Shown here: one piece after another, positions 1 to 64,000 of the stretch | Layout of the letters: each line of letters opens with the position of its first letter | Numbering within the stretch: position 1 is the first letter of the stretch | DNA from: an uncultured Oscillospiraceae bacterium | GTDB taxonomy: Bacteria > Bacillota > Clostridia > Oscillospirales > Oscillospiraceae | Length of the DNA: 64,000 bases | Reading direction: 5' to 3' | Assembly: GCA_947624065.1 (NCBI GenBank) | Contig: CANQIO010000004.1 | Location: 1-64,000, forward strand | The notes under the pieces: model-generated | Database searches by the model: none | Seen by the model: the letters and a program-made list of their open reading frames with translations, nothing else | What the model was told of the DNA's origin: nothing | Position numbers and translations under genes: made by a program

Positions 1-2571
1 ATCGAAAATGCCCCTCAAAGCATAGATTACCGCCGAGTTTTCCGGGACATCTTCTATGGCGTTTCCTATACAGATTATCTGTTCAGTCTCCCCATGGGTG
101 CGGGCAAGACCTATCTGATGGCGGCGTTCATCTATCTTGACCTGTACTTTGCCGCTAACGAGCCGGATAACCGCGCCTTTGCCCATAACTTTATCATCTT
201 CGCGCCGTCCGGCCTGAAATCTTCCGTGGTCCCCAGTCTCAAGACGATTCAAAACTTTGACCCATCGTGGGTCATTCCCGAACCCGCTGCATCGAACATT
301 AAACGCTGCATCTCCTTTGAAGTGCTGGATCAGGGCAAGACCGCCAGCAGATCAAATAAGACGAAAAACCCGAATGTCCAGAAGATCGCAGCGCATCAGC
401 CATTCGCCGACCTGTTTGGCCTGGTTGCCATTACAAACGCAGAGAAGGTCATTCTTGACCGAGTAGAGGAAAGAAACGGCCAGATCAGTTGGTTTGAGGA
501 CAGCGACGACGAGCGGGACCGCCAGGCCAACGAGCTTCGCAACATGATCGGCAAGCTGCCGTCCCTCTCCATCTTCATTGATGAAGTCCATCATGCTGTG
601 AGCAACGCCGATAAGACCCAGGAGCGCAAGCTCCGCGCTGTCGTCACCCGCTGGACGGAGAGCGGTGCGATCAATTCGGTCATCGGCTTTTCCGGTACGC
701 CATATCTGGAGAAGGCTGAAAAGACCGCTGTGACGGACAAGCTGTCCGTGGCCACGGCGGAGATCACGAATACGGTATATTACTATCCCCTTGTGAACGG
801 TGTGGGTAACTTCTTAAAGCGCCCCGTTGTGAAGATATCGGACGTGGCCGACAGCGCCCGCATCATTGACAGCGGCGTTCGGGAGTTCCTGGATACATAT
901 AAGGACACGGTCTATTCGGATGGCACCACGGCCAAGCTGGGCATCTATTGCGGCAACATTGCAAAGCTGGAGGAGATGGTCTATCCGCTCGTGTCGGGCA
1001 TCGTGTCCGAATATGGTCTTTCGCCCTTCTGCATTCTGCGGTTCTATCGGGAGTCCAGCAGCAAGGACCCGGCCGCAAGGAAGTACAAAGCGCCGGCGGA
1101 CAGCCAGATGCTCTTTGATACGCTGGATAAGTCCATCTCTCCCATCCGCATCGTCCTTCTGGTGCAGATCGGCAAGGAGGGCTGGGACTGCCGCAGCCTG
1201 ACGGGCATCATTCTCTCCCAGGAGGGGGACTGCCCCACAAATATGGTCCTGCAAACATCCTGCCGCTGTCTGCGGCAAGTGGACAAGACCAAGCCGGAGA
1301 CCGCGCTCATTTATCTCAACGACGACAACGGCGAGAAGCTGATCGCCCAACTGAAAAAGCAGCAGCATATCTCCCTGAAGGAGTTTACTTCCGGCGGCAA
1401 AGGCACAGTGGAACTGAAGCGGTATGACAGGACAGTCCACCTACGGCTGCCAAAGGTGGATTTTTACCAGCTTCGGGTCAGCTATGAGACAGAGATCAAA
1501 GAAAAGCCCGCCCCGGCGAAATATATTTCCCTTGCTGCTGACGATGCCGCACTTCGGGCGAATATCACCCGCACGGCCAGCGACCTGGGCGACCTGGCAA
1601 AAGAACAAATGACCGTCACTTTTGACGACGAGGAGCACGGCGCGGAGTGGGCGCTGTTTTCCGCGTGGCTCTATCGCATCGTCAAAGGCAGTTTTGGTAC
1701 CCTGTCCATGGACGATCTGAATGCCCATCGGGATATTTTGGAGCAGGTGTTCAACACCGTCACCTATGAGAGCAATGGTGGCCGGTGCTTCAGTTCCAAA
1801 TACGATCTGTCCCGGGTGGAAGCCAATATCCGCAAGGCATTCTGTGAGCGGCGGGATTTCACCACAAAGGAAGAACTTATCCCGGAGGAAGCGTCGCTGC
1901 TGAACATAGCGAACTTCCGACCTGTGATCCATACGGACGAGCCGAAAGAGTATTTCCCGGAGCAGTCTGTGGTGGAGAATATCATCCTGGACGATAAAGG
2001 GAAATTTCGTGTCAAGCCGGAGATAGAGACAACGATCCGCGTCCTGGAGGAAACGGGCAACCACGAAATGGCCGAGGCGCTCCGCAGGCAGCATTCCTCC
2101 CATCCGCAGAAGGATCGATCGTTCCACTATCTGCCCTATCATACCGACAGTGACTTTGAACAAGCGTTTTTGCGTGAAGTCCTGGCGTTTGACGATCTCT
2201 CTACCCGTGGCCTTGAAGTGTATTATAACGGTGACCGGGCTATGACGGAGTTTAAGATCAAGTGCTATAAAACCATCGGCGGCAAGTGGCAGTATATCGG
2301 CATATACACGCCGGACTTTCTCATCATCCAGCGGCAAGACGGGAAGATACACAAGGCCCTGATCGTGGAGACCAAGGGCAAGATATACGCCAATGACCCA
2401 ACATTCAAGGACAAGCGGGCCTTCATGGACGCCGAGTTCATCCGGCAAAACAACGCGAAGTTCGGCTATGCGCGGTTTGACTATCTGTACTTGGAGGACA
2501 GTATTGAGCCAAGCGAACGGCTGGTGTTGACGCATGAGAAGATAAGAGAGTTTTTCGGGGAGCTAATATGA
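1..2571 (+). CDS. Type III restriction enzyme, Res helicase/endonuclease subunit (5' end cut by the window)
   Basis: The reading frame is open from base 1, so the gene starts upstream of the window; at least 856 residues are present. Walker A (PMGAGKT) is encoded at about 91-111 and the DEAH-like box DEVH at 580-591. The helicase motif VI-like sequence QTSCRCLRQ lies near 1248-1275. At the C-terminus a PD-(D/E)XK nuclease pattern is visible: PDF at about 2311-2320, then VETKGK near 2365-2382. Res subunits hydrolyse ATP, travel on or signal along DNA and cut beside unmethylated sites together with Mod. The stop overlaps the next start (ATGA), so this gene is translationally coupled to the membrane protein and then to mod. 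Start choice is impossible here. Confidence 0.9.
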   Translation: MENAPQSIDYRRVFRDIFYGVSYTDYLFSLPMGAGKTYLMAAFIYLDLYFAANEPDNRAFAHNFIIFAPSGLKSSVVPSLKTIQNFDPSWVIPEPAASNIKRCISFEVLDQGKTASRSNKTKNPNVQKIAAHQPFADLFGLVAITNAEKVILDRVEERNGQISWFEDSDDERDRQANELRNMIGKLPSLSIFIDEVHHAVSNADKTQERKLRAVVTRWTESGAINSVIGFSGTPYLEKAEKTAVTDKLSVATAEITNTVYYYPLVNGVGNFLKRPVVKISDVADSARIIDSGVREFLDTYKDTVYSDGTTAKLGIYCGNIAKLEEMVYPLVSGIVSEYGLSPFCILRFYRESSSKDPAARKYKAPADSQMLFDTLDKSISPIRIVLLVQIGKEGWDCRSLTGIILSQEGDCPTNMVLQTSCRCLRQVDKTKPETALIYLNDDNGEKLIAQLKKQQHISLKEFTSGGKGTVELKRYDRTVHLRLPKVDFYQLRVSYETEIKEKPAPAKYISLAADDAALRANITRTASDLGDLAKEQMTVTFDDEEHGAEWALFSAWLYRIVKGSFGTLSMDDLNAHRDILEQVFNTVTYESNGGRCFSSKYDLSRVEANIRKAFCERRDFTTKEELIPEEASLLNIANFRPVIHTDEPKEYFPEQSVVENIILDDKGKFRVKPEIETTIRVLEETGNHEMAEALRRQHSSHPQKDRSFHYLPYHTDSDFEQAFLREVLAFDDLSTRGLEVYYNGDRAMTEFKIKCYKTIGGKWQYIGIYTPDFLIIQRQDGKIHKALIVETKGKIYANDPTFKDKRAFMDAEFIRQNNAKFGYARFDYLYLEDSIEPSERLVLTHEKIREFFGELI

Positions 2572-3200
2572 GATTACAAAAGAGGATTGCAGTTTTATCA
2601 GGCATAATTGCAACGTGTTCATTACTCCTTGCCATAATAATACGCAATATGCAACTTCAGTTTTTGTGTAATATACTTATCGGTCTTTTTTCAAGTGGCA
2701 TATTGATTTTTGTGACCTCACTGTTATCATTTTTCCAAGAAAGAAATGCCACCGTTTATTCTTTATATCATGGTTGCTTTGCTTTTCAACAATCGCTAAT
2801 CAAGGATTTGCGAATTGATAATCGTCTTAGTATCTATGAGTTACGAGATGTTTTTGCAGAGGCAATCAACAAGTACCAAGTGGAAGTATATTACTATATG
2901 TGTCAACTTAATGAGATTAATCACCACACAAAACTATATAGAATAGTGATGGATCTTTGGGAGAATATCAGACATATATATTTGTTTGTCACTGATGATA
3001 ATGAACTCCTCGGGAAATACATTCTTGGGGATATAACATATGAAGAATTCCAGAGTTATTCATGGAAGCATACAGGCGAAGAATCACTCTCTTATATTGA
3101 TGCGTTGAATCAAAGTTTGAAAGACCTTGCTTTTTATATGAATTATTTTAATCTAAGAAAAGGGAAGAAGTTAGAGGGGGAATCCGCTGATGCCGATTAA
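2568..3200 (+). CDS. Small membrane protein inside the type III restriction operon
   Basis: The 210-residue product is of unknown function. Two hydrophobic segments lie near residues 7-26 and 31-53, followed by a soluble part of about 155 residues rich in aromatic and charged residues. The start codon overlaps the stop of res (ATGA), and the end overlaps the start of mod by 11 bases, so it belongs to the same operon. Base composition is clearly AT-richer than res and the ends of mod, which suggests it was acquired separately. Type III systems normally have only res and mod. A membrane component could be a defence effector or a sensor, but nothing in the sequence proves that. Confidence 0.75.
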
Positions 3201-5181
3201 ATATGTGCCGTTTATACCGGAACCCGTGGAGGGACAAGCTGTTCTGGCGAACTTCAACCGTGTGTTGAAATACAAGGGCGCCGATGATGTCACATCGACG
3301 CTTCAGCGGGGTATGCCCTTATATGAGATGGAGAAGCAGGAGCAGGTGGGCAAAAACCCGGATGGCAACATGGTCATCCGGGGCGAGTGCGTCTCTGCCT
3401 GCGCCTATCTGAAGGAGCATGGCATCCAGGTCGATCTTGTCTACATCGACCCGCCTTTTGCCAGCGGCGCGGATTATGCCAAGAAGGTCTATGTTCGCCG
3501 CAACCCCAAGGTGGCTGCGGCAATCGCCCAGGCCGAGCAGGAGCTGGACATCGACGAGCTGAGAACCTTTGAGGAAAAGATGTATGGCGATGTCTGGGAC
3601 AAGGAGAAGTACCTAAACTGGATGTATGAGAATCTCACGGCAATAAAAAGTGTTATGAGTGAAACAGCATCTATATATGTGCATTTGGACTATCATATTG
3701 GACACTATGTAAAGATATTGATGGATGAAGTGTTTGGTGAGGACAATTTCAGAAATGAAATAATATGGAAGCGAGCAACTGCACATAGTGATGCAGAATT
3801 TTATGGGAATAATTTTGACTGCATTTATTTTTATACGAAAGTACAGGATTACTACGTTTTCAATACGGTTTATCAGCCTTATGATGATGCATACATTACT
3901 AGGTTTTCTCGTTGCGATCCAGACGGGAGAAAATGGGACAGTGGCAATCTAACCGCAAAAGGACTGCAAGGCGGCGGCTATGAATATGAATATAAGGGAT
4001 ACCGCTCACTTTGGCGAATGCCATTAGAAACAATGGAGCGCCTAGACAAAGAAGGCCGTCTTCACATCACTAAAACAGGAGGCATCCGCTCAAAAGTTTA
4101 TTTAGATGAATTACCTGGTATGCCTGCTCAATCCATGTGGGTGGATATCAATCCGGTAAATTCTCAAGCGATAGAAAGAGCGGAGTATGCCACACAAAAG
4201 CCAGAGGCGCTGCTTGAGCGAATCATCAAGGCATCGTCCAACGAGGGTATGCTCGTAGCCGACTTTTTCGGCGGCAGCGGCGTGACAGCGGCGGTAGCTG
4301 CCAAACTGGGCCGGCGGTTCATCCACTGTGACATTGGCTTGAATTCTATCCAGACGACCCGTGACCGGCTGATCGCCAACGGTGCGGAGTTTGACGTGCT
4401 GGAGATCAAAGACGGCGTACAGCTCTACCGCAATCCCGTCCAGACGATGGACAAGATCAAGTCTCTTATCCCCGGCTTGAAGAATGAGGATTCTCTGGAT
4501 TCCTTCTGGGAAGGGGCCATCTCTGATAGTAAGCTGGGCACGATTCCCGTCTATGTCCCAAATCTGATGGACAGTTCCTCCAAGCTGCTGGATAAGGTTA
4601 TGATGAACCGCATTATCCATCAGGCCATTCCCGATCTGGACGCCAGCGTGAAAAAGGTCATCGTCTATTACATCGACATCACCAGCGTGGAAGAGATCGA
4701 GGCATTCATTACAGAGGACGACAGCACCACCGTTGAGATCGAGCTGCGGGATCTGAAAGATATTCTGGATGATGTGGTGATCGGCGACTATGTGGAGTTC
4801 CATACGGAGGACGTACATGCCGATCTGTACGGCGGCTATCAGGTGGTGATTGACAAATTCATCAGCGACCGGGTCATGCAGAAGATCGATGATTTCAACA
4901 ACAAATCCCGCATGAATGCCACGGCCAAACGCCCGTTCAAGCCCATCGAGATCAGCGAGGAAGGGCTGGAGCTGATCGAATTCCTGAGCTTGGACTGCAC
5001 GGCGGCCGATGGCGAGTGGCATTCCGACAGCGAGATCAAGATCGACAAAAATGGGTATGTCATCGCCAACGGAGCCAAGACGCAGGACTTCTGGAACGGC
5101 AGCATCCGCAGCGAGAAGCTACCCCTGCGCCTGAAAATCCGCAACATCTGCGGCGACGAGACGGTGTGGGAGATTAAATGA
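3190..5181 (+). CDS. Type III DNA-methyltransferase, Mod subunit (adenine-N6 type)
   Basis: The 663-residue product methylates the recognition site and gives the restriction complex its specificity. Methyltransferase motif IV is DPPF (in [12 protein letters not shown], residues about 89-100). The S-adenosylmethionine-binding motif [13 protein letters not shown], comes later (about residues 357-368), so the motif order is IV then I, the beta-class order of type III Mod proteins. The target-recognition region between them (about 3630-4190) is markedly AT-richer than both flanks. It overlaps the previous gene by 11 bases and is followed after one base by the OLD-like gene. Partner of the Res subunit at 1-2571. 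Confidence 0.92.
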
Positions 5182-5182
5182 T

Positions 5183-7048
5183 ATGTATGTTCATTCAGTA
5201 AAACTAGTCAATTATAAGTCGTTTGGCGATTGTCCCGAAAATGAGATTATTCTTGAACCGGGAGTCACCGCAATTATTGGTAAGAATGAAAGCGGAAAAA
5301 GCAATGTGCTTGAGGGGTTATCTCAAATTCTTTTTACAAAAAGAAATGAGCCTGCGTTTCAAGCAAAGTGTATCAACAGAAACACACCTGCTGGAACAAC
5401 TATTAAGTATATTGCGGTATTAAAGCCCACAAGTGAAGATATACAAAAGGGGATTGTTGAAGATACTGAAATAGTTATTTCCCCTGACGGATTTGTTGCA
5501 GACGGCGCTCTGGTTTCGTATTATTCTCAGCATGTTCTTCCTGATGTAAAACACGTTATCGAGATTCTCGGTGGTGCCAAATCGAATCCATTCAGGATGA
5601 GGGATCAAGATTATAGATTCTATCAGACTTCTTGCAAAGAACTTGAAGCTGAAGAAATGGATATTCCCTATCGGGATTTTGCGTTCCGCTTTATTCTTAA
5701 GAATGCAAAGAGTATTAGTGAAGAAAAACGTGAACCTCTACTTGCAGCTATAGATTGCGCCTTTACAAAATGGGAGGAACTAATCAATTTGCTGCCGGTT
5801 TTCTTCTATAGGAGAGGGGACAAGAGACTTAACTCATCATATACTATAGAAGAAATACGCAATGAACTCAGAAAGCCAAGTTCTGCCCCCAATAGCCTTC
5901 TAAGTGATTTTATAAAGCTGATTGGCATATCTACAGAAGACTTTATTCTTGCTGCACAATCTGGCGCTTCCGGGCAACAAGAAACCATTAGAAGAAGAAT
6001 CAACCGAGCAATTGATGAAAAAGTCAACAAGCCATTTAATGACTTTTACCAAACAGAAAAGATTGCTCTCGATTTAGGTTTTGGTAGCGGAACAGTACCA
6101 TTTGTTATTCAATCTAACGAGGGAGCCGCTTTGATGTTGGATGAGCGGAGCAACGGACTCCGCTGGTATTTGGAATGCTTTATAGATGCCCAAGCAAATA
6201 ATGTAGCAAAGAAAAATGTGGTATATCTGATTGATGAACCTGGAACGTCTTTACATGTTAATGCGCAGCGAGAATTGCTAACACTATTTCGGCATCTTGC
6301 TGAACAAGGTAACCAAGTCGTCTATACGACACATTCCCCTTATATGCTTAATTCGGAAAATGATGGTATACATAGGATTCGGGCAGTCGTAAAAGATTCT
6401 GAAGGTTATTCTCGGGTCTATAAGACGGCGTATGACTCCAGAATTGCTCCGGAAAGCCAGCAGGATACATTGGCTCCTATTATTAGTGCGCTTGGCATGA
6501 ACCTTCAGGATACTTTTGGCCCGGCAAAAGATAAAATCAATATTGTAACAGAAGGTGCGAGCGATTACATATATCTATGTACTATGGCAAGAATTCTAGG
6601 AATTGATACCTCTAGGTATACAATCATCCCATCCGTAGGTGCTCCAAACTGCGTTAACGTTTGCCTGATTCTTCATGGATGGGGTTGTCGCTATATCGCC
6701 CTATTTGATTATGACAAAGAAGGCGTTGAGAGCGGCGGAGAGATTTTGCGAAAAGGACTAATTTTCGAGTGCGGAAAGCAGTATTGCTATGTTTGTGATG
6801 TTACAGAAGATGACATAAAGGCAAAGAAATACACAGAAATTCCTATTATGATCGAAGATGTAATGGGACGCGATGAAATTAGCCGCTTCATTAGGGAGTC
6901 TGGCTATACTGAAGGGGAACTGGGTAAAACTCTAACGGCCAAGCTAATGTGTACTGCCATAGAAAACGGTCAGTTTATACTATCTGAAGATAGCAAGAAT
7001 AATTTTAAAACGCTGTTTGATAGGATTCTGTCATGTTGCGCCGAGTAA
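5183..7048 (+). CDS. OLD-family ATPase/TOPRIM endonuclease-like protein
   Basis: The 621-residue product has an ABC/SMC-type ATPase head: Walker A GKNESGKS at residues 33-40, Walker B with VVYLIDEPGTSLH near 345-357 and the switch histidine in THSPYM near 390. A TOPRIM domain follows, with the acidic motif TEGASD near residue 456 and FDYDKEG near 510. This is the layout of OLD nucleases and of GajA of Gabija. No GajB-like helicase lies next to it, so a standard Gabija system is not supported. The gene starts one base after the mod stop and is AT-richer than mod. Likely an anti-phage nuclease that joined the restriction operon. It could be cotranscribed or have its own promoter within mod. Confidence 0.85.
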   Translation: MYVHSVKLVNYKSFGDCPENEIILEPGVTAIIGKNESGKSNVLEGLSQILFTKRNEPAFQAKCINRNTPAGTTIKYIAVLKPTSEDIQKGIVEDTEIVISPDGFVADGALVSYYSQHVLPDVKHVIEILGGAKSNPFRMRDQDYRFYQTSCKELEAEEMDIPYRDFAFRFILKNAKSISEEKREPLLAAIDCAFTKWEELINLLPVFFYRRGDKRLNSSYTIEEIRNELRKPSSAPNSLLSDFIKLIGISTEDFILAAQSGASGQQETIRRRINRAIDEKVNKPFNDFYQTEKIALDLGFGSGTVPFVIQSNEGAALMLDERSNGLRWYLECFIDAQANNVAKKNVVYLIDEPGTSLHVNAQRELLTLFRHLAEQGNQVVYTTHSPYMLNSENDGIHRIRAVVKDSEGYSRVYKTAYDSRIAPESQQDTLAPIISALGMNLQDTFGPAKDKINIVTEGASDYIYLCTMARILGIDTSRYTIIPSVGAPNCVNVCLILHGWGCRYIALFDYDKEGVESGGEILRKGLIFECGKQYCYVCDVTEDDIKAKKYTEIPIMIEDVMGRDEISRFIRESGYTEGELGKTLTAKLMCTAIENGQFILSEDSKNNFKTLFDRILSCCAE

Positions 7049-7052
7049 TGTA

Positions 7053-7081
7053 TTGCGTTTCGACATACAATGAGGTATAAT
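7053..7081 (+). promoter_or_regulatory. Sigma-A promoter of the toxin-antitoxin pair
   Basis: TTGCGT (7053-7058), a 17-base spacer and TATAAT (7076-7081) lie 25 bases before the antitoxin start. The box is close to consensus. Confidence 0.7.
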
Positions 7082-7105
7082 GCTTTTTGAAAGGTGGTGC
7101 ATACC

Positions 7106-7408
7106 ATGGCGAACAAGACCGCGAATGTGCTGGCCCGTGTGGAGCCGGAGACGAAGCGTGAGGCCGAGGAAGTCATGCAGAAGCTGGGCATCTCCGCGTC
7201 CACGGTGATCAACCTGCTGTATAACCAAATCATCCTCACCAAGAGTATTCCATTCCCGCTGACGCTGCCCCGCGAGCCGAAGGCGCGGGACGAGATGACT
7301 GACGAAGAATTCTCCGCCATGCTCCAGAGGGGCATGGACGACGTGCAGGCTGGGCGCACAAGACCCGCCAAAGAGGTGTTTGCCGATCTGCGTCGGGAGC
7401 TTTCGTGA
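7106..7408 (+). CDS. RelB/DinJ-type antitoxin
   Basis: The 100-residue product begins with an N-terminal ribbon-helix-helix segment (residues about 3-45: ARVEPETKREAEEVMQKLG and the following helix), the DNA-binding fold of RelB/DinJ antitoxins. The C-terminal tail would wrap the toxin. ATG 7106 is preferred over GTG 7094 because AAGGTGG at 7091-7097 sits 8 bases before it. The stop is directly followed by the toxin ATG. The protein normally represses its own promoter together with the toxin. It probably helps keep the mobile element in the population. Confidence 0.88.
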   Translation: MANKTANVLARVEPETKREAEEVMQKLGISASTVINLLYNQIILTKSIPFPLTLPREPKARDEMTDEEFSAMLQRGMDDVQAGRTRPAKEVFADLRRELS

Positions 7409-7732
7409 ATGGAGAGCTATGTCGTTGAGATGACCCGGCAGACGGAGGAGCAGTTGTCGGAGATTGTGCGGTACATCTCCGTGACGCTGCAATCGCCCCA
7501 GGCTGGCATAAACACGTTGGACGCGCTGGAGGAAGAGATCGGTTCTCTTTCGGCCATGCCGTCCCGCTACCCGGCAATAGAAGATGACCCGGCTGGTGAT
7601 CGTGGCATCCGCAAAACACGGGCCAAGAACTTCAACATCTATTATCAGGTGGACGACGCCCTGAAGCGTGTCAATATCCTTGCTGTCTGTTACGCCCGCC
7701 GGGATCAGAAGAAGATAGTTGAGAACCTGTAA
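7409..7732 (+). CDS. RelE/ParE-family toxin
   Basis: The 107-residue product starts immediately after the antitoxin stop. It has the typical RelE/ParE pattern: an early helix with a Glu-rich stretch (RQTEEQLSEIVRYI), then beta strands with an Arg-rich centre and the terminal strand VNILAVCYARRDQKKI. RelE members cut mRNA on the ribosome and ParE members block gyrase; which one applies cannot be read from the sequence. The pair is complete and shows no frameshift. Confidence 0.87.
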   Translation: MESYVVEMTRQTEEQLSEIVRYISVTLQSPQAGINTLDALEEEIGSLSAMPSRYPAIEDDPAGDRGIRKTRAKNFNIYYQVDDALKRVNILAVCYARRDQKKIVENL

Positions 7733-7832
7733 TCTGTCCTAGTTCGCAAATGCGTCATTGACGGGTGCGGCGCAGAGTGATAAAGTCACTTTAGACGAAG
7801 CGAAAAGCCCGCCTTGATTAAAACTTAACATG

Positions 7833-7942
7833 ATACACAGATCATAGTCTGTGCCAGGAGCCGCTGTTAGTGTGTCTTCAGGCCGTATGATCAGAGCATG
7901 CTGTGCTCTGATTTCTCGGTCGGGACCATTAACAGCGGCTTC
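7833..7942. repeat. Nested inverted repeats, possible structured RNA or protein-binding site
   Basis: An outer stem, AGCCGCTGTTA (7859-7869) with TAACAGCGGCT (7930-7940), encloses an inner stem, ATCAGAGCA (7890-7898) with TGCTCTGAT (7904-7912, five-base loop). A smaller hairpin, CACAGA/TCTGTG, sits just upstream. Perfect pairing in both stems is unlikely by chance. I do not recognise a known RNA class. Confidence 0.5.
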
Positions 7943-8089
7943 GCAATTTGTTCAGCACTTTTCTCGTCTGACCGACTGCTTTCGACAAATTCCGCAGAGA
8001 GAAAAATCTAAAATGATTTTGCACAGTGGATTGCCGCTGTGGAGCACCACTTGTCAGAGCAAGATTCTACCATGGGCCCAAAATTCGCC

Positions 8090-8175
8090 CGGCGCTCATT
8101 TTTGCCCCACGGAATCTTGTTGGGGAGTGCCTTCCCCAAACCCTGCTTGTCGTCCTCGCGGCGTTCGCCGTTCGG
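8090..8175. other. Candidate origin of transfer (oriT)
   Basis: A hairpin with arms TTGGGGA and TCCCCAA (about 8130-8151, short loop) lies about 65 bases before mobC, next to a stretch of unique sequence that could hold the nick site. Position directly upstream of mobC and the relaxase is typical for oriT of mobilizable elements in Firmicutes. The nick site itself was not identified. Confidence 0.5.
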
Positions 8176-8215
8176 TGCTCGCATTCGCTCGCTTGTTGCA
8201 AAGGAGGATCAGCCC

Positions 8216-8614
8216 ATGCCGAAAAAGTACAACACGCCCCATCGGAGCATGACCGTGAAAACGCGGCTGACCAAAGAAGAATATGCCGCCTTTGAAGAAG
8301 CAGCAACTCTGTGTAGCGTCAGCAAAGCGGCATTTATCCGCAAGGCCATCACCGGCACGCTGCTCAAGCCAACTATCGTGATCACATCGGTGAACGATGA
8401 ACTGCTGAAAAAGCTGGATGATCTCATCGCGCAATATGGAAAGATCGGCGGCAATCTCAACCAGATCGCACGGCACTTGAACGAATACGGCGTCCCCTAC
8501 ACAGACTTGGAAAAAGAGGTCCGGGACGCGGCAGTTGACCTCGCCATGTTGAAATATGAAGTCTTGGAAAAGGTGGCGGCAGCTATTGGCGACGTTCAAA
8601 CACATAAACTCTAA
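8216..8614 (+). CDS. mobC: MobC-like relaxosome accessory protein
   Basis: The 132-residue product carries an N-terminal ribbon-helix-helix-like segment (VKTRLTKEEYAAFEEAA and the next helix) and the MobC hallmark IGGNLNQIARHLNEYG near residues 82-97. MobC proteins bind oriT and help the relaxase open it. ATG 8216 has a strong site, AAAGGAGG, nine bases upstream. The end overlaps the relaxase start by 29 bases, so both are made together. Confidence 0.9.
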   Translation: MPKKYNTPHRSMTVKTRLTKEEYAAFEEAATLCSVSKAAFIRKAITGTLLKPTIVITSVNDELLKKLDDLIAQYGKIGGNLNQIARHLNEYGVPYTDLEKEVRDAAVDLAMLKYEVLEKVAAAIGDVQTHKL

Positions 8615-10124
8615 AAACGCCCGGTACAGCGACGCGGAGAAATACCTGCTTTTCGAGCATGACGAGTTCACCATGAAGCCCATTCTGGATGAAAATGGGC
8701 GGCTCATTCCAAGAGAGGATTACCGCATCGCTGCGCTCAACTGTGAGGGCCAAGATTTTGCCATTGCCTGCATGAGAGCGAATCTGCAATATGGCAAGAA
8801 CCTGGATCGGCACGATGTGAAAAGCCACCACTATATTATCAGCTTCGACCCGCGGGACGGCGCAGACAATGGCCTGACCGTAGACCGGGCGCAGGAGCTT
8901 GGCGAGCAGTTTTGCCGCGAGCATTTTCCCGGTCACCAAGCGTTGGTCTGCACTCACCCGGACGGGCACAATCACACCGGAAATATCCATGTACATATCG
9001 TCATCAACAGTCTGCGGATCGAGGATGTCCCTATGCTGCCATATATGGATCGCCCCGCCGACGTGAAAGCCGGGATGAAGCACCGCTGTACCGACGCGGC
9101 AATGGACTACTTCAAGGCCGAGGTCATGGAGATGTGTCACCGGGAGGGATTATACAAAGTTGACCTTCTGAATGGCAGCGAGGATCGGATCAATGACCGG
9201 GAGTATTGGGCGCAGAAAAAAGGACAGGCCAAACTTGATAAGTCCGACAAGCCCACCAAGTTTGAAACGGACAAGGAGAAACTGCGAAAAATCATCCGCA
9301 AAGCGTTGGAGACGGCCACTTCTTTTGATGAGTTTGCCGAGCTGCTTCTCCGTGAGGGCGTGACAGTCAAGGAGAGCCGGGGCCGACTATCCTATCTCTC
9401 GCCAGACAGAGCGAAATCCATCACAGCCCGGAAGCTGGGCGACGCCTATGATCTCGCGTCGGTGAATGAGGCATTGGCACAAAACGCGCTGAAGCAGCCT
9501 GTCCGTTCCAGCGTTCTGGACAAGCTCCGGGAGGCTGGGACCGTCCAGAATCTTGTGAACATAGATGCTAAACGCGCCGAGGGAAAGGGCGTCGGCTATG
9601 AGAAATGGGCGCAGGGATTCAACGTCCAGCAGATGGCCAACACCCTGAACGCATACACCGAGTATGGCTTTGCCTCGATGGATGAGTTGAACGAATTACT
9701 AGCCGCCGCCCGGAGCGAACTGCAAGAGAGCCGGGAAAAGCTCAAATCCATAGAGACCGTCCTGGCGGGGAAGAAAGAGTTGTTGAAGCAGCTTTTGACG
9801 TATTGGGAAACGAAGAATGTCCGACAAGAATACAAGGCGCTGAAAACCGCCAAGGCCAGGGCCGAATACGCCCAGGCGCATGAACGTGAGTTTAAGCTGT
9901 CCAACGCCGCTGCTAAGTATTTTAAGGACCACGGAATCACCAAGCTGCCCAGCACCAAGGCCCTGCAAGCGGAGATACAACAGCTTATATCAGAGAAGAA
10001 CGCGCGGTATAACGACTACCGGGAAAAGCAGTGCAAGGTGAAGGAACTGGAAACTGTGAAGAACAATCTGGAGAACATGCTGGGCCACAAGAAAGAGAAA
10101 CGCCATGAGCTTATTCCATCTTGA
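8586..10124 (+). CDS. Relaxase / mobilization nuclease
   Basis: The 512-residue product should nick oriT and stay bound to the 5' end for transfer. The metal-binding histidine motif is visible as HNHTGNIHVHIVIN (about residues 131-144), preceded by SHHYIISFDP; a tyrosine in the N-terminal YSDAEKYL region is the likely nucleophile. The C-terminal half is helical and charged and probably forms coiled coils. TTG 8586 is the preferred start: it gives the usual ATFKHINSKN beginning and has AAGGTGG about 9 bases upstream. An earlier ATG at 8556 would add unrelated residues encoded within mobC. Confidence 0.9.
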   Translation: MATFKHINSKNARYSDAEKYLLFEHDEFTMKPILDENGRLIPREDYRIAALNCEGQDFAIACMRANLQYGKNLDRHDVKSHHYIISFDPRDGADNGLTVDRAQELGEQFCREHFPGHQALVCTHPDGHNHTGNIHVHIVINSLRIEDVPMLPYMDRPADVKAGMKHRCTDAAMDYFKAEVMEMCHREGLYKVDLLNGSEDRINDREYWAQKKGQAKLDKSDKPTKFETDKEKLRKIIRKALETATSFDEFAELLLREGVTVKESRGRLSYLSPDRAKSITARKLGDAYDLASVNEALAQNALKQPVRSSVLDKLREAGTVQNLVNIDAKRAEGKGVGYEKWAQGFNVQQMANTLNAYTEYGFASMDELNELLAAARSELQESREKLKSIETVLAGKKELLKQLLTYWETKNVRQEYKALKTAKARAEYAQAHEREFKLSNAAAKYFKDHGITKLPSTKALQAEIQQLISEKNARYNDYREKQCKVKELETVKNNLENMLGHKKEKRHELIPS

Positions 10125-10542
10125 ACTGCTCCCGCCCGTTGAGCGGAAACCGGACGGCTCGCTCCCACGCATGAACGGCAGACAGCGGCAGCGGGCGGTC
10201 ACGCTCATCCGCAAGCTGTGTAGCGCCTGTGACAATGGCAATTGCCTTTACCTGGACGACGGCGAGGAAGTCCCATGCCCGCAGACGCTTTCCTATTCCG
10301 TCTGCTGCAAGATCTTTCGCTGGGTGCTGTTGAAGGATAAGGCCGGACAGGAATTAGAAACGGAGATATTCGGCAAGGACGCCATGAAGCGGTGCGCCCT
10401 TTGCGGCAAGGCGTTTCTCCCTGGCTCCAACCGGGCGCTCTACTGTGACGGTTGCAGAGCCATAGCCCAGCGGCGGCAAAAGGCAGAGTACGCCAAACGC
10501 CATAGGGCGAATAGTAGAACGATAGAACAGCGAAGCCCCTGA
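10105..10542 (+). CDS. Cysteine-rich VLP-domain-type protein of mobilizable elements
   Basis: The 145-residue product overlaps the relaxase end by 20 bases. It has many cysteines arranged as CSACDNGNC, CC and a C-terminal CALCGKAF...YCDGC zinc-ribbon-like pair, and ends in an Arg/Lys-rich tail. Proteins of this type follow relaxases in many gut Firmicutes elements; their function is not known. A zinc-dependent nucleic-acid binding role is an inference from the cysteine pairs and the basic tail. Confidence 0.75.
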   Translation: MSLFHLELLPPVERKPDGSLPRMNGRQRQRAVTLIRKLCSACDNGNCLYLDDGEEVPCPQTLSYSVCCKIFRWVLLKDKAGQELETEIFGKDAMKRCALCGKAFLPGSNRALYCDGCRAIAQRRQKAEYAKRHRANSRTIEQRSP

Positions 10543-10608
10543 ATTTGCAAGGCTTTCCGGGCGCAAAACCCGGAGGGGTGGTATAAGTACAAAGAGGAGG
10601 AAAACAGT

Positions 10609-10962
10609 ATGAATGACGATGGTATAACAGTCCATGACGACGAATATGAATGGGTAGACCTGAACACACCGTTCTGGGATTTTGAGAAGCCGCCCAGGGA
10701 AACGCTGAGAGAGTTTGATAAGTACTGGCGGCAGTATTGGAAGGAGCGGGAAAAGCAGTACACCGACATGGACAAGGCTTTTTACGCAGTCGAGGAAGAT
10801 GGACAGGAGTATTTCTATATCGGAAAGACCCGCATCAAGATCACAGAGCACTTCCCGGAGAAGGGCAGGACCATGGGCGAACTCATTGAGGACCTGATCC
10901 TCTATGCCGCCCGTCAGGACGAGAAAGCAGAGGATGCTACATATACGGATTCATCGCTTTAA
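10609..10962 (+). CDS. TnpW-like small element protein
   Basis: The 117-residue acidic protein has a C-terminal half (YFYIGKTRIKITEHFPEKG, then LIEDLILYAA) that follows the pattern of TnpW proteins in Tn4451-type elements: a short beta pair, a HF-x-E motif and a last helix. The N-terminal 60 residues are an extra charged region. The site AAAGAGGAGG precedes the ATG. The function of TnpW proteins is unknown. The family assignment rests on a short pattern. Confidence 0.55.
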   Translation: MNDDGITVHDDEYEWVDLNTPFWDFEKPPRETLREFDKYWRQYWKEREKQYTDMDKAFYAVEEDGQEYFYIGKTRIKITEHFPEKGRTMGELIEDLILYAARQDEKAEDATYTDSSL

Positions 10963-10966
10963 AGTG

Positions 10967-10995
10967 TTGAATTTTTCCTGCACTTATAGTACAAT
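10967..10995 (+). promoter_or_regulatory. Sigma-A promoter of the serine recombinase
   Basis: TTGAAT (10967-10972), a 17-base spacer and TACAAT (10990-10995). The leader of about 45 bases contains an imperfect ACCCG/CGGGT hairpin before the AAAGGAGG ribosome site. Confidence 0.7.
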
Positions 10996-11046
10996 ACCCG
11001 TGGAAGTATTGTAAGCGCGGGTCGTTTTGTACAAAGGAGGTTATTT

Positions 11047-12666
11047 TTGAAACGACCGAACAATGCGGCTCTCTATATGAGATTGAGCGTGGACGACGAG
11101 AACTATGGCGACAGCGTAAGCATCGAGACCCAGCGGACGATTCTTCAGACATATGCCAAAGAAAATGGTTTTCATGTCTACGACGAGTATGTGGACGACG
11201 GATGGAGCGGGACCAATTTTGAGCGGCCTTCTTTCCAGCGCATGATGGCCGATGTGGACGCGGGCAAGGTCAACTGCATCATAACGAAAGACCTGTCCCG
11301 TTTTGGGCGCGAGCACGTTATGATGGACTATTACCTGGAATTCGTGTTCCCGGAGAAGCAGGTCCGCTATATCGCAGTCACGGACAACGAGGACACGGAA
11401 AAGGGACTGAGCGACTTTGTACCGTTCAAAAATCTGTTCAATGAGTGGCTTGCCAAGGACACCAGCCGGAAGGTGAAAGCGGCCTATAAGGCGAAATTCG
11501 CGGCGGGCGAACACCTTTGCGCCTGTGCGCCGCTGGGGTATAAAAAAGACCCGGAGCACCCGAACAAGCTGCTCATAGACGACCAGACCCGGTGGATCGT
11601 GGAGCGTATCTTCGAGCTGGCCGCCCGTGGGACAGGCCCGGCAAAGATCGTAAAGATACTGACGGAGGAAAAGGTCCCAACACCGAGCTGGATACACTAT
11701 CAGAGAGAGGGCCTGTTTGCCAATATCCACGGGCAAAATCCTGGCGAGAAGGCGTATTTGTGGACCAATGCCTACGTCACGAATATCCTCACGAACGAGA
11801 CGTATATCGGCAACAGCGTCCACAACCGGGAGCACAAGGTCTCCTACAAGAATAAGAAACGTATCCGCAGTCCCCAGGAAGAATGGCTCGTCGTGGAGCA
11901 CACCCACGAAGGGATCATCGCCCCGGAGCTGTTCGAGCAGGTTCAGAAGCAGGTCAGCGCCCGCCGCCGAAACACGAAAGACCACACGTTTCAGATCTTC
12001 TCCGGTCTCATGCGGTGCGGCGGCTGCGGCAGGGCGCTCAGCTACGGAACGAACAGGGGCAAAAAAAGCTCCTTCGCCTACTATGCCTGTTCCGGCTACC
12101 GTCAATACGGCCCGAAGCGTGCTGGCTGCACACAGCATTACATACGCTACGATGTGCTCTATGCCTATGTCCTGGCCCGGCTCCAGGAATGGTCCGCCCT
12201 GGCGCAGATGGATGAAAGCCGTCTGCTGCAAAGGATGCTGAACGCCAGCGATAGGGAGCGGTTCGCAGCTGCCCGGAAGCAGGGAACGGAACTTGCAAAA
12301 GCGGAGAAGCGCCAGGGAGAGCTGGACCGCCTTTTCACCAAGCTGTACGAGGATTGGGCGGCAGGGAAGATCACGGAGCGGAACTTTGACCTTCTCTCCG
12401 AAAAGTACCAGACAGAACAGGCTCAGGTGGAGGAGCAGATCGGGCGGCTGCAAGCGGAAGCGAACGAGGAGCGGGAGACGGTGGACAACGCGAAGAAATG
12501 GATCACACTCATCAAGCAGTACGCGAACCCCACCGCCCTGACTGCTGAGATGCTGAACGCGCTCATCGAAAAGATCGTTGTCCATGAGGCGGTGAAAGCG
12601 CCTGACGGCAGCCGGGAGCAGGAGATCGAGATCTATTACCGCTTTGCGGGAAAACTGGACGAATGA
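11047..12666 (+). CDS. Large serine recombinase (site-specific integrase of the element)
   Basis: The 539-residue product has an N-terminal resolvase domain: YMRLSVDD with the catalytic serine (residue 14), the SIETQR motif and ITKDLSRFGR (about residues 79-88). A recombinase domain follows (about 155-270), then a zinc ribbon with CGGCG near 326 and a second Cys pair near 350-365, then a coiled coil (about 410-490). Such enzymes integrate and excise elements between short attP/attB sites. The start is TTG 11047, seven bases after AAAGGAGG. The gene runs outward and stops 11 bases before the end of the truncated host gene, consistent with it lying at the element end. Confidence 0.93.
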   Translation: MKRPNNAALYMRLSVDDENYGDSVSIETQRTILQTYAKENGFHVYDEYVDDGWSGTNFERPSFQRMMADVDAGKVNCIITKDLSRFGREHVMMDYYLEFVFPEKQVRYIAVTDNEDTEKGLSDFVPFKNLFNEWLAKDTSRKVKAAYKAKFAAGEHLCACAPLGYKKDPEHPNKLLIDDQTRWIVERIFELAARGTGPAKIVKILTEEKVPTPSWIHYQREGLFANIHGQNPGEKAYLWTNAYVTNILTNETYIGNSVHNREHKVSYKNKKRIRSPQEEWLVVEHTHEGIIAPELFEQVQKQVSARRRNTKDHTFQIFSGLMRCGGCGRALSYGTNRGKKSSFAYYACSGYRQYGPKRAGCTQHYIRYDVLYAYVLARLQEWSALAQMDESRLLQRMLNASDRERFAAARKQGTELAKAEKRQGELDRLFTKLYEDWAAGKITERNFDLLSEKYQTEQAQVEEQIGRLQAEANEERETVDNAKKWITLIKQYANPTALTAEMLNALIEKIVVHEAVKAPDGSREQEIEIYYRFAGKLDE

Positions 12667-12676
12667 AAACGTATCT

Positions 12677-12808
12677 TTAAGTATGCGTCACGGAGCTGGC
12701 GGTGGGGTAGACCCGCAGGTCCTCTACGCAGTCCTTATCGCGGCAGCTGTCGTATATCTTCCTTGTATGGATGCACACGGCTTCGGTGCATTCCTGGCTG
12801 TCCGCCAT
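12677..12808 (-). pseudogene. Truncated cysteine-rich host gene, split by element insertion
   Basis: On the minus strand, ATG 12808 follows a perfect AGGAGGT site and encodes 43 residues with cysteines in the pattern CTEAVC and SCRDKDCVEDLRVY, then an unrelated tail and a stop at 12677. From memory, longer clostridial proteins contain the same CRDKDC-x-EDLRVY segment and continue for more than 200 residues. The sudden end just next to the recombinase stop indicates that the element recombined into this gene right after the DLRVY codons. The missing 3' part should lie beyond the left end of the window. Confidence 0.7.
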
Positions 12809-12987
12809 GCTTGATACCTCCTGTCATGGTTGCCGGGCCGTCCCGGCGTTTCAGTACAGTCTATGCCGGGGCGGGAAAAATGTGAAGTTTTCCTGTACGG
12901 ACCGCGGGTTTTGTGGTATGATAGCAACAAAGTTCCCATGGTAGACCGGCCGGTGCCGGCGCCATTTTAAGACAGGGGGAAAGCGGC

Positions 12988-13509
12988 ATGGAGAATCTGG
13001 GTTTCATACGGGACAAGCTGGACATCAAGATCCTGATCCTGTTCATCCTGGAAAAGCTGCCTCGGCCGGTGGAGCCGGTGACGCTGTCGGACCTGGCGCT
13101 GTTTGACGGGGGCTTCACCTGGTTCGACTATACCGACTGCCTGGCGGAGCTCATCCAGTCCGGCCATGTGGAAGAGGAAAAGGGGAAGTACGTCATCACC
13201 GACAAGGGCCGGCGGAACGTGAACACCGTGTCCTCCAGCCTGCCCTATACGGTCCGGGCCAAGGCGGAGCGGCTCGCCGCGCCGGTGGCGGCGGCGATGC
13301 GCCGGGCCAGCATGATCGAGACGGCCGTGGAGCCGGGGCCGAAGGACGGGCGGGTGCTGAGCCTGCGGCTGTCCGACGGGGTGGGGGAGATCGTCTCCCT
13401 GCGCCTGGCGGTGCCGGACGAGAAGCAGGCCCATGCCATGGAAGGCCGATTCCGCGCCGACGCGGAGGGGATCTACAACCGCATCATCGGATTGCTGACG
13501 GAGGAGTGA
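12988..13509 (+). CDS. DUF4364 family protein
   Basis: The 173-residue product matches the DUF4364 pattern: MENLGFIRDKLDIKILILFIL at the start, then a winged-helix-like part (LSDLALFDGGFTWFDYTDCL, TDKGRRNVNTV) and a C-terminal alpha/beta part. Members are predicted transcription regulators of clostridia without known targets. The spacing to the AGGGGG ribosome site is normal. It is the first intact host gene after the mobile element. Confidence 0.85.
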   Translation: MENLGFIRDKLDIKILILFILEKLPRPVEPVTLSDLALFDGGFTWFDYTDCLAELIQSGHVEEEKGKYVITDKGRRNVNTVSSSLPYTVRAKAERLAAPVAAAMRRASMIETAVEPGPKDGRVLSLRLSDGVGEIVSLRLAVPDEKQAHAMEGRFRADAEGIYNRIIGLLTEE

Positions 13510-13518
13510 TCCTTAAAA

Positions 13519-13557
13519 ACAGCAGATGGCGCGCCGCTTTGAGCGGCGCGCCATCTG
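13519..13557 (-). terminator. Terminator of the sensor kinase gene
   Basis: A perfect 16-base stem (13523-13538 with 13542-13557, three-base loop). On the minus strand it is followed by GTTTTTAAGG, so it stops minus-strand transcription; it may also act weakly for the DUF4364 gene. Confidence 0.8.
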
Positions 13558-13572
13558 CGTATGTATGTCCGT

Positions 13573-15669
13573 TCAGCCGGAGAGCTTCTCCAGCAGGGCC
13601 TCGATGTCCACGGGCTTGGCCAAAAAATCGTCCATGCCGCTGGCGAACGCCTGCTCCCGGTCCTCCGGCGTGCAGCTGGCGCTGCAGGCGATGATGCGCA
13701 CGGTCCTGGCGTCCGGCCGGTCCAGGGCCCGGATGGCGGCGGCAGCGGCATAGCCGTCCATCTCCGGCATGAGCAGATCCATCAGGATCACGCCGTATGT
13801 CCCCGGCTCGGAGGAGGAAAACATCCGCAATGCGACGGCGCCGTTGACGGCGAGATCGGCGGCATAGGCGTTTTCGTTCAAAAGGTCCAGCATGATCTCC
13901 CCGTTGAGGTCGTTGTCCTCCACCACCAGGATGCGCCCGGCAAGACCGGCGGAGGGAGCCGCCGGGGCCGACGCGGCGCTCTCGGGAGAGGCCGGCGGCG
14001 CGGCAAAGGTGAAGGAGAACACGCTGCCCTGTCCGGGGTGGCTGATGAGCGTGAGGTCGCCGTCCAGGAGCCGGGCCAGCCGGTGGCAGATGGACAGCCC
14101 CAGCCCCACGCCCTCGTTGCCCTTGGAGACGGTGTCCCGCTCCTGGGCAAAGGCGTCGAAGATGTTTTTCTGGAACGCCTCGCTCATGCCCTTTCCGGTG
14201 TCGGCCACGTCGACGCATGTCCGGACCCGGCCGTCGTCCATGGCGCTCTGGGAGACGGTGACGGTGACGGAGCCGCCCTCGGGGGTGAACTTGCAGGCGT
14301 TGTCCAGGAGGTTGAGCAGCACCTGCTGGATGCGCACCCCGTCGCTGGTGACCGCCGGCCAAGGCAGGTCGGCGTCCATCCGGAAGGCCAGGTGCTTTTC
14401 CGCCATGCCGCTTTGGACGATGGCCTCCACGGAGGACAGCAGCGTGGGCAGAGAGACGGCGCTGAACTCCAGGGCGACCTCCTCGTTGCGGAGCATGGAC
14501 ATGTCCAGGATGTCGCTGACCAGAGAGAGCAGGTATTTGGCGGTGGTGGTGGACTGCTCCAGGTACCGGCTCAGCTGCTGTTCGTCGTGGAGCCGGTGGC
14601 TCATCAGGTAGTTCAGGCCGATCAGCCCGTTGAGGGGCGTGCGGATCTCATGGCTCATGGCGGACAGGAACTGGCTCTTCGCCTCGGCGTCCGCCTGGGC
14701 CTTCACGGATTTGATCCGCTGGCGGACCAGCAGGCACACCAGCACCGTGATCAGCAGCGCCGACACCGTGAATACCATGAAGGCGAAGCGGTAGCGGTAC
14801 AGGAAATCCGTCGCCGTGTAGGTATAGCGGTTCTCCATGACCGCCTGGATGATGTAGTTGCTCACCAGGTCCTCCGGCGTGGCGGCGATGGCCTTGTCGA
14901 GGATGGAGATCAGCGTATAGCCGTCCTCGCCCACCGGCTGCCCGTCGGCGCCGAAGGGGACCACGGCGGAGAAGCACAGCTGGTCGTCCAGCCCGGTCAC
15001 GGGGATCACCTTCAGATCCTCATAGGACGGCTTGGTGAGCCAGTATTCCACCACATATTGGTTGAGGATCATCAGATCCGCCTCGCCCGCGTTCACCGCG
15101 TCGAAGCAGGCGGTGATGGAGTCATAGTCCACCGGGGTGAAGTTGGGATAGGTGGCGGCCAGCGCCTTCCGGATGGTCTGGGAGCCGCTGGAGATGGCCA
15201 CGGTCAGGGCCGCGTCGTAGGAGTAGGTGAGGTCCTTCCGGGCCACGATCACCTTGCGGCTGGAGAGGTAGGGGTCGCTCATCATGATGCCCCGGGCGCC
15301 CTGGTTCTCCTTGTTGAACTCCACGCTGGTGACCAGGTCCAGCTGCTGGTCCATCAGGTATTCATATGTGACCGATCCGGCGGGCAGGGGGACATATTCA
15401 AAGGTGAGCCCCGTGATGCGCTGGATATGGTCGAAGATGTATCGGGAGATACCGGCCAGAGAGCCGTCCTCGCCAGTGAAGGACACCGGCGTCCGGTCCT
15501 GGACGAACCCCACCCGCAGGGTCCCGGCGCTGTCGATGAACGCCTGCTCTTCGTCGGTGAGGCCCAGATCGTTCTCCACTGCCAGCGCGGCCGGCGCGGC
15601 GCCCAGCAGCACGGACGCCGCGATCAGCAGCGCCAGGGTCGAAAACACGATTCGCCGGAGCATTTTCAT
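13573..15669 (-). CDS. Hybrid sensor histidine kinase with periplasmic-binding-protein-like sensor domain
   Basis: The 698-residue product has in order: a signal peptide or first membrane segment (about residues 1-30), an extracellular SBP_bac_3-type sensor domain (about 45-270, starting GTLRVGFVQDRTPVSF), a membrane helix near 300-320, a HisKA dimerization helix with the phospho-His in SHEIRTPLNG (about 345), an ATPase domain with the N box DNACKFTPEGG and G boxes DTGKGM and GVGLGLSICHRL, and a C-terminal receiver domain with LVVEDND and the phospho-Asp in LMDLLMPEMDG. The sensor domain suggests direct binding of a small solute. No response regulator or Hpt protein is encoded beside it. ATG 15669 (or 15663) is chosen because an upstream TTG at 15684 coincides with the predicted transcription start. 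Confidence 0.9.
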   Translation of the reverse strand: MKMLRRIVFSTLALLIAASVLLGAAPAALAVENDLGLTDEEQAFIDSAGTLRVGFVQDRTPVSFTGEDGSLAGISRYIFDHIQRITGLTFEYVPLPAGSVTYEYLMDQQLDLVTSVEFNKENQGARGIMMSDPYLSSRKVIVARKDLTYSYDAALTVAISSGSQTIRKALAATYPNFTPVDYDSITACFDAVNAGEADLMILNQYVVEYWLTKPSYEDLKVIPVTGLDDQLCFSAVVPFGADGQPVGEDGYTLISILDKAIAATPEDLVSNYIIQAVMENRYTYTATDFLYRYRFAFMVFTVSALLITVLVCLLVRQRIKSVKAQADAEAKSQFLSAMSHEIRTPLNGLIGLNYLMSHRLHDEQQLSRYLEQSTTTAKYLLSLVSDILDMSMLRNEEVALEFSAVSLPTLLSSVEAIVQSGMAEKHLAFRMDADLPWPAVTSDGVRIQQVLLNLLDNACKFTPEGGSVTVTVSQSAMDDGRVRTCVDVADTGKGMSEAFQKNIFDAFAQERDTVSKGNEGVGLGLSICHRLARLLDGDLTLISHPGQGSVFSFTFAAPPASPESAASAPAAPSAGLAGRILVVEDNDLNGEIMLDLLNENAYAADLAVNGAVALRMFSSSEPGTYGVILMDLLMPEMDGYAAAAAIRALDRPDARTVRIIACSASCTPEDREQAFASGMDDFLAKPVDIEALLEKLSG

Positions 15670-15692
15670 TCCCCCCCAATCCAAGCAAACCG

Positions 15693-15721
15693 ATTATACG
15701 GTCAGAAAAATTGCATGTCAA
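15693..15721 (-). promoter_or_regulatory. Consensus sigma-A promoter of the sensor kinase
   Basis: On the minus strand TTGACA (15721-15716), 17 bases, then TATAAT (15698-15693): a perfect consensus promoter. It puts the transcript start near 15686, with a short leader. Confidence 0.9.
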
Positions 15722-15827
15722 CAGATTTTCGGTTTTTTCGGGATCCATTTTGCGCTGTCCGAAGAGAAGCAAGAGATCCTGCGTCTGAAACATTAGAAAG
15801 AATTAATAATTGGCGCGCGGAACGCCC

Positions 15828-15856
15828 TTGCCAGGGGAAGGGGGACGGTGTATAAT
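15828..15856 (+). promoter_or_regulatory. Sigma-A promoter of the nucleotidyltransferase gene
   Basis: TTGCCA (15828-15833), 17 bases, TATAAT (15851-15856); transcript start near 15863, leaving a leader of about 70 bases. Confidence 0.85.
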
Positions 15857-15932
15857 ACCAAGAAGCAACTGCGGAATGATGCGGGGTTTTTGCGGCTCGC
15901 GCATCAGCGATCTGTAGAACAGGGGAGGTCCT

Positions 15933-16844
15933 ATGGAGACGACGCTGGTGGTTCTGGCGGCGGGGATCGGCGCCCGGTACGGGGCGGGGATCAAGCAGCT
16001 GGAGCAGATGGGCCCCAACGGGGAAGTCATCATGGACTACTCGGTCCATGACGCGGTCCAGGCGGGCTTTGACCGGGTGGTGTTCATCATCCGGCGGGAT
16101 ATATATGAGGATTTTCAGCAGGTCCTTGGCCGGCGGCTGGAGCGGGCGCTGCGTCCGCTGGGGGTACGGGTGGACTATGCCTTCCAGGAGCTGACCGACC
16201 CTCCCGCGGGGCGGGTGAAGCCCTGGGGCACCGGTCAGGCCATCCTCTGCTGCCGGGAGCTGCTGGACGGTCCCTTCGCCGTCATCAACGCCGACGACTA
16301 CTATGGCAAGGACGCCTATAAAAAGGCCTACGCGTTCCTGACGGAGGGGGCGGGGGACCCGGACCGGTACGGCATGATCGGGTTCGTGCTGAAAAACACC
16401 CTGTCCGACGCCGGCGGCGTGACCCGCGGGGTGTGCCATATGGACGCCGCCGGATACCTGACCGACATCACCGAGACCCGGAACATTGTCCGCACGGACA
16501 CGGGCGCCGCCGTCAAGACGGCGGAGGGCCTGACGGCCCTGGATGGGGAGAGCCTGGTGTCCATGAACATGTGGATGCTGACGCCCCGTTTCGCCGAGGG
16601 CCTGGAGGAGGGCTTCGCCGCTTTCCGCGCCCATATGACTGACCCGGTCAAGGAGGAATACCTGCTGCCGGAGATCATAGGGAGCCTGCTGCGGGAGCAC
16701 AGGGCCGCGGTAAAGGTGCTGCCCACGGACGAGCAGTGGTTCGGCATCACCTATCAGCAGGACCGGGCGCCGGTGAAGGCCGCGTTCCAGCGGCTGATCG
16801 ACGGAGGCGTGTACCGGCCGGATCTGTTCAGCGACCTGAAATAG
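15933..16844 (+). CDS. Sugar-phosphate-type nucleotidyltransferase
   Basis: The 303-residue product has a nucleotidyltransferase fold of the NTP_transferase kind: the N-terminal nucleotide loop LVVLAAGIGARYGAGIKQLE (a variant of the usual LAAGxGxR...K signature) and the metal-binding acidic motif INADDYYG near residue 115. It lacks the C-terminal left-handed helix of GlmU-type enzymes. The substrate cannot be told; related stand-alone proteins lie near choline kinase or cell-envelope genes, but no such genes are adjacent. The site AGGGGAGG precedes the ATG. A terminator follows. Confidence 0.78.
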   Translation: METTLVVLAAGIGARYGAGIKQLEQMGPNGEVIMDYSVHDAVQAGFDRVVFIIRRDIYEDFQQVLGRRLERALRPLGVRVDYAFQELTDPPAGRVKPWGTGQAILCCRELLDGPFAVINADDYYGKDAYKKAYAFLTEGAGDPDRYGMIGFVLKNTLSDAGGVTRGVCHMDAAGYLTDITETRNIVRTDTGAAVKTAEGLTALDGESLVSMNMWMLTPRFAEGLEEGFAAFRAHMTDPVKEEYLLPEIIGSLLREHRAAVKVLPTDEQWFGITYQQDRAPVKAAFQRLIDGGVYRPDLFSDLK

Positions 16845-16852
16845 ACCTATAT

Positions 16853-16881
16853 GACCGCCAAGACATCTTGGCGGTCTTTTT
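16853..16881 (+). terminator. Terminator after the nucleotidyltransferase
   Basis: Ten-base perfect stem GACCGCCAAG (16853-16862) with CTTGGCGGTC (16867-16876), four-base loop, then TTTTT. Confidence 0.88.
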
Positions 16882-16892
16882 GGAGGGACGAG

Positions 16893-17786
16893 ATGAAAAA
16901 GACGCTGATCGCCGTGGGGTGCCTGCTGCTGGGCATGGCGCTGGCGGTGGTGATCATGCCCTTTACCGGCGTGGATCTGGGCTGGCTGACGGGAAGGAGC
17001 GAGACGCAGATCTATGACCTGATGGAGCCTTTCGAGGCGCTGGAGGTGGACGCCGCCAACTGCGACGTGTACCTGTATCGGGAGCGGTCCTATCCCGGCG
17101 GCGTGTACATCCAGGAGGGGCGGGGGATCACCAGCCGGGTGGAGATTATCGACGGGGTCCTGACCGTCAGCTGGGTCCAGAGCTGGCCATGGCTGGACAA
17201 GCTCTTTTTCTGGCGGGACAATGAGCAGATCCTGTCCGTGTATCTGCCGGAGCGGGTCTATGAGCGGCTGGCCGTGCGCACCACCAGCGGGGATATCTAC
17301 ATCTCCGACGGGCTGAGCCCCAGCCAGGTGGACATCCGCACGGACAGCGGGTATGTGTCCGTCTGGAATATGCGGGACGGGGAGCTTCGCGTCGAGACCG
17401 GCAGCGGGAGCGTGTCGCTGAGCGACAGCGAGCTGACCGCCGCGGCCTTCACCGCCGGCAGCGGGGAGGTGTGGCTGTCCCAGGTGGAGCTGGGCGCGCT
17501 CTCCGCCGAGACCGGCAGCGGCGACATCGGTCTGGACTGGGTGGAGTCCGAGGGGGAGATGACGCTGCGCGCCGGCAGCGGCGATATCGACCTGTGGGAT
17601 TCGGACGCGGCGGCGCTGTCCATAGAGACCGGCAGCGGCGACATCCGGGCGTTCCTCCTGAGCCCCAAGCGCTTTGAGGCGCACAGCGACAGCGGGGACG
17701 TGACGGTGCCCGCGTCCGACGAAAACGCCGGCCTGTGCCGGGCCGTATCCGGCAGCGGCGACATCTATTTCCAGATCGAGAACTGA
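16893..17786 (+). CDS. DUF4097-type membrane-anchored beta-repeat protein
   Basis: The 297-residue product starts with one hydrophobic segment (residues 1-23) and continues as a repeated beta-strand protein in which a GSGDI- or GSG-type turn recurs about every 20-25 residues (TTSGDIYI, ETGSGSVSL, ETGSGDIGL, RAGSGDIDL, ETGSGDIRAF, SGSGDIYF). This is the DUF4097 putative-adhesin fold, as in LiaG-like proteins, probably a small beta-helix outside the membrane. ATG 16893 is chosen because it has GGAGGG upstream and because the earlier in-frame ATG at 16851 lies within the terminator of the gene before. Role unknown. Confidence 0.82.
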   Translation: MKKTLIAVGCLLLGMALAVVIMPFTGVDLGWLTGRSETQIYDLMEPFEALEVDAANCDVYLYRERSYPGGVYIQEGRGITSRVEIIDGVLTVSWVQSWPWLDKLFFWRDNEQILSVYLPERVYERLAVRTTSGDIYISDGLSPSQVDIRTDSGYVSVWNMRDGELRVETGSGSVSLSDSELTAAAFTAGSGEVWLSQVELGALSAETGSGDIGLDWVESEGEMTLRAGSGDIDLWDSDAAALSIETGSGDIRAFLLSPKRFEAHSDSGDVTVPASDENAGLCRAVSGSGDIYFQIEN

Positions 17787-17797
17787 GCGTGAAGCAG

Positions 17798-17829
17798 ACG
17801 CGGCGCGGTCCCATACCGCGCCGCGTTTT
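17798..17829. terminator. Bidirectional terminator between convergent genes
   Basis: Twelve-base stem ACGCGGCGCGGT (17798-17809) with ACCGCGCCGCGT (17815-17826), followed on the plus strand by a short T run. Confidence 0.75.
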
Positions 17830-18398
17830 CATATGCCTTTTTCCAGCCGCGCCGCCACCGCGGCACGGTCCAGCGCCCCGATGGGGATCACCGGCGCGGG
17901 GGGGATGCTGTAGGGGGCCAGGGGCTTTTCATACCAGCCCACGTCGTGCCAGGCGCCGTCCTTGTAGCCCGCCTTGCGGGACACGCCCGCCAGGCGGAAG
18001 CCCAGGGCGGCGTGCATGGCCTCGCTGGCCGGGTTGGGCAGGGTGACGCAGCCCATGGCGGTGCGGATGCCCTGCATGGCCAGCAGGTCCGTCAGCAGCC
18101 CGTAAAGGCGGGGGCCCAGGCCGCGCCCGGTACAGGCCCGGTCCAGATATACGCTCAGCTCCACATACCAGTCGTAAGCGGCCCGCTCCCTGGCCCGGTG
18201 GGCGTAGGCGTAGCCGATGGGCCGGTCCCCCTCCGTGAGCATCAGGTAGGGATACATGGCCGAGATGTCCCGGATGCGCTCGGCGAAATCCTCGGCGGTG
18301 GGCGTCTCGGTCTCGAAGGTGACGGAGGTGGGGATGTATTGGGCGTAAATGGCCAGCAGGGCGGGGGCGTCCTGGGGGGAAGCGAAACGGACGGTCAT
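17829..18398 (-). CDS. GNAT N-acetyltransferase, phosphinothricin-acetyltransferase-like
   Basis: The 189-residue product shows GNAT features: an N-terminal VRFASPQDAPALLAIYAQYI, the acetyl-CoA loop of the Q/RxxGxG/A type (ACTGRGLGPRLY, about residues 89-100) and the later motif LGFRLAGVSRKAGYKDGAWHDV, which is characteristic of the Pat/Bar/YncA subgroup. Members acetylate amines such as methionine sulfoximine or phosphinothricin analogues; the natural substrate is not known here. It has its own consensus promoter. Confidence 0.85.
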   Translation of the reverse strand: MTVRFASPQDAPALLAIYAQYIPTSVTFETETPTAEDFAERIRDISAMYPYLMLTEGDRPIGYAYAHRARERAAYDWYVELSVYLDRACTGRGLGPRLYGLLTDLLAMQGIRTAMGCVTLPNPASEAMHAALGFRLAGVSRKAGYKDGAWHDVGWYEKPLAPYSIPPAPVIPIGALDRAAVAARLEKGI

Positions 18399-18427
18399 GG
18401 TGGGACCTCCTTTGGGGATTTAAAGGG

Positions 18428-18456
18428 ATGATACCACCGCCGGGGCCCTGTGTCAA
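18428..18456 (-). promoter_or_regulatory. Sigma-A promoter of the acetyltransferase gene
   Basis: Minus-strand TTGACA (18456-18451), 17 bases, TATCAT (18433-18428). Confidence 0.82.
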
Positions 18457-18457
18457 C

Positions 18458-18491
18458 CGCGCCGGCCCTCCGCAGAGGACCGGCGCGCCGT
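18458..18491 (-). terminator. Strong GC hairpin after obg
   Basis: A near-perfect stem of about 12 pairs with a short loop lies just after the obg stop. There is no T run, so it may act as a pause site or mRNA 3' end protector, not a classic terminator. Confidence 0.5.
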
Positions 18492-18506
18492 TTGGTATGC
18501 TGTTCG

Positions 18507-19787
18507 TCAGTTGTAGTACTCGAATTCCAGTTCCGCGATGGAGATGGTGTCGCCGTCCTGGAGGCCCATCTGCTCCATCCGGTCGTAGACGCCGGATTCC
18601 CGGAGCTTCCTGTCCAGGTACATCCGGGACTCGTAGTCGGCGAAGTTCACCCGAGCCACCAGCCGGTCCAGCCAGTCCCCCTGGATGAGCCACACGCCGT
18701 CCTCCCGGCGGATGGAGAGGTCGTCCGCCGTGCCCAGCTGGACCTCCGGGGCCACATAGTCCGGTTCATAGACCGTCACCGGCGGCAGATCGCGCAGCAG
18801 CGCGGCGGCGGCGTAGACCAGCTCCCGCAGCCCCTGATGGGCCGCGGCGGAGATCTCAAACACCGGGAAGCCCTTCTTTTCCACATAGGACTTGAAGTCC
18901 GCCAGGGCCGTGCTGTCGGGCGGGAGCAGGTCGCACTTGTTGGCGGCCACCAGCTGGGGCCGGTCGGCCAGCTCCGGGTCGTACTGGGCAAGCTCGGCGT
19001 TGATGGCGTCGAAATCCGCGATAGGGTCCCGGCCCTCGGAGCCGGACACGTCCACCACGTGGATCAGCAGCCGGCACCGGTCGATGTGGCGCAGAAAATC
19101 GTGGCCCAGGCCCGCGCCCTCGCTGGCGCCCTCGATGATGCCGGGGATGTCGGCCAAGACGAAGGAGCTGTGGTCGCCGGCGTACACCACGCCCAGGTTG
19201 GGGAAGAGGGTGGTGAAGGGGTAGCCCGCGATCTTCGGGTGGGCCCGGCTGACCACGGACAGAAGGGTGGACTTGCCCACGTTGGGGAACCCCACCAGTC
19301 CCACGTCCGCCAGCAGCTTCAGCTCCAGCACCACCTCCCGTGCCTCGCCGGGCAGACCGGGCTTGGCGAAATGGGGGGTCTGGCGGGTGGGGGTGGCAAA
19401 GTGCTTGTTGCCCCAGCCGCCCCGGCCGCCCTTGGCCAGCACGAAGCGGTCCACCGCCGACATGTCCTGGATGATGGCGCCGGTGTCCTTGTCCCGGATA
19501 AGGGTGCCCTTGGGCACCCGCAGGGTCACGTCCTCGCCGTCCTTGCCGGAGCAGCGCTTGCCCTGGCCGGGCATGCCGTCAGTGGCGGTGAACTTGCGCT
19601 TGTAGCGGAAGTCCAGCAGGGTGGACATGTTGGGGTCCGCCTGCACGATGATGTCGCCGCCCCGGCCGCCGTCGCCGCCGTCGGGGCCGCCCGCCGCCAC
19701 ATATTTCTCCCGGTGGAAGGCGATGGCGCCCTGGCCGCCGCTGCCGGCCCGGACCGTGATGGTCACTTTGTCAACGAAATTGGTCAT
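18507..19787 (-). CDS. obg: GTPase Obg (CgtA)
   Basis: The 426-residue product is complete: the glycine-rich Obg fold (residues 1-158, with GPDGGDGGRGGD), the G domain with P-loop GFPNVGKST (about 166-174), switch DIPGIIEGASEGAGLG and NKCD (about 282), and the C-terminal OCT domain ending ELEFEYYN. Obg binds the 50S subunit and couples ribosome assembly to the stress state; in Firmicutes it is also needed for sporulation. It follows rplU and rpmA on the same strand, the usual order, but with a terminator between, so expression may be partly uncoupled. Confidence 0.97.
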   Translation of the reverse strand: MTNFVDKVTITVRAGSGGQGAIAFHREKYVAAGGPDGGDGGRGGDIIVQADPNMSTLLDFRYKRKFTATDGMPGQGKRCSGKDGEDVTLRVPKGTLIRDKDTGAIIQDMSAVDRFVLAKGGRGGWGNKHFATPTRQTPHFAKPGLPGEAREVVLELKLLADVGLVGFPNVGKSTLLSVVSRAHPKIAGYPFTTLFPNLGVVYAGDHSSFVLADIPGIIEGASEGAGLGHDFLRHIDRCRLLIHVVDVSGSEGRDPIADFDAINAELAQYDPELADRPQLVAANKCDLLPPDSTALADFKSYVEKKGFPVFEISAAAHQGLRELVYAAAALLRDLPPVTVYEPDYVAPEVQLGTADDLSIRREDGVWLIQGDWLDRLVARVNFADYESRMYLDRKLRESGVYDRMEQMGLQDGDTISIAELEFEYYN

Positions 19788-19823
19788 GATGGTTCACCTA
19801 AACATAAGTATGCCCAAGGCACG

Positions 19824-19853
19824 AAAAAAGGGGCGGTCAAAACCGCCCCTTTT
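19824..19853 (-). terminator. Terminator between rpmA and obg
   Basis: Minus-strand stem with GGGGCGGT/ACCGCCCC core, extended by A/T pairs (19826-19837 with 19842-19853), four-base loop, followed by a run of Ts. Confidence 0.88.
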
Positions 19854-19863
19854 ATTCCTGGCT

Positions 19864-20124
19864 TTACTGCTGGACCTCGTAAACGGAGACCTTCTTGCGG
19901 TCCGCGCCGAGGCGCTCGAACTTCACGATGCCGTCCGCCTTGGCGTACAGCGTATCGTCGCCGCCGATACCGACGTTGGTGCCGGGGTGGATCTTGGTGC
20001 CGCGCTGCCGGACAAGGATGTTGCCAGCCAGAACGAACTGGCCGTCCGCACGCTTGGCGCCCAGGCGTTTGGCGTTACTGTCGCGCCCGTTCTTGGTGGA
20101 GCCGCCGCCCTTTTTATGTGCCAT
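19864..20124 (-). CDS. rpmA: 50S ribosomal protein L27
   Basis: The 86-residue product begins directly [15 protein letters not shown], the mature N-terminus that reaches the peptidyl-transferase centre. Many Firmicutes make L27 with a short leader (ending LQLFA) that the protease Prp must remove; that leader is absent. The ATG has GGAGGG upstream, so no longer form is likely. It lies 17 bases after rplU. Confidence 0.97.
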
Positions 20125-20141
20125 TGATGTTTCCCTCCTTG

Positions 20142-20453
20142 TCAGCCGATGGAGCCGATCTCGACCTTGGTGTAAGGCTGACGATGGCCCTGAGTCTTGC
20201 GATAGCCCTTCTTGGGCTTCATGTGGTAGACGCGGATCTTCTTGCTCTTGCCCTGCTTGACGACGGTGCCGGTCACGGTCTTGCCGTCGATGTAGGGGGC
20301 GCCGAAGGTGTTCTCACCCTCACCGGTGATGGCCAGGACCTTGTCAAAGGTCACGGTGGCGCCGGCCTCGGCATCCAGCTTTTCCACGAAGATCACGTCG
20401 CCGGACGTCACGCGGTACTGCTTGCCGCCGGTCTCGATGATTGCGAACTTCAT
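20142..20453 (-). CDS. rplU: 50S ribosomal protein L21
   Basis: The 103-residue product shows the L21 signature, from [19 protein letters not shown] to [22 protein letters not shown]-like C-terminus. L21 binds 23S rRNA domain VI and L20. It is first gene of the rplU-rpmA(-obg) operon. The Prp protease gene (ysxB), which in many Firmicutes sits between rplU and rpmA, is absent. Confidence 0.97.
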
Positions 20454-20532
20454 GTGCTTATTTTCCTTCCTTTCGGGCTCGCTGTCCCGGGTGCGGCGCG
20501 GGGCCGGCTTGTAGGTACCCTTTCAAAGCGGC
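20454..20532 (-). promoter_or_regulatory. Leader of the rplU operon, candidate L21 leader RNA
   Basis: About 79 transcribed bases lie between the predicted start site and rplU and contain GC-rich complementary stretches (AGCCGG and GCCGCGC-type segments). L21 leader RNAs that bind the ribosomal protein are known in Firmicutes at this place. The match is by position and structure only; a covariance model was not run. Confidence 0.45.
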
Positions 20533-20538
20533 TACAGT

Positions 20539-20567
20539 ATGATAGCATTAAAAGAGCTTATTGTCAA
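20539..20567 (-). promoter_or_regulatory. Sigma-A promoter of rplU-rpmA
   Basis: Minus-strand TTGACA (20567-20562), 17 bases, TATCAT (20544-20539). Confidence 0.85.
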
Positions 20568-20617
20568 CCGGTTTTTGATCGGTTTTTTGCATATTTGTCT
20601 GTCCGCCGGGGGAAGGC

Positions 20618-21304
20618 TCAGCGTTCCGGGGCCTGGGCGCGCCGGGCGTAGGGGCACACGGCGAAGCACCGGCCGCACAGGTCCGCCCGGATGCCGGTGG
20701 CCCGCTCCATCAGCGCCAGCTGGGTCTCATAGCACATGTCTGCGCAGACCAGCGCCTCCCGGTCCATGCCCACCTGCCACAGCGCGCCGGTGAGGGCCTG
20801 GGCGGGGCAGGCGTCCACGCAGGCATGGCAGCCGCCGCAGCGGGAGCGGTCCACGCTCTCGCCGCAGGTGAGCGGCGCGTCGGTCAGCAGACTGGAAAGC
20901 CGGATGGCCGGGCCGAATTGCTCCGTCACCAGCAGGCAGTTTTTCCCGATCCAGCCCAGGCCCGCGCGGGTGGCCACGGTCTTGTGGGGCAGGGGCGTGC
21001 GTTTTTCCTCGCCGTAACGGACCCGGTCCGTGGTCTGGGCCCAGGCCCGCCAGCCCCGTTCCTGCAGGAACGCCTCCCCCGCCGAGACGATGGCGTTGAG
21101 CTTCTCGTTCAGAGCGTGGTAGAGCTCATAATACTCCTTGGTTGGCGCGGTGCGCAGGTCCGCCACCACGTGCCCCGGCAGCGCCACCGCCACGGACACG
21201 CCCACGGGATAGGCGCAGCCGGCCACGCCGGTCATATCACCAATGCCCACCAAGTCCGCGCCCTGGTCATATAGGAGCCGCTTCAGTTCGTCTGTCAGAT
21301 CCAT
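20618..21304 (-). CDS. QueG-like 4Fe-4S double-cluster protein
   Basis: The 228-residue product has the two-cluster ferredoxin arrangement CGGCHACVDACP (about residues 163-174) and a second CxxC set near the end (DLCGRCFAVCPY). The middle ATRAGLGWIGKNCLLV segment is typical of epoxyqueuosine reductase QueG. It is much shorter than QueG (about 350-380 residues) and lacks the N-terminal and C-terminal parts, so it is a member of the short QueG-like group of unknown substrate and not proven to make queuosine. It is separated by only three bases from the gene upstream, so they share a transcript. Confidence 0.82.
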   Translation of the reverse strand: MDLTDELKRLLYDQGADLVGIGDMTGVAGCAYPVGVSVAVALPGHVVADLRTAPTKEYYELYHALNEKLNAIVSAGEAFLQERGWRAWAQTTDRVRYGEEKRTPLPHKTVATRAGLGWIGKNCLLVTEQFGPAIRLSSLLTDAPLTCGESVDRSRCGGCHACVDACPAQALTGALWQVGMDREALVCADMCYETQLALMERATGIRADLCGRCFAVCPYARRAQAPER

Positions 21305-21307
21305 GGT

Positions 21308-22354
21308 CTATCCTCTCCGCTTTGTCAGCTCGATGGCCTCTTTGCTGGTGACATGCTCCGGCGTGAGCTCGAAACAGGCAAGCCGGGCCTCGGCCCCGGC
21401 AACTTCCTCCCGCACCCGCGCCGGGTCGGGCAGGAACCGCAGCCCCAGCGCCTCGGCCGCCTCTGTCATTTCCCGGCCCTCCAGAAGGCGCACCCGGCCA
21501 AAGACCACGGCACTCTGGTAAAGGTCCGTGAGCTTTTCCGGGCAGGGCTCGTCCCGGCCGGTGACGCAGAAGCAGACCCGGCCGTCTCTGGCCATGGCGT
21601 CGAACTTGTGCCCGGCCCTGGCCCCGTGGAAATAGATCTTCCCGTCCTTATAGACGTAGTTGACCGGCACGGCGTAAGGGTAGCCCCTGTCCCCGTTCAC
21701 GGCCAGCACGCCGGTGACGCCGCTTTGGAGCAGCGCCTCCGTCTCCGCGGGGGAGAGCTGCTGTCGGCTGCGGCGCATGGGGCGGAACGGCCCGCGCTCC
21801 TCCGCCGGGAATTCGTCCTTCAAAATGGCGTACCAAACCTCGTCGATCACGCCCTGATTGCAGCGGCCGGCCCGGCGCAGCGTACCCTCATAGCGCATGC
21901 CCAGCTTCTGCATGACCCTGCCGGACTTGGGGTTGCCCACGGCGTGGGCGGCGGCGACGCGCTCGAAGCCCACCTCCGTGAAGAGATAGCGCAGCACCGC
22001 CCGCCCGGCCTCCGGCATGATGCCCTGGCCCCACCACCGGGAGCCCATGCACCAGCCCAGTTCGCAGCTGTCCACAGTCTGCTTCCGGGTGACGACGCTG
22101 ATGCTGCCGATGACCTGGCACAGCTCCTTCAGCTCGATGGCCCAGTTGTAAAAATCGGCGTTATCATACCGGCTGACCCAGTCGGCGAGCACCGCGCGCG
22201 TCACGTCCACACTCTCGTGGGTGGGCCAGGTGAGGTACTTTGTCACGGCGTCCTCCGAGGCCCAGTTTTTGTACATGGTCCCGGCGTCGTCCAGGGTGAA
22301 CCGCCGGAGGACGAGCCGGTCCGTCTCCAGCGTTACAGTGCCTTTGTGGTCCAT
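21308..22354 (-). CDS. GNAT acetyltransferase fused to a pyridoxamine-phosphate-oxidase-like domain
   Basis: The 348-residue product joins two families. Residues about 8-178 are a RimJ/RimL-type GNAT (LETDRLVLRRFTLDDA; GWCMGSRWWGQGIMPEAGRA; NPKSGRVMQKLGM). Residues about 195-345 are a flavin-binding split-barrel protein of the NimA/PNPOx-like group (MRRSRQQLSPAETEALL; GYPYAVPVNYVY; FHGARAGHKFDAM; DLYQSAVVFGRV). ATG 22354 is chosen because GGAGG lies ten bases upstream. It forms a pair with the QueG-like gene. A role in detoxification or redox chemistry is plausible but not shown. Confidence 0.85.
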   Translation of the reverse strand: MDHKGTVTLETDRLVLRRFTLDDAGTMYKNWASEDAVTKYLTWPTHESVDVTRAVLADWVSRYDNADFYNWAIELKELCQVIGSISVVTRKQTVDSCELGWCMGSRWWGQGIMPEAGRAVLRYLFTEVGFERVAAAHAVGNPKSGRVMQKLGMRYEGTLRRAGRCNQGVIDEVWYAILKDEFPAEERGPFRPMRRSRQQLSPAETEALLQSGVTGVLAVNGDRGYPYAVPVNYVYKDGKIYFHGARAGHKFDAMARDGRVCFCVTGRDEPCPEKLTDLYQSAVVFGRVRLLEGREMTEAAEALGLRFLPDPARVREEVAGAEARLACFELTPEHVTSKEAIELTKRRG

Positions 22355-22382
22355 GGAAAGAGCCTCCTTCCGCAGTGGATAC

Positions 22383-22412
22383 AAAAACGCCCGGAGCGGT
22401 GACCCCGGGCGT
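22383..22412 (-). terminator. Terminator of ackA
   Basis: Minus-strand stem ACGCCCGG/CCGGGCGT (22412-22405 with 22394-22387), ten-base loop, followed by TTTTTGT. Confidence 0.85.
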
Positions 22413-22430
22413 ATGTGTGTCGGTCGCCGC

Positions 22431-23627
22431 TTACTTTTCCACCAGGTCCTTGGTGTCGCGGGCGATCACCAGCTCCTCGTTGGTGGGGATGACCATGACC
22501 TTCACCTTGCTGTCGGCGGTGTTGATGAACCGGTCGTCGCCCCGCTTGGCGTTGCAGCCCGGGCAGATCTCCACGCCCATCCAGCCCAGATACTTGCCGA
22601 TGTTCGCGCGGGTGGCGGCGTCGTTCTCGCCCACGCCGGCGGTGAAGATGATGCCGTCCACGCCGTTCATGGCCGCGGCATAGGCGCCGATGGTCTTGGC
22701 CACGGCATACTCGAACATCTCCAGGGCCAGGGCGGCGCGCTCGTTGCCCTCCCCGGCGGCCTTGCGCAGGTCGCGGAAGTCGGAGCTGACGCCGCTCACG
22801 CCCAGCACGCCGGACTTTTTGTTGAGCTCGTTGGTGACGGTCTTGACGTCCTTGCCGGTGTTGGCGCACAGGTATTCCAGCACGGACACGTCGATGTCGC
22901 CGCAGCGGGTGCCCATGGGAAGGCCGGCGATGGGGGTGAAGCCCATGGAGGTGTCCACGCTCTTGCCGCCGTCGATGGCGCAGATGGAGCTGCCGTTGCC
23001 CATGTGGCAGGAGATGAGCTTCAGCTCCTCAATGGGCTTGCCCAGCATCTCGGCGGCCCGGGCGGACACATAGCGGTGGCTGGTGCCGTGGAAGCCGTAG
23101 CGGCGGACCTTCAGGCCGGTATAGTAATCGTAGGGGATGGCGTACATGAACGCCTTGCCGGGCATGGTCTGGTGGAAGGCGGTGTCGAACACGGCCACCT
23201 GGGGCACGTCGCCCATGACGGCCTTGCAGGCCTCGATGCCGGTGATGTTGGCGGGGTTGTGGAGGGGGGCCAGGGGGATGCACTCGGCGATGGCTGCCAT
23301 CACGTCGTCGTTGATGACCACGGAGGAGGCGAACTTCTCCCCGCCATGGACCACCCGGTGGCCCACCGCGCCGATCTCCGCCATGCTGGCCACCACGCCG
23401 TATTCGGCGCTGGTCAGCTTGTCCAGCACCGCGGCGATGGCCTCGGTGTGGGTGGGCAGGGCGATGTCCTCGTCGAACACGGGCTTGCCGTTCTGGGGCT
23501 GGTGCTTCAGATGGCCGTCGATGCCGATGCGCTCGCACAGACCCTTGGCCAGCAGGGACTCGTTGTCCATGTCCAGCAGCTGGTATTTCAGAGAGGAACT
23601 GCCGCAGTTGATCACAAGAATTTTCAT
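22431..23627 (-). CDS. ackA: Acetate kinase
   Basis: The 398-residue product converts acetyl phosphate and ADP to acetate and ATP, the last step of acetate fermentation. Clear signatures are NCGSSSLKYQL at the N-terminus, GHRVVHGGE (about residue 88-96), the ATP/phosphate site GFHGTSHRYV, HMGNGSS and the C-terminal FTAGVGEND. Start ATG 23627 begins MKILVINCGSSS, the usual first residues. No phosphotransacetylase gene is adjacent in this window. It is divergent from tmcAL, whose enzyme also uses acetate and ATP. Confidence 0.97.
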   Translation of the reverse strand: MKILVINCGSSSLKYQLLDMDNESLLAKGLCERIGIDGHLKHQPQNGKPVFDEDIALPTHTEAIAAVLDKLTSAEYGVVASMAEIGAVGHRVVHGGEKFASSVVINDDVMAAIAECIPLAPLHNPANITGIEACKAVMGDVPQVAVFDTAFHQTMPGKAFMYAIPYDYYTGLKVRRYGFHGTSHRYVSARAAEMLGKPIEELKLISCHMGNGSSICAIDGGKSVDTSMGFTPIAGLPMGTRCGDIDVSVLEYLCANTGKDVKTVTNELNKKSGVLGVSGVSSDFRDLRKAAGEGNERAALALEMFEYAVAKTIGAYAAAMNGVDGIIFTAGVGENDAATRANIGKYLGWMGVEICPGCNAKRGDDRFINTADSKVKVMVIPTNEELVIARDTKDLVEK

Positions 23628-23735
23628 GGTGGACCCCTTTCGTCTTGTAAAATAACAAAAATAGTGTAAAATGTTAGCGATGATCACAGTATCTTATTGT
23701 ACCGCAATTTTGGAAAAACGCAAGGGGTTTGCGCG

Positions 23736-24920
23736 ATGAACGTCATCGGCGTGGTGGGGGAGTTCAATCCCCTGCATCTGGGCCATGTGTCCCACTTCCG
23801 AAAGAGCCGGGCCCTGGCGGGCGGGGACGCTCCCATCGTGTGCGTGATGAGCGGGGACTTCGTCCAGCGGGGGGAGCCGGCCTGCTTCCATAAGCACGCG
23901 CGGGCCCGGGCGGCGGTCATGGCCGGGGCGGACCTGGTGTTCGAACTGCCCCTGCCCTGGTGCGTCGCGTCGGCGGAGCGGTTCGCCATGGGGGCCGTGG
24001 GGCTGCTGGACGGGCTGGGGGTGGTGAGCCGCCTCTCCTTCGGCAGCGAGACGGGGGACCTGGCCCCGCTGCGGGCCCTGGCACGGGCGGCGGCGGCGCC
24101 GGAGACCGTGGCGCGGATCAAGGAGATAATGGGCGCGGGCGTCCCCTTCGCCATGGCGCGGGAGGATGCGCTCCGGGAGACGGTGGGGGCCGACGCGGCG
24201 CTGCTGCGGCTGCCCAACTGCATTCTGGCCGTGGAATATTTGAAGGCCCTGGAGGCCCTGGGCTCCGCCATGACGCCGCTGACCACGGCGCGGACCGAGT
24301 CGGACCACGACCGGCCTTCGGACGGATCTGTGCGCAGCGCGGGGCAGCTGCGGGCCATGCTGACTGCGGGGGAGGATATCTCCGCCTACGTGCCGGATGG
24401 CATGGCGGCCCTGATCGCCGGTGAGACGGCGGCGGGCCGGGGGCCGGTGGACATGGCCGCGCTGGATCAGGCCATGATGGCCCGGCTGCGGGCGCTGGCT
24501 CCGGCGGACTTCGACGCGCTGCCCGACGCCACCGAGGGCCTGGGCAGGCGGCTGTATAAGGCCGTGCGGGAGCAGGGCAGCGTGGATGCGGTGATCGGCG
24601 CGGCGGCCACCAAGCGGTATCCCACCAGCCGCCTGCGGCGGATGGCGCTGTGCGCGGCGCTGGGTATCCGGGCGGACATGGGGGGCGGGACGCCGCCCTA
24701 TGCGAGGCTTCTGGCCTCCACCGAGCGGGGCCGGGCCCTGCTGCGGGACGTGAGGATGCCGGTGGTGACGAAGCCCGCCGCCGTGAAGGCCATGGGCGGG
24801 GAGGCTCTGCGGATCTTCACCCTCACGGCGGACGCCAGGGACTTTTACGTGCTGGGCTACGGCGCGCCGGAAGAGAGGACCGCCGGGTCCGACTGGCGGG
24901 CCGGCCCGACGACGGTGTGA
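23736..24920 (+). CDS. tmcAL: tRNA(Met) cytidine acetate ligase TmcAL
   Basis: The 394-residue product makes N4-acetylcytidine at the wobble base of elongator tRNA-Met from acetate and ATP. The HIGH-like nucleotide-binding start GVVGEFNPLHLGH (residues 4-16) and VMSGDFVQRGEPACFHK are diagnostic of this YlbM family. ATG 23736 has AAGGGG upstream. A possible promoter (TTGTAA, 16 bases, TAAAAT, 23645-23672) lies in the region shared with ackA. The next gene starts ten bases after the stop and may be cotranscribed. Confidence 0.94.
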   Translation: MNVIGVVGEFNPLHLGHVSHFRKSRALAGGDAPIVCVMSGDFVQRGEPACFHKHARARAAVMAGADLVFELPLPWCVASAERFAMGAVGLLDGLGVVSRLSFGSETGDLAPLRALARAAAAPETVARIKEIMGAGVPFAMAREDALRETVGADAALLRLPNCILAVEYLKALEALGSAMTPLTTARTESDHDRPSDGSVRSAGQLRAMLTAGEDISAYVPDGMAALIAGETAAGRGPVDMAALDQAMMARLRALAPADFDALPDATEGLGRRLYKAVREQGSVDAVIGAAATKRYPTSRLRRMALCAALGIRADMGGGTPPYARLLASTERGRALLRDVRMPVVTKPAAVKAMGGEALRIFTLTADARDFYVLGYGAPEERTAGSDWRAGPTTV

Positions 24921-24930
24921 GGAAGCGGAT

Positions 24931-25719
24931 ATGAGCACCAGAAAAGAGATCGTGAGCGGCTTTTATGACCAATATGATGAAAAGGGACGGCTGAGCAGGA
25001 CCCGGCACGGCCAGCTCGAGTATGCCACCACGATGACCTATATCCACCGGTACGCGGCCAAAGGGGACAAGGTCCTGGAGATCGGCGCCGGGACCGGCAG
25101 ATATTCCATCGCTCTGGCCAAAGAGGGGATGGATGTGACGGCTGTGGAGCTGGCCGAGAGCAATCTCGCGGTCCTCAGGGAAAACAGCCGGGGAATGGAG
25201 AACATCGCGTCCTTCCAAGGGGACGCCGCGGACCTGGGCCGGTTTGCTGACGACAGCTTTGATGTCACGCTGTCCCTCGGCCCCATGTATCACCTGTATG
25301 AGGCGGAGGAAGTGGACCGGGCGATCGACGAGGCGATCCGGGTCACGAAGCCGGGCGGGGTGATATTCTTCGCTTTCATATCTGTGTTTGCCATCATGTA
25401 CGCGAACTACTTTTACGGCAACTGGACCGCGGGACAGGAAGAGAACTTCACGGATGACTATCAGGTGAGGCATTTCAAGGAGCAGGTCTTTACCGGTTAC
25501 GATGTAACGGAGTTTGAAGGACTGTTTCAGGCAAAGCCGGTCGATCATCTCACGACTGCGGGCGTGGACGGGCTGCTGGAGCCCATTGAAAAGCGCCCGG
25601 ATTTTTCCCTCTCCGATGAAGATCTCAGGGCGCTTGCGAAATGGTATCTGGCCTTTTCCGAAAAGCGGGAGCTGCTGGGGAATACGAACCACCTTTTGTA
25701 TATCTGCCGGAAGCGGTAA
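24931..25719 (+). CDS. Class I SAM-dependent methyltransferase
   Basis: The 262-residue product has the Rossmann methyltransferase motif I VLEIGAGTGRYSIALA (about residues 48-63), motif post-I VTAVELAESNL, motif II DSFDVTLSLGPMYHL and motif III VTKPGGVIFFAF. The substrate is unknown; the DVTLSLGPMYHL version is common in small-molecule methyltransferases of gut clostridia. Preceded by AGGAAG. It is the last gene of this plus-strand pair before an AT-rich insert. Confidence 0.88.
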   Translation: MSTRKEIVSGFYDQYDEKGRLSRTRHGQLEYATTMTYIHRYAAKGDKVLEIGAGTGRYSIALAKEGMDVTAVELAESNLAVLRENSRGMENIASFQGDAADLGRFADDSFDVTLSLGPMYHLYEAEEVDRAIDEAIRVTKPGGVIFFAFISVFAIMYANYFYGNWTAGQEENFTDDYQVRHFKEQVFTGYDVTEFEGLFQAKPVDHLTTAGVDGLLEPIEKRPDFSLSDEDLRALAKWYLAFSEKRELLGNTNHLLYICRKR

Positions 25720-25810
25720 AGGGAAGCTTTTATTTGCTATGACGGCACGCCGCTGCCGGCGGCCCGGTGACGGCGTGAAAGAGCGGAAAATCGAAGTTTA
25801 AAGGGATATT

Positions 25811-26203
25811 ATGCGTAGCGACTATCCAAAAATAATTGGCTGTAAAGTCTATGGAATAATTGATAGACCTATTGGCAGTTGCCACCCTCACGATAAGGAA
25901 ATGATTTATCCGATAAACTACGGATATGTCAAAAATGTTTTTGCGGAGGACGGTGAAGAACAGGATATTTATCTTTTGGGCGTTGATGTTCCTGTAAATA
26001 TGTTTGAGGGATGTGTTATAGCTGTATACCGCAGGTCTGATGACATTGAAGATAAGTGGATCGTATCGGCAGACGGAAAGGATTATCCAGATGAAGTCAT
26101 ACTCGAAAAGATAGCCTTTCAAGAACAGTTTTTTCATGGTAAGCTGCTTAGACAAATTCCCGTTTGCAGGGGGCATGCCCCTTTCTCTGATTGGATATCG
26201 CCT
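25811..26203 (+). CDS. Inorganic-pyrophosphatase-like sequence, in frame with prfA and without its own stop
   Basis: These 131 codons encode a small clostridial pyrophosphatase-like domain: [17 protein letters not shown] followed by [19 protein letters not shown], matching the YPxNYG and DGDPLD region of family I pyrophosphatases with DGDPLD changed to DGEEQD (outer aspartates kept). The stretch is far AT-richer than its neighbours, which points to recent transfer. No stop codon separates it from prfA, so the reading frame runs for 486 codons through both. AAAGGG precedes the ATG at a normal distance. Either a real fusion protein is made or the insert destroyed its own 3' end. Confidence 0.7.
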
Positions 26204-27271
26204 ATGGATGAAAAACTATTGCAAATCGAAGACCGGTATGAAAAGCTCGCCGCCCGGATGGAGGCGCCGGAGACCTATGCGGACCCGGCGGCCTATGGGG
26301 CGCTGGCCAAGGAGCGGCGGGAGCTGGAGCCGGTGGTGGACGCCTGGCGGGAGGTCAGGCGCTTGCGCGCGTCCGCGGCGGAGGCCCAGACGCTGCTGGA
26401 CACCGAGACGGACCCGGAGCTGCGCGCTCTGGCCCGGGAGGAGCTGGACGGGGCGCTGGCGGCGCTGCCGGAGGCGGAGTTGGCGCTGAAAAAGCTGCTG
26501 CTGCCAAAGGACCCCAACGACGGGAAAAACGTCATCGTGGAGATCCGCGGCGGCGTGGGCGGGGAGGAGTCGGCGCTGTTCGCCGCCAGCCTCTACCGGA
26601 TGTACGCCATGTACGCCGAGCGCCGGGGCTGGCAGGTCGCCATCGCCAACCTCAACGAGACGGACCTGGGCGGGATGAAAGAGGTCAGCTTCGTGGTGGA
26701 GGGCGAGGGCGCCTTCTCCCGGCTGAAATTCGAGAGCGGCGTCCACCGGGTGCAGCGGGTGCCGGAGACGGAGACCCAGGGGCGGGTGCATACCTCCACC
26801 GCCACCGTGGCGGTGCTGCCGGAGATGGACGAGCAGGAGTTCAAGCTGGACATGAACGAGCTGCGCATCGACGTGTTCCGCTCTTCCGGAGCCGGCGGCC
26901 AGAAGGTCAACAAGACCTCCTCTGCCATCCGGGTGACCCACATCCCCACCGGCACGGTGGTGGAGTGCCAGGACGAGCGCAGCCAGTATAAAAACAAGGC
27001 CAGGGCCCTGTCCATCCTGGCGTCCCGCCTGGCCCAGGCGGAGCGGGAAAAGCAGGATGCCCAGCGGGCCGACGAGCGGCGCAGCCAGGTGGGCGCGGGC
27101 ATGCGCAACGAGCGCATCCGGACCTATAACTTCCCCCAGGGGCGGGTCACGGACCACCGGATCGGCCTGACCCTCTATAAGATCGACGCGGTGATGAACG
27201 GGGACCTGGACGAGCTCATCGACGGGCTCATCACCGCCGATCAGGCGGAAAAACTGCGGCAAGAGGCGTGA
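26204..27271 (+). CDS. prfA: Peptide chain release factor 1
   Basis: From the internal ATG 26204 the product has 355 residues, the normal length for RF1. The GGQ motif is in [15 protein letters not shown] and the stop-codon-recognition PxT tripeptide is PET in [16 protein letters not shown]1 reads UAA and UAG and releases the peptide. The ribosome site before ATG 26204 is poor and the frame is open upstream through the pyrophosphatase-like insert, so the protein may also be made as a longer fusion. The first codons of prfA share the AT-rich composition of the insert. Confidence 0.93.
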
Positions 27272-27275
27272 TGAC

Positions 27276-28532
27276 GTGAAAACGGAGCGTATCGGGAGCG
27301 ACATCGCCCGCGCGGCGGAGATCATCTGCGCCGGGGGCCTGACGGCCGTGCCCACGGAGACGGTGTACGGCCTGGCGGCCAACGGCCTGGACGCCGGGGC
27401 GGTGGAGAAGATATACGAGGTGAAGGGCCGGCCGGCGGTGAAGCCCCTGAGCCTGATGGTGCCGGACAGGACGGCGCTGGACGTATACGGCAGCCAGGTC
27501 CCACGGGGCGCCCGAGTGCTGGCGGAGAGGTTCTGGCCGGGACCGCTGACCATCGTGGTGCGGGCGGCTGCGGGCATCCCCGCCATCGTGCTGGCGGGGG
27601 GCGACACGGTGGGGCTGCGGTGTCCCGCCAGCGAAAAGACCCTGGAGCTGCTGCGGCGGTGCGCGCTGCCGCTGGCGGCGCCTTCCGCCAATCCCTCCGG
27701 CGCGCCCAGCCCCAAGACGGCGGACCAGGTGGCGGCGTATTTCGACGGGAAGATCGACGCCATCATCGACGGCGGGCCCTGCGGCGTGGGTGTGGAGAGC
27801 ACCATCATCGACCTGGCCCGCCGGCCGTGGCGCATCCTGCGGCAGGGGGGACTGCCGGAGGCGGACATCCGGGAGGCGCTGATCGGCTCGCTGCGCATCG
27901 TGGGCGTCACCGGCGGCACCGGCGCGGGAAAATCCACCGCGCTGGAGGCGCTGCGGGACCGGGGGGCTCTTGTCATCGACGCGGATAAGGTGTATCATGA
28001 ACTCTGCGCCGGAGGCGGGGCCATGCTGGCGGAGATTGGGGCGCGGTTCCCCGGTGCGGTGGAGAACGGAGCGTTGCAGCGCAAGAAGCTGGGCGCGGCG
28101 GTGTTCGCCGACCCGGCGGCCCTGGCGGAGCTGGACCGGATCACCCAAAAGCACGTCATCGCCGCCATCGAGGATATGCTGGCCCAGCACGCCGCCTTCG
28201 GCGGGCAGTGGGCGGCGATCGACGCCATCAACCTGATCGGCACCAGCCTGGAGAGCCGGTTCTGCGCCTTGGTGGGCGTGCTGGCATCGGAAGAGGTCCG
28301 GGCGGAGCGGCTGATGGCCCGGGAGGGCGTGAGCCGGGAGTACGCCATGCTGCGCATCCGGGCGCAGAAGCCGGACAGCTATTTCCGGGAGCACTGCACC
28401 CATATTTTGTCCAACAACGGCGGCCGGGAGGATTTCCGGCGGGCCTGCGATATACTATTTGACGATCTTATGGAGGGACAAAATGGACGAGAAAAAGAAG
28501 GAGCTGTTTTATCAGCCCAAGAACGGCTATGA
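27276..28532 (+). CDS. Threonylcarbamoyl-AMP synthase fused to dephospho-CoA kinase (TsaC-CoaE)
   Basis: The 418-residue product joins two essential enzymes. Residues about 5-200 are a TsaC/YrdC domain (AIICAGGLTAVPTETVYGLAA; KGRP; APSANPSG; VESTIIDL), which makes threonylcarbamoyl-AMP for t6A in tRNA. Residues about 206-400 are CoaE with P-loop GVTGGTGAGKST and the lid Arg region, the last step of coenzyme A synthesis. The start is GTG 27276, four bases after prfA. The end overlaps the aminopeptidase start by 50 bases. There is no stop or start between the domains. Confidence 0.92.
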   Translation: MKTERIGSDIARAAEIICAGGLTAVPTETVYGLAANGLDAGAVEKIYEVKGRPAVKPLSLMVPDRTALDVYGSQVPRGARVLAERFWPGPLTIVVRAAAGIPAIVLAGGDTVGLRCPASEKTLELLRRCALPLAAPSANPSGAPSPKTADQVAAYFDGKIDAIIDGGPCGVGVESTIIDLARRPWRILRQGGLPEADIREALIGSLRIVGVTGGTGAGKSTALEALRDRGALVIDADKVYHELCAGGGAMLAEIGARFPGAVENGALQRKKLGAAVFADPAALAELDRITQKHVIAAIEDMLAQHAAFGGQWAAIDAINLIGTSLESRFCALVGVLASEEVRAERLMAREGVSREYAMLRIRAQKPDSYFREHCTHILSNNGGREDFRRACDILFDDLMEGQNGREKEGAVLSAQERL

Positions 28533-29865
28533 CCGCATCGACGTGGCCGGACGGCTGGCCATGGAGGACTACTGCAAGGGCTATATGGCGTATCTGGACG
28601 CGGCCCGCACGGAGCGGGAGGCGGTGCGCGAGGCCGTGAAGCTGGCCGAGGCGGCCGGGTTCGCGGACGTGAGCGCGCTGGCCGGCCCCATCGCGCCGGG
28701 CCAGAAGGTCTACCACAGCGTGCGGGGCAAGGCCCTGCTGCTGGCGGTGGGCGGCAAAAAGCCCATGAAAGACGGCGTGGTGGTGGAGGCCGCCCACATC
28801 GACTCCCCCCGGCTGGATCTGAAGCAGCGGCCCCTGTTCGAGGACAGCGAGATGGGCTATCTGCGCACCCACTATTACGGCGGCATCAAGAAATACCAGT
28901 GGACCGCCATCCCCCTGGAGCTGCACGGCGTGGTGGCGCTGAAGGACGGCTCCACCGTGGACGTGGTCATCGGCCGGGACCCGGAGGACCCCCAGTTCGT
29001 GGTCACGGACCTGCTGCCCCACTTGGCGGCGGACCAGATGCAGAAGACCCTGGCCAAGGGCATCGAGGGCGAAAAGCTCTGCATCCTGGCCGGCAGCGTG
29101 CCCTATGAGGGCGAGGGGAACGACCGGGTGAAGCTGGCGGTGATGAGCCTGCTCAACGACCGCTACGGCATCACCGAGGAGGACTTCATCTCCGCGGAGC
29201 TGGAGGTGGTGCCCGCCTTCGACGTGCGGGAGCTGGGCCTGGACCGGAGCCTCATCGGCGGCTACGGCCAGGACGACCGGGTCTGCGTTTATGCGGAGCT
29301 GGCGGCCATTTTGGAGCAGACCGCGCCGGAGCGCACGGCGGTGTGCATCCTGGCGGACAAGGAAGAGATCGGCTCCGTGGGCATATCCGGCATGCGCAGC
29401 CAGGCCTTCGAGCGGTTCATCGGCCAGCTGGCGGGCGACACCGGGCTGGTGCAGGAGTGCTTCTCCAACAGCCTGTGCATCTCCGCGGACGTGACGGTGG
29501 CCTTCGATCCCATGTATCCGGAGGTGTGCGAGAAGCAGAACGCCGCCCGCATCAACTACGGCGTGGGCTTCAGCAAGTTCACCGGCTCCCGGGGCAAGTC
29601 CGGCTCCAACGACGCCTCGGCGGAGGTGGTGGCCACCGTGCGGCGCATCTGCGACGAGGCCGGCGTGGCCTGGCAGATGTGCGAGCTGGGCAAGGTGGAC
29701 CAGGGCGGCGGCGGCACCGTGGCCGGGTTCATGGCCGACCGGGACATCGACACCATCGACGCCGGCGTGCCGGTGCTGAGCATGCACGCCCCCTTCGAGA
29801 CCACCGCCAAGTTCGACTGCTACATGACCTATAAGTGCATGAAGGCGGCATACGAGGCAAAATAA
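28483..29865 (+). CDS. M18 family aspartyl aminopeptidase
   Basis: The 460-residue product is a zinc metallopeptidase of the M18 family. The metal ligands are visible: AAHIDSPR (His and Asp), ADKEEIGSVG (catalytic and metal Glu), SADVTVAFDP (Asp) and MHAPFE near the end (His). It trims acidic N-terminal residues from peptides in the cytoplasm. ATG 28483 is chosen because TGGAGGGAC is eight bases upstream; it overlaps coaE. A strong terminator follows. Confidence 0.92.
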   Translation: MDEKKKELFYQPKNGYDRIDVAGRLAMEDYCKGYMAYLDAARTEREAVREAVKLAEAAGFADVSALAGPIAPGQKVYHSVRGKALLLAVGGKKPMKDGVVVEAAHIDSPRLDLKQRPLFEDSEMGYLRTHYYGGIKKYQWTAIPLELHGVVALKDGSTVDVVIGRDPEDPQFVVTDLLPHLAADQMQKTLAKGIEGEKLCILAGSVPYEGEGNDRVKLAVMSLLNDRYGITEEDFISAELEVVPAFDVRELGLDRSLIGGYGQDDRVCVYAELAAILEQTAPERTAVCILADKEEIGSVGISGMRSQAFERFIGQLAGDTGLVQECFSNSLCISADVTVAFDPMYPEVCEKQNAARINYGVGFSKFTGSRGKSGSNDASAEVVATVRRICDEAGVAWQMCELGKVDQGGGGTVAGFMADRDIDTIDAGVPVLSMHAPFETTAKFDCYMTYKCMKAAYEAK

Positions 29866-29885
29866 ACGCCCGCAGCTGTGATAGG

Positions 29886-29924
29886 ATCACCCGAGACCGG
29901 GAAAACTGGTCTCGGGTGATTTTT
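29886..29924 (+). terminator. Terminator that also buries the next ribosome site
   Basis: Perfect 13-base stem ATCACCCGAGACC (29886-29898) with GGTCTCGGGTGAT (29908-29920), nine-base loop, then TTTT. The right arm contains GGGTGAT, the only good ribosome-binding sequence for the following TTG start. Confidence 0.88.
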
Positions 29925-29926
29925 AC

Positions 29927-30565
29927 TTGGACGAGAACAAGCGGGAAGAGATCAAAGAGATGGGGACCAGCGCGCCCTCGGAGATCCAGGTGCTGACCAT
30001 CATCGGTCAGATCGAGGGCCACCAGGCGCTGGCGGAGGAGAACAAGACCACAAAGTATGAGCATGTGCTGCCCCTGCTGGCGGCGGTGGAGGAGTCCCGG
30101 GACGTAAAGGGGCTGCTCATCCTGCTCAACACCGTGGGCGGGGACATCGAGGCGGGCCTGGCCATCGCCGAGCTCATCGCCGGCATGCGCAAGCCCACCG
30201 CCTCGCTGGTGCTGGGCGGCGGCCACTCCATCGGCGTGCCCCTGGCCGTGGCGGCGAAAAGGAGCTTCATCGCGCCCAGCGCCTCCATGACCATCCATCC
30301 TGTGCGGATGAATGGCACGGTCATCGGCGTCAGCCAGACCTATGAGTACTTTGCCCGGACCCAGGAGCGGATCGTGCGGTTCGTCACCGCCAACTCCCAC
30401 ATCGGCCGGGAGCGGTTCCTGGAGTATATGCTCCGGACGGGGGAGCTGGCCAACGACGTGGGCAGCATCATTGACGGCCGGGAGGCGGTGGACTGCGGGC
30501 TCATGGACGATCTGGGGAGCCTGGCGGACGCGCTGGCATGGCTGCATGGGGCGGCGGGAAACTAG
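29927..30565 (+). CDS. TepA/ClpP-family serine protease (sporulation-linked YmfB type)
   Basis: The 212-residue product belongs to the ClpP-related TepA/YmfB group: LTIIGQIEGH, TKYEHVLPLL, NTVGGDIEAGLAIAELIAG, then the catalytic serine in GGGHSIGVPLA and the histidine in MTIHPVRMNG. TTG 29927 is proposed as the start because GGGTGAT (29914-29920) is 7 bases upstream and an acidic N-terminus like this is usual. ATG 29960 is the alternative. The ribosome site lies inside the preceding terminator stem, so translation needs a transcript that opens or lacks that hairpin. Confidence 0.85.
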   Translation: MDENKREEIKEMGTSAPSEIQVLTIIGQIEGHQALAEENKTTKYEHVLPLLAAVEESRDVKGLLILLNTVGGDIEAGLAIAELIAGMRKPTASLVLGGGHSIGVPLAVAAKRSFIAPSASMTIHPVRMNGTVIGVSQTYEYFARTQERIVRFVTANSHIGRERFLEYMLRTGELANDVGSIIDGREAVDCGLMDDLGSLADALAWLHGAAGN

Positions 30566-30610
30566 CGGCGCCCGGCGAAAAATAAGGCGGCCGCCGGCCG
30601 AAAAAATTCC

Positions 30611-30639
30611 TTGACATTTAATGCCTTTTGTGTCATAAT
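30611..30639 (+). promoter_or_regulatory. Sigma-A promoter of tRNA-Gln
   Basis: TTGACA (30611-30616), 17 bases, CATAAT (30634-30639); start near 30646, about 12 bases before the tRNA. Confidence 0.88.
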
Positions 30640-30657
30640 GCACACCGTTACAGACGT

Positions 30658-30731
30658 AGCGGGATTGTGTAAAGGTAGCACAGCGGACTCTGACTCCGTA
30701 TGTGAGGGTTCGAATCCTTCTCCCGCTGCCA
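30658..30731 (+). tRNA. tRNA-Gln (anticodon CTG)
   Basis: Seven-base acceptor stem AGCGGGA (30658-30664) with TCCCGCT (30721-30727), discriminator G and encoded CCA. D arm GTGT/GCAC with AAAGGTA loop. Anticodon stem GCGGA/TCCGT with loop CTCTGAC, anticodon CTG at 30690-30692. T arm GAGGG/CCTTC with TTCGAAT loop. It reads CAG. Confidence 0.95.
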
Positions 30732-30732
30732 A

Positions 30733-30783
30733 GAGAAAACCCTTGGTATAACGGTTAAACGCCGTTGTACCAAGGGTTTTCTC
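30733..30783. terminator. Long hairpin after tRNA-Gln
   Basis: Sixteen-base perfect outer stem GAGAAAACCCTTGGTA (30733-30748) with TACCAAGGGTTTTCTC (30768-30783), with further inner pairs. The T run sits in the stem, so it can work as a terminator in either direction. Confidence 0.8.
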
Positions 30784-31131
30784 GTGTTATATGTGTTATA
30801 GTCTGTTAACCCTTTGGTACACAGTGAATACACAGTAATTAGAGCCTGTTTAGGGCGGCGCTCGTCTTTCATACTCTCCAACATGGCGGTCCCGCAGTTC
30901 TCACCGCCTGGATCGTCTTTTCCGGGGCCTCCTCGTCCACCTTCGCCGGGGTGATCCCCCTTGATGGTCTTATTGTAGAATATCTGAGCATAGATAACAA
31001 TTGGCAAAGGCTACAAATATCTATGCTTAGATTTGTATATAATGTATTTAGGTACAGATTGATTTGCGTGTTATAATATGGCTATACTAGGGGAGAGGGA
31101 ACGATATGACCCGATCCCGGAGGGGACAGAT
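30784..31131. other. AT-rich gap between tRNA-Gln and the toxin module
   Basis: No supported gene in about 350 bases. It contains an imperfect inverted repeat, CTGAGCATAGAT (about 30984-30995) with ATCTATGCTTAG (about 31019-31030), and an extended -10 box, TGTTATAAT (31069-31077), that probably drives the small genes downstream. Minus-strand reading gives only broken frames; a decayed integrase end is possible but not shown. Confidence 0.5.
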
Positions 31132-31326
31132 ATGGCAGAAAAGACAGAGGCCCAGAAGAAGGCCCAAAAGAAGTACATGGAAAGGTTTGCCATAGCGCGG
31201 GTCAGAGTGCCCATAGAAAAATACGGGCACATACAGGCCCACGCAGAGGCCCACGGGGAAAGCGTGAACGGCTTCATTACCAGGGCTATTGATGAAACCA
31301 TCGAGCGGGACAGCGGAAAGGAGTGA
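31132..31326 (+). CDS. Small ribbon-helix-helix-like protein
   Basis: The 64-residue product begins with a Lys/Gln-rich helix (KTEAQKKAQKKYMERF) and continues RVRVPIEKYGHIQAHAEAHGESVNGFITRAIDET, a Arc/MetJ-like arrangement (strand, helix, GESVNGFITRA helix). Such proteins repress their own operon and often serve as antitoxins. ATG 31132 has GGAGGGG upstream. It starts a row of five closely packed small genes. Confidence 0.75.
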   Translation: MAEKTEAQKKAQKKYMERFAIARVRVPIEKYGHIQAHAEAHGESVNGFITRAIDETIERDSGKE

Positions 31327-31332
31327 GCACCT

Positions 31333-31554
31333 ATGAGCGAAAAGGAAATGTGCATCAAGCTGCTGGACAGTGTGCCGGAGTATAAGATCGGCTATGTGCT
31401 TGCCTATATCCAGGGCATCACAGCCGATGAAGCAGAAGACGACGCCTATTGCGCAGGACTGTATCAGAGCTATTTAAACGACGCGGACCCGCACAAGCAC
31501 GATACTATCACATTGGAGGCGCTGGCCGCCGATCTGGGGGTACAGCTCCCGTGA
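31333..31554 (+). CDS. Small acidic protein, probable antitoxin
   Basis: The 73-residue acidic product lies six bases after the RHH gene, and its stop overlaps the toxin GTG start (GTGA). Its place directly before a RelE-type toxin suggests the antitoxin. The C-terminal LEALAADLGVQL resembles the toxin-binding tails of RelB-like proteins. No known domain is recognised otherwise. Confidence 0.7.
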   Translation: MSEKEMCIKLLDSVPEYKIGYVLAYIQGITADEAEDDAYCAGLYQSYLNDADPHKHDTITLEALAADLGVQLP

Positions 31555-31799
31555 AGTATCAAATTATCATCGAGAAACGGGCAGAGAAGTTCATCCGCAA
31601 GCAGACGAAAGACAACCAGGTCCGGTTGCTTACGGCGATATACAAGCTCCCGCTCGTCGGCGACATAAGGCCGTTGGAGGGAACGCCTGGTAATTACCGG
31701 CTCCGTGTCGGAACATTCCGGGTGATCTATACGGTGGAGCAGGAGATCGTAACCGTACGGGTGCTGGACGCCGGCAACCGTGGGGATGTGTACAAGTGA
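31551..31799 (+). CDS. RelE-type mRNA interferase toxin
   Basis: The 82-residue product has the RelE pattern: YQIIIEKRAEKFIRKQ, the central PLEGTPGNYRLRVGTFRVIYTV strand pair with key arginines, and the end VLDAGNRGDVYK. GTG 31551 overlaps the stop of the preceding gene. RelE toxins cut mRNA in the ribosomal A site. Confidence 0.88.
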   Translation: MKYQIIIEKRAEKFIRKQTKDNQVRLLTAIYKLPLVGDIRPLEGTPGNYRLRVGTFRVIYTVEQEIVTVRVLDAGNRGDVYK

Positions 31800-31930
31800 A
31801 CCGGATCATAAAGCTTGTCCCGCTCCCGGACTTCCAGCTGACGCCGGAAGAGGCGCGGCAGGTGGATCAGGCAGCCAATGAGATAGCCGCCGGGGATTAC
31901 GTGCAGGATAGCGCCGTGAACTGGGATTGA
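31796..31930 (+). CDS. Very small acidic protein behind the toxin
   Basis: A 44-residue frame starts at GTG 31796, overlapping the toxin stop, and ends at 31930. The sequence LTPEEARQVDQAANEIAAGDYVQD looks like a helical antitoxin tail. Translational coupling supports it being real, but it is short and not recognised. Confidence 0.45.
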   Translation: MNRIIKLVPLPDFQLTPEEARQVDQAANEIAAGDYVQDSAVNWD

Positions 31931-31960
31931 CGGTGTTGATCGGGACTGGGGGCAGGCAAT

Positions 31961-32128
31961 ATGCAGCTTATATTTGTTCTGCTGATCGTCATCGGCGTGG
32001 CGCTTATCGTTTACGGCGTGCTCCGCGCCGCAGATGGTGACAGCACAAAGCCGCCGCAGGACGAGGGGCACGGCGTGGACGTAGTATACCGGGTCCCGTC
32101 CGTGTTCGACCGGCGGGATAAAAAGTGA
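31961..32128 (+). CDS. Small single-pass membrane protein
   Basis: A 55-residue frame from ATG 31961 has one hydrophobic segment (MQLIFVLLIVIGVALIVYGVL) and a short polar tail. GGGGG lies eight bases upstream. Function unknown; the position after a toxin module leaves a role in toxicity or immunity open. Confidence 0.55.
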   Translation: MQLIFVLLIVIGVALIVYGVLRAADGDSTKPPQDEGHGVDVVYRVPSVFDRRDKK

Positions 32129-32376
32129 CGTCGTATTACGGATCTGGTGGCAATACGGGCTTGATTTTTTCTCCTGCCATTGGTATCATAAAGCCGTGAG
32201 CAGCACGGCGGCGAACTCGCCGCACTGCTCGGGTTTTGTCATCGGGGGTAGGTTGCTGGACCTTGGGCCCCCGATGACTTTTTGCGCTTTCAGCGGGCGT
32301 GCCGGCGTTGGACAAAATATGCCATTTGCACCGCATGGGGGCCGTCGGAGGGCCTTTTCTTGTCCAAGTCGGACGT
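32129..32376. other. Intergenic stretch with a terminator before the LacI gene
   Basis: No gene is seen. A GC-rich imperfect hairpin near 32200-32231 and a clear terminator at 32238-32283 lie here; the promoter of the regulator follows. Confidence 0.5.
32238..32283 (+). terminator. Terminator of the small-gene islet
   Basis: Eleven-base stem GTCATCGGGGG (32238-32248) with CCCCCGATGAC (32268-32278), followed by TTTTT. Confidence 0.85.
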
Positions 32377-32404
32377 TGCCAACCGGCGGCAAGTGTAGTA
32401 TATT
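32376..32404 (+). promoter_or_regulatory. Sigma-A promoter of the LacI regulator
   Basis: TTGCCA (32376-32381), 17 bases, TATATT (32399-32404). Confidence 0.78.
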
Positions 32405-32455
32405 ATTGCTTTAGATGGCTACAGCGATATCTCGAAGAAGCGGGGGAGCTTACAT

Positions 32456-33472
32456 ATGGAAAGGGTCAGTATCCGGGATGTGGCGCGCGAGGCGGGCGTG
32501 TCCATCACCACCGTTTCCAAGGCGTTGAACGATTACCCGGATGTGAGTCCGGAGACCAGGCGGCGCGTCAGCGAGATCGCCCAGAGGATGAATTACGTCC
32601 CGGATGTGGCCGGGCGGAGCATGGGCGGCATCACGGAAAAGGTGATCGGCCTGCTCTTGAACGACCTGACCCCCACGGACCCCTCCGGCGCCGTGTTCGG
32701 CATCCTCAGCGGGGCGTACCATGCCTGCGCGGACAGCGGCATCGACTTCGTGCTGTTGACCACGAACCCCGGGTCCCAGGAGGAGACGTCGCTCAAGCGC
32801 CTGTGCCTGAGCAAGCGCCTGGACGGCATCATCTGCAACGGCTTCCGGCTGCATGACCCCTATCTGGAGCAGGCGCGCCAGCTGGACCTGCCCTGCGCGG
32901 TCATCGACGTGGAGATGAACGATCCCCGGATCGTGGACGTGAGCATCGACAACGTCCAGGCGGCGGACGAGGCGGTCACATTCCTGCTGGGCTGCGGCTG
33001 CCGGGCCATCGCCCTCATCAACGGCTCCGCACGGGCGGACGTATCCCTGCGGCGCGGCCGGGGCTATGCCCAGGCGCTGACGCGCTCCGGGCTGCCCGTC
33101 CGGCCGGAGTGGACGGTCGACGCGGACTTTGACATGGACAGCGCCTACCACGCCGCGGTGGAGCTTTTGCGGCAGTATCCGGAACTGGACGCCTTCTTCT
33201 GCGCCAGCGACGTGATGGCCCTGGGCGTTTGCCAGGCCATCGAGGAGGCCGGCCGAAAGGTGGGCGCGGACGTGATGGTGGTGGGCTTCGACGACATCCC
33301 CACCGCCCGGTATATGTACGGCGGGCTGACCACCGTCCGGCAGGATTTCTATAAAATGGGCTACAACGCGGGCATGGCGGTGTACCGGCAGATCCAGGGC
33401 CAGAAGCCGGCGGACGCCTCCGTCGGCCTTTTACACGAACTCGTCATCCGCAGTACCGCACACGGCGGCTGA
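32456..33472 (+). CDS. LacI-family transcription regulator of the alpha-glucoside locus
   Basis: The 338-residue product has an N-terminal helix-turn-helix (SIRDVAREAGVSITTVSKALN, residues 5-25) and hinge, then a periplasmic-binding-like sugar domain ending with the usual FDDIPTARY and TTVRQDF region. It lies just before an operon that carries two identical LacI-type operators, so it is probably its repressor with an alpha-glucoside or a product as inducer. Those operators do not overlap its own promoter, so autoregulation is not indicated. Confidence 0.92.
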   Translation: MERVSIRDVAREAGVSITTVSKALNDYPDVSPETRRRVSEIAQRMNYVPDVAGRSMGGITEKVIGLLLNDLTPTDPSGAVFGILSGAYHACADSGIDFVLLTTNPGSQEETSLKRLCLSKRLDGIICNGFRLHDPYLEQARQLDLPCAVIDVEMNDPRIVDVSIDNVQAADEAVTFLLGCGCRAIALINGSARADVSLRRGRGYAQALTRSGLPVRPEWTVDADFDMDSAYHAAVELLRQYPELDAFFCASDVMALGVCQAIEEAGRKVGADVMVVGFDDIPTARYMYGGLTTVRQDFYKMGYNAGMAVYRQIQGQKPADASVGLLHELVIRSTAHGG

Positions 33473-33525
33473 AAACCTGGCAAAAAGTCCAAAAAGCGGC
33501 GAAGAAAATTAGTAGTTTTGGGGGC

Positions 33526-33555
33526 TTTACAGGTTTAGGCGCCGTGTGTTATTAT
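33526..33555 (+). promoter_or_regulatory. Promoter of the RDD/GH65 operon
   Basis: TTTACA (33526-33531), 18 bases, TATTAT (33550-33555); predicted start near 33562, directly beside operator O1. Confidence 0.7.
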
Positions 33556-33564
33556 GTTTTTGAC

Positions 33565-33578
33565 CAAAAACGTTTTCG
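33565..33578 (+). promoter_or_regulatory. LacI-type operator O1
   Basis: The site CAAAAACGTTTTCG has the LacI/CcpA-like centre AAAACGTTTT and lies on the predicted transcription start, a position where a bound repressor blocks initiation. Its reverse complement occurs at 34355-34368. Confidence 0.8.
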
Positions 33579-33602
33579 ATACTCGACGTGGCGGTGACGC
33601 GG

Positions 33603-34031
33603 ATGAAAAAGCGCATGATGTACGGCCTGCTGCGGCTGCTGTGCGCGGGCGTGGACTATCTGCTGCTGATGCTGCCGGTCCAGCTGGGGATGTTCGGCAT
33701 GCTGGGCGTGCCGGCCCGGAGCGTGGATTTCCTGTTCCGGCTGCTGTTCGCGGTGTACGGGGTGCTGATGATCGAGTACTTCCACGGCGCGACGGTGGGC
33801 AAGTACCTGGGCGGGCTGATGGTGGTGGATAAGACCGGCGGCAAGGCCACGATGCTCTATGTGGGACTGCGGGAGTTGGTGCGGTCGATGTATCTGATCC
33901 CCTTTGCCGGGTGGCTGGCCGGGCTGGTGAGCGTGGTGATGCTCTTCTGGAAGGGCCAGACCCTGCACGACATGGTGGGGCGGACGGCGGTCATCCGCCG
34001 GAAGGACTACACGCCGGAGGAGGAGCCATGA
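33603..34031 (+). CDS. RDD-family membrane protein
   Basis: The 142-residue product has three to four hydrophobic segments (about residues 14-35, 42-65, 95-118) and the RDD pattern (GVDYLLLMLP near the start; HGATVGKYLGGLMVVD; KGQTLHDMVGRTAVI at the end). RDD proteins are small membrane proteins, some of which transport ions; nothing here shows a sugar role. ATG 33603 is chosen over GTG 33588 because GGTGA sits five bases before it. Its stop overlaps the next start (ATGA). Confidence 0.8.
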   Translation: MKKRMMYGLLRLLCAGVDYLLLMLPVQLGMFGMLGVPARSVDFLFRLLFAVYGVLMIEYFHGATVGKYLGGLMVVDKTGGKATMLYVGLRELVRSMYLIPFAGWLAGLVSVVMLFWKGQTLHDMVGRTAVIRRKDYTPEEEP

Positions 34032-34315
34032 ACCTGGACGAGGTATTCGGCCTGCAGGAGACCGACCCCATGGTCAGCACCGACCCGCTGCTGCTTTTCG
34101 CCTGCGTCGCGAGCGCCATCCTGGCGGCATGGCTGTGCGTACACATCTACCGGGACACCAACGACACGGCCAAGAGCGTGAAGCTGTATATCCCCATCGC
34201 GGCGGTGGGTGGGTTCCTGTTCGCCATGGCGGGGGTGCCGTCCCTGTTCGCCTTCGGGGCCCAGCTTTGCGGGCTGGTGGCCCTGGGCTTTATTTCAAAC
34301 CGATATTTCAGATAA
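34028..34315 (+). CDS. Small membrane protein coupled to the RDD protein
   Basis: The 95-residue product has two or three hydrophobic segments (about residues 20-40, 53-72 and 74-90). Its ATG overlaps the stop of the RDD gene, so the two are made together. No family is recognised. Confidence 0.7.
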   Translation: MNLDEVFGLQETDPMVSTDPLLLFACVASAILAAWLCVHIYRDTNDTAKSVKLYIPIAAVGGFLFAMAGVPSLFAFGAQLCGLVALGFISNRYFR

Positions 34316-34354
34316 CACGGGCTTGTTTCACAGGCCTTTTTCTACGGCCAACAC

Positions 34355-34368
34355 CGAAAACGTTTTTG
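34355..34368 (-). promoter_or_regulatory. LacI-type operator O2
   Basis: CGAAAACGTTTTTG is the exact reverse complement of O1 (14 of 14 bases). It lies 30 bases before the GH65 start and about 790 bases from O1, so one tetramer could loop the DNA, or O2 controls a second promoter for GH65. Confidence 0.8.
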
Positions 34369-34397
34369 TTTGACCTTTAACGATGAGGATGCGACCT

Positions 34398-36719
34398 ATG
34401 ACAGCAATGGATTACAGCCAGGCGAAGGACTGGATCATCGCCGAGAGCCGATTTGACGTTTCCTGCCTTGGCAAGTGCGAGGCGGTCATGTGCCTGGGCA
34501 ACGGCTATATGGGCCTGCGCAGCGCCACCGAGGAGACCTATGTGGGCGAGCAGCGGGACCTGTTCGTGGCGGGCACGTTCAATAAGTTCGACGACGACGA
34601 GGTGACGGAGCTGCCCAACGCCGCGGACGTGATCGGGCTGGATATGACCCTGGATGGGGAGCGGTTCGATCTGACGACCGGCAGCGTGGAGCAATACCGG
34701 CGCAGCTTGTGCCTCAAAACGGGGGAGCTCACGCGCCGCGCGGTGTGGCGCAGCCCCGCCGGCAGGCGCTATGAGCTGACGTTTTGCCGGGTGGTATCCA
34801 TGGACCGGCGGCACGTGATCGCCCAGAAGGTATCCGTCACGCCCCTGGACGGCGGCGCGGAGCTGTTTTTGGCCGGCGGCATCAACGGCCGGATGAACAA
34901 CAGCGGCAGCCAGCACTTTTCCGAGGGAGAAAAGCGGCTGTATGACGGCCGCTTCATGCAGTACACCCAGACCACCGGCCAGTCGAAGATCGACTTTTTC
35001 CTGAACACCGCCTTCCGGTTCTCCCTGGACGGGGAGCCGCTGGAGGCGAAGGGCTTCATCTCCATGGACCGGCGGATCATCCGGCAGGAGTTCGAACTGA
35101 CTGTCCCCGCCGGCAAGACCTTGACGGCGGAGAAGATATCCAATGTCTACACCTCCCGGGACCGGGAGTGCGAGGGCGTGACCTTCCGGCAGATCCAGGA
35201 GCGTTCCCTGGACGAGGAAAAGGCGGCCTGCGCCGCCGGATACGACGCGCTGGCCCAGGCCAGTGCCAGGGCGTGGGGGGAGATCTGGGACGCCGCGCCG
35301 GTCCTGATCGAGGCCGAGGACCCCTTCGACCAGCTGGCGGTCCGCTTTGCCCAGTACCATCTGCACAGCATGACCCCCGCCCATGACCACCGCATGAACG
35401 TCGCGGCCAAGGGCCTGTCCGGCGAGGCATACAAGGGCCATACCTTCTGGGACACGGAGATGTTCGTGCTGCCCTATTTCATCTACACCGCGCCCAGGAT
35501 CGCCCGGAGCCTGGAGGAATACCGCTGGCTGAGTCTGGCGGGCGCCCACAGGAAGGCCGCGGAAAACGGCTACGAGGGGGCCCAGTTCCCCTGGGAGGCG
35601 GCCTGGATCGACGACGGCGAGGTGACCCCGGTGTGGGGCGCGGCGGACATCGTCACCGGTCTGCCCATCAAGATCTGGTCCGGCTTCATCGAGCAGCACA
35701 TCACCGCGGACGTGGCCTACGGTGCCTGGGAGTACTACATGGTCACCGGCGACGGGGACTTCATGGACCGGTGCGGATACGAGCTCATCCTGGACACGGC
35801 CAAGTTCTGGGCCAGCCGCCTGGAGGAGGGCGAGGACGGGCTGCTGCACATCAACGACGTGGTGGGGCCCGACGAGTATAAGGAGCATGTGGACGACAAC
35901 GCCTTCACCAACTACATGGCCGCCTGGAACATCGCCAAGGCCATGGAGTACGCGGCGTTTTTGAAAAAGGAGAAGCCGGCGCTGTACAGCGCGCTGGACG
36001 AAAAGCTGGACCTGGCGGCCGCGGAGCGGCAGTGGGCGGAGAAGCTGCCCCGGCTGTACCTGCCCCGGCCCAGGGCCGACGGGGTGATCCCCCAGGACCG
36101 TACATACCTGACGCTGCGGGACATCGATCTGACCAAGTACAAGAACCAGACGGCCGTGGGCAGCATCTACCGGGACTATAACCAGGAGCAGATCACCCGG
36201 ATGCAGGTGTCCAAGCAGGCGGACATCCTCATCATGTTCCTGCTGCTGGAGAACCAATTCTCCCTGGACGTGAAGCGGGCCAACTGGAATTACTATGAGC
36301 CGCGCACGCTCCACGATTCGTCTCTGTCCCTGTCCACCCACTGCATCCTGGCCAACGACATGGGGGACCGGAAGCTGGCGTATGCGCTTTTTAAGCGCGC
36401 GGCGGCCATCGACCTGGGGCCGGATATGGCCAGCAGCAGCGCGGGCATCCACGCCGCGGCGCTGGGCGGCATCTGGCAGGGCGTGGTGTTCGGCTTCGGC
36501 GGCGTGCGGATGCTCCAGGGGGCGCTGCGCATCGAGCCGAAGCTGCCGGAGAGCTGGAGCCGGCTGGCGTTCCGCTTTTACTGGCACGGCCAGCAGCTGC
36601 GCCTGGAGGCGACCCGGAGCGAGATGCGCCTGACCAACCTGACCGGCGGGGAGCCTGTGCGCTTTATCCACGGCGGGAATGAGCACGTTCTGGACGGGGA
36701 GCTGACGCTGCCCCTGTGA
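34398..36719 (+). CDS. GH65 family disaccharide phosphorylase
   Basis: The 773-residue cytoplasmic enzyme belongs to GH65, inverting phosphorylases that split alpha-glucosyl disaccharides (maltose, kojibiose, nigerose, trehalose) into beta-glucose-1-phosphate and glucose. The catalytic acid is the Glu in VVGPDEYKEHVDDNAFTN (about residue 492), and the phosphate-site region TQYR-like STHCILANDMGD and SSSAGIHAAALGG is present. No signal peptide. ATG 34398 is chosen because GAGGAT is seven bases upstream. The beta-phosphoglucomutase at 41686 is the expected partner. The exact disaccharide cannot be read from the sequence; the KEHVDDN loop does not clearly match one specificity. Confidence 0.9.
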   Translation: MTAMDYSQAKDWIIAESRFDVSCLGKCEAVMCLGNGYMGLRSATEETYVGEQRDLFVAGTFNKFDDDEVTELPNAADVIGLDMTLDGERFDLTTGSVEQYRRSLCLKTGELTRRAVWRSPAGRRYELTFCRVVSMDRRHVIAQKVSVTPLDGGAELFLAGGINGRMNNSGSQHFSEGEKRLYDGRFMQYTQTTGQSKIDFFLNTAFRFSLDGEPLEAKGFISMDRRIIRQEFELTVPAGKTLTAEKISNVYTSRDRECEGVTFRQIQERSLDEEKAACAAGYDALAQASARAWGEIWDAAPVLIEAEDPFDQLAVRFAQYHLHSMTPAHDHRMNVAAKGLSGEAYKGHTFWDTEMFVLPYFIYTAPRIARSLEEYRWLSLAGAHRKAAENGYEGAQFPWEAAWIDDGEVTPVWGAADIVTGLPIKIWSGFIEQHITADVAYGAWEYYMVTGDGDFMDRCGYELILDTAKFWASRLEEGEDGLLHINDVVGPDEYKEHVDDNAFTNYMAAWNIAKAMEYAAFLKKEKPALYSALDEKLDLAAAERQWAEKLPRLYLPRPRADGVIPQDRTYLTLRDIDLTKYKNQTAVGSIYRDYNQEQITRMQVSKQADILIMFLLLENQFSLDVKRANWNYYEPRTLHDSSLSLSTHCILANDMGDRKLAYALFKRAAAIDLGPDMASSSAGIHAAALGGIWQGVVFGFGGVRMLQGALRIEPKLPESWSRLAFRFYWHGQQLRLEATRSEMRLTNLTGGEPVRFIHGGNEHVLDGELTLPL

Positions 36720-36795
36720 GCGGATCAAAGCGCGGGATCGGAAACGTCCGCGCATTGACGATAAAGAAACTATATTTTTTAAGGAGGAAACCGCA

Positions 36796-38067
36796 ATGAC
36801 TACCCGCAATTTCCTGAAGAGGATCGTTCTCTTCACCCTGGTGCTGTGCCTGGTGTGCAGTTTCAGCGCGGTGGCGTTCGCCGATGGGGAAGAGGACTTC
36901 TCCGGCCGGACGCTGACCGTGGGCATCTGGGGCGGCAACGATCAGGAGACCGCCGCCATCGAGACCCTCAAGGCCAACTTTGAGGCGGCGCACAACTGCA
37001 CCGTGGATCTGAAGGTCTACACCGACTACAACACCCAGATCCAGGCCGACTTCATCGGCAAGACCGCTCCCGACGTGTTCTACGTCAACGGCTCCGTGTT
37101 CCCCTTCATCAGCTCTTTGGGCGTGATGGACGCGCTGGACCCCGAGGAGTATGATCTGGACCAGTTCTATCCCAACCTGGTCGCCGCCTTCACCGACGCG
37201 GACGGCAACGTGCTGTGCGTGCCCAAGGACGTGTCCACCCTGGCCACCTACTACAACATCGACCTGCTGGAGGCCGCCGGCTACACCCCCGAGGACATCC
37301 CCGACGACTATGACGACTACATGGCTTTCCTGACCGACCTGCAGGCCAAGCTGGACGAGGTCTACGGCAAGAACGCTGTCGCCGCCATGACCTATAACCA
37401 GGACCTGGCCCGCAACCTGTTCATCCTGCAGGACGGCACCGACGGCCTGATCGACGCTGACGGCAACGCCACCCTGACCAGCGACGGCGTCGTGGCCAAC
37501 ATGCAGTTCATCCTGGACTTCGTGGACGCCGGCGTGTGGAAGACCCCCAGTGACCTGGGTCTGGGCTGGAACGGCGAGGCCTTCGGCACCGGCAAGGTCG
37601 CCATCATGGAAGAGGGCAACTGGGTCTACGGCACTCTGAAGACCGACTACAGCGACATCAACTTTGGCGTCAAGGCCATGCCCGTGTATCACGGCACCCA
37701 GTACTCCATGAGCTACACCGTGGGCTACGGCATCTACACCCTGAGCGAGAACAAGGATATGGCCTCCGCCTGGATCAAGTATGTCACCGGCGTCGACGGC
37801 CTGAACATCTGGTGCTCCGGCGCCGGCTGCCTGCCCCCGCGCGCTGACGCGGCCGAGGCCATGGACGTGGAGAGCGACCCCGTCTGGGCCGTCCACTCCG
37901 AGATGGCTGGCTGCTCCATCCCCGAGCAGCTGGGCAATAACTACACCATCATCAACACCGCCTATCAGAACTGGCTGCCCGAGGCCGTCAGCGGCAACAT
38001 GACCGCCGCCGAGTTCCTGGCCGAGGCTGAGAGCCAGGCCAACATGGAGATCGCCAACGCCGGCTGA
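36796..38067 (+). CDS. ABC transporter sugar-binding protein (alpha-glucoside importer)
   Basis: The 423-residue product is an extracellular solute-binding protein of the family 1 type: LTVGIWGGNDQETAAI at the mature start, APDVFYVNGSVFPF, NWVYGTLKTDYSDINFGVKAMPV and WIKYVTGVDGLNIW. The signal peptide (residues 1-29) ends in AVAFA before DGEED. No lipobox cysteine is at the cleavage site, unlike most Gram-positive binding proteins. AAGGAGG precedes the ATG. It lies 76 bases after GH65, with no clear terminator between. Confidence 0.92.
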   Translation: MTTRNFLKRIVLFTLVLCLVCSFSAVAFADGEEDFSGRTLTVGIWGGNDQETAAIETLKANFEAAHNCTVDLKVYTDYNTQIQADFIGKTAPDVFYVNGSVFPFISSLGVMDALDPEEYDLDQFYPNLVAAFTDADGNVLCVPKDVSTLATYYNIDLLEAAGYTPEDIPDDYDDYMAFLTDLQAKLDEVYGKNAVAAMTYNQDLARNLFILQDGTDGLIDADGNATLTSDGVVANMQFILDFVDAGVWKTPSDLGLGWNGEAFGTGKVAIMEEGNWVYGTLKTDYSDINFGVKAMPVYHGTQYSMSYTVGYGIYTLSENKDMASAWIKYVTGVDGLNIWCSGAGCLPPRADAAEAMDVESDPVWAVHSEMAGCSIPEQLGNNYTIINTAYQNWLPEAVSGNMTAAEFLAEAESQANMEIANAG

Positions 38068-38100
38068 TCCCTCCATCCGCGCGAGCCTTAGGTAACAGCG

Positions 38101-38128
38101 ATCCCGGCCGGCTCCGGCCGGCCGGGAT
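38101..38128 (+). other. Intercistronic stem-loop after the binding-protein gene
   Basis: Twelve-base perfect GC stem (38101-38112 with 38117-38128), four-base loop, no T run. Such stems commonly protect the binding-protein mRNA, so it is made in excess over the permeases. Confidence 0.7.
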
Positions 38129-38157
38129 GTCCCTCGAAAGAAAAGGAGTGAAGCCTG

Positions 38158-39063
38158 ATGGCAAAGCCAACAAAGCGGCAGCTGCAGGAGTGGAAGCAGG
38201 GCTATCTGTTTATAACGCCGGCCGTACTGGTCATCGGCGTGTTCATCGGCATTGCCGCGCTGTTCGTGGTGTACCTGTCCTTCATGAAGGTCAACCTGTT
38301 CACCGACACCTATACCTTCGTGAAGCTGGACAACTACCTGCGCCTGTTCAAGGACCCCACGGCCCGCAAGGCCCTGACCAACTCCCTGACCTTCTCCCTG
38401 ATCGTGGTGCCCAGCCAGACCGTCATCGCGCTGGTGGTGGCCAGCGTCCTCAACGGCAAGATCAAGGGAAAATACGCTTTCCGTACCATCTATTTTCTGC
38501 CGACCCTGACCTCCAGCTCCGCGCTGACCCTGATCTTCATGTTCATGTTCAGCGTCACCGGCCCCATCAACATGTTCCTCATCAAGATGGGCATCCTGCC
38601 GGTGGGGGAGGGCATCAACTTTTTGAACAACCCCTCCTTCGCCCTGAAGGTCATCATGATCATGAACATCTGGTCCACCGTGCCCCAGTACACTACCATG
38701 TATCTGGCCAGCCTGCAGGACCTGCCGGCGTCCCTGTATGAGGCCGCCAGCATCGACGGCGCCAACAGCTTCAAGAAGTTCATGAACGTGACGGTGCCCT
38801 ACCTCAAGCCCATCACCACCTATGTGCTCCTGACCGGCATCATCGGCACCCTGCAGATGTTCGACCAGGCGTATATCTTCTCCAACGGCTCCGGCGGACC
38901 GGCCAACAGTACGCTGACCGTGTCCCTGATGGTGTACCGCTACGCCTTCGGCAGCAACAACGCCATGGGCTATGCCTCCACCATCGCCATCGTACTGGCG
39001 GTCGTGATCATGGCGGTGTCGTTCCTGTCCGAGAAGCTCAACGCGTCCGAGAGCCTGTATTGA
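38158..39063 (+). CDS. Sugar ABC permease (MalF-like)
   Basis: The 301-residue product has six membrane segments and the EAA loop YEAASIDGANSFKKFMNVTVP (about residues 195-215), which contacts the ATPase. It forms the importer channel with the next gene and works with the binding protein at 36796-38067. AAAGGAGTG precedes the ATG. Confidence 0.93.
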   Translation: MAKPTKRQLQEWKQGYLFITPAVLVIGVFIGIAALFVVYLSFMKVNLFTDTYTFVKLDNYLRLFKDPTARKALTNSLTFSLIVVPSQTVIALVVASVLNGKIKGKYAFRTIYFLPTLTSSSALTLIFMFMFSVTGPINMFLIKMGILPVGEGINFLNNPSFALKVIMIMNIWSTVPQYTTMYLASLQDLPASLYEAASIDGANSFKKFMNVTVPYLKPITTYVLLTGIIGTLQMFDQAYIFSNGSGGPANSTLTVSLMVYRYAFGSNNAMGYASTIAIVLAVVIMAVSFLSEKLNASESLY

Positions 39064-39079
39064 TAAGGAGGGAAAAGGC

Positions 39080-39910
39080 ATGAAACCGAAAAAGTCCCTT
39101 GGCCGGGTGATGATGTACGTCATCCTCGTGGCCTATGCTGCGGTCACGCTGTATCCCTTCCTGTGGATGGTGGCCGCGTCCTTCAAGCCTCTGCGGGAGA
39201 TCGTGGGCGGCAACATGAGCCTGTTCTCCGAAAATATGTCCTTTGAGAACTACCGGACGATCTTCGGCCACACGTCCCTGTTCCCCCGGTGGTTCCTCAA
39301 CTCCCTGATGGTGGCCACCGTCGGCACGGTCATCAATGTGTTCATCAACTCCATGGCCGGCTACTCCCTGTCCCGCCTGCGCTATCCCGGCCGGGACAAG
39401 ATCTATCACGGCCTGCTGCTGCTCATGATGATCCCCGGACAGGTGCTGCTGATCCCCAACTATCTGCTGCTGCAGCAGTTCGGCATGCTGGACAGCTACT
39501 CCGCCCTGATCCTGCCCGCCGCGGCGAACATCGCCAACATCTTCCTGATGCGGCAGTTCTTTATCAACTTCCCCCGGGACGTGGAGGAGGCGGCGGAGAT
39601 CGACGGACTGAGCCGCTACGGCGTGTTCTTCCGCATCGCCATGCCTCTGGCCCGGCCCACCATCGCCACCACGGCGATCTTCGGGTTTATGGGCTTCTGG
39701 AACGAGTTCACCAAGCCCATGCTGTATTTGAAGACCAACACCAAATACACCCTGACTCTGGGCCTGCAGAGCTTCCAGTCCCAGAACGCGGGCACCATGT
39801 GGAACCAAGTGATGGCGGCGGCCTGCATCTCGGTGCTGCCGATCATCATCATCTACCTGATCTTCAACAAGTTCTTCCTTGTCGGACTGCGGATGGATGG
39901 AGAGAAATAA
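39080..39910 (+). CDS. Sugar ABC permease (MalG-like)
   Basis: The 276-residue product has six membrane segments and the EAA loop VEEAAEIDGLSRYGVFFRIA (about residues 170-189). It is the second channel subunit. No ATPase gene follows, so the pair probably uses a shared multi-sugar ATPase of the MsiK/MsmK type encoded elsewhere. Confidence 0.93.
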   Translation: MKPKKSLGRVMMYVILVAYAAVTLYPFLWMVAASFKPLREIVGGNMSLFSENMSFENYRTIFGHTSLFPRWFLNSLMVATVGTVINVFINSMAGYSLSRLRYPGRDKIYHGLLLLMMIPGQVLLIPNYLLLQQFGMLDSYSALILPAAANIANIFLMRQFFINFPRDVEEAAEIDGLSRYGVFFRIAMPLARPTIATTAIFGFMGFWNEFTKPMLYLKTNTKYTLTLGLQSFQSQNAGTMWNQVMAAACISVLPIIIIYLIFNKFFLVGLRMDGEK

Positions 39911-39931
39911 ACGCTGTGCGTGGACCGGCGG

Positions 39932-39981
39932 CGCGCCGTATCCTATGCTGGCCTTTGGCTTGAGGATACGGCGCGTTTTTT
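39932..39981 (+). terminator. Terminator or attenuator after the importer genes
   Basis: Thirteen-base perfect stem CGCGCCGTATCCT (39932-39944) with AGGATACGGCGCG (39963-39975), followed by TTTTTT. The next gene starts only 20 bases on, with no promoter seen between, so it is probably a partial terminator that lowers expression of the enzymes. Confidence 0.85.
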
Positions 39982-40000
39982 ATCGAAAGAGGTGAGGCGT

Positions 40001-41689
40001 TTGAAAAAAGCGTGGTGGAAACAGTGCGTGGTCTATCAGGTGTATCCCCGCAGCTTTCAGGACTTCAACGGCGACGGCGTGGGCGATCTGCCCGGCGTCA
40101 CCGCCCGGCTGGACTATCTGCAGCAGCTGGGGGTGGATGTGCTGTGGCTGAGCCCGTTCTATCAGTCCCCTGGCAGGGACAACGGCTACGACATCAGCGA
40201 TTACCGGGCCGTGGACCCGCTGTTCGGCACCCTGGCGGATTTTGACGAGATGCTCCGGCAGATCCACCGCCGGGGCATGAAGCTGGTCATCGACCTGGTG
40301 GTCAATCACACCTCCGACCAGCACCCCTGGTTCCAGGCCAGCCGCAGCAGCCGGGAGAGCCCCTACCGGGACTACTACATCTGGCGGGACGGCGTCGACG
40401 GCGGGCCGCCCAACAACTGGGGCGGCAATTTTTCCGGCAGCTGCTGGACCCTGGACGAGACCACGGGGCAGTATTATCTGCACACCTTCGGGCCCTTCCA
40501 GCCAGAGCTGAACTGGGCCAACCCCAGGGTGCGGCAGGAGGTATACGACATGATGCGCTGGTGGTGCGAGCGGGGCGTGGACGGGTTCCGCATGGACGTC
40601 ATCAGCTACATCAGCAAGACCCCCGAAATGCCGGACGGGGCAAAAAAGCCGGGCAGCGACTACGGGGACTTCGCCCCCTACGTCATCAACGGCCCGCGGG
40701 TACACGAATATCTGCGGGAGATGAACCGCCAGGTGCTCAGCCGGTACGATCTGCTCACCGTGGGGGAGTGCGGGGGCTTGACCGTGGAGCAGGCCTGCCG
40801 CTACGCCAACGAGGACGGCTCGGAGCTCTCTATGGCGTTCCAGTTCGAGCACATGGACCTGGACGGCGGGGAGAGCTTTAAGTGGAACCTGCGCAGGATC
40901 GACCTGATAGCGCTGAAAAAGCTGCTGACCAAGTGGCAGAAGGGCCTGGAGGGAAAGGCGTGGAACAGCCTTTACTGGTGCAACCACGACCAGCCCCGCA
41001 TCGTCTCCCGCCTGGGAGACGACAGCACCGACGCGCTGCGGGAGCGCAGCGCCAAGGCCCTGGCCCTGTGCCTGCACATGATGCAGGGCACGCCCTATGT
41101 CTACCAGGGCGAGGAGCTGGGCATGACCAACGGCCGGTTCGACTCCCTGGCCGACTTCCGGGACGTGGAGAGCCTCAACGCTTACCGGGAGCTGACCGGC
41201 AGCGGCCGGGTCGCCCCGGAGGACATGCTGGCGTACCTGCGCTATAAGAGCCGGGACAACGCCCGCACCCCCATGCAGTGGACTGCCGGGCCCAATGCCG
41301 GTTTCACCTCCGGCGAGCCCTGGATCGGCGTGAATCCCAACCACAGGACCGTCAACGCCGAGGACGAGGTGCGCCGTCCCGACTCGGTGTTCCGCTTTTA
41401 TCAGGACCTGATCCGGCTGCGCCACGAGCATGAGATCATCGTCTACGGCAGCTATGAGCTGCTGCTGCCGGAAGATCCGCAGATTTTCGCCTACACCCGC
41501 GCACTGGAGGGAGAACGGCTGCTGGCAGTGTGCAATCTGAGCGGGAGAGAGGCTGCCTTCCGGCTGCCGGAGGCCTTCGCGGGCGGGGAGCTGCTGCTTG
41601 CCGACATGGACGACACCGCCCCGGCGCAGGAGATGGTCCTGCGCCCCTGGGAGGCATTTGCGATATGGAAGGAGAACGAAAAACCATGA
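40001..41689 (+). CDS. GH13 alpha-glucosidase (oligo-1,6-glucosidase type)
   Basis: The 562-residue enzyme has the GH13 conserved regions: DLVVNHTS (region I), DGFRMDVI with the Asp nucleophile (region II), VGECGG with the acid Glu (region III) and CNHDQPR (region IV). In this subfamily (31) a valine right after the nucleophile, as here (MDV), goes with alpha-1,6 preference, whereas threonine goes with alpha-1,4. No signal peptide, so it works on imported oligosaccharides such as isomaltose or panose. TTG 40001 is the start, with AGAGGTGAG seven bases upstream. It overlaps the next gene. Confidence 0.9.
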   Translation: MKKAWWKQCVVYQVYPRSFQDFNGDGVGDLPGVTARLDYLQQLGVDVLWLSPFYQSPGRDNGYDISDYRAVDPLFGTLADFDEMLRQIHRRGMKLVIDLVVNHTSDQHPWFQASRSSRESPYRDYYIWRDGVDGGPPNNWGGNFSGSCWTLDETTGQYYLHTFGPFQPELNWANPRVRQEVYDMMRWWCERGVDGFRMDVISYISKTPEMPDGAKKPGSDYGDFAPYVINGPRVHEYLREMNRQVLSRYDLLTVGECGGLTVEQACRYANEDGSELSMAFQFEHMDLDGGESFKWNLRRIDLIALKKLLTKWQKGLEGKAWNSLYWCNHDQPRIVSRLGDDSTDALRERSAKALALCLHMMQGTPYVYQGEELGMTNGRFDSLADFRDVESLNAYRELTGSGRVAPEDMLAYLRYKSRDNARTPMQWTAGPNAGFTSGEPWIGVNPNHRTVNAEDEVRRPDSVFRFYQDLIRLRHEHEIIVYGSYELLLPEDPQIFAYTRALEGERLLAVCNLSGREAAFRLPEAFAGGELLLADMDDTAPAQEMVLRPWEAFAIWKENEKP

Positions 41690-42324
41690 GATACAAAGGC
41701 ATCGTTTTTGATCTGGACGGGGTCATCTGCTCCACGGACGAGTATCATTATCAGGCGTGGCAGGCCCTGGCCGACAGGATCGGCGCGGCGGGATTCTGCC
41801 TGGCCGACAACGTGCGCCAGCGGGGCGTGTCCCGGATGGAGAGCCTGGAGGTGGTGCTGGAGAAGGCGCCCCGGACCTATACCGAGGCGGAAAAGGTGGA
41901 GCTGGCCACCTGGAAAAACGAGAAGTACCGGTCCCTGCTGGCCAATATGTCCCCGGCGGACCTGACGGACGAGGTGAAAAGCACCTTGGACGCGCTGCGG
42001 GCCAAAGGGCTGAAGCTGGCCATCGGCTCATCCAGCAAGAACGCGCCCTTCATCCTGGAGCGCATCGGCCTGGGGGATTACTTCGACGCGGTCTCTGACG
42101 GCAACAACATCACCCGCTCCAAGCCGGACCCCCAGGTGTTCTGCATGGCGGCGCAGTTTTTGGACCTGGAGCCGGCCGACTGCCTGGTGGTGGAGGACGC
42201 CTTTTCCGGCATCGACGCGGGCATCGCGGGCGGCTTTGATACCGCCGGCATCGGTCCCGCCGCCGGCTATGAAAAGGCCGGCTACAGGCTGACGAGCTTC
42301 TCCGACCTGCTCGGCGTCGTTTGA
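41686..42324 (+). CDS. pgmB: Beta-phosphoglucomutase
   Basis: The 212-residue product is a haloacid-dehalogenase-type mutase: FDLDGVICST (nucleophile Asp and general acid Asp), the cap segment RGVSRMESLEVVL, GSSSKNAPFIL and SKPDPQVF...VVEDAFSGIDAG. It turns beta-glucose-1-phosphate, the product of GH65 phosphorylases, into glucose-6-phosphate. The start overlaps the GH13 stop (ATGA), so the two are coupled. A terminator follows. Confidence 0.95.
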   Translation: MRYKGIVFDLDGVICSTDEYHYQAWQALADRIGAAGFCLADNVRQRGVSRMESLEVVLEKAPRTYTEAEKVELATWKNEKYRSLLANMSPADLTDEVKSTLDALRAKGLKLAIGSSSKNAPFILERIGLGDYFDAVSDGNNITRSKPDPQVFCMAAQFLDLEPADCLVVEDAFSGIDAGIAGGFDTAGIGPAAGYEKAGYRLTSFSDLLGVV

Positions 42325-42360
42325 AAGCTCCCCGTGACCGCGCGGCCACGGGGAGCTTTT
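42324..42360 (+). terminator. Terminator of the alpha-glucoside locus
   Basis: Thirteen-base stem AAAGCTCCCCGTG (42324-42336) with CACGGGGAGCTTT (42347-42359), followed by T. It begins right at the pgmB stop. Confidence 0.85.
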
Positions 42361-42399
42361 CAGCATGGCGGCCGTCCGGAAAGGATGGGGCCGGGCGTC

Positions 42400-42428
42400 T
42401 TGACAACGTCCAAGCGCGGCGGTATAGT
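42400..42428 (+). promoter_or_regulatory. Sigma-A promoter of the GH94 gene
   Basis: TTGACA (42400-42405), 17 bases, TATAGT (42423-42428); leader of about 70 bases. Confidence 0.85.
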
Positions 42429-42505
42429 TGCTTTGTACGATCGATCTGCGCCAACGGCGCGTGCGCCCGCCCCAGGCGCGGCGTTACAGAGAGGAGTGAC
42501 CGACC

Positions 42506-44926
42506 ATGAGATACGGACATTTTGACGACGGCCGGCGGGAGTATGTGATCGAGACGCCCGCCACGCCCCAGCCGTGGATCAACTATCTGGGCAGCGAGGC
42601 GTTTTTCTCGCTGATCAGCAACACGGCGGGCGGCTATTGCTTTTACCGGGACGCCAAGCTGCAGCGGCTGGTGCGTTACCGCTACAACAGCATCCCCGCG
42701 GACGTGGGCGGCCGGTTCTTCTACATAAAGGAGCAGGGCAGGGCCGCCTGGAGCCCCGCGTTCCATCCGGCGGACGTGCCCCTGGACGAATACCGCTGCC
42801 GCCACGGCATGGGCTACACCGTCTTTGAGACGGCCAAGGACGGCCTGGCGGCGGAGCTGACCTTCCTGGTCCCCCTGGGGGAGGACTGCGAGGTGCAGCG
42901 GGTGCGGCTGCAAAACCGGACGGACGCGCCCAAGACCCTGCGGCTCACCGCGGCGGTGGAGTGGTGCCTGTGGAACGCGGTGGACGACTCCACCAACTTC
43001 CAGCGGAACCTGAACATCGGCGAGTTGGAGGTGGAGGGCTCCGTGGTCTACCACAAGACCGAGTACCGGGAGCGCCGGGACCACTACGCTTACTACGGCG
43101 TCAACGCGCCCCTGGCCGGGTTCGACACGGACCGGGACGAATTCGTGGGCCAGTTCGGCAGCTTTGCCGATCCCAAGGCCGTCCGGGAGGGTGTGACGGC
43201 GAACAAACTCTCCCACGGCGGCGCGCCCATGGCGGCCCTGGCGCTGGATGTGACCCTCGCCCCCGGCGGGGAGGCGGTGTATGTGTTCGTGCTGGGCTAC
43301 GGCCAAAACCCGCGGGACAAGAAGTTTACCGCCCCCGGCGTCATCCGCAAGGACACCGCCCACCGGGTCATGGAAAAGTTCGCGGCGCCCGCGGCGGTGG
43401 ACGAGGCCCTTGCGGAGCTGGCCGCTTACTGGGACGGGCTGCTGGGCCGGTTCCAGCTCCACAGCGGCGACCCGGTGCTGGACCGGATGGTGAACGTCTG
43501 GCACCAGTACCAGTGCATGGTGACCTTCAACATGAGCCGGTCCGCCAGCTATTTCGAGAGCGGCACCGGCCGGGGCATGGGCTTCCGGGACAGCTGCCAG
43601 GACCTGCTGGGCTTCGTGCACATGGTGCCGGAGCGGGCCCGGGAGCGGATTATCGATATCGCCTCCGTCCAGTGGGCGGACGGCAGCACCTATCACCAGT
43701 ATCAGCCCCTGACCAAGCGGGGCAACAACGACATCGGCGGCGGCTTCAACGATGACCCCCTGTGGCTGGTGGCCGCGGTGAGCGCCTACATCCGGGAGAC
43801 GAATGACCTGGCCATCCTGGACGAGCCGGTGCCCTTTGATAACGTCCCCGGCAGCGAGGCGCCGCTGATGGAGCACCTGCGCCGGAGCGTGGGCTATATC
43901 CTGTCCCACCTGGGCCCCCACGGCCTGCCCCTTATCGGCCGGGCGGACTGGAACGACTGTTTGAACCTGAACTGCTTCTCCGAAGAGCCGGGGGAGAGCT
44001 TCCAGACCACGGGCCCGTCCGAGGGGCCGGTGGCGGAGTCGGTGTTCATCGCCGGTATGTTCGTGCTCTACGGCGGGGAGTACGCCGAGCTGTGCTGGTA
44101 TCGTGACGAATGGGACGAGGCGGAGGAAGTAGGGGCCGCCGTCGACGCCATGGCCGAGACCATCCTGGCCCACGGCTGGGACGGGAACTGGTTCCTGCGG
44201 GCCTACGACGCCCAGGGCGGCAAGGTGGGCAGCCGCGAATGTGAGGAGGGGCAGATCTACATCGAGCCCCAGGGCATGTGCGTCATGGCGGGCGTCGGCG
44301 TGGAAGAGGGCGTGGCCGGGAAGGCCCTGGACAGCGTGCGGGAGCGGCTGCTGGGCAAGTACGGCGTGGAACTTCTCGCGCCCTGCTATACGGAATACCA
44401 CCTGGAGCTGGGAGAGATCAGCTCCTATCCCCCCGGGTACAAAGAAAACGGCTCTGTGTTCTGCCACAACAACCCCTGGATCAGCATCGCCGAGACGGTG
44501 CTGGGCCGGGGCGAGAACGCCTTTGACATCTATAAGCGCATCTGCCCGGCCTATCAGGAGGACGAGAGCGATATCCGCCGGGCGGAGCCCTACGTGTACG
44601 CCCAGACCGTGGCGGCCCGGGCGTCCTATGAGGAGGGCGCGGCCCGCAACAGCTGGCTCACCGGCACGGCTGCCTGGACGTTCGTGGACATCAGCCAGTA
44701 CATCCTGGGCGTGAAGCCCACGATGAGAGGGCTGATGATCGACCCCTGCCTGCCGGCGCAGCTGGGCGAGTACCGGGTGGAGCGGCGGTTCCGGGACGCG
44801 GTATACCACATCCACGTCCGGCGCACCGGCGCGTACAGCCTGACGGTGGACGGAGAGGCTGTTTCCGGAAAGACCGTGCCGGTCCGGGAAAATCAGCAGG
44901 AATACCGGGTGGAGGTCACAATCTGA
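42506..44926 (+). CDS. GH94 cellobiose-phosphorylase-type enzyme
   Basis: The 806-residue cytoplasmic enzyme follows cellobiose phosphorylase through its full length: GHFDDGRREYVI, WINYLGSEAFFSLISNTAGGY, FRDSCQDLLG, the catalytic Asp in GRADWNDCLNLNC (about residue 488) and the phosphate site with SSYPPGYKENGSVFCHNNPW. It splits a beta-linked glucosyl disaccharide with phosphate to alpha-glucose-1-phosphate. Length matches cellobiose phosphorylases (about 810) and not cellodextrin or chitobiose enzymes. GAGAGGAG precedes the ATG. In this mannan-type locus it would deal with the glucosyl parts of glucomannan. Confidence 0.93.
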   Translation: MRYGHFDDGRREYVIETPATPQPWINYLGSEAFFSLISNTAGGYCFYRDAKLQRLVRYRYNSIPADVGGRFFYIKEQGRAAWSPAFHPADVPLDEYRCRHGMGYTVFETAKDGLAAELTFLVPLGEDCEVQRVRLQNRTDAPKTLRLTAAVEWCLWNAVDDSTNFQRNLNIGELEVEGSVVYHKTEYRERRDHYAYYGVNAPLAGFDTDRDEFVGQFGSFADPKAVREGVTANKLSHGGAPMAALALDVTLAPGGEAVYVFVLGYGQNPRDKKFTAPGVIRKDTAHRVMEKFAAPAAVDEALAELAAYWDGLLGRFQLHSGDPVLDRMVNVWHQYQCMVTFNMSRSASYFESGTGRGMGFRDSCQDLLGFVHMVPERARERIIDIASVQWADGSTYHQYQPLTKRGNNDIGGGFNDDPLWLVAAVSAYIRETNDLAILDEPVPFDNVPGSEAPLMEHLRRSVGYILSHLGPHGLPLIGRADWNDCLNLNCFSEEPGESFQTTGPSEGPVAESVFIAGMFVLYGGEYAELCWYRDEWDEAEEVGAAVDAMAETILAHGWDGNWFLRAYDAQGGKVGSRECEEGQIYIEPQGMCVMAGVGVEEGVAGKALDSVRERLLGKYGVELLAPCYTEYHLELGEISSYPPGYKENGSVFCHNNPWISIAETVLGRGENAFDIYKRICPAYQEDESDIRRAEPYVYAQTVAARASYEEGAARNSWLTGTAAWTFVDISQYILGVKPTMRGLMIDPCLPAQLGEYRVERRFRDAVYHIHVRRTGAYSLTVDGEAVSGKTVPVRENQQEYRVEVTI

Positions 44927-45014
44927 ACCGGCCCGGCATGGGGTCGTCCCCGGATCGCCGGGACCGACGTCATTATGTTATAGATGAACAGGAGCTTATA
45001 AGGAGGTCATCAAA

Positions 45015-45701
45015 ATGAAGCGCTCTGAGATCAACCAGGCCCTCCGGGAGCTGGAGGCCATGTGCGAGAAGTATAAATGCTATCTGCCGCCCTTCTGCCA
45101 TTTCACGCCGGAGCAGTGGCGGCATATCGGCCACGAGTATGACGAGGTCCGGGACTGCATGCTGGGCTGGGATATCACCGATTACGGCCTGGGCGACTTT
45201 GACAAGGTGGGCCTGAGCCTGATCACCATCCGCAACGGCAACCGGGCCATGGCGGACAAGTACCCCAAGGTGTACGCGGAGAAGCTGCTGTACCTGAAGG
45301 AGGGCCAGTACTCTCCCAACCACTTCCACTGGTATAAGACCGAGGACATCATCAACCGGGGCGGCGGCAATATCCTGATCAAGGTCTACAACAGCCTGCC
45401 GGACGAGAGCATCGACTACGAGTCCGACGTGACCGTGCACACCGACGGGCGGACCTATAGCGTCCCCGCCGGGACCCAGGTGCGCCTCACCCCCGGCGAG
45501 AGCATCCACATCCAGCAGCGCATGTACCACGACTTCAACGTGGAGCCGGGCACGGGCGCGGTGCTGCTGGGCGAGGTCAGCCAGTGCAACGATGACAACA
45601 CCGACAACCGCTTCAATCCCCCGGTGGGCCGCTTCCCGGCCATCGAGGAGGACGAGCCGGCATACCGGCTGCTGTGCAACGAGTATCCCGCGGCGGAGTG
45701 A
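45015..45701 (+). CDS. D-lyxose/D-mannose isomerase
   Basis: The 228-residue product is a cupin-fold isomerase of the D-lyxose isomerase family, with metal-binding residues in NHFHWYKTEDI (two His and a Glu, about residues 101-111) and YHDFN near 171. Members turn D-lyxose into D-xylulose and also D-mannose into D-fructose. Beside GH26 and GH36 genes, mannose is the likely substrate, giving fructose for glycolysis. AAGGAGG lies upstream. It follows GH94 by 88 bases. Confidence 0.9.
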   Translation: MKRSEINQALRELEAMCEKYKCYLPPFCHFTPEQWRHIGHEYDEVRDCMLGWDITDYGLGDFDKVGLSLITIRNGNRAMADKYPKVYAEKLLYLKEGQYSPNHFHWYKTEDIINRGGGNILIKVYNSLPDESIDYESDVTVHTDGRTYSVPAGTQVRLTPGESIHIQQRMYHDFNVEPGTGAVLLGEVSQCNDDNTDNRFNPPVGRFPAIEEDEPAYRLLCNEYPAAE

Positions 45702-45797
45702 TCTCTCGGCGCGCGCCTCTCTGACGGGGCGCGCGCCGTGTCGGTATTGTAATATGTATCGGCGCGTGAGGAACGCGGCCGGGAAGGAGATGTCGGT

Positions 45798-47912
45798 ATG
45801 AGCGGGAAACGATCCCTGGGCGTGGGCGTGATCGGCGCCGGCGCCATCAGCGGCGTCTATCTGGAGAACATGGTGCGGCGCTTCCCGCAGCTGGACGTGA
45901 TCTGCGTGGCGGCGGAGCACCTTGAAAACGCCCAAAAAAGGGCGGCGCAGTTCGGCCTGGAGGCGTGCTCTGTGGAGCAGATGCTCGCCGACGGGCGTGT
46001 TGAGATGGCAGTGATCCTCACGCCGGTGGGGACCCACTATGGGCTCATCCGGCGGGCGCTTTTGGCGGGAAAGCATGTCTACACGGAAAAGACCGTGACC
46101 GACGAGCCGGACAAAGCGCGGGAGCTGCTGGCCCTGGCGGAGGAGCGGGGGCTGTATCTGGGCGCCGCGCCGGACACCTTCCTGGGCGCCGCCTGGCAGA
46201 CGGCCCGCGCCGCGCTCGACAGCGGCGCCATCGGCACGGTCCGGTCCTTCGCCATCTCCGCCAACCGGGACCTCCGGGGGCTTTTGAGCATGTTCTCCTT
46301 CCTGCGCCAGCCGGGGGCGGGCATACTGTATGATTACGGAGTGTATTACCTCACCGCCCTGGTGAGCCTGCTGGGGCCGGTGGCCCGGGTGGGCGGCATC
46401 GCGGAGCGGCCGTGCCCGGCGCATAAAAACGTGCTCCCTGAGAGCCCCGCGTTCGGCCAGCCCATCCAAAACCCCAATGAGAGCCGCGTCTCCGCCGTGC
46501 TGCAGCTGAGAAGCGGCGTCAGCGGCACGCTGCACATCGACGGGGACAGCGTCCATGCCGACCAGGCGTTTTTCGCCGTGTACGGCTCGGGGGGCATCCT
46601 GTACCTGACCGATCCCAACCAGTTCGGCGGCACGGTGCGGCTGCTGCCCAACAGCGCCGACTGGGGGCATCCCGCCGCGCCGTCGGAGCTGTGGAATTTC
46701 TCCGCCTACGGGGACAACGCCCGGGGCCTGGGCCCGGCGGAGATGGCGGACGCCATCCTGGCCGGACGGAAAAACCGGGCCAACAAGGAGATGGCCTGCC
46801 ATGTGCTGGACGTGCTCAGCGCCATCCTCCAAGGCGGCGAGCGGGGATGCTTCACGGACATCGCCTCCGCCTGTGACCGGCCCGCGCCCATGGAGCCCCA
46901 GAGCGCCCATATCCGGAACATCGGCCACCTGTCCTTCCAGACGCGGGACATGGACGCCATGACGCGCTTTTACGGAGACCTGCTGGGCATGAAGCGGCTG
47001 TTCACCATCACCGTGGGGGACTTCGCCCAAAACCTGCGGGAGCGGTACGGCGGCCAGACCCCGGCGGGGGACGCGGCCTATCTGCGGTCCATGGGGGACG
47101 ATCCCGGCCGGCCCTGGATCACCTATATGAAGCTGGCGGACGGGCAGTTTTTGGAGCTGTTCCACGATATGAACGGCAGCGGCCGGACCGTCGACAGGCG
47201 GGAGAGCTATGGCTATGCCGGCGCGGCCTTTGAGACGGAGGACGTATCCGCGCTCTTTGACCGGCTGGCCGGGGCGGGCGTGCCCATCCTGGAGGGGCTC
47301 CATGAGGCCGCGGACGGCGCTCTTGGATTCGCTGTGCTGGACCCGGAGGGCAACGAGGTGCGCTTTATCCAGTGCGCCGGGGCGGGGCGTCTCCCGGAGG
47401 CGGACCCGGACCATGAGGCGTGCTCCTGGGTGCGGTATACCGCCCGGGCGGCGTTCCAGGTGCGCGACGCGGTCAATATGGAGCTTTTCTACTGCCGGGG
47501 CCTGGGGCTGCGAAAGGTCCTGACGCTGACCTATGCTGACCTTGTCCGGTCGATGCGCCGGGCCGGCGGCGGGCAGGAGGAGGACCTGCGCCGGCTGGAG
47601 GCCATGGGGGAGCGGCCGTGGATCGACTACATCCGGGTGGCGCCCCATCAGCTCTTGGAGCTGGTGCACACCGACGGCCGGGCGCTCCGGGAGGAGCGGG
47701 ACCTGGGAGGGACCTACGGCTATCAGCATCTTTGTTTGGAGACCGCCGACATCGAGGCGGCCTACGCGGCGGCGCTCGCCAACGGCCTGCGGCCGGACAC
47801 GCCCGTCAGCAAGGGCGCGGATGGGGCCCTGCAGTTCTGGCTGACGGACCCGGACGGCAACCGCCTGGAGCTGATGGAATACGCCCCCGGCGCGAGGCAG
47901 ACGGCACTGTGA
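45798..47912 (+). CDS. Gfo/Idh/MocA dehydrogenase fused to two glyoxalase (VOC)-type domains
   Basis: The 704-residue product has a Rossmann NAD(P) domain with GVIGAGAISGVY (residues 9-20) and HVYTEKTVTDEP (EKP-like motif), then the dehydrogenase C-terminal domain to about residue 350. Two VOC domains follow (about 372-535 and 545-700), each with the pattern HLSFQTRDMDAMTRFYGDLLG or its relative and ending in DPEGNEVRF or DPDGNRLEL. Sugar dehydrogenases of this family oxidise a hydroxyl or act in epimerization; VOC domains bind metals in isomerases or lyases. The joint substrate is unknown. Preceded by GAAGGAGA; it lies behind a GC hairpin at about 45709-45737. Confidence 0.9.
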   Translation: MSGKRSLGVGVIGAGAISGVYLENMVRRFPQLDVICVAAEHLENAQKRAAQFGLEACSVEQMLADGRVEMAVILTPVGTHYGLIRRALLAGKHVYTEKTVTDEPDKARELLALAEERGLYLGAAPDTFLGAAWQTARAALDSGAIGTVRSFAISANRDLRGLLSMFSFLRQPGAGILYDYGVYYLTALVSLLGPVARVGGIAERPCPAHKNVLPESPAFGQPIQNPNESRVSAVLQLRSGVSGTLHIDGDSVHADQAFFAVYGSGGILYLTDPNQFGGTVRLLPNSADWGHPAAPSELWNFSAYGDNARGLGPAEMADAILAGRKNRANKEMACHVLDVLSAILQGGERGCFTDIASACDRPAPMEPQSAHIRNIGHLSFQTRDMDAMTRFYGDLLGMKRLFTITVGDFAQNLRERYGGQTPAGDAAYLRSMGDDPGRPWITYMKLADGQFLELFHDMNGSGRTVDRRESYGYAGAAFETEDVSALFDRLAGAGVPILEGLHEAADGALGFAVLDPEGNEVRFIQCAGAGRLPEADPDHEACSWVRYTARAAFQVRDAVNMELFYCRGLGLRKVLTLTYADLVRSMRRAGGGQEEDLRRLEAMGERPWIDYIRVAPHQLLELVHTDGRALREERDLGGTYGYQHLCLETADIEAAYAAALANGLRPDTPVSKGADGALQFWLTDPDGNRLELMEYAPGARQTAL

Positions 47913-47983
47913 GGCAAAGAGACGGCGGCCCAGCGGAAAGGCCAGGTATTTTGCGCTGCGGCGCGGACTACAGAGGAAAGGCA

Positions 47984-48012
47984 TTGTGATTTCGGCCGGG
48001 ATCTGGTATGAT
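47984..48012 (+). promoter_or_regulatory. Sigma-A-like promoter of the GH5-GH36 pair
   Basis: TTGTGA (47984-47989), 17 bases, TATGAT (48007-48012), 24 bases before the GH5 start. Confidence 0.7.
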
Positions 48013-48035
48013 CGCGGCAAAGCGAGGTGTGCGGG

Positions 48036-49154
48036 ATGAAAACAGGAGCGATGAGACGGGTTTTGTGCGTGCTTTTGACGGTGCTGACGGTCGTTTTTGC
48101 CGCCGGAGCGGCGGCGCCGGGATCGGGAATGGAGCTGACGGAACAGATGAAGATCGGATGGAATCTGGGCAATACCTTTGACGCCCCCAGCGAGACGGCC
48201 TGGGGCAACCCCGTCACGACGGCGGAGCTTTTCGACACGCTGAAGCAGCTGGGCTTCAACACCGTGCGCATCCCGGTGTCGTGGAGCGGCCACACTGACC
48301 GCGCGCCGGGGTACGCCATCGACGAGACGTGGATGGACCGGGTGGAGACGGTGGTGGACCAGGCCCTGGACGCGGGGCTCTTTGTGATCGTCAACGCCCA
48401 CCATGACAACGGCGTCTACTATCCCGCGCCGGAGAACGCGGAGCGGGCCAAGGAATACCTGACGGCCGTCTGGGGCCAGATCGCGGCCCGGTTCGCGGAC
48501 CGGGACCACCGGCTCATCTTCCAGACCATGAACGAGCCCCGGATCGAGGGCAGCGCCTATGAGTGGAACGTGGACGCCCGCAATGACGAGTGCATGGCCG
48601 CGCTGGACGTGGTCAACGAGCTGAACCAGGCCGCCCTGGACGCCATCCGCGCCGGGGGCGGATACAACGCGGACCGGTTCGTGATGGTCTGCCCCTACGC
48701 CGGCTCCCCCGGCGGGGCGCTTTTGAGCCGCTTCCAGCTGCCGGAGGACAGCGCGGAGGACCGGCTGCTGCTGTCCATCCACGCCTATACGCCCTATGAT
48801 CTGTGCCTGAATACCAAGTCCGCGGCGGACGAGTTCAACGACAGCGGCCGGAGCCAGATCGCCAAAATGCTGGAGAGCTTGGACTATATGTATGTCCGGA
48901 AGGGCGTCCCGGTCGTCATCGACGAGATGGGCTGCATCGACAAGGACGACGGCCAGGCCCGGTACGACTGGGCCCAGTACTATACCTCCGCGGCGGCGGC
49001 CTATGGCATCCCCTGCATCTGGTGGGACAACGGCGCGCTGCACACCAACGGGGAGAACTTCGGCCTGGTGGACCGGCAGTCGCTGGAGGTATACGACGAG
49101 AGCCTGAGCGCCTATGAAGGGCTGATGGACGGCGTGGCCAGCGCCAGGGAGTGA
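48036..49154 (+). CDS. Secreted GH5 endo-beta-glycanase
   Basis: The 372-residue product has a signal peptide (about residues 1-27) and a single GH5 domain. MKIGWNLGNTFDAP and WGNP near the mature start are typical of GH5 subfamily 4 (cellulases, lichenases, xyloglucanases). The acid/base Glu is in FQTMNEPR (about residue 170) and the nucleophile Glu in VVIDEMG (about 297). There is no carbohydrate-binding module and no cell-wall anchor, so it is probably free or loosely held. ATG 48036 is chosen for GAGGTG six bases upstream. It probably cuts mixed-linkage glucan, xyloglucan or glucomannan backbones. Confidence 0.88.
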   Translation: MKTGAMRRVLCVLLTVLTVVFAAGAAAPGSGMELTEQMKIGWNLGNTFDAPSETAWGNPVTTAELFDTLKQLGFNTVRIPVSWSGHTDRAPGYAIDETWMDRVETVVDQALDAGLFVIVNAHHDNGVYYPAPENAERAKEYLTAVWGQIAARFADRDHRLIFQTMNEPRIEGSAYEWNVDARNDECMAALDVVNELNQAALDAIRAGGGYNADRFVMVCPYAGSPGGALLSRFQLPEDSAEDRLLLSIHAYTPYDLCLNTKSAADEFNDSGRSQIAKMLESLDYMYVRKGVPVVIDEMGCIDKDDGQARYDWAQYYTSAAAAYGIPCIWWDNGALHTNGENFGLVDRQSLEVYDESLSAYEGLMDGVASARE

Positions 49155-49159
49155 GCGAT

Positions 49160-51358
49160 ATGGGGATCACATACGACGGAGAAAAACGGATCTTTAAGCT
49201 GGATACCCCCCACACCAGCTATATCATGGGCGTGGAGGACGATTTTGGCTATCTGCTGCACTACTATTACGGCCCCCGTCTGCGGGGCATGGACGCGGCT
49301 TATCTGGCCCGGACGGCGGAGCCGCCCTATACCCCGGCCCGCAACGCCAGGGACAAGCTGAGCTTTCTGGACGCGGCCCCCTTCGAGTATCCCACCGGCG
49401 GCATTGGGGACTTCCGGGAGCACTGCCTGGAGGTGCGCACGGCGGCCGGCCATAACGCCGTGGAGGCGGGCTACCGCCGCCACAGCATCCGCAGGGGAAA
49501 GCGGGCCCTGCCGGGGCTTCCCGCCACCTTTGGGGGCGAGGGGGACTGCACGGCCCTCACGGTGACGCTGGCAGACGACGTGCTGGGGCTGGAGATCGAG
49601 CTGGAATACACGGTGTTCGAGGATCTGGACGCCATCACCCGGAGCGTGCGGGTGCGAAACACCGGCGCGAAGGAACCGGTGATCTATCTGACCAAGGTGC
49701 TGTCCGCCTGCCTGGACATGGACGACAGGGACTTCGATATGCTCACCCTCCACGGCTCCTGGGCCCGGGAGCGGATCATCCAGCGCAGGCGCCTGGGCAA
49801 GGGCCGGCAGGGGGTCTTTTCCGAGCGGGGGGAGACCAGCCACCAGGAGCATCTCTTCCTGGCGCTGCTGAGCCCCGACGCCACCCAGACCGGAGGCGAG
49901 GTGTACGCCATGCACCTGGTGTATTCCGGCAACTTCGAGGCCCAGGCGGGGGTGGATCAGTTCGACCAGGTCCGGGCGGTGATGGGCCTCAGCCCCTACC
50001 ACTTCTGCTGGAAGCTGGCGGCGGGGGAGAGCTTTCAGGCGCCGGAGGCGGTGATGGTCTATTCGGACCAGGGCCTGGGCGCCATGACGCGCACGTTCCA
50101 TGACCTCTACCGAACCCACCTCATCCGGGGCCAGTGGAAGGACAGGATGCGGCCGGTCCTGCTCAATAGCTGGGAGGGGGCCTATTTCGACTTCGACACG
50201 GAAAAGCTCCTGGCCATGGCCCGTGCCGGGGCGGAGCTGGGGATCGAGATGCTGGTCATGGACGACGGCTGGTTCGGAGACCGGTACGACGATAACCGGG
50301 CCCTGGGCGACTGGTTCGTCAACGAGAAAAAGCTGCCCGGCGGACTGAAACGGCTGGCGGACGAGCTGAACGCCATGGGGATGAAGCTAGGCATCTGGAT
50401 GGAGCCGGAGATGGTCTCTCCGGACTCCGACCTCTGCCGGGCCCACCCGGACTGGGCCATCCAGGTCCCCGGCCGGACGGCGGGGCTGTGCCGGAACCAG
50501 TATGTGCTGGACCTGACCCGGCGGGAGGTGCTGGAATATGTGTGGGAGCGGATCGAGGCCATCCTGACCAGCGCCAACATCGAATATGTGAAATGGGACA
50601 TGAACCGCCAGCTGGCGGACATGGGCAGCTTTGGACTGGACAGCGACCGGCAGGGAGAGCTCTATCACCGCTATGTGCTGGCGGTCTATGAGCTCCAGGA
50701 GCGGCTGTGCCGGCGCTTCCCCCATATCCTGCTGGAAAACTGCTCCGGCGGCGGGGCCCGGTACGATCCGGGGATGCTCTACTACAGCCCCCAGATCTGG
50801 TGCTCCGACGACACCGACGCCATCGAACGGCTGGCCATCCAGGAGGGCACGGCGCTCATCTATCCCCTCAGCACCATGGGCGCCCACGTCTCCGCCTGCC
50901 CCAACCACACCGTGGGCCGGACCACGCCCTTTGAGACCCGGGGCCACGTGGCCCTGGCGGGCACCTTCGGCTATGAACTGGACAGCACCAAGCTGACGGA
51001 GGAGGAGCGCTCGCTCATCCCCGGACAGGTGGCACTGTACCACCGGTTCAACGACCTCATCCGGCGGGGGGACTATTACCGCCTGGCCTCGTGGCGGGAA
51101 AACCACGCCTATGACTGCTGGCAGGTGGTGAGCAAGGACAAGCGCACGGCGCTGGTCACCTATGTGCAGGTGCTGGCCGGGGCTAACCGCCACTCCCGGC
51201 ATATCCGTCTGCAGGGGCTGGACAGCGCCGCCCGGTACCGGATCGAGGGCACGGACCAGGTCCTGGGGGGCGACACGCTGATGTGCGGCGGACTGCCGGT
51301 GGAGCCGCTGTGGGGGGATTATCAGTCCAAACTGGTGGTTTTGCACGCGGAAGAGTAA
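49160..51358 (+). CDS. GH36 alpha-galactosidase
   Basis: The 732-residue cytoplasmic enzyme carries the GH36 nucleophile in YVKWDMNRQ (about residue 478) and the acid/base in CSDDTDAIERL (about 548), plus MDDGWFGDRYDDNRALGDW. Length and signatures match bacterial alpha-galactosidases that remove galactose from raffinose or galactomannan oligosaccharides. It starts five bases after the GH5 stop; ATG 49160 is preferred, GTG 49151 being the alternative. Absence of a signal peptide means oligosaccharides are imported first. Confidence 0.95.
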   Translation: MGITYDGEKRIFKLDTPHTSYIMGVEDDFGYLLHYYYGPRLRGMDAAYLARTAEPPYTPARNARDKLSFLDAAPFEYPTGGIGDFREHCLEVRTAAGHNAVEAGYRRHSIRRGKRALPGLPATFGGEGDCTALTVTLADDVLGLEIELEYTVFEDLDAITRSVRVRNTGAKEPVIYLTKVLSACLDMDDRDFDMLTLHGSWARERIIQRRRLGKGRQGVFSERGETSHQEHLFLALLSPDATQTGGEVYAMHLVYSGNFEAQAGVDQFDQVRAVMGLSPYHFCWKLAAGESFQAPEAVMVYSDQGLGAMTRTFHDLYRTHLIRGQWKDRMRPVLLNSWEGAYFDFDTEKLLAMARAGAELGIEMLVMDDGWFGDRYDDNRALGDWFVNEKKLPGGLKRLADELNAMGMKLGIWMEPEMVSPDSDLCRAHPDWAIQVPGRTAGLCRNQYVLDLTRREVLEYVWERIEAILTSANIEYVKWDMNRQLADMGSFGLDSDRQGELYHRYVLAVYELQERLCRRFPHILLENCSGGGARYDPGMLYYSPQIWCSDDTDAIERLAIQEGTALIYPLSTMGAHVSACPNHTVGRTTPFETRGHVALAGTFGYELDSTKLTEEERSLIPGQVALYHRFNDLIRRGDYYRLASWRENHAYDCWQVVSKDKRTALVTYVQVLAGANRHSRHIRLQGLDSAARYRIEGTDQVLGGDTLMCGGLPVEPLWGDYQSKLVVLHAEE

Positions 51359-51593
51359 CCAAAAGATGGAATTTAGCTTATGTTTACCTAATTAAAAACG
51401 GGAAACCGTCAAAGTGCAAAAAAAAAAAAGCAAAATTTTATTTATTCGTGCATATTTACAAATTTTGTTTTAGGGTGTTAAATTGTAATTAACAAATTGC
51501 GATTTGACGCCCTTTTCTTTTAGCTAAATTAGCTAAATAAGCCTAATTGGGCGGGCGGCGCACCGGCGCGCGCCCGGTATGGGGGAGAAGACC
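51359..51593. other. AT-rich control region before the mannanase operon
   Basis: The 235 bases are sharply AT-richer than their surroundings and include a run of about 11 A (near 51419-51430), a -35-like TTGACG (51504-51509) and the repeated palindrome TTAGCTAA. No gene is seen. Confidence 0.55.
51518..51538. promoter_or_regulatory. Tandem TTAGCTAA palindrome, candidate operator
   Basis: TTAGCTAA occurs twice in 18 bases, sharing an overall dyad, between a -35-like box and the GH26 gene. A dimeric regulator binding there would block or aid the promoter. No regulator gene lies beside it in the window. Confidence 0.5.
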
Positions 51594-53066
51594 TTGATCC
51601 TGAGAAGATCTTTGTGCATCATTTTGGCTGCGGCCGCGCTGCTCTGCGCGGGCGGTACGGCTGGCGCGGCCCAGGAGAGCGAGGCGCAGGAAGTGGTGGG
51701 CACCTATCTGCCCGGCGAGGGCGAATGTACGGGCAACGTGAAGGCTAAAAAGGACGGGTCCGTCACCGGCTTCAAGGAGGACGGCGACGCCTGCACGGTC
51801 ACGATCGACGTCCCGGAGACGGGCTTTTTCGACCTGGTGTTCATGGTGAAGGCCCAGGGCGGCTATAAGGAGAACTATGTCTGGGCGGACGGGCAGCAGG
51901 CGGGGACGCTGGTGGCCCAGACCGGCAAAGAGGAGGACGCCGCCGTGCGCCGGGTGTATCTGGAAAAGGGCGCCCATGAGATCACGGTGAGCAAATACTG
52001 GGGCTATATCGACTGGCTGCGGCTGACCGTGCTGGTCTCGGAGCCCTTTGACGAGAGCATATTTGACGTGTCCCCGCGCCTGGTGGACCCGGAGGCCACG
52101 GACAACGCCCGGCGGCTGTTCAGCTATCTGTGCGATGAGTACGGCAAGAGCATCCTCTCCGGCCAATACTGCGACACGGGGGCCAACGGCTGGGAGAACA
52201 TGAAGATCGCGGAGATCAACGGCGGCAGATATCCCGCCATCCTGGGCCTGGATATGGGCTACTACTCCCAGACCGGCGTGGACCACGGCGCGTCGGTCAG
52301 CACCACGGAGCAGGCGATCGCCTATTGGGAAAAGGGCGGCATCGTCACGCTGTGCTGGCACTGGCTGGCCCCGGAGAAGTACATCTCCGGCACCTGGTAC
52401 AGCGCCTTCCGGCCGGAGGAGTGCGACATGGACCTGACGGCCATCATGAACGGCAAGGACGAGGAGGGGCTGGCCCTGCTGAAAAAGGACATCGGCAACA
52501 TCGCCGTCCAGCTGCAGGCCATGCAGGAGGCGGGCGTGCCCATCCTGTGGCGGCCCCTGCACGAGGCCTCCGGCGGCTGGTTCTGGTGGGGCGCGGAAGG
52601 GCCGGATACATATAAGAAGCTCTACATCATGCTCTACGACATGCTGACCAACGAGTACGGCCTGCACAACCTGATCTGGGTCTGGAACGGCCAGGACAAG
52701 GACTGGTATCCCGGGGACGAGTATGTGGACATCATCGGCATGGACATCTATGCCGGCGAGCATGTCTACACCTCCCAGATCGACCAGTTTTTGCTCAACC
52801 ACAGCTGTTCGCCCGGCAGCAAGATGGTGGTGCTCAGTGAGAACGGCACCATGATCGACCCGGACCTGGCGGTGCGGGACCGGGCCATGTGGGGCTTTTT
52901 CTGCACCTGGAGCGGGGAGTTCGTGCTCAACGACGGGGTGCGCAAGACCTATTCCGAGCGGTATACCGACGCGCAGATGCTCACCAAGGTCTATAACAGC
53001 GACATCGTCATCACCCGGGACGAGCTGCCGGATCTGCTGACCTATCCCATAAAGGACGGCGGCTGA
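51594..53066 (+). CDS. Secreted GH26 beta-mannanase with N-terminal carbohydrate-binding-like domain
   Basis: The 490-residue product has a signal peptide (about residues 1-27), a beta-sandwich of the CBM35/CBM6 sort (about 35-150; GFFDLVFMVKAQGGYKENYV, YLEKGAHEITVSKY), and a GH26 domain. The acid/base Glu is in WRPLHEASGGWFWWG (about residue 324) and the nucleophile Glu in VLSENGT (about 417). GH26 enzymes cut beta-1,4-mannan. TTG 51594 is the preferred start, because GGGGGAG lies seven bases before it whereas ATG 51579 has no ribosome site. Confidence 0.9.
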   Translation: MILRRSLCIILAAAALLCAGGTAGAAQESEAQEVVGTYLPGEGECTGNVKAKKDGSVTGFKEDGDACTVTIDVPETGFFDLVFMVKAQGGYKENYVWADGQQAGTLVAQTGKEEDAAVRRVYLEKGAHEITVSKYWGYIDWLRLTVLVSEPFDESIFDVSPRLVDPEATDNARRLFSYLCDEYGKSILSGQYCDTGANGWENMKIAEINGGRYPAILGLDMGYYSQTGVDHGASVSTTEQAIAYWEKGGIVTLCWHWLAPEKYISGTWYSAFRPEECDMDLTAIMNGKDEEGLALLKKDIGNIAVQLQAMQEAGVPILWRPLHEASGGWFWWGAEGPDTYKKLYIMLYDMLTNEYGLHNLIWVWNGQDKDWYPGDEYVDIIGMDIYAGEHVYTSQIDQFLLNHSCSPGSKMVVLSENGTMIDPDLAVRDRAMWGFFCTWSGEFVLNDGVRKTYSERYTDAQMLTKVYNSDIVITRDELPDLLTYPIKDGG

Positions 53067-53704
53067 TGCTGAGAAAATGGCTGGACGTGGAGGGGCCGGT
53101 GATCGGCTTTCTGGACAAGGCGGGGGAGCTCATCGCGCTCAGCGCGCTATGGCTTCTCGGCTGTCTGCCGGTGGTGACGGTATCGACCTCCACGGCTGCG
53201 CTCTATTACGCGGTGATGAAAACGGTCCGCCGGAGCCGGGGCCGCGCCGCGGGGGAGTTCTGGCGCAGCTACCGGGCCAACCTGGGCCGGGGCATAGCGG
53301 CGGGACTGCCGCTGCTGGCGCTGGGGGCGCTGCTGGCACTGGACGCGGCCATCCTGCTGCGGCAGGAGCGGGCGCTGCACACCGGGGCGGTGATCGTGCT
53401 GGCGGTGATATTGGCGGCTTTGGCGGTGTATGTGGGGCCGGTGCTGTCCCGGTTCTCCGTGAAGGTGACCCAGGTCTGGCGGCTGGCGTTTTTGATGGCG
53501 GTGCGGTTTTGGTACTGGACCGCCGCGATCCTCATCCTGGCGGGCCTGGCGGCGGCTCTGCAGTTTTACGTGCTGCCGGTGCCGACAGTGCTCATCCTGC
53601 CGGGGGCGGGATGCCTGGCGGCGACCTTCCCGATAGAGAAGGCACTGCGCGCGTATATGCCGCCCAAAGAAGAGGGCGACGATGCATGGTATTACGAAAG
53701 TTGA
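53066..53704 (+). CDS. DUF624 (YesL-like) membrane protein
   Basis: The 212-residue product has five or six hydrophobic segments and the DUF624 start (LDKAGELIALSALWLLGCLPVVT, then STAALYYAVMKTVR). YesL-like proteins accompany sugar ABC importers and secreted glycan enzymes in Firmicutes; their job is not known. The start shares a base with the GH26 stop, so it is cotranscribed. Confidence 0.88.
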   Translation: MLRKWLDVEGPVIGFLDKAGELIALSALWLLGCLPVVTVSTSTAALYYAVMKTVRRSRGRAAGEFWRSYRANLGRGIAAGLPLLALGALLALDAAILLRQERALHTGAVIVLAVILAALAVYVGPVLSRFSVKVTQVWRLAFLMAVRFWYWTAAILILAGLAAALQFYVLPVPTVLILPGAGCLAATFPIEKALRAYMPPKEEGDDAWYYES

Positions 53705-53723
53705 TCATAAAAGGGGCGTGACG

Positions 53724-56700
53724 ATGACGAGAAGGAAGAAAACAGCGGGACGGATGGCGGGCGTCCTGGCGGTGGTGCTGGCGCTGACGGCGGCACTGCC
53801 GGCAGGCATGCCAGCTCTGGCGGCCACGGACCAGTCCCGCAGCGAGTATGAGGAGCTGGTCAGCGAGTATGCCGTGTCCGCCGACAAGCTGGACTACAAG
53901 GACTATCTCCTTCAGCAGGCCGGGCAGGACCGGCCGGACGCGGAGATCGGGATCGACGCCGGCGATTATGTCCGCTATGAGGAGGCCGATTCCGCCGCTC
54001 AGCCGGAGATCCGTTCCAACTTTGCGGGCATGGCGGGCGAGAGCGTCCTCACGGCGGAGAACTCGCTCATCGAGTTCACCTTCGATGTGGAGCGGGAGGG
54101 GTATTACGACCTCTCGCTGCTCTATTATCCGGTGGCGGGAAAGAACTCTGCCATCCAGCGCAGCATCTTTTTGGACGGCGAGCTGCCCTATGAAGAACTG
54201 TCCCTGGTGGAGTTCCAGCGGGTGTGGACCTGCGAGGTCACGGATGCCTATACCGACGCCAACGGCGTGGAGGTGCTGTCCTGGGCCAAGGACAACCAGG
54301 GCAACGACCTTAAGCCCTCCATGGCGGAGGCCCCCGAGTGGGTGGAGAGCTATGTCTACGACAGCCAGGGCTATGTGACCACGCCTCTGGCGCTGTACCT
54401 CACCGCCGGGGAGCACACCCTCACCCTGACGGGACTGCGGGAGCCCATGCTGCTGCGGAAGGTGGAGCTGTCCAACCGGGACACCGTGCTGCCATACGCG
54501 GATGTGAAGGCGTCCGACGACGCCAAGGGCTATGCCGACACCTCCGGCCAGATGATCCGCATCGAGGCGGAGAACACGGCCAAGACATCCTCTCCCATGC
54601 TCTATGCCCTGCAGGACCAGAGCTCGCCCGCCGTGTATCCTGCCAGCCCCAAGGCGCTGCTCAACAACACCATCGGCGGCAACGGCTGGAAGCTGAACGG
54701 CCAGTGGATGGAGTGGGATTTCACCGTGGAGCAGAGCGGATACTACAACATCGCCCTGTTCGACAAGCAGAACTTCGTCAAGGGCATCTATGTGTCCCGG
54801 CGCATCTCCATCGACGGCGAGGTCCCCTTCCAGGAGATGGAGGATTACGGCTTTACATACGGCTCCGGCTGGCGCCAGGATGTGCTCAGCGACAGCGAGG
54901 GCCAGCCCTATTCGTTCTATCTGGAGGCCGGGGAGCACACCCTGCGTATGGAGGTGGTCCTGGGCAAGTTCGCGGACATCATCAGCTCTGTCCAGGACTG
55001 CGTGACCCAGCTCAACGCCATCTACCGCAGCGTCATCCGCATCACAGGCGTCTCCCCGGACCGGTACAGGGACTATGAGATCGAGCAGTCCCTGCCGGAG
55101 CTGGAGGGAGAGCTGATCGCGGTCAAGGACGAGCTGGACGACGCCATCGCCCGCCTGCGGGCCCTGATCGGCGAGAACAGCGACAAGGAGAGCGTGCTCA
55201 TCACCATGAGCGACCAGCTGGGCGAGCTCATCTACGACCAGGAGCGGTTCACCGAGGTCATCAGCGCCTACAAGGTGAACATGCGCGCCACGGCAACCTG
55301 GATCACCCAGGTCATCGACCAGCCTTTGCAGCTGGACCGCATCTATGTCTACTCCCCCGACACCGCGGTGAAGGCGGAGAACACCGGCTTCTTCCCCTCC
55401 CTGTGGCATGAGCTGAAGCGGCTCTTCTATTCCTTCGTCATCGACTACAACCAGATCGGCGATGTGAGCAGCGGCGATGACGCCACCGCCATCACCCTCT
55501 GGATCGGCACCGGCCGCGACCAGGCCAACATCATCAAGGCCCTCATCGACTCCACGTTCACCCCCGAGTCCAACATCAACGTGAACGTGCAGCTGGTGGA
55601 TATGAACACGCTCCTGCGGGCCACGCTGGCCGGCGAGGGGCCGGACGTGGCCATCCAAGTGCCCAATACCAACGGCATCGCGGGCGCGGTGCTGACCACC
55701 GGCAACGACACCGCCGTCAACTACGGCATCCGAAACGCCGTACTGAATCTGCGGCAGTTCGATGACTATGACGAGGTGGCGGCCCGGTTCTCTCCCAGCG
55801 CCATGGTGCAGCTGGAGTTCTACGGCAAAACCTACGGCCTGCCGGAGACCCAGACCTTCCCCATGCTGTTCTACCGCAAGGACATCCTGGCGGAGCTGGG
55901 CATGGAGGTGCCCCAGACCTGGGACGACGTGAAGGTGGCCATGACGGTGCTGGCCAAGAACCAGATGGAGTTCGGCATGCTCCCCACGGAGCAGATCTTC
56001 GCCATGCTCCTGTACCAGAACGGCGGGGCCTACTATAACGAGGAGGGCAGCGTGTCCGCCCTGGATTCGGAAGAAGCCGTCAACACCTTCAAACAGTACT
56101 GCGAGTATTACACCGATTACAAACTGGACAAAGAGACCAGCGTGGAGCAGCGCTTCCGTACAGGCGAGTGCCCCATCATCATCAGCGACTATACGCTGTA
56201 CAACAACCTGCAGGTCTCCGCACCGGATATCGACGGGCTGTGGGGCATCGCCCCGGTGCCTGGCACGCGGATGGCGGACGGGTCCATCGACCGGTCCGTG
56301 GGCTCCACGGGCCTGACCAGCCTGATCATGTCGGCCACCGAGGAACCGGACGCCTGCTGGGAATTTTTGAAGTGGTGGACCTCCGCTTCCACCCAGACCA
56401 GCTTCGGCTATGAGATGGAGAGCCTGCAGGGCGAGGCGGGCCGTGTGCCCACCGCCAACCTGGAGGCCTTCGGGAACATCGCCTGGAAGGCGTCGGACAT
56501 GGAGGCGCTGCTGGAGCAGTACCAGTGGGTGCGTGGCATCCCCCAGGTGCCGGGCGGATATTACTCCTGGCGTAACGTGAACAACGCCTTCTATACCGTG
56601 ACCACCGACACGGACTTTGCTTCGCCCCGTGAGGAGCTGATGGACAAGGTGGTGCTCATCAACACGGAGCTGCAATACAAGTGGGAAGAGTTCGGACTGA

Positions 56701-56732
56701 TCAGCAAGCAGACGGGAGGTGAGGAGCCGTGA
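53724..56732 (+). CDS. Very large ABC solute-binding protein with N-terminal carbohydrate-binding-like regions
   Basis: The 1002-residue product is more than twice the usual length. A signal peptide (about residues 1-34) is followed by two beta-sandwich-like regions (about 65-240 and 275-420), each with a REGYYDLSLLYYP or QSGYYNIALFDKQ strand and an AGEHTL motif. A charged helical linker (about 430-560) leads to a family 1 solute-binding domain (about 585-960; ITLWIGTGRDQANIIKALID, LAGEGPDVAIQVPN, AMLLYQNGGAYYNEEG). No lipobox. ATG 53724 has AAAGGGG upstream; it follows the DUF624 gene after 19 bases. The permeases 56729-58556 are its partners. Confidence 0.9.
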   Translation: MTRRKKTAGRMAGVLAVVLALTAALPAGMPALAATDQSRSEYEELVSEYAVSADKLDYKDYLLQQAGQDRPDAEIGIDAGDYVRYEEADSAAQPEIRSNFAGMAGESVLTAENSLIEFTFDVEREGYYDLSLLYYPVAGKNSAIQRSIFLDGELPYEELSLVEFQRVWTCEVTDAYTDANGVEVLSWAKDNQGNDLKPSMAEAPEWVESYVYDSQGYVTTPLALYLTAGEHTLTLTGLREPMLLRKVELSNRDTVLPYADVKASDDAKGYADTSGQMIRIEAENTAKTSSPMLYALQDQSSPAVYPASPKALLNNTIGGNGWKLNGQWMEWDFTVEQSGYYNIALFDKQNFVKGIYVSRRISIDGEVPFQEMEDYGFTYGSGWRQDVLSDSEGQPYSFYLEAGEHTLRMEVVLGKFADIISSVQDCVTQLNAIYRSVIRITGVSPDRYRDYEIEQSLPELEGELIAVKDELDDAIARLRALIGENSDKESVLITMSDQLGELIYDQERFTEVISAYKVNMRATATWITQVIDQPLQLDRIYVYSPDTAVKAENTGFFPSLWHELKRLFYSFVIDYNQIGDVSSGDDATAITLWIGTGRDQANIIKALIDSTFTPESNINVNVQLVDMNTLLRATLAGEGPDVAIQVPNTNGIAGAVLTTGNDTAVNYGIRNAVLNLRQFDDYDEVAARFSPSAMVQLEFYGKTYGLPETQTFPMLFYRKDILAELGMEVPQTWDDVKVAMTVLAKNQMEFGMLPTEQIFAMLLYQNGGAYYNEEGSVSALDSEEAVNTFKQYCEYYTDYKLDKETSVEQRFRTGECPIIISDYTLYNNLQVSAPDIDGLWGIAPVPGTRMADGSIDRSVGSTGLTSLIMSATEEPDACWEFLKWWTSASTQTSFGYEMESLQGEAGRVPTANLEAFGNIAWKASDMEALLEQYQWVRGIPQVPGGYYSWRNVNNAFYTVTTDTDFASPREELMDKVVLINTELQYKWEEFGLISKQTGGEEP

Positions 56733-57676
56733 ATGAAGTGAAACAGCTCGGGAGGGTCAAACCCATGCAGGAGCCGCGCACCCTGGAGAAGAAGAGGCGG
56801 CTGCTGCCCAAAAACACCGCCATCTACCTGATGCTGGCGCCGTATTTCATCCTGTTCACCCTGTTCACCGTTTTGCCGGTGCTGGCCTCCATCGTGCTGA
56901 GCTTTACGGACTTCAACATGCTGGAGTGGCCTCACTTCGTGGGCTGGACCAACTACATCCGGCTGCTGGTCAACGACGACCTGTTCATCGTGGCGCTGAA
57001 AAACACCCTGCTGTTCGCGGTGATCACAGGCCCCATCAGCTATCTGATGTGCCTGCTGTTCGCGTGGGTCATCAACGAGTTCAAGGGCAAGCTGCGGGCG
57101 TTCCTGACGCTGATCTTCTATGCCCCGTCCATCTGCGGCAACGCCTACATGATCTGGCAGATCATCCTCACCGGCGACCGCTATGGCTACCTGAACGGCC
57201 TGCTGCTGAAATGGGACATCATCAACGAGGCCATCATCTGGATGAAGACGGAGAAGTACGTGCTGCCGCTGCTGATCGTGGTGCAGCTGTGGCTGAGCTT
57301 GGGCACGGGCTTTTTGTCCTTCATCGCCGGCCTGCAGACCGTGGACAAGAGCCTGTACGAGGCGGGCGCGCTGGACGGCATCAAGAACCGCTGGCAGGAG
57401 CTTTGGTTCATCACCCTGCCGGCCATGAAGCCCCAGCTGATGTTCGGCGCGGTCATGCAGATCACCCAGTCCTTCGCCATCGCGGACATCTCCATCCAAC
57501 TGGCCGGCAACCCGTCGGTGAACTACGCCGGCTCCACCGTGGTCACGCACCTGCTGGATTACGGCACGGTACGATTTGAGATGGGTTACGCCTCCGCCAT
57601 CGCCACGATCCTGTTCTTGCTGATGGTGGGCACCAACAAGCTGGTGCAGCGGCTGCTCAGAAGGGTAGGCGAGTGA
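56729..57676 (+). CDS. Sugar ABC permease, first subunit
   Basis: The 315-residue product has six membrane segments and the EAA loop YEAGALDGIKNRWQELWFITLP (about residues 210-230). GTG 56729 overlaps the stop of the binding protein (GTGA), so synthesis is coupled. It resembles LplB/UgpA-type permeases. Confidence 0.93.
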   Translation: MNEVKQLGRVKPMQEPRTLEKKRRLLPKNTAIYLMLAPYFILFTLFTVLPVLASIVLSFTDFNMLEWPHFVGWTNYIRLLVNDDLFIVALKNTLLFAVITGPISYLMCLLFAWVINEFKGKLRAFLTLIFYAPSICGNAYMIWQIILTGDRYGYLNGLLLKWDIINEAIIWMKTEKYVLPLLIVVQLWLSLGTGFLSFIAGLQTVDKSLYEAGALDGIKNRWQELWFITLPAMKPQLMFGAVMQITQSFAIADISIQLAGNPSVNYAGSTVVTHLLDYGTVRFEMGYASAIATILFLLMVGTNKLVQRLLRRVGE

Positions 57677-57677
57677 G

Positions 57678-58556
57678 ATGAAAAAACTTCGCCACCTTTT
57701 CCGCCACAGGAAAAACCGCAAGCTCAACCGTTCGCCTGCGGGCAACGCGCTGCTGTTTTTCCTCATGGGCATTTTCGGCGTGCTGATGGCCGTGCCTCTG
57801 GTGATGATCGTCAACAACGCCCTCAAACCGCTGGACGAGCTGTTCCAGTATCCGCCCAAGCTGTTCGTGCGCAACCCGACTCTGAACAACTTCGTGGACC
57901 TGTTCGTGGCCATGAACTCCTCTTGGGTGCCGTTTTCCCGGTACGTGCTCAACACGGTCATCATCACCGCGGGCGGCACGGTGGGGCACGTGATCCTGGC
58001 CTCCATGGCGGCGTATCCCCTGTCCAAGCACGAGTTCAAGGGCAAGAACCTGCTGTTCAGCATGGTGGTGCTGTCCATGATGTTCTCCTGGACGGTCACC
58101 CAGATCCCCAACTACATGATCATCTCCTGGCTGCACATCAACAACACCTACTGGGCCCTTATCCTGCCCGCCTGCTCCTTCGGCATGGGCCTTTACCTCA
58201 TGAAGCAGTTCATGGACCAGCTCCCCAACGCGCTCATGGAGTCCGCCCGGCTGGACGGCGCCGGGGAGTTTCGGGTGTTCTTCCGCATCGTGATGCCCAA
58301 CGTCAAGCCCGCGTGGCTGACGCTGGCCATCTTCCAGTTCCAGCAGATGTGGGGCAACACGGGCTATATGTTCCTGCGGGACGAGGAGCTCAAGCCCCTG
58401 CAGTACTCCCTGCAGCAGATCGCCGCGGGCGGTACGGCACGGGCCGGCGCCAGCGCGGCGGTGACGTTCATCATCGCGGCGATCCCCATCATCTTCTTCC
58501 TCATCTGCCAGAGCAACGTGCTGGAGACCATGACCACCTCCGGCATGAAGGAATAA
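57678..58556 (+). CDS. Sugar ABC permease, second subunit
   Basis: The 292-residue product has six membrane segments and an EAA loop with MESARLDGAGEFRVFFRIV (about residues 190-208). It begins one base after the preceding stop and pairs with it to make the channel. There is no ATPase gene nearby. Confidence 0.93.
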   Translation: MKKLRHLFRHRKNRKLNRSPAGNALLFFLMGIFGVLMAVPLVMIVNNALKPLDELFQYPPKLFVRNPTLNNFVDLFVAMNSSWVPFSRYVLNTVIITAGGTVGHVILASMAAYPLSKHEFKGKNLLFSMVVLSMMFSWTVTQIPNYMIISWLHINNTYWALILPACSFGMGLYLMKQFMDQLPNALMESARLDGAGEFRVFFRIVMPNVKPAWLTLAIFQFQQMWGNTGYMFLRDEELKPLQYSLQQIAAGGTARAGASAAVTFIIAAIPIIFFLICQSNVLETMTTSGMKE

Positions 58557-58569
58557 GGAGGGCGGAAGG

Positions 58570-60051
58570 ATGAAATACATGAAAAAGCTCTCCTCGCTGC
58601 TGCTGGCGGCGCTGCTGCTGGCCTCGTGCCTGCCGGCGGCGGCCCTGGCGGACGACGTGCCCTACGACACCTATAACTATGATTACTGGGAGAACGTCGT
58701 CCGGATCCCGGCGCCCTATGTGCCCGACGGGTCGATCTCCGGCGTGAGCCTGGGCTGCGGGGCCTTCGCCAGCCCCCAGGATATCTGCGTGGCGCCGGAC
58801 GGCGACCTCTATATCGCCGACACCGGCCACAACCGGATTGTGGTGGTGGACGGGACCAGCCATCAGGCGAAAAAGATCATCGACTCCTTTGAAAATGAGG
58901 GCGAGACCGACACCTTCAACGCGCCCACCGGCGTGTGCGTGTCGGAGAACGAGCAGCTCTACATCGCTGACCGGGAGAACCAGCGCATCGTGGTGATGGA
59001 GCTGGACGGGACCCTGGACCGCATCGTCCGGGACCCCCAGTCGGACGTGCTGCCCGCCGGGTTCGTGTTCAAGCCCCTGAAGATCTCGGTGGACTATGCC
59101 GACCGTATCTACTGCATCGCCCAGAACATGTTCCAGGGCATCCTGGTATTCGAGACCGATGGCCAGTTCTCCGGCTTCTTCGGCACCATCAACGTCCAGC
59201 TGTCCCTGTGGGAGAAGTTCTGGAAAAAGGTGGCCACCAAGGAAGAGCGGCAGAACCAGACCCTGTACATCGCCACGGAATTCACCGGCATGGACATCGA
59301 CGAGAGCGGCTTCGTCTACGCCACCAACATCGACGAGACCGGCAAGCAGGGCGTGCGCCGGCTGAACCCCCGGGGCGAGGACGTCATCAAGAAGGGCCGC
59401 AACGAGGACGTGGGCGGCGATCTTTGGACGGGAGGCTCCGGCGCCTATGCCGGCCCCAGCCAGATCACCGACGTGGTCTACCGGGGCGAGGGCATCTACT
59501 CTCTGCTGGACCGGAAGCGGGGCCGCATCTTCACCTATGACCACGAGGGCAACCTTTTGTACATCTTCGGCGGACTGGGCACCCAGGAGGGCACCTTCAC
59601 CACCCCCGTCGCCATCGAGCAGTGGAACGGGGAGCTGCTGGTGCTGGACGCCACGAGGGCCCAGATAAGCCGCTTCGCGCCCACGGAATACGGCGGCCTC
59701 ATCAACCAGGCGGTGGCTCTGCGCTACGACGGAGACGAGGCGCTGGCTGTGCCGCTCTGGGAGCGGGTGCTGGAGCTGGACGAGAACAACGAGCTGGCCT
59801 GCTCCGGCATCGGCAAGGCGTATCTGTCCGCCGGGGACAACGAGTCGGCCATGAAATACCTGAAGCTGGGCATGAACCGGGATTACTATTCCGTGGCCTT
59901 TAAGCGTTACCGCAGCGAGATCCTCCGGGCCCACCTGGGCCAGGCGCTCACCGCCTTGGGCGTGGTGCTCGTGGTGGTGCTGGTGGTGACAAGGCTCCGC
60001 AAGCGGCGCAAGGCAAAGAAAGCGTCTGAGGAAGGAGGCCTGGTCGGATGA
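58570..60051 (+). CDS. NHL beta-propeller and TPR membrane protein of the importer cluster
   Basis: The 493-residue product has a signal sequence (about residues 1-27), NHL-type repeats (about 65-370; ASPQDICVAPDGDLYIADTGHNRIVVVD, APTGVCVSENEQLYIADRENQRIVVME and others), a TPR-like helical pair (about 385-440; EALAVPLWERVLELDENNELA) and a membrane helix near 455-475 with a basic tail. The signal region contains LASC, a possible lipobox, although AALADD is an equal cleavage site. NHL domains bind ligands or proteins, so it could be a surface scaffold for the importer. Confidence 0.8.
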   Translation: MKYMKKLSSLLLAALLLASCLPAAALADDVPYDTYNYDYWENVVRIPAPYVPDGSISGVSLGCGAFASPQDICVAPDGDLYIADTGHNRIVVVDGTSHQAKKIIDSFENEGETDTFNAPTGVCVSENEQLYIADRENQRIVVMELDGTLDRIVRDPQSDVLPAGFVFKPLKISVDYADRIYCIAQNMFQGILVFETDGQFSGFFGTINVQLSLWEKFWKKVATKEERQNQTLYIATEFTGMDIDESGFVYATNIDETGKQGVRRLNPRGEDVIKKGRNEDVGGDLWTGGSGAYAGPSQITDVVYRGEGIYSLLDRKRGRIFTYDHEGNLLYIFGGLGTQEGTFTTPVAIEQWNGELLVLDATRAQISRFAPTEYGGLINQAVALRYDGDEALAVPLWERVLELDENNELACSGIGKAYLSAGDNESAMKYLKLGMNRDYYSVAFKRYRSEILRAHLGQALTALGVVLVVVLVVTRLRKRRKAKKASEEGGLVG

Positions 60052-60680
60052 AAGCGGCGTTCGGAAAAGATAAGTGGCAGTATCTGCTCTATACCATGGG
60101 CCATCCCGTGGACGGGTTCTACTGGATCCGCCACCAGGACCGGGGCAGCGTGCCGCTGGCGGTGCTGCTGGTGATCTGCTTCTCTCTGTGCTTCTCCATC
60201 AACCGCATCAGCGCGAATTTCATCGTCAACGACGTGGAGCCGGCCACGGTGGACAGCCTGCAGGAGCTGTCGGGCGTGCTGCTCTTATACGCGCTGCTGT
60301 GTGTGGGCAACTGGTCCATCACATGCCTGATGAACGGCAGCGGCCGGATGAAGGACATCGCCATCGCCATCGGCTACGGCTGCGCGCCGATGATCCCGGC
60401 GCTGCTGCTGGCCACGGTGTTCAGCCAGTTCATCACCGTGGACGAGGGGGCGTTCTATTACCTCATCATCGGCCTGGGCGTGGCATACGCGGCGGTGGTC
60501 ATGCTGCTGGGCATCCGGCAGGTGCATGACTACACCATGGGCAAGACCCTCATCACCCTGCTGCTGACCTTCGTGGCGATCCTGTGCATCCTCTTCGTCA
60601 GCCTGCTGCTCATCGATCTGATCGGACAGGTGATCAACTTCTTCCGGTCGATCTATACCGAGCTCGTGTTCAGAATGTGA
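60048..60680 (+). CDS. YIP1-family membrane protein
   Basis: The 210-residue product has about five hydrophobic segments and the Yip1 pattern: KDKWQYLLYTMGHPVDGFYWIR at the start, KDIAIAIGYGCAPMIPALLL in the middle. Bacterial YIP1 proteins are of unknown function. The ATG overlaps the end of the NHL gene, so the two are coupled. Confidence 0.82.
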   Translation: MKAAFGKDKWQYLLYTMGHPVDGFYWIRHQDRGSVPLAVLLVICFSLCFSINRISANFIVNDVEPATVDSLQELSGVLLLYALLCVGNWSITCLMNGSGRMKDIAIAIGYGCAPMIPALLLATVFSQFITVDEGAFYYLIIGLGVAYAAVVMLLGIRQVHDYTMGKTLITLLLTFVAILCILFVSLLLIDLIGQVINFFRSIYTELVFRM

Positions 60681-60693
60681 GGAGGGGCGCGGG

Positions 60694-63282
60694 ATGAAAA
60701 AGGAAAGAAAACACATCTCCCTGGGAAGAAAGCTGGTATATGCCCTGGTGACGGTGGCCGTGGTGGGCGGACTGAGCTACCTGGCCTATTACCTGGTCCA
60801 TTACACCTTTTTCCGGGATTACCAGAGCTACCTCACCTCCTATGCCTATGAAGAGGGCGGCGAGCTGGAGCTGCGGGGGGAGAAGCTGGAGGAAAACAAG
60901 GCTTACGAGCTGGTCTGCGAGAGCGACGAGCTGGCCATGTACCTGAACGAGGACACCACGGATGTGGCGATCCTGGACAAGCGCAGCGGTGCCGTCACCT
61001 ACGCCGTCCCGCCCGCGGTGGACGACGACCCGCTGGCCAACAACGTGAACAAGGATTACCTGCGCTCGCATATCATCCTCAACTACTATAACGCCTCCCG
61101 GACGACCGGTATCTATGACTCCTATTCCATGTCCGTGGAAAAGGGCCAGTTTGAATTCCAGTCCCTGGAGAACGGCGTGCGCGTGATCTACGAGATGGGC
61201 GATTTCTCCAACTCGGCGGGCATCGTGCCCCAGTATATGTCGGAGGAGAAGTACGAGGAGATCGTCGGGCAGCTTTCCGAGGACGACGCGGCCGCCTTTG
61301 GGCGGTATTACACCACCACCTCCGACGTGGACGGGATGCGCCAGATCCTCAAGACCGCCCGCAACAACCGCATCGCCCTGGAGCGCATCCAGGCCATGCT
61401 GGATACCGTGGGCTTCACCGAAGAGGACTACGTGGAGCAGATGGCCATGGCGGGGACCCAGGTCTCCGTGCCCATCTCCTTCAAAGTGTCGCTGGAGTAC
61501 CGGCTGGAGGGCGACCATGTGGACGTGTCCGTGCCCACCTGCGCGCTGGAGGAGAACGGCGGCGCGTCCGTCTACCGCATCCAGGTGCTCTACGGCTTCG
61601 GTGCGGCCGGGACCGACGAGACGGGCTACATCGTGGTGCCCAACGGGGACGGCTCCCTGATCTACTTCAACAACGGCAAGAGCACGGCGGGCGTCTATTC
61701 CCAGTTCGTCTACGGCATCGATATGCTGGCGGCGGACTACACCGTGCTGGAGACCTCCAACAACGCCCGGATGGGGCTGTTCGGCCTGTGCAAGGAGAAC
61801 GGGACCATCCTGGCCACCATCGAGGACGGCGTCTCTCTGGCGTCCATCAGCGCCGGCGTCTCCGGACGGGTGAACAGCTACAACAACGCCTATGTGACCT
61901 TTGTGGTCCGGGGCAGCGAGACGCTGGAGATGTTCGGCAGCACCGGCAACGAGGCCGCGCTGCCCATCGTGGAGCCGGCGCCCTATGACCGGAACCTGAC
62001 GGTGCGCTACACCTTCCTGGACGAGGACCACCAGGGCTATTCCGGCATGGCCAACTATTACCGGGACCGGCTCATCGCCGAGGGCGTGCTCACGGAGAAA
62101 ACGGAAAATGAGCCGCTGAAGTTCTATTATGACGTGCTCTCCGGCGTGAAGATGCGGGAGTTCTTCCTGGGCAAGCAGTATATGGGCCTGACGGCCATGA
62201 CCACCTTCGACGAGGCCGGCCAGATCTCCGACGCGCTGGCCCGGTCGGGCATCGAAAACCAGGTCATGAACCTGCAGGGCTGGTTCAACGGCGGGTACTA
62301 CCACGACGTGGCCGACCGCATCCGGGTGCCCCGAAAGCTGGGCGGCAGGAGCGGTCTGGAGGCCCTGGGCGACCAGGTCGCCAACAACGGCGGCACCCTT
62401 TACACCGACGTGGCCTTCCAGCAGGTGACGGAGATCAGCAAGCGCTACAACTACAAGGCGGAGATCGCCAAGTATTACGGCAGCGGCTATGTGGCCGACT
62501 TCGGCATCGTCAATCCAGCCACGCTGCGCCAGACCTCCAGCCTGGGCTATTCGGAGACCATGTACGACCTCATCTCGCCCAAGTTCCTGGTCCGGTATGT
62601 GCGCGAATTCGCCGACCGCTTCGCCAAGCTGGACGTGGACGGCGTCTCCCTGCGGGATCTGGGCTCCGATGTCCATTCGGACAAGAAGCGCAGCGAGATG
62701 ATCGACCGGGAGCAAGCGCTGGACGTGGTGAAGGGCCAGCTGGAGCTGCTGGACGGCACAGAGAAGGACCTGATGGTCAACCAGGCAAACGATTACGCCT
62801 GGGCCGTGGCGGACGACATCACGGACCTGCCTCTGAGCGACAACGAATATGTGATCGTGGATGAGGACATCCCCCTGTATGAGATGATCGTCCACGGCTG
62901 CATCGACTACTGCGGCACCGCCTATAACCTCACCGACGTGGCCGACGACCGGGATCAGGTGCTGACCATGATCGAGTACGGCGCGGCGCCTCACTTCCTG
63001 TTCACTTGGAAGGAGACTTCGGAGATGAAGTACTCCGGCGTGAACCGGTTCTATACCACCTGCTTCGACACCTGGAAGGACAAGGCCGCGGAGGTGTACG
63101 CAGAGCTGGACGGCGTGCTCAGCCAGGTCACCGGCCAGCGGATGGTCTCCCACGAGATCCTGCAGAGCGGCGTGCGCAAAACGGTCTACAGCGGCGGCAC
63201 CGTCATCTATGTCAACTACAACACCCAGCCGGTACGCGTGGACGGCGTCAGCGTCCCGGCCAAGGGATACACGGTACGGTAA
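60694..63282 (+). CDS. DUF5696 membrane-anchored extracellular protein, possible glycosidase
   Basis: The 862-residue product has one N-terminal membrane helix (about residues 13-34) and a large outside part. Residues about 60-460 are beta-rich. Residues about 480-820 look like an (alpha/beta)-barrel: NQVMNLQGWFNGGY, GTLYTDVAFQQV, DVDGVSLRDLGSDVHSDK (650-663) and IVHGCIDYCGTAYNLTDV. This pattern recalls glycoside hydrolases of the GH36/GH101 kind, but the family is uncharacterised. AGGAGGGG precedes the ATG, 14 bases after the YIP1 gene. Confidence 0.85.
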   Translation: MKKERKHISLGRKLVYALVTVAVVGGLSYLAYYLVHYTFFRDYQSYLTSYAYEEGGELELRGEKLEENKAYELVCESDELAMYLNEDTTDVAILDKRSGAVTYAVPPAVDDDPLANNVNKDYLRSHIILNYYNASRTTGIYDSYSMSVEKGQFEFQSLENGVRVIYEMGDFSNSAGIVPQYMSEEKYEEIVGQLSEDDAAAFGRYYTTTSDVDGMRQILKTARNNRIALERIQAMLDTVGFTEEDYVEQMAMAGTQVSVPISFKVSLEYRLEGDHVDVSVPTCALEENGGASVYRIQVLYGFGAAGTDETGYIVVPNGDGSLIYFNNGKSTAGVYSQFVYGIDMLAADYTVLETSNNARMGLFGLCKENGTILATIEDGVSLASISAGVSGRVNSYNNAYVTFVVRGSETLEMFGSTGNEAALPIVEPAPYDRNLTVRYTFLDEDHQGYSGMANYYRDRLIAEGVLTEKTENEPLKFYYDVLSGVKMREFFLGKQYMGLTAMTTFDEAGQISDALARSGIENQVMNLQGWFNGGYYHDVADRIRVPRKLGGRSGLEALGDQVANNGGTLYTDVAFQQVTEISKRYNYKAEIAKYYGSGYVADFGIVNPATLRQTSSLGYSETMYDLISPKFLVRYVREFADRFAKLDVDGVSLRDLGSDVHSDKKRSEMIDREQALDVVKGQLELLDGTEKDLMVNQANDYAWAVADDITDLPLSDNEYVIVDEDIPLYEMIVHGCIDYCGTAYNLTDVADDRDQVLTMIEYGAAPHFLFTWKETSEMKYSGVNRFYTTCFDTWKDKAAEVYAELDGVLSQVTGQRMVSHEILQSGVRKTVYSGGTVIYVNYNTQPVRVDGVSVPAKGYTVR

Positions 63283-63294
63283 GGGGGCGGAGGA

Positions 63295-64000
63295 ATGAAA
63301 AAGCATCGACTGAGTTTGGAATCGAAGCGCAAGGTCAACGGCTACCTGTTCATCCTCCCCTGGCTGGTGGGCTTCATCGTGTTCTATGTGCGGAGCCTGT
63401 TCATGACGGTGGAGTTCTCCCTGTCGGACCTGCAGATGGACGTGGTCAACGGCGGCTATAACCTGACCTGGGTGGGGCTGAAGAACTACATCTACGCCTT
63501 TACCGCCCACGGCAGCTTCAAGCAGATCCTCACCAGCTCCGTGCTGAACATGGTGGTGGACATCCCGCTGATCATCTTCTTCAGCCTGTTCATGGCCCTG
63601 CTGCTGAACCGGAAGTTCAAGGGCAGGACCCTGGTCCGGGCCATCTTCTTCCTGCCGGTGATCCTGAACGCCGAGGCCATCCTGGACGCCATCGAGTCGG
63701 CCACCGCCATGGTGGCCACGGGCGTGAGCGCCTCCAGCCAGGAGGTGGCCGCGGAGAGCGCGGGCATCGGGATGGCGTATTACATCGACCTGTTCGGCAG
63801 CCTGATGCTGCCCCGGACGGTCCTGGATTACATCGTGGGCGCCACAGACCGGATCACCAGCATCATCTCCGCCTCCGGCGTGCAGATCGTCATCTTCATC
63901 GCCGCGCTCCAGTCCATCCCCAGCAACCTCTACGAGGTGGCCAAGATGGAGGGCGCCACGGCCTATGAGACCTTCTGGAAGGTGACGCTGCCCATGATCA
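63295..64000 (+). CDS. Sugar ABC permease (3' end outside the window)
   Basis: The first 235 residues are present. ATG 63295 follows GGCGGAGG. Hydrophobic segments include NGYLFILPWLVGFIVFYV and the later VQIVIFIAALQSI, then the EAA-loop start YEVAKMEGATAYETFWKVTLP near the end. It is the third permease of this cluster, so a second importer, probably with its own binding protein, begins here. An additional loop of about 50 residues between membrane segments is notable. Confidence 0.9.
   Translation, partial: MKKHRLSLESKRKVNGYLFILPWLVGFIVFYVRSLFMTVEFSLSDLQMDVVNGGYNLTWVGLKNYIYAFTAHGSFKQILTSSVLNMVVDIPLIIFFSLFMALLLNRKFKGRTLVRAIFFLPVILNAEAILDAIESATAMVATGVSASSQEVAAESAGIGMAYYIDLFGSLMLPRTVLDYIVGATDRITSIISASGVQIVIFIAALQSIPSNLYEVAKMEGATAYETFWKVTLPMI

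Follow-up and report, generated by a model that had tools for sequence, protein, structure and literature searches.

Introduction

A textbook sugar ABC importer combines a binding protein with two permeases and an ATPase pair, to which the maltose importer of Corynebacterium adds MusI, an accessory protein of the DUF624 type. The β-mannan locus of Roseburia intestinalis (RiGH26, RiMnBP/RiMPP1/RiMPP2) shares with the cassette reported here a GH26 enzyme beside an ABC importer and a cytoplasmic GH36, but has a single importer, with one binding protein and a single pair of permeases, as against two importers here (PMC6385246). The terms 'DUF' and 'hypothetical' are absent from the main text of that paper, and the main text of a 2026 paper on mannan use by Bacillota contains none of hypothetical, YIP1, NHL, DUF, solute-binding or permease. 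Open-licence papers yielded no description of DUF5696 or of combinations of the cassette products such as NHL, Yip1 and binding protein, and a search for MusI there likewise returned nothing. The known element of our locus is a CUT1 importer, and its putative accessory subassembly is apparently untested.

The window, the 64,000-nucleotide stretch analysed here, belongs to an assembly of 1.92 Mb that is 75% complete. Among named relatives, the nearest are MAGs of uncultured Oscillospiraceae with isolate names starting with Lapin, and the best DUF5696 identity is 97%.

Results and discussion

Organization of the cassette

The first-pass annotation had described seven tightly packed genes and the start of an eighth beside a secreted mannanase, and all were found on the plus strand where it had placed them. 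The adjoining gene (51579..53066) encodes a GH26 protein with CBM35 (Pfam GH26 228.6 bits, CBM_35 42.6 bits) and a signal-peptide-like start, probably a secreted β-mannanase; GH36, without a signal-peptide-like start, and GH5 were also detected upstream with Pfam. The cassette begins with a MusI-like DUF624 membrane protein (53066..53704), followed by a 1002-residue binding protein (SBPL; 53724..56732), its partner permeases MalF1 (56729..57676) and MalG1 (57678..58556), an NHL propeller and TPR protein (58570..60051), a multi-spanning membrane protein of the YIP1 family (60048..60680; Pfam Yip1 50.8 bits, with hydrophobic segments) and a DUF5696 protein (60694..63282) with an N-terminal membrane helix ahead of the putative GH129-fold part. 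Consecutive genes overlap or are separated by -4 to +19 bases, and a ribosome-binding-site-like sequence precedes several of the starts. Pfam cut-offs were exceeded for DUF624, SBP_bac_1, two BPD_transp_1, NHL, Yip1 and DUF5696. The TPR part of the NHL protein, also annotated earlier, stayed below the Pfam cut-off when this one protein was searched, but the family profile (A5) matched designed TPR structures over residues 383-434.

The second permease set read from the start of the eighth gene could be followed beyond the window on the same contig (C4). That gene, MalF2 (63295..64000 in the window), is a complete MalF-type permease gene that stops at C4:64206 and is followed by MalG2 (C4:64215-65219), a protein with three CBM65 stretches (C4:65321-67081; L002:2322-4082), a second binding protein, SBP2 (C4:67275-68660; L002:4276-5661), all three typed with Pfam, and a second DUF624-like protein, DUF624b (C4:68745-69434). 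Against the NCBIfam model MusI_fam, which has a cut-off of 160 bits, DUF624 and DUF624b scored 76.9 and 75.4 bits, respectively. Both Corynebacterium MusI and the cassette DUF624 are small extra membrane proteins beside a sugar ABC importer, but the latter scores under the family cut-off and occurs in only 22 of 40 loci of the window-like set A (below) whose two flanks each reach 8.8 kb or more.

Distribution and gene order among Bacillota

Three profile searches, each over the same 398 genomes of one phylum (Bacillota, going by the named relatives), retrieved the same 41 genomes for full-length DUF5696 (E ≤ 5.7e-125, with the next match at 2.2e-6, the score gap at which the carrier count was drawn), NHL/TPR (E ≤ 1.6e-98) and YIP1 (E ≤ 2.9e-42, followed by weak relatives in 15 genomes, from 4.5e-13). 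At E ≤ 1e-20, NHL/TPR matches beyond the 41 were confined to two genomes, G223 with a partial match (8.1e-58) and G335 with a weak one (7.4e-21). The carriers bear 23 genus and 19 family labels, and an extra trio beside one permease pair recurs, within the sample of this phylum, across 19 families, with several copies in some genomes. SBPL matches numbered 11 in G077 (some of them fragments), six in G037 and four each in G058, G124 and G150, and each of these five genomes had at least seven YIP1 matches; for DUF5696, no more than three candidates per listed genome were scored, and copy counts are lower bounds. The Pfam cut-off for DUF5696 was exceeded in 43 of the 398 genomes, and 52 had matches at E 0.001. 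Of 19 weak DUF5696 places ten were retrieved, and six of these matched our own profile and were typed, three as GH13, two as DUF6259 (one in G275) and one as GH129 (G297); G275 and G297 are the two extra genomes over the Pfam cut-off. Weak matches also appeared in two control genomes, Thermotoga maritima and Lactococcus lactis.

Gene order was compared in two sets of loci. Set A comprises the best 80 of 436 relatives and was chosen as the most window-like, and its counts are therefore not independent; set B comprises 40 of the 63 other full-length DUF5696 places, from 33 genomes, hand-picked to cover groups. One DUF5696 protein is identical between the sets (L122 in B, L078 in A). Counting only set-A loci with enough contig on the side in question, the gene immediately upstream of DUF5696 is YIP1 in 75/75 and the second one upstream is NHL in 68/69 (the exception, L110, has an extra frame between), and a MalF-type permease lies directly downstream in 79/79 and a MalG-type one second downstream in 72/74. 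SBPL was present in 58/58, SBP2 in 58/60 and CBM65 in 45/60. In set B, where only the searched families were counted and the score thresholds were ours, NHL and YIP1 precede DUF5696 in 40/40 loci, MalF2 follows it in 40/40 and MalG2 comes next in 38/40. SBPL-MalF1-MalG1 was contiguous in 31 of the 32 set-B loci that hold SBPL, upstream in 25 and downstream in seven. Eight of the 40 had no SBPL in the scanned stretch, four of them (L134, L137, L149, L150) being cut by contig ends, and SBPL is encoded in all ten genomes searched for it, including the seven behind these eight loci. SBPL-MalF1-MalG1 thus forms a separate unit, a separable module.

The first of the refuting outcomes proposed beforehand, that the three genes would rarely co-occur with such importers, was thus not what we obtained, and the co-occurrence and gene-order counts rule out a chance neighbourhood. 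The relatives and the annotated plasmid records also agree with the occurrence in Paenibacillaceae and Clostridia given in the first-pass annotation: plasmid pNP243 of Butyrivibrio fibrisolvens has the same gene order, flanked by a GH43 gene and by genes of a two-component system, and a plasmid of Paenibacillus cellulosilyticus has it with NHL and YIP1 fused.

The NHL/TPR and YIP1 proteins

The NHL/TPR protein has hydrophobic segments at residues 6-30 and 451-478 and a basic tail. NHL and YIP1 form one open frame in 22 of the 40 set-B loci, one of which (L151) is cut by a contig end, and in no locus of set A when both matches were required to exceed 50 bits. In all three fused frames typed, two from set B and that of P. 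cellulosilyticus, both Pfam NHL and Yip1 were found, and at least five changes are required to place the fused state on a quick tree of 56 DUF5696 rows. The suggested pairing of NHL and YIP1 is thus backed by repeated gene fusion. A PDB search with YIP1 gave no match. Four loci (L064, L067, L073 and L106) have NHL frames of 911-921 residues compared with the usual ~500; in L067 and L106, the two that were typed, the NHL part is separated from the TPR part by additional residues.

Two permease pairs and a large binding protein

The permeases fall into two lineages according to their neighbours. In quick trees with one outgroup row each, from which the other permeases of these genomes were left out, the DUF5696-adjacent (54) and SBPL-adjacent (47) MalF sequences lie on the two sides of a branch with support 99, as do the corresponding MalG sequences (53 and 46; support 100), and the two permease pairs consequently look like old, distinct partners. 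MalF- and MalG-type permeases together with a sugar-binding protein mark a CUT1-type importer, and two MalK-type ATPases with OB_MalK are encoded elsewhere in the genome. Queries with these two ATPases detected no MalK-like protein in the window or in the scanned contig stretch; matches at E ≤ 1e-15 were obtained in only four of 121 loci (L095, L105, L113 and L143), and the ATPase was discarded as a conserved cassette member.

SBPL has a β-rich N-terminal part, a helical segment and a C-terminal sugar-binding-protein domain (about 586-991); SBP_bac_1 covers residues 617-905 of a 1016-residue frame, of which the likelier start at 53724 gives the 1002 residues. Compared with Lin1841 (5ysb), CbpB (7x0i) and T. 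maritima MalE3 (6dtr), it has ~585 extra N-terminal residues, for which matches were weak (GH115_C in 7/16 members, Golvesin_C in 5/16, CBM_35 in 1/16, and one coiled-coil match). By a crude pattern, a lipobox is missing from 56 of 61 SBPL proteins of set A plus the window and from 26 of 32 of set B. An argument on SBPL from this is weak since an ordinary binding protein of the same genome (36796-38067) also has none; neither do SBP2 and the CBM65 protein of this genome, which does contain lgt. The same crude pattern is present in 37/62 SBP2 and 23/54 CBM65 proteins of set A plus the window.

DUF5696 and its predicted GH129 fold

Modelling predicts for DUF5696 a GH129 fold across residues 73-862, with GH129, then GH101, GH36 and GH13 enzymes as the nearest folds, families that act on α-linkages. 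Sequence kinship agrees with the overall fold in placing the protein with GH129: profile A7 matched 5opq at E 1.8e-13 and 5wzn at E 4.6e-9, and hhalign gave a probability of 87.8% against two Bacillota GH129-like proteins. A survey for GH129 found it in one of 299 genomes and in two of nine in one family. Relative to NagBb (5wzn), ZgGH129/DagB (5opq) and the GH101 enzyme EngBF, DUF5696 has an N-terminal membrane helix, an identity of 16% to GH129 and catalytic acids that are not clearly conserved. D655 is Asp in 80/80 proteins of the window and 79 set-A loci but in only 19/40 of set B (99/120 overall), and D663 is kept in 116/120; neither aligns securely with the catalytic Asp (NagBb Asp435, ZgGH129 Asp486). 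The second catalytic acid is not conserved between NagBb and ZgGH129 (PMC5698469), and the ZgGH129 Glu517 motif falls by eye, in a mapping that is unsure at 16% identity, on the conserved Asn699. Glycan binding or trimming by DUF5696, as proposed in the first-pass annotation, is thus favoured by the predicted fold, but trimming is doubtful because the conserved acids could not be matched securely to the catalytic ones of GH129.

Proposed function and alternatives

That the three membrane proteins travel with two importers in many relatives suggests that all three contribute to the working of a machinery for uptake. Judged from sequence, the cassette could be an expanded CUT1-type ABC glycan importer with an accessory surface subassembly, a reading to which we give about half of our belief. 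MalF2-MalG2 would be the transport pore served by this dedicated subassembly, in which the NHL/TPR and YIP1 proteins may form a single membrane-anchored platform, a docking suggested by their fusion and adjacency, and DUF5696, a membrane-anchored protein of putative GH129 fold, may hold and perhaps trim oligosaccharides outside the membrane. SBPL-MalF1-MalG1 would be a second importer working alongside, and both would probably be powered by the same ATPase, whose gene lies elsewhere. A more elaborate version, which we regard as unlikely, is a hitherto undescribed glycan-uptake machine of Bacillota that unites both importers in one assembly on a shared outer platform, the NHL/TPR protein fused or bound to YIP1. 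In it, DUF5696 would be a GH129-fold receptor without catalytic activity, catching oligosaccharides and delivering them to either pore, and the whole would parallel, in Gram-positive bacteria, the SusCD system of Bacteroidota.

Several other readings fit part of these data. DUF5696 might be an active surface exo-α-glycosidase that removes side chains, such as the α-galactose of galactomannan, before import, with the importer otherwise unchanged. The α-acting families among its nearest folds, the invariant D655 of the window and set A and the nearly invariant D663 speak for such an enzyme, yet D655 is Asp in fewer than half of the set-B members, the Glu517 motif appears to meet an Asn, and the operon already has a GH36; we put this at roughly one chance in four. 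It is rather improbable that the NHL/TPR, YIP1 and DUF5696 proteins instead sense surface glycan and relay this by way of MalF2-MalG2 or of a two-component system nearby, with no role in uptake. The histidine kinase and response regulator beside the cassette of pNP243 would suit such a sensor, as would a regulator of the AraC type, carrying a GGDEF-like domain, near one set-B cassette, but the cassette proteins have no Pfam match to a kinase, receptor or DNA-binding family and a kept regulator is not obvious in the gene strings of the loci, in which other than regulator families were traced.

Conserved order could also stem from co-regulation alone, as operon genes often stay in order without complex formation, and the trio might help to assemble or recycle the membrane or the envelope glycans of the cell itself and simply be co-regulated with the importers. 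To our knowledge, neither YIP1 nor NHL families are transporter components in general, and the substrate-side neighbours vary widely, as this would have it; the contiguity of the trio with one permease lineage, and the finding of no strong trio-profile match outside the 41 genomes other than the partial NHL one, make it very improbable. If the expanded importer is the right reading, many Gram-positive polysaccharide users would carry importer parts for which we found no published test. The analysis also provides DUF5696 with a predicted fold and a genomic setting, and links the YIP1 and NHL genes to a partner.

Flanking genes and likely load

Among set-A loci with both flanks, GH26 was found in 32/40 and any of GH26, GH5 and GH36 in 38/40, as against GH26 in only 5/40 loci of set B. 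The neighbouring genes suggest that the load in the window's organism is probably oligosaccharides of β-mannan or glucomannan that the GH26 sets free. The flanks of set B contained 45 unassigned frames of at least 500 residues, of which 20 were typed: ten are glycosidases (GH30, GH35, GH3 twice, GH43 twice, GH42, GH2, GH31 and GHL6) and ten are lectin, esterase, peptidase, regulator, other or without match. In P. cellulosilyticus the cassette (L170) adjoins four flavin oxidoreductases of the LLM class, in place of glycosidases, and a UgpC ATPase, and its load may, as a guess, be sulfonated or another non-polysaccharide. The general tie to β-glycans initially put forward was rejected because the typed flanks differ, which implies a load that varies outside the window's clade.

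A promoter scan returned three sites against a mean of 3.4 in shuffles, and terminator-like sites numbered 20 against 8.6. Between GH36 and GH26, an AT-rich palindrome of 19 pairs followed by a T run (51472-51513) resembles a terminator, and similar sequence is present in L032, L034 and L038 (L036 and L037 were left out, their called start being different). Elsewhere in the window, 45798-47912 encodes a 704-residue protein in which a GFO/IDH/MocA oxidoreductase is joined to glyoxalase-fold stretches, an unusual-looking fusion.
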